Shown here one piece after another: positions 1 to 23,292 of a stretch of DNA of 23,292 nt. A program made the translations under genes and the position numbers. Below the pieces are notes generated by a model. It had not been told where the DNA came from. It saw only the letters and a list, made by a program, of their open reading frames with translations, and searched no databases. Source of the stretch: a virus; IMG/VR virus record IMGVR_UViG_3300030106_007369, positions 3,765 to 27,056 of that record. One strand, 5' to 3'. Each line of letters starts with the position of its first letter. The first letter of the stretch is position 1.

Positions 1-83
1 AGAGGGAATTTTTCACATTAACACTCAAATTAGTAAATAAGCTATAAGAAAACTATTTATATTGAATTCATTGAGCACTTGTA

Positions 84-1007
84 ATGATTGACATTTTAAA
101 CCCATTGATTAAAAAATTCATGCCTTTTGCAAAGAAAAGGATGGGTTTCAGTAATCCACCTAAATTATTTTTAAGAAGTGATGATAAAAATGCTAATGAC
201 CCTTTGGGTAAGACTGCATACTATGATCCGGATCAGAAATCAATCACATTATATGTTACAGGTCGTCACCCAAAAGATGTAATGAGGTCCCTGTCGCACG
301 AATTGGTACACCACACACAGAACTGTCGTGGTGAGTTCGACGAGGACAGAGAGATGGGTGAAGGCTATGCTCAGAAAGACGAACACATGCGTGAAATGGA
401 ACGTGAAGCGTATGAAGTCGGAAATATGTGCTTCCGAGATTGGGAAGACAGCATAAAGATGACTATTTATTTCGAACATCTACAAAAAGGAGAAAAAAAG
501 ATGTCTACAAAAGATTGGAAAAACAAGGAAATCTCTACTTTGCTTTCAGAAGCTTGGGGTTTCAAATTTAATACTCTCGAAGAGTTTAACGAGTTTAATG
601 GTGCCGGTGAGGTTCAAGAAGAAGAGGTTGAGGCCGCGGCTGAGACTGTTGACGAGAACACCGAAGAGCCTGTCGAAGAAGCAAAGTATGGCGATGACAA
701 AGACGAAAAGAAGATGGAAGAAGGCGAAGATCATGACGATGACGATGATGAAAAGAAGATGGAAGAGGGTGAAGATCACGAAGATGAAGATCCCGCTGGA
801 AAAGTTGAAGAGTCTACCGAAGAGACTGTTGACGAAGCTACTGATACTGAAGAGTTAGAAGAAGCTGCTGATGCTGAAGAGATTGATGAGCGTCGTGAAA
901 AGCGTGACCGTCCGGATCCCAGAAAGCGTCCTGTCGCAGAGGGCGAGGAGCAAGAGGCATTGCGCGAGGCTATCAAAGCTGTTCTTACAAAGCACCTTAA
1001 GGGCTGA
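84..1007 (+). CDS. HExxH zinc metalloprotease-like protein with acidic repeat tail
   Basis: 307 aa. The N-terminal ~125 residues contain the zinc-peptidase motif HELVHH (His72, Glu73, His76). A downstream helix with REAYEVGN (Glu108) could supply the third zinc ligand, as in gluzincins. From about residue 170 the protein becomes a very acidic, low-complexity region of Glu, Asp and Lys, including a near-duplicated block at bases 702-782. The C-terminus turns basic and then helical (about residues 270-307). The role is unproven. Its position before other structural-looking genes suggests a virion-associated or assembly protease, and the acidic tail could act in scaffolding or be cleaved. The Shine-Dalgarno before ATG 84 is weak. 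An in-frame stop near position 44 rules out a much longer N-terminus. The gene is complete unless a non-ATG start is used. Confidence is high that it is a gene and moderate for the metalloprotease fold. Confidence 0.75.
   Translation: MIDILNPLIKKFMPFAKKRMGFSNPPKLFLRSDDKNANDPLGKTAYYDPDQKSITLYVTGRHPKDVMRSLSHELVHHTQNCRGEFDEDREMGEGYAQKDEHMREMEREAYEVGNMCFRDWEDSIKMTIYFEHLQKGEKKMSTKDWKNKEISTLLSEAWGFKFNTLEEFNEFNGAGEVQEEEVEAAAETVDENTEEPVEEAKYGDDKDEKKMEEGEDHDDDDDEKKMEEGEDHEDEDPAGKVEESTEETVDEATDTEELEEAADAEEIDERREKRDRPDPRKRPVAEGEEQEALREAIKAVLTKHLKG
702..782 (+). repeat. Imperfect 45-nt tandem repeat encoding acidic KKMEEGEDH blocks
   Basis: Two copies, starting near 702 and 747, each encode DEKKMEEGEDH followed by Asp/Glu-rich residues. 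The period is 45 nt (15 codons). They differ mainly at third codon positions, so the protein repeat is kept while the DNA diverges. It lies within the acidic tail of the HExxH protein. Confidence 0.7.
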
Positions 1008-1010
1008 GAC

Positions 1011-1063
1011 AATGAACGGTAAATACAAAAATTGCACTTAAAAAGTGTAAAAACCGTTTCATT
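1011..1063 (+). other. Two-tier intergenic hairpin
   Basis: Between the stop at 1007 and the next start at 1100 there is a long imperfect inverted repeat. The outer stem pairs 1011-1020 with 1053-1063 (10 bp, one bulged T). The inner stem pairs 1032-1039 with 1043-1050 (8 bp including one G-T, 3-nt loop). No U-tract follows, so a simple intrinsic terminator is unlikely. An mRNA-stability or processing element is possible. The pairing was read by eye and no folding energy was calculated. Confidence 0.5.
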
Positions 1064-1099
1064 CAAAAACTATTATTAAACTTAAAAGAGGACAAAGAC

Positions 1100-1351
1100 A
1101 TGTCGTTAAATTCTGATTGGCAGAAATTTCTTACCGAGAGTCTAGATGAAAAGAACATCTTTACCTATATTCAAGGTCTCCAAGAAATAATTTCCAATCT
1201 TAAACCTAGAACTATGACCGAAAAACGCAGATTGCAAATCGCAAAAACACACTTGCGTGAAGTTAAGAGATTTGCCAGAAGGATGGAAACCGAGATGTCT
1301 GTTCTCCAAGAGAAGCTTAATATATTGGAAGAGTCAAAAGGAGATGAATGA
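1100..1351 (+). CDS. Small charged coiled-coil protein
   Basis: 83 aa, rich in Lys, Arg and Glu, and almost entirely helical by composition. The segment from about residue 35 (RTMTEKRRLQIAK) to the end has a heptad-like pattern, suggesting a coiled coil. A good Shine-Dalgarno (AGAGGA) precedes ATG 1100. The stop overlaps the start of the next gene (ATGA). I have a general memory of similar short proteins in T4-like marine phages, but I cannot assign a function. It could be a head-core or scaffolding component, given the neighbouring genes. Confidence 0.75.
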   Translation: MSLNSDWQKFLTESLDEKNIFTYIQGLQEIISNLKPRTMTEKRRLQIAKTHLREVKRFARRMETEMSVLQEKLNILEESKGDE

Positions 1352-3435
1352 TGGCGAAAGCTAACACTCATCTCACGCACCTAGAAGAATTAGTTCTGAC
1401 CAAGGGACCCGAGGGTTACAAAATGGCCAGAGCTTTTCTTCTCGAGCTTTTGAAGACTCTTAAGGGTAACACCAACTCTAAGATTCAAACGTCCGTCAAA
1501 TGGGACGGAGCGCCTGCTATTTTTGCAGGTATAAATCCTGAAAATGGAAGGTTCTTTGTAGGCACCAAATCAATCTTCAACAAGGTGCCCAAGATTAATT
1601 ATACGAAAGAAGATATTCTTAAAAACCATGGACATGCGCCTGGACTTGTCGACAAACTAACCAAAGCTCTGGAGTACCTCCCCGCCCTGAACATCAAAAA
1701 CATCCTGCAAGGTGATTTTATGTTTGATGATGAGATGATTAGCACTGTCAATATCGATGACGAGCCTCATTACAAATTTAAACCAAATACCATTGTTTAT
1801 GCTGTTCCAGTTGATTCCGATCTTGGTCAGCAAATTGGTCAGTCTAAGTTTGGAATTGTATTCCATACAACATACGATAGTTTAGATAGTGGTGCTAGCT
1901 TTGGTGCAGACGTCTCAGGGCTTAGACGGGGCCCTGGTGTTTGGTTTGACGATGCTTTCTTTACAGACGACACAGGCATTGTGACTTTAACTGATGACGA
2001 GGAAGCAGAAGTAGCAAGACTGGTGAAAGAAGCAGATGCTGTGAATGGGCAGATTAACTACGAAGATCTGCCATTTGCATTTTTAAACATTTACATCAAT
2101 AGTGAAATTAAGTCCGGTAGCTTTCTCGACAATCCTGAGCGCTCTTTTCAGGGTTTCTTAAACTGGTATTCACAAAGAATGCAGAAAAAAGTAGACAACC
2201 TCAAGAGTGAAAAAGGAAAACAAAAAGCAACACAAAATGCTCAACAAACTCTGATGTCCTTCAATCAAAGAAAAGAAGACATCATTAATATCTTCAAAAT
2301 AAGTCGATTGCTTTTTGATGCTAAAAACATTTTTATTGAGAAATACAATAATGCAGTTTACAACACCAAACACTTTGTGGACGATGGTTCTGGAGACCTA
2401 GTTGCCAGTAACCCGGAGGGCTATGTAGCAGTCGATCACAGAGGCAATGGGATCAAGTTTGTGGATAGATTAGAGTTCAGTAGAGCAAACTTTGCGGTCG
2501 ATAAAAGTAACAAGTTTAGTGGGGATATTAACGAACAAGAAGACGATGAGTTCGATATCGATAATGAGGATGATGACCCAGTAGTCGATTCAGATTATCC
2601 CAAAACTGTCGCAGTTGTTCCAGGTGCATTCAAGCCGCCTCATAGAGGACACCTAGAGATGGTTCGCAAATACGCGGGTTTAGCGGATGAGGTAGTTGTG
2701 ATCATTTCCAAGCCGACAAAGAAAGGCAGATATTTGCCAGATGGAACAGAAGTGACCTCTGACGCTTCGCTTGAAATATGGCAAATGATGACTGCCGGAA
2801 TGCCAAACGTCAGAGTAGAGGCTTCGAAAGACCATGCATCCCCTATCACCGCAGCATATGATTTCGTAGGCAACAGTGGCCCGTTAAATGCTCGTGACAA
2901 AGTTATATTAGGCGCTAGCAGAAAAGATGATGACTGGAAAAGATGGCTTGGCGCAGAACAATATGTTAAAGACGATGTATTGCTCCTTGATCCACAAAAG
3001 ACTGCTGTTGAGCCGGTGATACACTCAGCTGAATATATAGATTTATTGAGGGCTGAGGCGCAGGAAGGCTCTGAGTTATACACCAACATGCCAAGCGTAA
3101 AAGTTGGTAAGGACCCGTCCCAATTCCATGCTAGTGACCTTAGATTTGTGCTCGTCGAAGCATCAAAAGACCAAACAGCTCGAAAAATGTTAGAAGACTT
3201 TGTTGGAGAAGAGAATGTTAGTGCCGTACTTCGTGTCTTTGGGCTCGGTGGGATAGAAGAAACATCTACATCTGCTAGCGGTGCTGCGGGAGGTATGGCT
3301 GTGACGACTGTCCCTTTGGCATCTACGTCGGGTAAGCCGGCTAAAAAGAAAAAGAAACCCAATAACGAATATATCGATTTAAGTTTGATTGATGAAGTTA
3401 TGGAACTAATTATTAAGAGAGGAATCATAAAATGA
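1351..3435 (+). CDS. KxDG ligase-like region fused to HxGH nucleotidylyltransferase domain
   Basis: 694 aa from ATG 1351, which sits 7 nt after AGGAG. ATG 1348 is an alternative start with tighter spacing. The N-terminal part contains KWDGAPAIFAG (Lys50). This matches the KxDG motif I of covalent nucleotidyltransferases (DNA/RNA ligases and capping enzymes) and is followed by GRFFVGTKS. It resembles a phage family I remember as DUF6267. The middle (about 190-400) has no motif I recognise. An acidic linker (EQEDDEFDIDNEDDD) precedes a second domain with GAFKPPHRGH (His431, His434), the HxGH signature of the cytidylyl/adenylyltransferase superfamily. After that come ISKPTKKGR and SPITAAYDFV. 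The tail has a Ser/Ala/Gly stretch and a Lys-rich patch. Two nucleotidyl-transfer chemistries therefore seem to be joined in one polypeptide. Substrates are unknown; NAD-like or tRNA/RNA end metabolism are only guesses. Confidence 0.8.
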   Translation: MAKANTHLTHLEELVLTKGPEGYKMARAFLLELLKTLKGNTNSKIQTSVKWDGAPAIFAGINPENGRFFVGTKSIFNKVPKINYTKEDILKNHGHAPGLVDKLTKALEYLPALNIKNILQGDFMFDDEMISTVNIDDEPHYKFKPNTIVYAVPVDSDLGQQIGQSKFGIVFHTTYDSLDSGASFGADVSGLRRGPGVWFDDAFFTDDTGIVTLTDDEEAEVARLVKEADAVNGQINYEDLPFAFLNIYINSEIKSGSFLDNPERSFQGFLNWYSQRMQKKVDNLKSEKGKQKATQNAQQTLMSFNQRKEDIINIFKISRLLFDAKNIFIEKYNNAVYNTKHFVDDGSGDLVASNPEGYVAVDHRGNGIKFVDRLEFSRANFAVDKSNKFSGDINEQEDDEFDIDNEDDDPVVDSDYPKTVAVVPGAFKPPHRGHLEMVRKYAGLADEVVVIISKPTKKGRYLPDGTEVTSDASLEIWQMMTAGMPNVRVEASKDHASPITAAYDFVGNSGPLNARDKVILGASRKDDDWKRWLGAEQYVKDDVLLLDPQKTAVEPVIHSAEYIDLLRAEAQEGSELYTNMPSVKVGKDPSQFHASDLRFVLVEASKDQTARKMLEDFVGEENVSAVLRVFGLGGIEETSTSASGAAGGMAVTTVPLASTSGKPAKKKKKPNNEYIDLSLIDEVMELIIKRGIIK

Positions 3436-4190
3436 ATCAAGAAGAGAAAGTTCTCAGAGAAAATATAAGACAAATTATCAGACATGTCAAGTCCAAGAAA
3501 AAACTTAACGAAGAAAATAAACTTCGTATGATTATTCAAAAAATGATGGACTTTGACTTGTTCGAAGGTCAAACACCGGATGTTGATCCGGCGCCCAATA
3601 AATCGACTGGAATTAACGTTCTAGAAGAACTCCTTAAAAAGATTATACCAATTCTGGAAACAGATTACAAGTCTCTAACAACAAATTCTGATCAAAGACA
3701 GTCTTATAGAGCACATGTTATTAATGCAGTTGATAATTCACTCACGCCTGCAAAATTAAACAACCAAGCTGCCGACAGCGAGGGTGATTTGGAAGAAGAA
3801 ATTGAAATTAACGTTGGCAATGAGTCTCCTGATGATAAATTTATTGATATTCGAACTGATGCAGAAAAAAATGCCGAAGAAGAAGAGGTTGATCCAAGAG
3901 ATTCGTTTGGTTCTGGTGTCGATGGTGATGAAACAGGTCGCAATGTAGCTTATCAATCTTATAAGAAAATTGAAAGTAGTATAATCGACTCTTACGAACT
4001 TTTGGCAAACCCAGAAGATCAAGAATTGTTCTATGATTACTTAATTGCTAACTTGAAGCTTTATTTTGAAAAGTTTGAAGAAGAGCTTGCAAGTCAAGTT
4101 GAAGAACCAACAAATCAAGCATATGATATGGCTAAACAAGGTCAAGAGCCTACACAAACTTCTAACGATGATATAGAATTGGATCTCTAA
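3432..4190 (+). CDS. Acidic hypothetical protein, possibly structural
   Basis: 252 aa, strongly acidic. It starts with a basic helical N-terminus (NIRQIIRHVKSKKK), has a long Asp/Glu-rich centre (about 115-165), and ends with a helical region followed by a Gln/Thr-rich tail. ATG 3432 overlaps the preceding stop by 4 nt (ATGA), with AGAGGA upstream, so it is probably translationally coupled to the KxDG-HxGH protein. No catalytic motif is visible. Together with the acidic protein at 84-1007 it gives this block a scaffold or virion-assembly flavour, which is inference only. Confidence 0.75.
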   Translation: MNQEEKVLRENIRQIIRHVKSKKKLNEENKLRMIIQKMMDFDLFEGQTPDVDPAPNKSTGINVLEELLKKIIPILETDYKSLTTNSDQRQSYRAHVINAVDNSLTPAKLNNQAADSEGDLEEEIEINVGNESPDDKFIDIRTDAEKNAEEEEVDPRDSFGSGVDGDETGRNVAYQSYKKIESSIIDSYELLANPEDQELFYDYLIANLKLYFEKFEEELASQVEEPTNQAYDMAKQGQEPTQTSNDDIELDL

Positions 4191-4203
4191 TAAGGAGAAT
4201 ATT

Positions 4204-4470
4204 ATGGGGAATCAGCGCGAACTGAACCTGTTGGCTGCTTTAATAGAACTTGAAAGTAGTGACGATTCAGCCTCAGATCCAATTGCAAACCTGCCCGCAC
4301 CGGTGCGGAACCGGATGAGTGATGCTGAAAAAGCAGAAAAACGAGCCGAAGCCGCAGCTAGCAAAAGCGAAGGCGATGAACAAATTGCCGAAAGAGCTGC
4401 AAAACTGACAGCAATACTCAAATCATACGTTGAAGGAAAGATTTCTGACAACAATGGTGGAACTTCTTAA
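4204..4470 (+). CDS. Small Ala/Glu-rich helical hypothetical protein
   Basis: 88 aa with a clear TAAGGAG ribosome-binding site 8 nt before ATG 4204. The sequence is rich in Ala, Glu, Lys and Ser. The region of about residues 38-80 (SDAEKAEKRAEAAASK and after) is probably a single long helix. No family is recognised. It closes the first gene block, and a consensus promoter follows immediately. Confidence 0.7.
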   Translation: MGNQRELNLLAALIELESSDDSASDPIANLPAPVRNRMSDAEKAEKRAEAAASKSEGDEQIAERAAKLTAILKSYVEGKISDNNGGTS

Positions 4471-4480
4471 AGTTTTTAAT

Positions 4481-4509
4481 TTGACAAATCTGTCACGTTA
4501 CGTTATAAT
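4481..4509 (+). promoter_or_regulatory. Perfect sigma70-type promoter
   Basis: TTGACA (4481-4486) and TATAAT (4504-4509) are separated by exactly 17 nt, matching both consensus hexamers. Transcription would start near 4516, about 24 nt before the start codon at 4540. It lies in the short gap between two genes and probably drives 4540-5691. Confidence 0.85.
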
Positions 4510-4539
4510 AAATTTGTGTTCTGCTTGTGATGGTTAAGA

Positions 4540-4899
4540 ATGTCAGTACAATCAAAGAAGATCACTACTAAATCAAAAAGTATAATTAAGATCTTAAAAG
4601 AACAAAATTTAATTAATGATCAATTACTAGTTTCTTTAAATTCAATTTCTTTGGAAGACCTAATAGCAGTCAAGCTTGAATTGGCTGCAAACAATATCAA
4701 CAACAGGCTATATGGATTTGATATATGGCGCGCTCTGCCTAATATTGTGAAAGAGGCAACTCTTAAATTTGCCATATCATCTACAAAGTCAAAAAAAGAC
4801 GCATCAAGATTTTTGGGATTAACGTATTTAGAATTTCTAAATATATGTAAGAAGTATCAAATTAATCAGTTTTTTGATACCGAAAACAAGGAATCTTAA
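4540..4899 (+). CDS. Putative DNA-binding protein with Fis-like helix-turn-helix
   Basis: 119 aa with a Lys-rich N-terminus. Near the C-terminus, KKDASRFLGLTYLEFLN followed by ICKKYQI fits the Fis-type HTH pattern (A..LGI...L...LKKYGI) found at the end of Fis and NtrC-family regulators. The central region is helical and unrecognised. It follows a perfect sigma70 promoter, consistent with early expression. The Shine-Dalgarno is weak (TTAAGA), so the exact start is less sure. The gene call is likely right; the HTH reading is by pattern only and no profile search was done. Confidence 0.65.
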   Translation: MSVQSKKITTKSKSIIKILKEQNLINDQLLVSLNSISLEDLIAVKLELAANNINNRLYGFDIWRALPNIVKEATLKFAISSTKSKKDASRFLGLTYLEFLNICKKYQINQFFDTENKES

Positions 4900-4900
4900 A

Positions 4901-5482
4901 ATGTTAAAATTATTATTTATGATGTTGATATCATGTGCACCAGCCGAATTGGAAACTGCTGCCGATACAGCGGCGCCGGATCCCGGATTACCACCAATTG
5001 AATATGGTATTAATTCAACACCTTATTGCAGCCAAGATAGATTAGGTGCCAAAGTATGTGATTTCAAATTTAATGATCATAATGGTGAGCCATGGCGATT
5101 ATATGAACACATGGGAAAAGTTATAGTCTTAGATTTCTCAGCAGCTTGGTGCGGTCCTTGTCAAATGGCTGGTCATTTTGCACAACCAATACAAGATGAG
5201 TATGGAGAAGAGATTATATTTGTCACCCTGCTAATGGCAGGATTAGAAAACTTACCAACGACACCAGCCGATGTTCAATCTTGGGCAGAAGATCATGGAA
5301 ATATTACGTCTCCAGTGTTGCAGGCTCCGACAGAACAGGTTATGGATCCTAGTGGTATCGAGGGATATGTAATTCAAGGGTACCCAACTTACATTTATTT
5401 GGATAGAGATATGAAAATTCATTTAGGCCATACAGGATTTAGTGAAGAATACATGAAAAACACAATCAACGGATTATTATAA
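4901..5482 (+). CDS. Thioredoxin-fold (TlpA-like) lipoprotein
   Basis: 193 aa from ATG 4901, which follows AAGGA by 8 nt; a TTG further upstream (4874) is less likely. Residues 1-12 form a short signal peptide with lipobox LISC (Cys12 becomes the lipidated residue). A Thr/Ala/Asp/Pro-rich linker (TAADTAAPDPG) follows, typical of surface lipoproteins. From about residue 60 there is a thioredoxin-like domain with FSAAWCGPC (Cys84, Cys87) and a cis-Pro-type segment near GYPTYIYL. It would act as a membrane-anchored thiol-disulfide protein outside the cytoplasm. That is unusual for a phage gene and may be a host-derived gene altering the infected cell envelope. The stop shares one base with the next start. 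Confidence 0.85.
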   Translation: MLKLLFMMLISCAPAELETAADTAAPDPGLPPIEYGINSTPYCSQDRLGAKVCDFKFNDHNGEPWRLYEHMGKVIVLDFSAAWCGPCQMAGHFAQPIQDEYGEEIIFVTLLMAGLENLPTTPADVQSWAEDHGNITSPVLQAPTEQVMDPSGIEGYVIQGYPTYIYLDRDMKIHLGHTGFSEEYMKNTINGLL

Positions 5483-5691
5483 TGTGGAAAGTATACAAAG
5501 AGCAAAATGGATATATACAAGGTGAGTTAGTCAGCAAACACTCGTCAGAGTCTGCTGCATTGAAAGCTGCTACAAAAAGTATAAAATTTTCATTTTCCGA
5601 AAAGCAAAAAAGAGAAAAAGAAATAAGAATTTGGCTGGATGATGTGAATCATTCTCCAATTGGTGTTATAATAAAAAAGAAAAGGGGATGA
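5482..5691 (+). CDS. Small hypothetical protein ending inside tmRNA 5' end
   Basis: 69 aa, basic at the C-terminus (IIKKKRG). It begins MWKVYKEQNG, with a short strand-like N-terminal half and a helical segment SSESAALKAATKS. ATG 5482 overlaps the preceding stop by 1 nt, so it is probably coupled to the lipoprotein gene. Its last codons carry the tmRNA promoter, and its stop codon lies within the tmRNA 5' acceptor strand. No family is recognised. Confidence 0.65.
   Translation: MWKVYKEQNGYIQGELVSKHSSESAALKAATKSIKFSFSEKQKREKEIRIWLDDVNHSPIGVIIKKKRG
5664..5672 (+). promoter_or_regulatory. Extended -10 promoter for the tmRNA
   Basis: TGTTATAAT (5664-5672) matches the extended -10 consensus TGnTATAAT exactly and lies 11 nt before the predicted mature tmRNA 5' end at 5684. 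A -35 hexamer is not convincing. It is embedded in the final codons of the upstream gene. Confidence 0.6.
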
Positions 5692-6017
5692 ATAGGCTTC
5701 GACAGGGTAAGGAAAAGGAATAGTGCAAGTAGGTTAGATACGACCTTAACAGTTCAAAACAATTAGTTGCAAATAACAACAACCATTTCGAACAGCGCTT
5801 AGCCGCTTAGTAGGGAGGCTGATTAGAGCCTTCTTTCCAATCTAATCAAAACAACAGACAAGTTGTAAAAATCAAACCATCTAATGCAACAGGGCAATAA
5901 GCGTTAGATTATAATTGCCTACCCTATCAGTTAGGGGATACAAAAAACTGATAAGCTTGTGAATGACTACAATTGGAATTATTTTGGACGCGGGTTCGAC
6001 TCCCGCCATCTCCACCA
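5684..6017 (+). ncRNA. ssrA: tmRNA (transfer-messenger RNA), one-piece
   Basis: The 5' end GGGGATG pairs over 7 bp (one G-T) with CATCTCC near the 3' end, followed by discriminator A and an encoded CCA (6015-6017). The T-arm (GCGGG, TTCGACT, CCCGC) is standard, and the 5' segment has the usual GGCTTCGACAGG. The tag frame begins at GCA (5769) and reads ANNNNHFEQRLAA, ending with two stop codons in tandem (5808-5813). A Leu-Ala-Ala end is the ClpXP/ClpAP-type degron seen in most bacterial tags. The following segment to about 5950 should form the downstream pseudoknots. The molecule (334 nt) is not permuted. It would rescue stalled ribosomes and tag nascent proteins for proteolysis during infection. 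Confidence 0.95.
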
Positions 6018-6057
6018 TTTCTAAAACTAATCTACTTATTGTTGAAAGGAGTTCAAT

Positions 6058-6252
6058 ATGTTTAAGTGGATAAGCTGGTTTAGTTCTAACAAGGAACTAA
6101 AAAAGAAAACCAGAGATTCTTGTGATCAAATGGAACAGGCTCTTTGGGAAATCAAGGACATTTATGATCTGGAAACAGAAGAAGTAAACAAAGTCGTTGT
6201 CGAAAAAAGAAAATATGCTGAAAAAATTAGACTAAGAAACAAAAAACAATAA
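6058..6252 (+). CDS. Small basic helical hypothetical protein
   Basis: 64 aa with a strong AAAGGAG site before ATG 6058. The N-terminus is aromatic (MFKWISWFSS). The rest is a charged, probably helical segment ending in a Lys/Arg-rich tail (EKIRLRNKKQ). It lies just downstream of tmRNA. An amphipathic or membrane-peripheral N-terminus is possible. No family is recognised. Confidence 0.65.
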   Translation: MFKWISWFSSNKELKKKTRDSCDQMEQALWEIKDIYDLETEEVNKVVVEKRKYAEKIRLRNKKQ

Positions 6253-6294
6253 TTTTTTAACTGAAATCTCATAAATACTTTAGAGGAACAAAAA

Positions 6295-6780
6295 GTGAAT
6301 ATAACCATCGCATTTTATAAAGGTCGAGGCGATATCCTTAATAAAATAGTAAGATGGTGGACAAAGAGTAAGTATAGCCACGCTGAGTTAATACTAAACG
6401 ACCGAGAAACTTGGATTAGTATCAGCCCCAAAATCCTTAGTAAAATTGAGGCTTCTAAAAAGTTTTTTGCGAGCCCTGTGGATTGGGATTTTATAACTCT
6501 AAAAGTAGATGCTGAGCAATATCAAACAATATTAGATTTTTTTGATGAAACAAAAGGTAGTGGATATGATTGGATTGGGATGTTGCTATCACAATTTTTG
6601 CCATTTAGAATCAAAACTGAAAACCGCTGGTATTGTAGTGAGTGGATAGCATATGCTCTCAGAATAGCGTGTGTCGTTGATTGGAAAACAATCAAGATTT
6701 ATGAAAGAAAAGATTTATCACCCGGTGTTTTGCATGAAATAGTTTGCAAGGTGAAAGAAAATGAAAATCAGAAAGTTTAA
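6295..6780 (+). CDS. Permuted papain-fold (NlpC/P60-like, YiiX-type) hydrolase
   Basis: 161 aa from GTG 6295, which follows AGAGGA. The motif YSHAEL places His29 early, and WYCSEWIAYAL places Cys114 late. His-before-Cys is the order of circularly permuted NlpC/P60 (YiiX/LRAT-like) proteins. The segment GSGYDWIGML between them is also typical. These enzymes cut amide or thioester bonds in peptidoglycan, lipids or acylated proteins. The substrate here cannot be told. There is no signal peptide, so it would act in the cytoplasm or in the virion. The end overlaps the next gene by 20 nt. Confidence 0.7.
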   Translation: MNITIAFYKGRGDILNKIVRWWTKSKYSHAELILNDRETWISISPKILSKIEASKKFFASPVDWDFITLKVDAEQYQTILDFFDETKGSGYDWIGMLLSQFLPFRIKTENRWYCSEWIAYALRIACVVDWKTIKIYERKDLSPGVLHEIVCKVKENENQKV

Positions 6781-6964
6781 AGTTGATGAATGGGCTTATT
6801 ACAATTTCTTGTATGAGCGTGATCCAGAAGGCAAATATAAAAAGCGTGTTGTGATACTTTCTATTTGCTCCCCAGAAGATCACTACGATTACGAAATATA
6901 CGTAGAAGAAACTGGTCAATATAAGAAAACACGGGAAGAATATTTATTTCCTATTGAACAATAA
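6761..6964 (+). CDS. Small hypothetical protein
   Basis: 67 aa, rich in Tyr and charged residues. The pattern (KFKVDEWAYY, then KRVVILSI, then EIYVEE) suggests a small beta-barrel of the SH3/KOW kind, but this is a guess. It overlaps the preceding gene by 20 nt, with GGTGAAAG upstream of ATG 6761. Its 3' end carries the promoter for the phosphomannomutase gene. Confidence 0.6.
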   Translation: MKIRKFKVDEWAYYNFLYERDPEGKYKKRVVILSICSPEDHYDYEIYVEETGQYKKTREEYLFPIEQ

Positions 6965-6981
6965 TCAAAATAGGTTATATT
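6954..6981 (+). promoter_or_regulatory. Sigma70-type promoter before phosphomannomutase
   Basis: TTGAAC (6954-6959) and TATATT (6976-6981) are separated by 16 nt. The -35 lies in the last codons of the upstream gene. The start codon at 7007 is 26 nt beyond the -10. Confidence 0.65.
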
Positions 6982-7006
6982 ATATAAAACACATTTAGGA
7001 GTAAAA

Positions 7007-7798
7007 ATGAACAATCTTGTTCTGTTTGACGTTGACGGTACTTTAACCGAGGCTCGGGAGCCAATCTCTGTTAAGATGCTTAAAGCGCTCAGAGAGCTTT
7101 GTAAGTACACAGAAATAGGCTTTCTTACCGGTTCCGGCCTCGAATATATCAAAGAACAGCTTTGGCCAGCACTTAATGATCCAATAATAAAAAGAAACTG
7201 TCACCTTCTCCCTTGTAATGGTACAGAATATCTCATAACTTCGGGTGAACAAGAAATAATATTTAACGAAATATCTAAGTCTGTTATGAGAGAAGAGATT
7301 GGCCCTGAAAATATAAATTGCTTGTTAAAATTATTGTGTTCATTACAAAATGAAATAATTTTTGACTACGAACTCCCACTAGCAGGAAACTTTATTCAAA
7401 ACCGAGGCTCAATGATCAATTGGTGCCCCATAGGCCGCAGCGCCGATCGGCTACAACGTGGTATATTTAAAGATATGGACAGCGAACAGTATATCCGCAG
7501 TAAGTATATGGATAAATTGATTGCTTCTTTAAAAGAGGCTGGAGTTGACGTTACGGTAAAGCTTGGTGGTGATACATCATTTGATATTTATCCTAATGGC
7601 TGGGACAAGACATATGCTCTCAAACATTTTGAAGGAGATGATTGGATTTTTTGGTTTGTAGGGGACCGTTGTTACCCGCAAGGTAATGATTATGAAATTT
7701 TTTCTTTGTTAAAAGATACAGGTCGAGCTTTTGAGACAGGAGATCCGGAAGAGACAATAGAGATAATAGATTTTCACATATTAAGAGATGTTATATAA
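7007..7798 (+). CDS. Eukaryotic-type (PMM2-like) phosphomannomutase
   Basis: 263 aa of the HAD superfamily, close to the length of human PMM1/PMM2 (about 246-262). The nucleophile motif is FDVDGTLT (Asp8, Asp10). The cap region contains NRGSMINWCPIGRS, matching the PMM2 substrate-binding stretch (RNGMLNVSPIGRS). It is followed by GGDTSFDIYPNGWDK and by GDRCYPQGNDYEIF, the counterpart of GDKTMPGGNDHEIF. These motifs define the alpha-phosphomannomutase family, which converts mannose-6-phosphate to mannose-1-phosphate. Most bacteria use an unrelated phosphohexomutase (ManB) instead. The product would feed GDP-mannose-type sugars for the glycosyltransferases downstream. TTTAGGAG precedes ATG 7007. 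The family match is strong; activity is inferred. Confidence 0.88.
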   Translation: MNNLVLFDVDGTLTEAREPISVKMLKALRELCKYTEIGFLTGSGLEYIKEQLWPALNDPIIKRNCHLLPCNGTEYLITSGEQEIIFNEISKSVMREEIGPENINCLLKLLCSLQNEIIFDYELPLAGNFIQNRGSMINWCPIGRSADRLQRGIFKDMDSEQYIRSKYMDKLIASLKEAGVDVTVKLGGDTSFDIYPNGWDKTYALKHFEGDDWIFWFVGDRCYPQGNDYEIFSLLKDTGRAFETGDPEETIEIIDFHILRDVI

Positions 7799-7812
7799 AG
7801 GAGTTACAAAAT

Positions 7813-8292
7813 ATGAGCGATGAAAAAAGAAAAACAATTATGGTTTCTGGCGGCTTTGATCCAGTACATGTAGGACATATTAGGATGATTCGTGCAGCCG
7901 CTGAATATGGAGATGTGATAGTGGTGGCTAATTCTGACAATTGGCTCCATCGCAAAAAAGGCTTTGTGTTTATGGAGTTCAATAAGCGCTCAGAAATTTT
8001 GAGTGCTATTAAAGGTGTTATCTTGGTAGACTCAGTGGACGATACTGATGGGACTGTTTGTGAGGCAATTAGGAGACATAAACCTGACTTTTTTGCTAAT
8101 GGTGGGGACCGCGGAAAATCGAACACCCCCGAACAAGATGTGTGTGAAGAACTGGGTGTTGAGTTATTATGGGGTATTGGTGGTGATTACAAAGCAGACG
8201 CGTCATCCACACTTGTTAATCGATTCAGAAAAAATACAGAAAACGAAGACGAACCCCCTATACGAGCGCAAATTAAACACTCAGGAAGATAA
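7813..8292 (+). CDS. HxGH cytidylyl/adenylyltransferase (HldE-C/TagD-like)
   Basis: 159 aa, the usual size for a single cytidylyltransferase-like domain. GGFDPVHVGHIRMI contains HVGH (His19-His22), the nucleotide-binding signature. Later, KPDFFANGGDRGKSN matches the KPDVLVKGGD region of the second domain of HldE (ADP-heptose synthesis) and of glycerol-3-phosphate cytidylyltransferases. The usual ISSTxxR signature appears here as SSTLVNRFR near the end. It probably activates a sugar phosphate or polyol phosphate with CTP or ATP. It shares a transcript with PMM (AAGGAG, 14-nt gap), which favours a sugar role. The substrate is unknown. Confidence 0.8.
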   Translation: MSDEKRKTIMVSGGFDPVHVGHIRMIRAAAEYGDVIVVANSDNWLHRKKGFVFMEFNKRSEILSAIKGVILVDSVDDTDGTVCEAIRRHKPDFFANGGDRGKSNTPEQDVCEELGVELLWGIGGDYKADASSTLVNRFRKNTENEDEPPIRAQIKHSGR

Positions 8293-8293
8293 C

Positions 8294-8878
8294 ATGTTGC
8301 ATCTCAACAAAGGAAGACTAGTTAAAATAGGTGCAAAGATACCATTTATGTCCCCTGATACAGCAAATAGTAAGACCTTGAAGTTAGACTCTTCATATCG
8401 CCCGCTAGAAATCGTCGACGCTGTTGAGGCTCTGGTTCTTTGTTTAATTGGTAAGGCTTACGCAATAGAAAATTACAAACAAGAGATAAGATCAGTATCA
8501 GAATCTTTTAAACTACCTGCCGTAATTGTTTTAACTCGTTATGTAAAATTTCATTTTCATACAATGACTCCAAATAGGACAAATGTAATATGGAGAGATC
8601 AAAATAAGTGCCAGTACTGTTCAATCGAGCTTGAAAGTAGATCCTTGACGATCGATCATGTGTTGCCTCGATCAAAAGGTGGTAAAAATACATGGAAAAA
8701 CCTAGTTACAGCCTGCAAAAAGTGTAACCAGAAGAAAGGCAACAGAACACCAAGAGAGGCCAATATGAAATTACTAAGAGAACCAGTCCGACCAAAGTCT
8801 AGTGTTTTAAGATCTGTCGGTGAAAAACAAGTGAGCGATTTGTGGAAAGATTATTTATGGGAAAGTTATGAAGACTAA
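8294..8878 (+). CDS. HNH endonuclease
   Basis: 194 aa from ATG 8294, placed just after the upstream stop with AGGAAG as the ribosome site. The C-terminal half carries a classic HNH domain: CQYC, then LTIDHVLPRSKGG (first His), NTWKNLVTACKKCNQKKG (Asn and second Cys pair). The two CxxC pairs should bind a structural zinc. The N-terminal ~95 residues are unrecognised and may provide DNA specificity. It resembles free-standing HNH proteins of phages and cyanobacteria. It could be a homing nuclease or serve in DNA packaging or host DNA attack. Confidence 0.85.
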   Translation: MLHLNKGRLVKIGAKIPFMSPDTANSKTLKLDSSYRPLEIVDAVEALVLCLIGKAYAIENYKQEIRSVSESFKLPAVIVLTRYVKFHFHTMTPNRTNVIWRDQNKCQYCSIELESRSLTIDHVLPRSKGGKNTWKNLVTACKKCNQKKGNRTPREANMKLLREPVRPKSSVLRSVGEKQVSDLWKDYLWESYED

Positions 8879-9125
8879 GGTTGTGTGTTGTTATATGTCA
8901 GAGATGGGTCATAAGAACTTTTACTATCCAACAAAAACTAAAATGTATATTGAAGAAGGGTGTACCTATGAGATATTGCCGTGGTTAGGAGGCCCTCGTG
9001 ACTTAGTGCCGGCAAAAATAAAAATATCATGTATTTTACCTGCTTCGTTTGACAAAGATCCAGCATGTGCTATACTAAGAAATAGAGATAAAGACACAAC
9101 TATTGTTGTCTGGATCAAAAAATAA
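8868..9125 (+). CDS. Hypothetical protein
   Basis: 85 aa, overlapping the HNH gene by 11 nt. It begins with a beta-strand-like stretch including CCYMSEMG, and ends IVVWIKK. It contains Cys at several positions but no recognisable zinc motif. The last codons contain the promoter of the next gene. Function unknown. Confidence 0.6.
   Translation: MKTKVVCCYMSEMGHKNFYYPTKTKMYIEEGCTYEILPWLGGPRDLVPAKIKISCILPASFDKDPACAILRNRDKDTTIVVWIKK
9049..9076 (+). promoter_or_regulatory. Sigma70-type promoter with extended -10
   Basis: TTGACA (9049-9054) and TATACT (9071-9076) are separated by 16 nt, and TG at 9068-9069 makes an extended -10. It is embedded in the end of the preceding coding region and would drive 9151-9627 and beyond. 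Confidence 0.7.
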
Positions 9126-9150
9126 TAAACTATTTCTAAAAGGAGAAAAC

Positions 9151-9627
9151 ATGTCTGTTGTAAAAAGACTACAATCACTTAAGTTGCCGGATGATGCTCT
9201 GGTAACTCTTACATATGCAGAGGGTACGGATGTATTTGTGCATAATGAAACTGAGGTTGATGACGCGATGAGTGAAACTAGCGTTATTAACGAATTCGCA
9301 ACACTGATTGCACAAAGTAAACTTGATGCTCGAAATCGTTGGAGTGGGAACATTCTGCAACATTTGCGTGAAGAGCTGTATCTTGAAGACTATGAGCGTG
9401 GGTCGTTTGCATTTGAAGAATACTTAGCAGAAACACTGTCAGAAAATTTTTATGATGTGGATTTGATTGAGTACTCAACTGAAAAATATGATCACAAACG
9501 TGGATTTACAACCCTGACCGCGCAAGTTGAGGTGCCACTAGCTAATTTTGTAGAAGTAAATCCATTTATAACAGGATGGACAGTTTCAGTAGAAACCGAT
9601 AATGGCACTCTATCATTTGATGCTTGA
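9151..9627 (+). CDS. Acidic hypothetical protein
   Basis: 158 aa from ATG 9151, chosen because AAAGGAG sits 7 nt upstream; an earlier in-frame start at 9103 would overlap the previous gene. The protein is acidic, helical in the first two thirds (ILQHLREELYLEDYERG) and strand-like at the end (TLTAQVEVPL, WTVSVETDNGTL). No known motif is seen. Confidence 0.7.
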   Translation: MSVVKRLQSLKLPDDALVTLTYAEGTDVFVHNETEVDDAMSETSVINEFATLIAQSKLDARNRWSGNILQHLREELYLEDYERGSFAFEEYLAETLSENFYDVDLIEYSTEKYDHKRGFTTLTAQVEVPLANFVEVNPFITGWTVSVETDNGTLSFDA

Positions 9628-9657
9628 TTCACCTATGTATAGTGGGAGGGTAAGAGC

Positions 9658-9720
9658 ATGAAAAAATGTGACTGCTGTGGTTGCGTTGCACCTTGTGAGT
9701 GTGACTGCTGCTGCAAATAA
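9658..9720 (+). CDS. Cysteine-rich microprotein (metallothionein-like)
   Basis: Only 20 codons, but it has a strong ribosome site (GGAGGG, 7 nt before ATG 9658) and 9 cysteines of 20 residues, in CDCCGC (4-9) and CECDCCC (13-19). The density of CxC and CC pairs resembles metal-thiolate proteins such as metallothioneins, so zinc or copper binding is plausible. It could instead be a leader peptide that senses cysteine availability, as it sits upstream of a structured, GC-rich RNA and a tRNA. I cannot name a family. Confidence 0.5.
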   Translation: MKKCDCCGCVAPCECDCCCK

Positions 9721-9826
9721 ACCCCAAGCGCTGTTCTGCTCGCTTTATAAGCGGAAGGGGGCTGCCCGACCCAAACGTAGGCAGAGGTTGACGACTTACC
9801 TAGTTCATGGCAGAAAAGTCGTACAT
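9721..9826 (+). other. GC-rich spacer with three hairpins before tRNA-Asn
   Basis: This 106-nt stretch is clearly richer in G and C than its surroundings. It holds consecutive inverted repeats: 9741-9753 (CGCTT/AAGCG around TAT), CTGCC 9762-9766 with GGCAG 9780-9784, and ACGACTT 9791-9797 with AAGTCGT 9816-9822, which ends 4 nt before the tRNA. No open frame with a credible start uses it. It may be a precursor leader, a decayed tRNA or an unknown structured RNA. Confidence 0.4.
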
Positions 9827-9903
9827 TGGGGTGAAGCGCCACAGGCAGGTGCACCGGGTTGTTACCCCGGCCGTTGTTGGTTCGAGTCCAACCGCCCCAG
9901 CCA
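9827..9903 (+). tRNA. tRNA-Asn (GTT) with encoded CCA
   Basis: A full cloverleaf is readable. The acceptor is TGGGGTG paired with CGCCCCA (one T-G), then discriminator G and encoded CCA. The D-stem is GCGC/GTGC, the anticodon stem CCGGG/CCCGG around the loop TTGTTAC (anticodon GTT), and the T-arm GTTGG/CCAAC with loop TTCGAGT. AAC codons are decoded. It is the only ordinary tRNA visible here. Confidence 0.95.
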
Positions 9904-9931
9904 TTTTTTATTCTAAGCCATAGTTATTAAT

Positions 9932-10081
9932 GTGGAAACGGTGGCAGAATTAACAATATTGGCTTTGAGTATGTTCTTTGCAGCTTTCTTTTGTTTGAGA
10001 GTTTTATTCATACCAGATTCAGCCATAAAAACCATAGACAAAATTTATGAAGTCGAAGAAGAGATATACCAACAACGATAG
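9932..10081 (+). CDS. Small single-pass membrane protein
   Basis: 49 aa starting at GTG 9932 (or GTG 9941). A hydrophobic run of about 20 residues (LTILALSMFFAAFFCLRVLF) forms one likely membrane segment. It is followed by an acidic tail (DKIYEVEEEIYQQR). The ribosome site is poor, so the start is uncertain, and the 3' end overlaps the next gene by 35 nt in another frame. A Phe-rich span next to charged residues makes chance less likely. Function unknown; a small lysis-related or envelope protein is possible. Confidence 0.4.
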   Translation: METVAELTILALSMFFAAFFCLRVLFIPDSAIKTIDKIYEVEEEIYQQR

Positions 10082-10304
10082 AGTTTTGGTTAAATCATTT
10101 GCTGGTCCTGATATTCGTGTCGTACTGAAAACCCGCTATATTGCATCCGAAACTAAACACAAACTTGGGGTTGATGGGTGGGAGGCTGTTATAGAAGACC
10201 CTTGCGAAGTTGACAAGTTATGCAGCCGCGGTGTACCATATAAAAAAGGACAAAAACCAAAAGTGTGGGTGTTTGACCATCACATAATAAAGAAATGCAA
10301 CTAG
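10047..10304 (+). CDS. Small basic hypothetical protein
   Basis: 85 aa, basic. Its layout (DRVLVKSFAGPDIRVVLK, then GWEAVIED, then PKVWVFDHHIIKK) suggests a small beta-rich, SH3/KOW-like domain. The annotated ATG 10047 has no clear Shine-Dalgarno and overlaps the small membrane protein gene. No family is recognised with confidence. Confidence 0.6.
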   Translation: MKSKKRYTNNDRVLVKSFAGPDIRVVLKTRYIASETKHKLGVDGWEAVIEDPCEVDKLCSRGVPYKKGQKPKVWVFDHHIIKKCN

Positions 10305-10323
10305 TTATAACAGAAGGTAGTTT

Positions 10324-11661
10324 ATGCCAACGAAAAAAAATTATGTCTTAGACACAAGCGTATATTTGACAGAAGCCAGCTCAATTTACAAATTTGAAAG
10401 AAATGATATATTTATACCTCTCAAAGTTTTAGAAGAGATTGATGGCCACAAGAAAAGGCAAGATTCTGTTGGTGCGAACGCCCGCGCATTTATTAAAAGT
10501 TTAGATGAACTTCGTGCAAAAGGAAATCTTGAAAAAGGTGTAAGAATCGACACCGGTCTTGGAATATTAAAAGTAGTATCCTATTCCGCGCTAAACGATG
10601 TCATCTTCCCACCAGATTTGGATATGAGGCACCCAGACCATACTATTATAGCAACAGCAAAAGCAATTCAAATGAACGAACCCAAGAGAAAAACTATTCT
10701 TGTTTCTCGGGACATCAACATGAGAGTCATTTGTGATTCAATTGGGTTATCCGCTGAAGACTATGTTTCTGAAAAAGCAGTCAGGTCATCCGATGAATTG
10801 TATAATGGCTTTGTTATTCAGCCGGTTGATGATCAGGTTATAGACCGCTACTATGCTGGCGAGGAGGTATTCATTGACAAAGAAGATCTCTCAGAAGTAT
10901 GGTACCCAAACCAATATGTTATGTTGGTTTCAAATGAAAATGAAAAAAAATCTGCGCTTGCTTGTTTTAAAGGTCCTCATGAGCCATTAAAAAATATTAT
11001 ACATAAAAGCATACCAGATTGGAAAATAGAATCAAGAAATAAAGAGCAGGCTTTTGCGATAGATATGCTGATGAATCCAGAAATTAAAATTGTATCATTA
11101 GTTGGTCGCGCAGGTTCTGGAAAAACCTTGATGGCAATTGCGGCCGGCTTACAGCAGACAATTGGATTACGTAGTGAACAAAATCACTATTCTCGACTTA
11201 TTGTATCCAGACCGGTACAACCGTTAGGCAAGGACATTGGCTTTTTACCCGGTACAATGGAAGAAAAAATGCTGCCATGGTTGATGCCGATACAAGATAA
11301 TCTTAAATTTCTAATGGGAGATAGGACTTCGCTTGAAATGTATATGGATAAAGGTAAAATAGAGTTAGAGGCTTTAACATACATTCGCGGCCGCTCCATA
11401 GCAAATGCTTTTATTATTATCGATGAAGCGCAAAACCTCACTAAACATGAAGTAAAAACGATAATCACTAGAATTGGTGAGGGGACCAAGATAGTCCTGA
11501 CAGGTGATGTAGAACAAATTGACAATGTTTATGTAAATGAAACGTCAAATGGTCTTGCCCACGCCATTGAAAAATTTAAAGAATATAGAATAGCTGGTCA
11601 CGTTACTTTCAGAAAAGGTGAGCGCTCAGAGCTTGCAACACTGGCATCAAAAGTTTTATAG
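10324..11661 (+). CDS. phoH: PhoH-like ATPase with N-terminal PIN domain
   Basis: 445 aa, the normal size of PIN-PhoH (YlaK-type) proteins. Residues about 5-150 form a PIN ribonuclease-like domain: YVLDTSV (Asp10), VLEEIDGHK, and conserved acidic positions around HPDHTII and SRDINMR. A linker leads to the PhoH ATPase with Walker A GRAGSGKT (261-268), RPVQPLGKDIGFLPG, and Walker B FIIIDEAQNL (Asp367-Glu368), then LTGDVEQID. PhoH is very common in marine phages. The PIN plus ATPase arrangement points to RNA unwinding and cleavage; its precise function in phages is unsettled. AAGGTAG lies upstream of ATG 10324. Identity is very secure. Confidence 0.95.
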   Translation: MPTKKNYVLDTSVYLTEASSIYKFERNDIFIPLKVLEEIDGHKKRQDSVGANARAFIKSLDELRAKGNLEKGVRIDTGLGILKVVSYSALNDVIFPPDLDMRHPDHTIIATAKAIQMNEPKRKTILVSRDINMRVICDSIGLSAEDYVSEKAVRSSDELYNGFVIQPVDDQVIDRYYAGEEVFIDKEDLSEVWYPNQYVMLVSNENEKKSALACFKGPHEPLKNIIHKSIPDWKIESRNKEQAFAIDMLMNPEIKIVSLVGRAGSGKTLMAIAAGLQQTIGLRSEQNHYSRLIVSRPVQPLGKDIGFLPGTMEEKMLPWLMPIQDNLKFLMGDRTSLEMYMDKGKIELEALTYIRGRSIANAFIIIDEAQNLTKHEVKTIITRIGEGTKIVLTGDVEQIDNVYVNETSNGLAHAIEKFKEYRIAGHVTFRKGERSELATLASKVL

Positions 11662-11671
11662 TCTACACAAC

Positions 11672-11700
11672 TTGCAAATAAAATATTAATATGTTATATT
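11672..11700 (+). promoter_or_regulatory. Sigma70-type promoter
   Basis: TTGCAA (11672-11677) and TATATT (11695-11700) have a 17-nt spacer, and TG at 11692-11693 extends the -10. It is intergenic, 18 nt upstream of ATG 11719. Confidence 0.7.
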
Positions 11701-11718
11701 ATTTCAAAGGAGAATAAC

Positions 11719-12018
11719 ATGTCACAAGACCAAACCCAAACTAAGGCTACATTAATCAATGAATCAGAGGTAAATGCAAATCCATTTTTATCTATGGTTG
11801 TAGAGAAGGACTCAGAACTTAAAGACTATTTAGTTGAATACGTAGGAACCAAGCTTGAATCAGAAAACGTAACTGTTGAGATGATTACCGAAGTTTTGGC
11901 AACTGAATTTCCTGAGTTTGTTCTTACGTTGGCTGAGGAAAATTTCCTTTTAGGCTACAAACAAGGACTAAATGATGCTAATAAATTATCTGAAACAGAA
12001 GCAAACGCTACTGAATGA
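11719..12018 (+). CDS. Acidic hypothetical protein
   Basis: 99 aa with a strong AAAGGAG site. Acidic throughout, probably helical, with ENFLLGYKQGLNDAN near the end. No family is recognised. It overlaps the next gene, which starts inside it, so the two are probably co-translated. Confidence 0.7.
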   Translation: MSQDQTQTKATLINESEVNANPFLSMVVEKDSELKDYLVEYVGTKLESENVTVEMITEVLATEFPEFVLTLAEENFLLGYKQGLNDANKLSETEANATE

Positions 12019-12664
12019 AAAGGGAATGGATTTCTATACTCCAACCGGGCTACATGTATATTTCCAACACCCCGTTGAGAATGTTGATGTTGAAAAAGTA
12101 ATAAACAAAGTTGAATCATTGCTAGCCCCTCATCTCTTAGATGAAATTGAAATGATAGTAATAGGCTGGTTTGAAGAGTTTGAGGATCGTTCAATAAATG
12201 CTTTTTATAAAGACAATGCGATATATGTATCACATTTACAGGATGACGAAGAGGACCTATTTGATGATTTAGTTCATGAAATTTCTCACTCACTCGAGGA
12301 AGCCTACGGCTATCAGATATACGCTGACGAAAAGATAAAAAAAGAATTTTTAAGAAAGAGAAGATATTTGCACGACATTCTGTGGAAATCCGGCTTCAAG
12401 GCGCCGCTAGCAGTTTTCACAGACGTAGAGTACAGTCAGGAGTTTGATGAATTTCTACATCAGAAGGTTGGCTACGATAAACTTGCTGGCCTTATTACTG
12501 GCTTGTTTATAAGCCCGTACGCAGCAACATCTTTAAGAGAATACTTTGCCACAGCATTTACAGAGTATTATCTTGATTCGAATCATAACTTCTTACAAAA
12601 GGTATCTCCCGCCGTATATGAAAAAATAAAAATGCTACAAGACACAAAAGAACTTGACTATTAA
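11972..12664 (+). CDS. Putative zinc metallopeptidase (HExxH)
   Basis: 230 aa. VHEISHSLEE gives His102, Glu103 and His106 of a gluzincin-like zinc site. The later REYFATAFTEYYLD (Glu190) could give the third ligand, since acidic residues on this following helix act so in related families. No signal peptide or membrane segment is seen. The start is uncertain: ATG 11972 (with AAGGA close upstream), ATG 11975 (better spacing) and ATG 12026 (no overlap, but the ribosome site is too close). It shares an operon with the small protein before it. The target is unknown; it may process a virion or host protein. Confidence 0.75.
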   Translation: MMLINYLKQKQTLLNEKGMDFYTPTGLHVYFQHPVENVDVEKVINKVESLLAPHLLDEIEMIVIGWFEEFEDRSINAFYKDNAIYVSHLQDDEEDLFDDLVHEISHSLEEAYGYQIYADEKIKKEFLRKRRYLHDILWKSGFKAPLAVFTDVEYSQEFDEFLHQKVGYDKLAGLITGLFISPYAATSLREYFATAFTEYYLDSNHNFLQKVSPAVYEKIKMLQDTKELDY

Positions 12665-12682
12665 ACATAAATGTATTATATT
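12654..12682 (+). promoter_or_regulatory. Sigma70-type promoter leading the nuclease and glycan operon
   Basis: TTGACT (12654-12659) and TATATT (12677-12682) with a 17-nt spacer. The -35 overlaps the end of the metallopeptidase gene and the -10 is 17 nt before ATG 12700. I see no other promoter of this quality between here and the window end, so it may serve more than 10 kb. Confidence 0.7.
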
Positions 12683-12699
12683 ATAGTTTGAGGTTTTAC

Positions 12700-13464
12700 A
12701 TGGCTCATATATCTTATTCAGAATTGAAAGACTGGAAGTTTTGTCCTTATTATCATAAATTAACACGCGTCGACAAAATTGACGGATTCACTGGTAACCA
12801 ATATACAGCATTTGGTTCTGCAATCCACTCTGTTTGCGAGAAGAAGCTTCTACAAGAAGAAATTGAAGAAGACTTTTTTGTCAAAGAGTTAAAGAAAAAT
12901 ATTTCTGAGCTTGACGAACCAGTCGATGACAAAATTGTTCACCAAATGATGCAGCAAGGAAATAGCATCATTCCCGAAATCGACGATGCATTACAGCAGT
13001 ACTTCGAGGAGTATGAGGTATTAGCAGTAGAAATGCCACTTATGGAGCCAATTGAAGGAGAGGAAGACTACACCTTTAAGGGCTACATCGACGCAGTTGT
13101 TGCTACACCCGACGGCAAAGTTCATATTTTTGATTGGAAAACTTGCTCTTGGGGATGGGATTCAAAAAAGCGTTCAGATAAAATGGTCACTTACCAGCTA
13201 ACACTGTATAAAAAATATTTCTGTCAGAAAATGGATATCGATCCAAAGAACGTAGAAACACATTTCGCACTACTTAAACGAACAGCAAAGAAAAATCATG
13301 TTGAGTTTTTTAGAGTTACTAGTGGGCCAAGAAAAACAGAAAATGCTCTTAAACTTTTGAACACAGCGCTGTACAATATAAAAAATAAACGATATATCAA
13401 GAATCGTTTGTCTTGCACATCCGGATACGGTTGTAAGTTTTTTAAGACAGAACACTGTCCATGA
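12700..13464 (+). CDS. Cas4/RecB-like PD-(D/E)XK nuclease with Fe-S cysteines
   Basis: 254 aa from ATG 12700 (GAGG 6 nt upstream); an upstream in-frame TTG at 12688 is less likely. YSELKDWKFCPYYHK at the N-terminus is the usual opening of RecB-like PDDEXK_1 proteins. GYIDAVV (Asp131) and IFDWKTC (Asp145, Lys147) form the nuclease core, with YQLTLY (Gln166) as the QxxxY motif. Cys15, Cys239, Cys245 and Cys253 fit the four-cysteine iron-sulfur cluster of Cas4 and AddB. No cas1/cas2 or CRISPR array is nearby, so it is most likely a phage recombination or DNA end-processing exonuclease. Confidence 0.85.
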   Translation: MAHISYSELKDWKFCPYYHKLTRVDKIDGFTGNQYTAFGSAIHSVCEKKLLQEEIEEDFFVKELKKNISELDEPVDDKIVHQMMQQGNSIIPEIDDALQQYFEEYEVLAVEMPLMEPIEGEEDYTFKGYIDAVVATPDGKVHIFDWKTCSWGWDSKKRSDKMVTYQLTLYKKYFCQKMDIDPKNVETHFALLKRTAKKNHVEFFRVTSGPRKTENALKLLNTALYNIKNKRYIKNRLSCTSGYGCKFFKTEHCP

Positions 13465-13471
13465 GGAATAA

Positions 13472-14755
13472 ATGAAAAAGAAAACTATTTTGGTCTTATC
13501 AGATCATCCGCTTTCACCTTCGGGCGTTGGCACACAAACTAGATATATGATTGAAGCTCTCCTTAAAACCGGCCGATACCGGTTTATTTGTTTGGGCGGT
13601 GCAATGAAGCATCAAGATTACAATCCTGTAAGAGTTGAACCATGGGGGGATGATTGGACAATTTTTCCCGTTGATGGCTACGGCAACCATGAGATTATAC
13701 GCTCTATTCTACAGAAGGAACGTCCAGATTTACTTTGGTTTATGACTGACCCTCGATTCTATGAGTGGTTGTGGGAAATTGAAAACGAAGTTCGAGCAAA
13801 TATCCCAATGGTTTATTATCACGTATGGGATAACTTTCCTGCTCCAAAATTCAATGCACGATGGTATCGTTCATGTGACTTTGTGGCGTGTATCTCAAAA
13901 GTTACCCACGCATGTGTAAAAGAAGTGGCTCCTAATGTAGATTCCTGTTATTTGCCACATGCTGTAAATCCAACTGTATTTAAGCCAATAACATCTTCCG
14001 AAGATAGAGCCGCCGCAAAGGAAGTGAAAGACCAAATATTAAATTCTAGTGTCAATTACAATAACCCAAACAAGAAGATATTTTTCTGGAACAGTCGAAA
14101 TGCTAGACGTAAGTTGAGCGGCTCTTTAATATGGTGGTTTAAAGAGTTTTTGGATGAAGTTGGTCACGATAAGGCAACTCTTCTTATGCATACAGATGCA
14201 AGGGATCCGCATGGTCAAGATTTACCACACCTTATTGAAACACTGGGGTGCACGGACGGCCAAATTTTAATATCCAGCAACAAAATACCACCAGAGGCAT
14301 TATCAAGGATGTATCAGGCTGCTGATTACACAATTGGTATCAGCGATGCAGAGGGTTTTGGTTTATCGACACTCGAATCATTATCTTGTGGTACACCAAT
14401 CATTGTAAACATGACTGGTGGCTTGCAAGAACAAGTTACAGACGGAAAGAATTGGTTTGGCTGGGGTATTCAGCCGGCTTCAAAAGCTGTAATTGGTTCC
14501 CTTCAAGTTCCCTATATCTATGAAGATAGAATTTCGAAAGAAGATTTTATTAAAACTTTGAAAAAGGCACTAAACTTATCAGCACCAAAATATAAAAAGC
14601 TGAGCGAGTTGGCACTTAATCATGTACATACGAATTATAATTTTGAAAATTATGAAAAATCATGGATTGATTTAATAGATGAAACAATCAAAAAACATGG
14701 TTCATGGGAAAATAGAATAAACCACAAACGCTGGTATTTAATGGAGGTAGCGTGA
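13472..14755 (+). CDS. GT4-family glycosyltransferase
   Basis: 427 aa, GT-B fold. The N-terminal donor-independent half begins KKTILVLSDHPLSPSGVG, the glycine-rich opening of GT4 enzymes. The C-terminal half has EGFGLSTLE (Glu294-x7-Glu302), the retaining-GT4 signature, followed by SCGTPIIV. It would transfer an activated sugar to an acceptor in the cytoplasm. The insert PHAVNPTVFKP is typical of the domain boundary. It follows the Cas4-like gene by 7 nt and is coupled by a 4-nt overlap to the next GT. Donor and acceptor are unknown. Confidence 0.9.
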   Translation: MKKKTILVLSDHPLSPSGVGTQTRYMIEALLKTGRYRFICLGGAMKHQDYNPVRVEPWGDDWTIFPVDGYGNHEIIRSILQKERPDLLWFMTDPRFYEWLWEIENEVRANIPMVYYHVWDNFPAPKFNARWYRSCDFVACISKVTHACVKEVAPNVDSCYLPHAVNPTVFKPITSSEDRAAAKEVKDQILNSSVNYNNPNKKIFFWNSRNARRKLSGSLIWWFKEFLDEVGHDKATLLMHTDARDPHGQDLPHLIETLGCTDGQILISSNKIPPEALSRMYQAADYTIGISDAEGFGLSTLESLSCGTPIIVNMTGGLQEQVTDGKNWFGWGIQPASKAVIGSLQVPYIYEDRISKEDFIKTLKKALNLSAPKYKKLSELALNHVHTNYNFENYEKSWIDLIDETIKKHGSWENRINHKRWYLMEVA

Positions 14756-16026
14756 GAAAGAAAACTGTTTTATTGAGAGGCCCCGTATTGACCCGTTCGG
14801 GTTATGGTGAGCAAGCTCGGTTTGCACTAAGATCATTACGTAGCAGGGAAGATCTTTTTGATATTTATATCCACCCGCTGCAATGGGGCCAGACCGGCTG
14901 GCTTAGTGAAACAAACAGCGAAAGACTTTGGATTGATCAGAAGATTGAAAAGACTATTAGCTACATCCAAAATGGTGGAACGTTTGATATCTCTGTACAA
15001 GTTACCATTCCAAACGAATGGGAAAGCATGGCTCTCACCAACATAGGATACACAGCAGGAATTGAGACTACAAAAGTTGCACCAGACTGGATTCAAAAAG
15101 CAAATGAGATGACAAAGGTTATTTTGGTTTCAAATCACTCCAAAAATGTTTTTGAAAACACAAAGTATGATGGTTACATAGAAAACGTTAATCCTACGAC
15201 ACAAGAAGTGGAACGAACCCCGACACAACTTGAAACAACTGTTGAAATGCATGCAGTAAACTATCCAGTGAAGATATATGAAGATTTAGAGCCACTCAAG
15301 ATGGATTTAGCAACACCATACAACTTTGCATGTGTTGCACAATTTGGGCCAAGAAAGAATCTTGTTAATACAATTAAATGGTTTATCGAAGAGTTTCATG
15401 AGGATGCAGACGTTGGCCTTGTGGTAAAGACAAATGTAGCAAAAAACTGCCTTGTTGATCGCGAAGCTTGCGAGGGTCGCCTTCGTGGAATCATCTCGGA
15501 GTTTCCTGATAAGAAGTGCAAAGTTTATTTGATGCACGGCGATATGACCGATAAGGAAATGCATGCTCTTTACGTAAACGAGAAAATTACAGCAGCTCTT
15601 TCTCTCACCCACGGTGAGGGTTTTGGTTTGCCTCTATTTGAGGCGGCATACACAGGCGTACCAGTAGTGGCTACTGCTTGGTCTGGACAACTCGATTTTC
15701 TTTGTGACGAAGAGGGAAAAGAAAATTTCTATGCAGTATCCTTTGACTTAAACCCAGTATCGGAAGAAGCTGTGTGGGATGGAGTCATCTTGAAAGATTC
15801 TATGTGGGCCTTCCCACGTCCACAATCAGCCAAGTCTAAGATGAGAGAGTGTATTGATGACGCTAAATCTGGTAAGACTGAGAAGTACTGCCAAATTGCC
15901 TCACATCTCATGGAAAGATTTAGTGAAGAAAAGATGTACAAGCAGTTTGTTGATGCGATGGATGTTGAAGATGGATTTGATGTTGAGTCTTGGTTGGATG
16001 ATTTGCAAATTGAAGAAGTTGAATGA
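14752..16026 (+). CDS. GT4-family glycosyltransferase
   Basis: 424 aa from GTG 14752, which overlaps the preceding stop (GTGA) and follows ATGGAGGT. The N-terminus LRGPVLTRSGYGEQAR is a typical GT4 start. HGEGFGLPLFEA contains Glu289-x7-Glu297, then TGVPVVATAWSG. CVAQFGPRKN is the usual donor-binding stretch. It is distinct from, but parallel to, the GT before it, so a stepwise oligosaccharide is suggested. The C-terminus is acidic. Confidence 0.9.
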   Translation: MRKKTVLLRGPVLTRSGYGEQARFALRSLRSREDLFDIYIHPLQWGQTGWLSETNSERLWIDQKIEKTISYIQNGGTFDISVQVTIPNEWESMALTNIGYTAGIETTKVAPDWIQKANEMTKVILVSNHSKNVFENTKYDGYIENVNPTTQEVERTPTQLETTVEMHAVNYPVKIYEDLEPLKMDLATPYNFACVAQFGPRKNLVNTIKWFIEEFHEDADVGLVVKTNVAKNCLVDREACEGRLRGIISEFPDKKCKVYLMHGDMTDKEMHALYVNEKITAALSLTHGEGFGLPLFEAAYTGVPVVATAWSGQLDFLCDEEGKENFYAVSFDLNPVSEEAVWDGVILKDSMWAFPRPQSAKSKMRECIDDAKSGKTEKYCQIASHLMERFSEEKMYKQFVDAMDVEDGFDVESWLDDLQIEEVE

Positions 16027-16859
16027 GCATCGTATTTGTAGCAGATTTTTTTGCTGAGCAGGTTCTTGGTGGTGGTGAGTTGAATAACGAAGAACTCATC
16101 AACATATTAATTTCCCGCGGCCATGAAGTTACAAAGATAAACAGCCATGTTTTAACACCTCAAATGGTGGAGGAAAATAGGGACAAAAAGTTTATCATAG
16201 CAAACTTTATTAATATTCCCGCAAATGTTATTCCTCGTTTCTACAATAAGCAATATATTATTTATGAGCACGATCACAAGTATTTAACAACAAGAAATCC
16301 GGGTGTCTTCCCGGATTTTATCGCTCCAAAAGAACATGTGATTAATTTAGAGTTTTATCAAAATGCCAATGCTGTACTCTGCCAGTCATCGTTTCATGCA
16401 GACATTGCTCAAAAAAACACTGAGTTGGATAACATTGTAAGCCTAGGAGGAAACATATGGGATATGGATTCTTTAAAATTTATGAGTGAGCAGGCGAAGA
16501 TAGAAAAGCAACCAACATATGCTATTATGAATTCTCAAATTAAACACAAGAATACAGTTGGTGCTATCAGGTTTTGTAACGCAAAAGGTTATGATTACAA
16601 GCTGATAGAAAGTCGAAATTATAAGGAGTTCTTGTCAATGATGGGTATAAATAAATCGTTGGTATTCTTACCAGAGACACCTGAGACTCTTTCAAGAGTG
16701 ATTGTGGAAGCCCGTATGATGAATATGGGTGTTGTTACCAATAAGCTCGTAGGGGCTGCCAGCGAGCCATGGTACTCGCTTAAAGGTCATGATTTGATCA
16801 AAGTGTTTCATGACAAAAGAGATGAAATAACTGATATTGTTTTGGAGAATTTATCATGA
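16023..16859 (+). CDS. Short GT4-like glycosyltransferase
   Basis: 278 aa, somewhat short for GT4. It opens VFVADFFAEQVLGGGELNN, where the glycine cluster suits a GT-B nucleotide site. FLPETPETLSRVIVEA contains an Glu221-x7-Glu229 signature near residue 229. TRNPGVFPDFIAPKEHV is conserved-looking. The ATGA overlap ties it to the preceding gene. The match is to the general fold; family is less certain than for the two before it. Confidence 0.75.
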   Translation: MSIVFVADFFAEQVLGGGELNNEELINILISRGHEVTKINSHVLTPQMVEENRDKKFIIANFINIPANVIPRFYNKQYIIYEHDHKYLTTRNPGVFPDFIAPKEHVINLEFYQNANAVLCQSSFHADIAQKNTELDNIVSLGGNIWDMDSLKFMSEQAKIEKQPTYAIMNSQIKHKNTVGAIRFCNAKGYDYKLIESRNYKEFLSMMGINKSLVFLPETPETLSRVIVEARMMNMGVVTNKLVGAASEPWYSLKGHDLIKVFHDKRDEITDIVLENLS

Positions 16860-17800
16860 AGGTATATTGCGTACAATATTCTGGACATGCCGGTAGATGG
16901 ATCTATGATGGAATCGGAGCAGCGTGGGACAAACTTGGGTATGAAATTTATCGTGGCGATAGCAATGAACCCGAAACAACAACGTTTATGTTTTTTCCCT
17001 CGGATTCTGACACACTTAGTGAAGATTACCACATCATGTGTACGGCAGATATGATAAACTGTGATCTAGCTTTGACAGCAGTGCAAAATGCAAAAAAAGC
17101 ATTTTTGTTTGTTCAGCCAACACAGTTTCCAGATCCATGGGGACAACACCCCAATTTTAGAAATATACTTGATACCAAATGGATCACTGAGTTAAATAAA
17201 CTGGACAATGTTGTATACTGGACATTTGCTGATGTTACTGAAGAGTATTATCATCTCTGGGAAAAGCCAATTCACACTATTCCATTGGCTTTTGATAACT
17301 TAAATTACAAGCCAAATATTAATAGCAAATTTCAACAGTTTGATATATCATTTGTCGGTGGCTGGGCAAATAATGGTTTCGATGAAAAGAGAAAAATCAT
17401 CATTGAAATTTTTAGTAAATTTAAAGATTCTGGTTTAAACTGTGGGTTTTTTGTAAACAAAAATTTAACCCATCAGCAAGAATGTGATCTTTTAGCAAAC
17501 AGCAAGTTGACATTAAATATTCACGATGCATATCAACGAACGCTTGGACTTGATACAAACGAAAGAACGTTTAAATCACTAGGCCTTAACGGCGGCTTGG
17601 TGTCCGATACAGTGGGCCAGTTAGGGCGCCTGTTTCCTAATATCAAGACAAGCTTGGATGCAAATGAAATAGTTAAAGTGACGCGAGATTTACTAGCACT
17701 ACCTGCAAAAGAATTGCAAGATATTAAAAATAAGAACAAGCATGACGTCTTGACTAATCATTGTTATACTAATAGAATAGAAGAGTTATTGAAGATATGA
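16856..17800 (+). CDS. CgeB-like glycosyltransferase
   Basis: 314 aa. The C-terminal region has LNIHDAYQRTLG and NERTFKSLGLNGGLVSD, which match the Glyco_trans_1_2 (CgeB-type) domain where NxRxFEALACGGxLLxD is typical. The N-terminus (VQYSGHAGRWIYDGIGAAW) fits a GT-B first domain. It ends with a helix (HDVLTNHCYTNRIEELLKI). The ATGA overlap couples it to its neighbours. Sugar and acceptor are unknown. It is a useful intact reference for the broken homologue at 19626. Confidence 0.8.
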   Translation: MKVYCVQYSGHAGRWIYDGIGAAWDKLGYEIYRGDSNEPETTTFMFFPSDSDTLSEDYHIMCTADMINCDLALTAVQNAKKAFLFVQPTQFPDPWGQHPNFRNILDTKWITELNKLDNVVYWTFADVTEEYYHLWEKPIHTIPLAFDNLNYKPNINSKFQQFDISFVGGWANNGFDEKRKIIIEIFSKFKDSGLNCGFFVNKNLTHQQECDLLANSKLTLNIHDAYQRTLGLDTNERTFKSLGLNGGLVSDTVGQLGRLFPNIKTSLDANEIVKVTRDLLALPAKELQDIKNKNKHDVLTNHCYTNRIEELLKI

Positions 17801-18543
17801 TTCCAAAAGTTACAATTATAATTCCATGTTATAATTCGGAAAAGTTTGTCGCTGAGTGTGTACTATCCGCAGTCACACAATCTTATGAAAATGTAGAGAT
17901 AATTGCAGTAGATAATGAAAGCACTGATAACACCATGTTGCTTTTAAGAGCAATGGAAGAGCATCATGATAATCTAATTGTTTCAACTGCAAAAAATATA
18001 TACCCCAACTGTTGGGATGAGGCTCGCGAAGAGGGTTACAATTTAATGACTGGAGATTATGTTACAGTTATAGGATCCGATGATTTGATTGAGCGCGATT
18101 ACATCAAAAATTGTATGGAGATCATACAAAAATCAAAAGGCACAATTAAAGCTTTTCAAAGTATTGCTATGGGATTCAGAGATCACCCGCAAGGAAAAGT
18201 GCGTACAGGCCTAATAGAATATAGATATGAAAACAGAGAACAGTTTATGAAGCAAAGCTTGGAAAGGTGCGTAGTTAACTCTCCGTCTGTTTTTTATGAT
18301 GCATCGCTATACGAAATGGGTCTTTTGAAAACTTTTCCGGAGAAATTCGGAGGAGCAGCAGATTATGACCTATATTGTCGCTTAGTGGATAGTGGTGTAT
18401 TTATATATTCTGTTCCTTCATGGATAGGGTTTTGTTATAGGTGGCACGAGGATCAGGCAACTTGGAAAGTCCACAAAGAAGGAGCCAACTACGATAAGAT
18501 GATTCAAGACTTTTGGAAGGAAAAATGGAAAAACGAGATTTAG
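17797..18543 (+). CDS. GT2-family glycosyltransferase
   Basis: 248 aa, GT-A fold. It opens VTIIIPCYNSEKFVAECVLSA followed by AVDNESTDNT, the standard GT2 start. VIGSDDLI (Ser94-Asp96) is the metal-binding DxD-type position, and the later AADYDLYCRL resembles the catalytic ED region. It inverts the anomeric configuration. It follows the CgeB-like gene by an ATGA overlap. No membrane segments, so it acts on a cytoplasmic acceptor. Confidence 0.9.
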   Translation: MIPKVTIIIPCYNSEKFVAECVLSAVTQSYENVEIIAVDNESTDNTMLLLRAMEEHHDNLIVSTAKNIYPNCWDEAREEGYNLMTGDYVTVIGSDDLIERDYIKNCMEIIQKSKGTIKAFQSIAMGFRDHPQGKVRTGLIEYRYENREQFMKQSLERCVVNSPSVFYDASLYEMGLLKTFPEKFGGAADYDLYCRLVDSGVFIYSVPSWIGFCYRWHEDQATWKVHKEGANYDKMIQDFWKEKWKNEI

Positions 18544-19163
18544 TAGAAAGAATTTTAGATATTGCATACGATAATAATCTGTCCCACTTGGGCAGTTATT
18601 TTTCTAGTGTTGGAATTATTGATGATATTTTTCATAATAAAGAAGAAAATGATATATTCATACTTTCTGCTGGGCACTGTGCTCTTGCTTTGTACGTTGT
18701 ATTAGAGAAATATTTAGGACATGACGCCGGCCGATTGTTTGACAAGCATGGCGGCCACCCTCACCGCTGTGAAGAAGATGATTTATATTGTTCCACAGGC
18801 AGTCTGGGCATGGGTATCACAGTAGCGGTAGGTCGAGCACTCGCTAATCCTGACCGCACCGTACATTGCCTAATAAGCGATGGAGAGTGTGCCGAGGGCA
18901 GTATCTGGGAATCACTTAAGTTTATTTACGAAAACAATGTCAAAAATATCAAGATATATGTTAATGTTAACGGATACGCTGCATATGACTCAGTTGATAC
19001 CAGATATCTAGTTGAAAGATTGAAAGTCTTTCTGCCTGATATTAATATTGTTTACACTGATGTTGGAACATTTCCGTTTCTCAGGGGTTTAAATGCCCAC
19101 TACCATGTGATGAATGACAAAGATTACAAACTGGCCAAGAGGATTTTAGACAATGAGACGTGA
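18525..19163 (+). CDS. Transketolase-like N-terminal (TPP-binding) subunit
   Basis: 212 aa from ATG 18525 (AAGGA just upstream); it overlaps the GT2 gene by 19 nt. LSHLGSYFSSVGIIDDIF and ILSAGHCALALYVVLEKY match the start of transketolase subunit 1. GGHPHRCEEDDLYCSTGSLGMGI follows in the usual order. The TPP/Mg motif reads SDGE (Asp119) followed about 28 residues later by NVNG (Asn149). The usual first Gly of GDG is Ser. It is shorter than ordinary N-terminal transketolase subunits (about 270 aa). It should pair with the next gene to carry thiamine diphosphate and move a two-carbon ketol group. Its place in a glycan operon suggests sugar branching or chain building rather than pentose-phosphate metabolism. 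Confidence 0.85.
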   Translation: MEKRDLVERILDIAYDNNLSHLGSYFSSVGIIDDIFHNKEENDIFILSAGHCALALYVVLEKYLGHDAGRLFDKHGGHPHRCEEDDLYCSTGSLGMGITVAVGRALANPDRTVHCLISDGECAEGSIWESLKFIYENNVKNIKIYVNVNGYAAYDSVDTRYLVERLKVFLPDINIVYTDVGTFPFLRGLNAHYHVMNDKDYKLAKRILDNET

Positions 19164-19629
19164 TTTTGCAGACAGATTGCATCTAGAAATGGGTAAAAAC
19201 AAAGACATCGTAGTCTTAACGGGTGACCTAGGTTACGGCCTGTGGGATCGTATTAGAATAGACTATCAGGACCGGTTCTTCAATGTTGGTTCTTCCGAGC
19301 AACTTATGATGGGTATGGCATCAGGATTTGCCATGGAAGGCAAGATACCGGTAGTATATTCCATAACACCATTTTTGCTTTATCGACCATTTGAATTTGT
19401 ACGTAATTATGTAAATCATGAAAAATTACCCGTAAAATTGATAGGCGGTGGAAGAGATCGTGACTATGGATATTTGGGTTTTTCACATTGGGCCGAAGAA
19501 GACAAACAAATAATGAAAAATTTTAAAAACATTAAAATGGTTCATCCTTCTAATGTCGATGTAATGAACGACAATTTCAAGTATGTGATTGATAAGAAAA
19601 CTCCACTTTACATGAATTTAAAACGATGA
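19153..19629 (+). CDS. Transketolase-like pyrimidine-binding subunit
   Basis: 158 aa, overlapping the preceding gene by 11 nt. LTGDLGYGLWDR and RFFNVGSSEQLMMGMASG contain the catalytic Glu49 of the TPP-pyrimidine domain (GIAEQ-like). VYSITPFLLYRPFEFVRN is typical of the following helices. It stops after this domain: the C-terminal domain of full transketolases (about 130-150 further residues) is absent. That is a feature of some short, split transketolase-like pairs in polysaccharide loci. The active site would form at the interface with the preceding subunit. Confidence 0.85.
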   Translation: MRRDFADRLHLEMGKNKDIVVLTGDLGYGLWDRIRIDYQDRFFNVGSSEQLMMGMASGFAMEGKIPVVYSITPFLLYRPFEFVRNYVNHEKLPVKLIGGGRDRDYGYLGFSHWAEEDKQIMKNFKNIKMVHPSNVDVMNDNFKYVIDKKTPLYMNLKR

Positions 19630-20520
19630 AGATATTGCTAGTAGCAAATAAAACATATCGGGGAACTCCTGATAGTATTTGGTGGTACTTTTGGGAACCA
19701 CTTATAAAGCTTGGCCACGAGGTTTATTTTTATGATACAGTGAGTGGCGATGAAGAAGGGCCTTTTGCTGAGATAGTAACGAGATTTCAGCCAGATTTGA
19801 TTTTTTGTATTTTGACAGGAAACAAAAATATAACCCCAAAAGAACCATGGGATGAATTACTCGAGATAACTCAAAAAGGTATAACAAAGACATTCAATTG
19901 GTATTGTGATGATACATGGCGTTTTGACAACTTTTCATCAATATCTTGTGGCTACTTTCATGTTTGTTCAACACCCGAAAGGTCGTATATGGACCGATAT
20001 AGACAGATAGGTTATAACAACATCATACTTGGCAACTGGCATGCTAATCACGAATACTACCCTGTTGTACCTTTCAAAGAAAAAACCATAGAGGCTTCGT
20101 TTATTGGTGCACCAAATGCGAGTCGGAAAAGCTTTTTTGATCTTGCAGAAGTTGACATAGAATATTTCTACGGCTTAACGCAGCAGGAGTTATTTAATAC
20201 CTTCTCTAATAGCAAAATAAGTGTAAACCTTTCTGTCAATAACAATGATCCCGATAAGAAAACTCAAATGAAACAAAGGATATTTGAAATCCCCGCCGGA
20301 GCAGGCCTTTTGGTAACCGAATATCATGAGGGAATAGAAGAATATTATGATATTGATAAAGTTTTCTACGATTCAAGAGTTTAAAGAAAAAATGAATTTT
20401 TTCAAGAGTAGACCAAAAATTGTTGAAAAAATTGCCATGGCCGGCCACAAAAGATTTTTAAAACAAAACACCTCCGAGAAAAGATTAGCCGGAGTGGTCG
20501 AGGAGATTATGAAAAAATGA
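19626..20520 (+). pseudogene. CgeB-like glycosyltransferase interrupted by a +1 frameshift
   Basis: The first frame (19626-20384) gives 252 aa: VANKTYRGTPDSIWWYFWEP, then CSTPERSY, FIGAPNASRKSFFD, and QRIFEIPAGAGLLVTEY, the CgeB-type domain near the end. It stops at TAA 20382-20384 right after DKVFYDSRV, where family members continue with a helical tail. The +1 frame continues without a break from 20380 and reads FKEKMNFFKSRP, KIAMAGHKRFLKQNTSEKRL and VVEEIMKK to TGA 20518-20520. It looks like the missing C-terminus, and this stop overlaps the next start as ATGA, like the other junctions here. A one-base change, a sequencing error or programmed frameshifting at GTT TAA A would all fit. The two pieces together make about 298 aa, near the intact paralogue's 314. 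Confidence 0.75.
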
Positions 20521-21368
20521 ATGTCCTAATAACTGGCGCCAATGGATTTTTAGCAAAAGAGCTAAATGATTATTTTACAAGCAGTGAGAAAGAATACAAA
20601 GTTATTCTAACAACTCGCAACAACATGAATGTGACAAACTACGATGATGTAAAAAGAATGTTTGACAACAACAATATCGATGTTGTGGTACACACAGCCG
20701 TCCAAGGTGGCAAAAGGGGCCATTATGAAAACATTGATGATTTCATGAATAATATTATGATGTTTCAAAATCTCATTAAATTTAATGATAAGTTTAAATT
20801 TATGTTTAATTTTGGTTCAGGCGCAGAGTTTGATAGAAGGTTTAATATAAATCAAAAAATAGAAATAGATATATGGAATCAAAATCCGATTGACCTCTAT
20901 GGTCTAGCAAAAAACTTAATTACTCGCAAGATTTATGAGATGGACTCAAATGTTTTTAATCTTAGATTATTTGGTTGTTTTGGCACGCATGAGGAACCTC
21001 AAAGACTTTTTAGAACTTGTTATGATAATTTTACAAAGGGAATTAGTGCAATTATCACACAAGATAGATATATGGACTATTTTTACGCACAAGATGTTGG
21101 TCGCGTGATAGAGGACATAATTGAGAATTATGATGAATACGATATACCAAGAGATATAAATCTCTCGTATAAAGAAAAATATAAGCTCAGTGAGTATGCG
21201 CATATGATTAAAGACTTGACAAAAAACACTGAGAATGTTATCATAGAAAGCGATACTATTGCCAACGCATACACCGGTGATAGTTTTTTGATTGAAGATT
21301 TACAGATTAATTTAATAGGCTTACATGGAGGAATGGAAGAATGTCTGAAAAGTTGGAGCAAATTCTAG
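20517..21368 (+). CDS. Extended SDR (NAD-dependent epimerase/reductase family)
   Basis: 283 aa, Rossmann-fold. ITGANGFLA (residues 5-13) is the cofactor loop, with Ala replacing the last Gly. NFGSGAEF (Ser101) and YGLAK (Tyr128, Lys132) form the catalytic triad. RLFGCFG follows, as in GDP-fucose-synthase-like and dTDP-rhamnose-reductase-like enzymes. It probably reduces or epimerises a nucleotide 4-ketosugar, the likely product of the dehydratase at the window end. The gene starts within the frameshifted tail's stop and overlaps the next gene by 28 nt. The exact product sugar is unknown. Confidence 0.8.
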   Translation: MNVLITGANGFLAKELNDYFTSSEKEYKVILTTRNNMNVTNYDDVKRMFDNNNIDVVVHTAVQGGKRGHYENIDDFMNNIMMFQNLIKFNDKFKFMFNFGSGAEFDRRFNINQKIEIDIWNQNPIDLYGLAKNLITRKIYEMDSNVFNLRLFGCFGTHEEPQRLFRTCYDNFTKGISAIITQDRYMDYFYAQDVGRVIEDIIENYDEYDIPRDINLSYKEKYKLSEYAHMIKDLTKNTENVIIESDTIANAYTGDSFLIEDLQINLIGLHGGMEECLKSWSKF

Positions 21369-22672
21369 ACTTGGTATCAGAGTATATCAACGAGAAGGAT
21401 GCTGATTGGAATAGAGACGAGGATTGGGTAGCATACTCAGGTCCACATTTTAGTGATAAAGAATATCGAGCAGCTATTGAGGTATTGCTTGATGGTTGGT
21501 TAATTTTTGGAAAGAATGCGAGAGATTTTGAAAAAACATTCCCACAACATTTAGGAATGCGTCATGGCTCTCTTACAAATTCTGGTAGCTCTGCGAATCT
21601 ATTGGCAGTCACTGCCTTAAAGGCAAAGAGCGGGTTTGGATTGCCGTCTGGCTCTAAGATCATCACACCTGTAGTTTGTTTCCCAACAACAGTCAACCCA
21701 ATCATCCAGAATGGTTTTGTTCCTGTTTTTGTGGACGTAACATTGCCAGATATCAATTTAGACCTAGACGAGGTTGAGAGGGTGCTGGAAGAGGATCCGG
21801 AGATCCGTGGCATAATGTTCGCCCACGTTCTTGGTAACCCTCCCGATATGGATCGGTTGATGGCATTAGTAGAAAAGCATGATTTGATCTTTGTTGAAGA
21901 TGCGTGTGATGCCCTTGGATCTTTTTATGACGGTAGAAAGTTGGGCTCATTCGGTCACATTTCAACTTGTTCATTTTTCCCAGCACACCACATGACAATG
22001 GGCGAGGGGGGATTTGTTGCGACCAACAAAGCAAAACTTCGTAAAGCAGTTGCCAGTATCAGAGATTGGGGCCGCGCTTGTTACTGCAACACTATTAAGC
22101 CCGGTAATGTCACAAGCGGCACGGCGTGTGGCAACAGACACTCAAATTGGCTCACAGGCATGCCAAATGCAATTTATGATCATCGATATGTCTTTGATGA
22201 AATCGGATATAATTTAAAGCCTCTTGATTTACAAGCAGCAATGGGCCTGCAACAATTAGAAAAATTGCCAGACCTTGACGCCGCCCGTCGTAAAAACTTT
22301 AAGAGAATGACTGAAATCTTTGAGCCATATGCCGAATATTTACATCTTCCAAAAGCAACAGACAAAGCTGATCCTTGCTGGTTTGCATATTTGATGACTG
22401 TTAAGGATGACGCACCGTTTAAACGTCATCAACTCGTTGCACATCTCGAGAGCAATCGCATTCAGACGCGCTCTTACTTTGCCGGCAACATCCTTGCACA
22501 CCCCGGATATCAAGAATTGGCCGCCGAGTATGGAGATATTAGAGAAACGTTTCCGATTGCTTCGTATGTTACGCTGAACTCGTTCTTCTTGGGAACATTC
22601 ATCGGCCTAACAGACGAAAAGCTTGACTATATTCAACAAGTTGTCGACAAATTTTTTGAGGATATTAAATGA
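21341..22672 (+). CDS. rfbH: RfbH/E1-type [2Fe-2S], PLP-dependent 3-dehydratase
   Basis: 443 aa, in the DegT/DnrJ/EryC1 fold. SGPHFSDKEYRAAIEVLLDG and GWLIFGKNARDFE are hallmarks of the RfbH/E1 branch. In SFFPAHHMTMGEGG the PLP lysine of aminotransferases is replaced by His216, the change that makes a dehydratase rather than an aminotransferase. Cys189, Cys247, Cys249 and Cys263 fit the iron-sulfur ligands: the first two intervals (57 and 1 intervening residues) match known E1, but the last is 13 residues rather than 7. It would remove the 3-hydroxyl of a nucleotide 4-keto-6-deoxyhexose with an E3-type reductase, giving 3,6-dideoxysugars. The nucleotide (CDP or dTDP) is not shown by sequence. 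GGAGGAATGGAAGA precedes ATG 21341. Confidence 0.9.
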   Translation: MSEKLEQILDLVSEYINEKDADWNRDEDWVAYSGPHFSDKEYRAAIEVLLDGWLIFGKNARDFEKTFPQHLGMRHGSLTNSGSSANLLAVTALKAKSGFGLPSGSKIITPVVCFPTTVNPIIQNGFVPVFVDVTLPDINLDLDEVERVLEEDPEIRGIMFAHVLGNPPDMDRLMALVEKHDLIFVEDACDALGSFYDGRKLGSFGHISTCSFFPAHHMTMGEGGFVATNKAKLRKAVASIRDWGRACYCNTIKPGNVTSGTACGNRHSNWLTGMPNAIYDHRYVFDEIGYNLKPLDLQAAMGLQQLEKLPDLDAARRKNFKRMTEIFEPYAEYLHLPKATDKADPCWFAYLMTVKDDAPFKRHQLVAHLESNRIQTRSYFAGNILAHPGYQELAAEYGDIRETFPIASYVTLNSFFLGTFIGLTDEKLDYIQQVVDKFFEDIK

Positions 22673-23292
22673 AATTAGTATATGTGACTGGCTGTTTTGG
22701 TTTTATTGGCTCTTACGTTACAAGAAAATGTCTCGAACGTGGATGGAAAGTGTATGGTATCGACAAGGAAACTTATGTTGCCAACACTTCACTATATCAA
22801 GAATTTATGGCCCACGACAATTTTGAATATTTAAACGTAGACATCAAGGACTTAGGCCATTTGTATGACTGCGATTACGTGATAAATACCGCAGCCGAGT
22901 CACATGTAGGCAACAGCATTATCAGTAGCAAAGAGTTTATAGACAGCAATATTGTTGGTGTTCAAAACTTGCTTGACCTTGTAAGAAACAAGCCGATCAA
23001 TTGTAATCGACGACCAATATTCTTCCATTTCAGCACTGATGAGGTTTACGGAGACATTGTTGATGGCGAACATACTGAAACAGATTTGCTACACCCTAGT
23101 AACCCGTATTCAGCCGCCAAAGCCGCTGCTGATATGCTTGTGTTGGCTTGGGCTAGAACGTACGATTTGGAATATATAATTTTGCGCCCAACCAATAACT
23201 ATGGAATTGGACAATATCCAGAGAAACTGATTCCAGTTACTGTAAAGCTTTTGAACAGAGGTAAGAAGATCAAACTTCATGATAAAGGCGAG
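22669..23292 (+). CDS. RmlB-like nucleotide-sugar 4,6-dehydratase (partial, 3' end cut)
   Basis: 208 aa are present; the gene runs off the window. VTGCFGFIGS (Gly8, Gly11, Gly14) binds NAD. FSTDEVYGD contains Thr123, Asp124 and Glu125, the Asp-Glu pair of dTDP-glucose 4,6-dehydratases (CDP-glucose enzymes usually have Asp-Lys). YSAAKAAAD gives Tyr147 and Lys151, and LRPTNNYGIGQYPEKLIP is the standard RmlB block. It would produce the 4-keto-6-deoxysugar used by the RfbH-like enzyme. The ATGA overlap with the previous gene suggests coupling. Nucleotide preference is a weak inference. Confidence 0.88.
   Translation, partial: MKLVYVTGCFGFIGSYVTRKCLERGWKVYGIDKETYVANTSLYQEFMAHDNFEYLNVDIKDLGHLYDCDYVINTAAESHVGNSIISSKEFIDSNIVGVQNLLDLVRNKPINCNRRPIFFHFSTDEVYGDIVDGEHTETDLLHPSNPYSAAKAAADMLVLAWARTYDLEYIILRPTNNYGIGQYPEKLIPVTVKLLNRGKKIKLHDKGE

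Follow-up and report, generated by a model that had tools for sequence, protein, structure and literature searches.

The window (the whole 23,292-nucleotide stretch that was analysed) derives from a marine virus of bacteria and carries a two-part transketolase embedded in a deoxysugar gene set (Table 1). An earlier note had placed at 18525-22672 a split transketolase in one operon with an RfbH/E1-type dehydratase, an SDR and an RmlB-like dehydratase; the open reading frames sit where it put them, and profile searches and fold matches confirm the observation. Both transketolase subunits exceed the Pfam cut-offs (TKN, 26.1 bits to Transketolase_N against a cut-off of 22 bits; TKC, 56.1 bits to Transket_pyr against 27 bits), the RfbH score lies above the equivalog cut-off of 423 bits, and SDR1 (Epimerase, RmlD-like) and the RmlB-like gene are likewise present. 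The glycosyltransferase-like gene between TKC and SDR1 is frameshifted near 20353-20360, the rest continuing in another frame to about 20514 (a two-frame tblastn match with the homologue in L004), and the RmlB-like gene is interrupted by a 10-N assembly gap just beyond the window end. The gene order of the upstream glycosyltransferase run is kept in the related contigs L004-L009; one member of the run, the gene at 16023-16859, gave no Pfam match.

Table 1. Genes of the deoxysugar region and its upstream flank.
Feature	Coordinates	Strand	Basis and remarks
Glycosyltransferase or glycosyltransferase-like genes, one run (13472..17800)	13472-14755, 14752-16026, 16023-16859, 16856-17800	+	Glycos_transf_1, Glyco_trans_1_2
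GT2 glycosyltransferase	17797..18543	+	Glycos_transf_2, 74 bits; directly upstream of TKN
TKN, short transketolase-type PP subunit	18525..19163	+	Transketolase_N; 212 aa from ATG 18525
TKC, short pyrimidine-domain subunit	19153..19629	+	Transket_pyr; 158 aa; start overlaps TKN end
Glycosyltransferase-like gene	19626..20384	+	Glyco_trans_1_2 (Pfam PF13524); between TKC and SDR1
SDR1, extended SDR (RmlD/epimerase type)	20517..21368	+	Epimerase, 72 bits
RfbH/E1-type NDP-4-keto-6-deoxyhexose 3-dehydratase	21341..22672	+	NF011936, 465 bits
RmlB-like 4,6-dehydratase, 5' part	22669..23292, runs past window	+	TIGR01181, 191 bits; truncated copy

The ThDP/Mg motif and the catalytic Glu expected of a transketolase (EC 2.2.1.1) are both observed intact in TKN/TKC. 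In TKN, the TPP/Mg motif SDGE...N and His21, His51, His78 and His192 are invariant across 11 phage homologues, and the catalytic Glu49 of TKC is invariant in all 156 homologues. TKC consists of Transket_pyr only, without a match to the third transketolase domain (PF02780), and none of its 156 homologues matches the transketolase signature G-x-[DN]-G-x-[ST]-H. The position aligned with the signature Asp is Leu108 (124 of 156 homologues) and that aligned with the phosphate-binding His is Gly100 (153 of 156); the absence of these two residues fits an acceptor that is neither phosphorylated nor an alpha-hydroxyaldehyde. The split transketolase of Carboxydothermus hydrogenoformans (6yaj/6yak) is the best match to both phage subunits in sequence and in fold: the AlphaFold (AF2) models, with a mean pLDDT of 90 for TKN and 86 for TKC, best fit 6yak (TKN, TM 0.84) and 6yaj (TKC, TM 0.83-0.86), and 6yaj is also the best PDB sequence match of TKC (E 5e-25). 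However, the C-terminal chain of the C. hydrogenoformans enzyme is 341 aa long and has the signature His and Asp, whereas the far shorter phage TKC has neither.

The window RfbH matches the solved E1 dehydrase 3bcx with 340 bits (E 1.8e-100). The replacement of the PLP Lys by His (AHHMT) and Cys 189, 247, 249 and 263 are invariant across 15 homologues; relative to the solved E1, the loop that runs from C249 to C263 has about six extra residues. The RmlB-like protein has the active-site TDE and YxxxK motifs, and its full-length version, found in L004, reaches 290 bits with TIGR01181, the dTDP-glucose model, under the cut-off of 365, versus 75 bits to the CDP-glucose 4,6-dehydratase models. By profile, this partner is thus closest to dTDP-type enzymes, unlike known RfbH, which works on CDP sugars.

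Hundreds of viral contigs carry the TKN/TKC pair, and most have it next to RmlB, SDR1 and RfbH, whose order is shuffled (at least two different gene orders). Among 79 nonredundant loci, TKN precedes TKC, either adjacent or with one gene between, in 78, and a gene of the RmlB cluster lies within five genes of the pair in 65, SDR1 in 54 and a gene of the DegT/RfbH cluster in 42. The earlier note had asked whether the gene set co-occurs in other genomes, which it does, and had held that a conserved, unrelated partner set serving central metabolism would refute its proposal; the partners observed are RmlB, SDR1 and RfbH, not pentose-phosphate genes. For the window clade, a transketolase of central metabolism is ruled out by these sugar-nucleotide partners and by the loss of the signature residues.

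Among 37 loci from cellular assemblies, RfbH occurs in the examined stretch only at L021-L023 and L037, and L021-L023, though from cellular assemblies, are phage-like contigs by gene order; L322 has no transketolase call, probably owing to ORF picking. Among the records searched, no phage isolate has the exact arrangement with the transketolase pair. The cultured cyanophages S-B43 and RN05-S carry RfbH without any ThDP neighbour. In the cyanophages S-SM2 and P-TIM68, a 'transketolase central region-containing protein' (SSM2_198 and gp190, respectively) is likewise a ThDP enzyme encoded among phage sugar genes, but it is a single-chain fusion of E1_dh and Transket_pyr that lies amid heptose genes without RfbH. 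A few distant relatives of the TKN/TKC pair also sit with heptose genes.

The strongest evidence, which the earlier note did not have, is that a single slot in near-identical operons holds the transketolase pair in some phages, a pair resembling PDH-E1 alpha/beta in others and, in yet others, an enzyme of the YerE/JanthE-like class. Exactly one of these ThDP classes is present in 67 of 76 untruncated viral RfbH loci, two classes are present in 2 and none in 7; the nonredundant loci of the RfbH scan (n = 106) comprise 33 with the transketolase pair, 39 with the YerE-like enzyme (L126 belongs here and not to the transketolase loci), 12 with the E1 pair, 2 with two classes and 20 with none. Random assortment would give 19 loci with at least two classes against the 2 seen, and none of 20,000 draws was as low. 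One locus, L048/L005, carries transketolase and YerE-like genes together. Allowing zero to three genes between the ThDP enzyme and SDR1, the order ThDP enzyme-SDR1-RfbH-RmlB is found with TKN TKC in 16 loci, with the YerE-like enzyme in 10 and with E1a E1b in 4, and the order RmlB-ThDP enzyme-SDR1 in 4, 4 and 3 loci, respectively; SDR1 comes directly or nearly directly after the ThDP enzyme in all three classes. A GT2 gene like that at 17797-18543 borders all three versions and marks the left edge of the swappable slot in phages of the window type. Insertions and losses near the slot affect other genes as well. Mapped on the RfbH tree, ThDP class switches 29 times, against a minimum of 2 and a mean of 35.6 after shuffling, and only 10 of 31 RfbH pairs with 85-95% identity share a class; ThDP class is almost uncoupled from the tree. 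The alternative pair of the sister phages matches the E1_dh and PDH-E1-alpha/beta models. JanthE (8rph) is the best solved structure for all four YerE-like proteins tested, with 350-482 bits versus 243-271 bits to the best acetolactate synthase.

The association of ThDP enzymes with the RfbH gene set is far beyond chance: 69 of the 76 untruncated RfbH loci have such an enzyme, compared with none of 20 control loci from viruses, which were gathered around a 4,6-dehydratase of a cyanophage. On this control, no locus of which carries any of the three classes, mere coincidence within sugar-rich phage regions is rejected, although eight of the 20 stretches are shorter than 9 kb and a divergent query was used; a further control query, the contig's second DegT gene, gave only 2 loci, too few to inform. 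All loci came from one IMG/VR collection and were chosen by RfbH similarity, and the counts are not population frequencies.

The locus most likely encodes a yersiniose-like pathway of phages in which the enzyme that forms the branch comes as a swappable cassette, a ketol transferase in the case of the window; the probability of this reading, in which donor, acceptor and product are inferred, is roughly 0.7. Host NDP-glucose (dTDP- likelier than CDP-glucose) would be converted to a 4-keto-6-deoxy sugar by the RmlB-like enzyme, and RfbH, with PMP, an Fe-S cluster and a host reductase, would form the 3,6-dideoxy-4-keto sugar. The TKN/TKC heterodimer may then take a two-carbon ketol unit from an inferred donor, either hydroxypyruvate or a ketose phosphate, and add it at the C4 ketone of this inferred acceptor; the predicted product would be a tertiary alcohol that bears a hydroxyacetyl branch. 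SDR1, which by analogy with YerF of yersiniose synthesis is inferred to be a candidate reductase of the branch ketone, would reduce it, and the nearby glycosyltransferases might attach the sugar to an inferred target on the virion, DNA or the host surface. The order of these steps is itself inferred, and no activity has been demonstrated for any phage enzyme of these loci. Because sister phages hold a PDH-E1-type or YerE-like enzyme in the slot, the branch appears to be a swappable trait.

Like the yersiniose A pathway of the Yersinia pseudotuberculosis O-antigen (RfbF/G/H, E3, YerE, YerF), the phage locus clusters a 4,6-dehydratase, RfbH/E1, a ThDP enzyme and an SDR. The yersiniose-type set of RfbH, ThDP two-carbon transferase and SDR is thus present in one operon, the transferase activity being inferred. 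The window ThDP enzyme, however, is of the split transketolase type and not of the YerE class, which occurs in sister phages. That a transketolase-type enzyme could act in YerE's stead, as had been suggested from this DNA alone, is supported by the comparative evidence of three ThDP classes in one slot, with ketol transfer still unshown. Further differences from yersiniose A are the phage carrier, the dTDP-type dehydratase (by profile), the lack of a recognised E3-type reductase in the operon and the absence of a nucleotidyltransferase (PF00483) from 18 related viral records of 76-194 kb, by which phage-encoded NDP-glucose synthesis is ruled out. The flippase PF01943 is absent from the same 18 records; O-unit export by a phage-encoded flippase is therefore ruled out, and export, if any, would be by the host.

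Exactly these three classes are listed in a review of keto-sugar branching enzymes, in which the YerE-like and alphaKADH2 enzymes are known, split transketolases are proposed and in vitro use of a ketone by the latter has been shown nowhere (PMC12247030). JanthE, a YerE-like enzyme, couples alpha-keto acids to ketones (PMC12188165). The phage E1 pairs match PDH-E1 alpha/beta, as do the alphaKADH2 proteins Plm8/Plm9, which add a two-carbon chain at C4 of a deoxysugar in paulomycin (PMC4802897), but in phages the two subunits are short (about 202 and 178 aa) and their genes accompany RfbH, whereas the bacterial cases lie in actinomycete antibiotic clusters. The split transketolases of Streptomyces miharamycin and amipurimycin clusters are likewise encoded by two genes and have a proposed hydroxyacetyl transfer to a keto sugar (PMC12247030). 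These lie in antibiotic clusters, with proof of the acceptor pending; the phage subunits, in contrast, are shorter (about 212 and 158 aa), lack the third domain and are encoded alongside RfbH and RmlB. No description of the present system turned up in literature searches on phage branched sugars and thiamine or on phage LPS transketolases.

The main rival to the yersiniose-like reading is that the transketolase pair makes sedoheptulose-7-phosphate or a similar ketose phosphate for heptose nucleotides, its proximity to RfbH being incidental. Among relatives without RfbH, L018 has GmhA/HddA/HddC-like genes upstream of the pair, L016 has split HldE-like genes downstream (the names at both loci were read from sequence alone), and L017 and L019 have RmlB alone. 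Split HldE-like genes also lie downstream of the pair in L029, and TKC of L017 and L018 retains the signature Asp. The bacterial relatives L320 and L325 lie beside HldE-like genes, L325 also beside a GmhA-like gene, and the fused ThDP gene of S-SM2 and P-TIM68 is near a phosphoheptose isomerase gene. However, neither GmhA nor a heptose kinase is encoded in the operon of the window or of its close relatives, 0 of 63 RfbH-linked phage TKC sequences have the signature Asp versus 5 of 25 without RfbH, and heptose supply leaves the replacement of the pair by a YerE-like or PDH-E1-type enzyme unexplained. This explanation fits the distant relatives but not the window clade, and is considered unlikely.

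It is also rather unlikely that a branched sugar is made on a different acceptor supplied by other genes of the cluster, RfbH serving a parallel branch; such an acceptor could be the product of RmlB, used ahead of RfbH, or a sugar of the nonulosonate type. In most RfbH loci the ThDP enzyme is one or two genes from SDR1, RfbH or RmlB, and the known acceptors of YerE and ErwE are exactly the RfbH/E3 product (PMC12247030), although L062, L064, L074, L078, L094 and L095 have the transketolase, RmlB and SDR1 with no RfbH nearby, RmlB and the transketolase are often direct neighbours, and NeuB/NeuA-like genes lie downstream in L208. The slot might instead be a site of frequent recombination within the sugar clusters of phages, its three classes sharing a general carbohydrate role and no common reaction, as the near-uncoupling from the RfbH tree and the gain and loss of neighbouring genes would allow. 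This is very unlikely, given that ThDP classes known or proposed to branch keto-sugars occupy the position in most loci, nearly always singly, that SDR1 comes after all three, and that all three are absent from the 4,6-dehydratase control loci.

Whether transketolases can build tertiary alcohols on keto-sugars is still pending according to a 2025 review (PMC12247030), and the hundreds of compact phage pairs, many beside genes expected to make the acceptor, offer small proteins with a defined candidate substrate. The slot exchange constitutes a natural experiment, in that the carbon-branching enzyme is the main difference between near-identical operons; this points to selection favouring variety in a virus-made sugar. 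A testable function also emerges for the genes that have long carried the label 'transketolase' in LPS clusters of cyanophages and that a 2010 study was unable to separate from stuffer DNA (PMC3037559). A wider proposition, with about even odds, is that phages use a one-slot cassette in which transketolase-type ketol, PDH-E1-type acetyl and YerE-type acyl transferases, the last accompanied by an aldolase or PanB of its own that makes the keto acid, replace one another at a high rate on an otherwise constant RmlB-RfbH-SDR backbone, altering the chemical identity of the virus-made sugar; if this is true, use of a ketone acceptor by a natural transketolase would be shown for the first time in the transketolase version. 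These findings suggest that the viruses of this group form branched sugars and that the enzyme determining the branch is easily swapped.

The genes of the operon, namely a split transketolase, an SDR, an RfbH and an RmlB-like gene, were all found where the earlier note had placed them, on a viral contig of 31,392 bases. Judged from the sequence, the upstream glycosyltransferase genes and the genes from TKN to the RmlB-like gene appear to be arranged as in a single operon.

Features of the window, in window coordinates
Feature	Position	Remark
tmRNA gene	5684-6017	tag ANNNNHFEQRLAA
PMM-like HAD gene, then small RfaE-domain-II-like nucleotidyltransferase gene	7007-8292	outside the operon
tRNA-Asn	9827-9903	
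Five glycosyltransferase-type genes	13472-18543	upstream of TKN; joined by short overlaps
TKN	18525-19163	
TKC	19153-19629	
Glycosyltransferase	19626-20384	between TKC and SDR1
SDR1	20517-21368	
RfbH	21341-22672	
RmlB-like gene	from 22669	

Compared with its 300-aa homologue at the related locus L004, the glycosyltransferase preceding SDR1 carries a frameshift at 20353-20360 that leaves its last 54 residues in another frame, to about 20514; this could be either a sequencing error or decay. The RmlB-like gene is broken just past the window end by a 10-N assembly gap (contig 27057-27066; L003:12057-12066, L003 being the locus on this contig). Because the pieces on either side overlap by ~12 codons relative to the L004 homologue, this interruption probably arose during assembly. 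Beyond it lie a GT29-like gene, PhyH, a CTP_transf_3 nucleotidyltransferase, a second DegT and another SDR. The GT29-like and CTP_transf_3 genes (L003 12409-14800), and the NeuB and CTP_transf_3 genes found downstream in relatives (L208 12228-13786), suggest that CMP-activated sugars of the nonulosonate type are a further product of these phages.

RfbH scores 465 bits against a curated equivalog cut-off of 423, and its nearest PDB match is CDP-4-keto-6-deoxyglucose-3-dehydrase; the PLP lysine is replaced by histidine, and four cysteines are invariant in 15 homologues. By sequence match and predicted fold, TKN and TKC are counterparts of the two halves of the Carboxydothermus split transketolase. 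The ThDP motif and catalytic Glu are invariant in homologues, and the C-terminal transketolase domain is absent from the pair. The transketolase signature, EDGASH in the Carboxydothermus protein, reads YLGFSH in the window, where Leu stands in place of the Asp; this position is Leu in 124 of 156 TKC homologues, and an upstream His is replaced by Gly in 153 of them. In established transketolase biochemistry, the lost residues (D477 and H469 of the yeast enzyme) recognise the alpha-hydroxyl and the phosphate of aldose phosphates, so that their loss fits an acceptor of another kind. Among distinct viral TKCs, the signature Asp was present at 5 of the 25 loci whose examined stretch lacks RfbH and at none of the 63 whose stretch includes it.

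When RfbH instead of the transketolase was used as the starting query, the slot that separates a GT2 glycosyltransferase from SDR1-RfbH-RmlB proved to contain the TK pair, a PDH-E1-type pair (E1; about 202 + 178 aa, matching E1_dh and PDH E1 alpha/beta models) or a YerE-like enzyme of the acetolactate-synthase superfamily (573-595 aa). For all four YerE-like proteins compared with the PDB, the top match by a wide margin was JanthE (8rph), a YerE-like enzyme that joins alpha-keto acids to ketones, giving tertiary alcohols (PMC12188165). The 106 nonredundant loci, which were chosen by RfbH similarity and are not a neutral sample, comprise 39 YerE-like, 33 TK, 12 E1, 2 with E1 and YerE-like, and 20 with none, many of the last being truncated contigs. 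Two or more classes coexist at 2 loci versus about 19 under independent assortment (never so few in 20,000 draws). Of the 76 loci flanked by at least 5.5 kb on each side, 69 have a ThDP enzyme and 67 have exactly one class. RfbH is about 85-91% identical among L213 (YerE-like), L216 (TK), L215 and L218 (both E1), and 94% identical between L207 (YerE-like) and L208 (TK). A rapidly built RfbH tree with 85 rows requires at least 29 class changes (minimum 2; shuffled mean 35.6; equally low in 2 of 200 shuffles), its starred branches alone forcing 13 for TK and 15 for YerE-like. Of 31 RfbH pairs at 85-95% identity, 10 have the same class (expected share by chance, 0.39). By these values, exchange of the ThDP class is nearly unrestricted. 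At 20 control loci from viruses, taken around a 4,6-dehydratase of cyanophage type, none of the ThDP classes was present, although 8 of the stretches are below 9 kb; Synechococcus phages S-B43 and RN05-S carry RfbH without a ThDP neighbour. A TK pair and a YerE-like gene were seen together in the slot only at L005 8001-10898, a locus that shares its contig with L048 and whose TKC carries Phe in place of the signature Asp; it may represent an intermediate of recombination.

For the branching of keto-sugars, a review of ThDP enzymes that yield tertiary alcohols (PMC12247030) names YerE-like decarboxylases (yersiniose, erwiniose), alphaKADH2 pairs (aldgamycin, kosinostatin, paulomycin and others) and, only as a proposal, split transketolases. 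That the slot in the phages is filled by exactly these groups argues for branched sugars. YerE and ErwE both use CDP-4-keto-3,6-dideoxyglucose, the RfbH/E3 product, as acceptor (PMC12247030), and the donors of ErwE are 4-hydroxy-2-oxo acids. Several phage YerE-like genes, at L213 and elsewhere, adjoin a PanB-like gene (13 loci) or have an HpcH/HpaI-aldolase-like gene within three genes (about 9 loci); by inference, these neighbours could make an alpha-keto-acid donor of that type for the branch.

Scanning with the TKC alignment gave 268 confirmed loci in viruses, of which 80 were retained, and 25 in 84,980 cellular genomes, a ratio that is only indicative because the two patterns used were short and drawn mostly from phage sequences. 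Of 79 nonredundant TK loci, mostly viral with cellular ones included, 78 have TKN ahead of TKC, directly or with one gene between; within five genes, 65 of the 79 have a member of the RmlB cluster, 54 have SDR1 and 42 have a member of the DegT/RfbH cluster. The order varies by group (TKN-TKC-SDR1-RfbH-RmlB or RfbH-RmlB-TKN-TKC-SDR1), but the genes remain grouped, which favours function over recent common descent alone.

The cultured cyanophages S-SM2 and P-TIM68 encode single-chain proteins with E1-alpha-type and Transket_pyr domains (SSM2_198, 402 aa, L334 8926-10134; gp190, 381 aa, L335 8977-10122), near phosphoheptose isomerase and HldE-like genes. Supply of a heptose pathway fits these fusions, as it does the distant relatives L016 and L018 and the bacterial loci L320 and L325, but it fits neither the clade of the window nor the exchange of classes. 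Within a branching role, the RmlB product is a possible acceptor in place of the RfbH product, as RmlB and SDR1 occur at some TK loci that lack RfbH. Eighteen related viral records contained neither a flippase (PF01943) nor a sugar nucleotidyltransferase (PF00483) by these models, so the NDP-glucose is probably host-derived; the sugar may be destined for virion, DNA or host surface.

Comparative evidence supports the proposal that a transketolase-type enzyme takes the role of YerE in a branched-sugar pathway, and the reading of the locus as a yersiniose-like pathway, carried by phages, with an exchangeable ThDP branching enzyme, although the chemistry is unproven.
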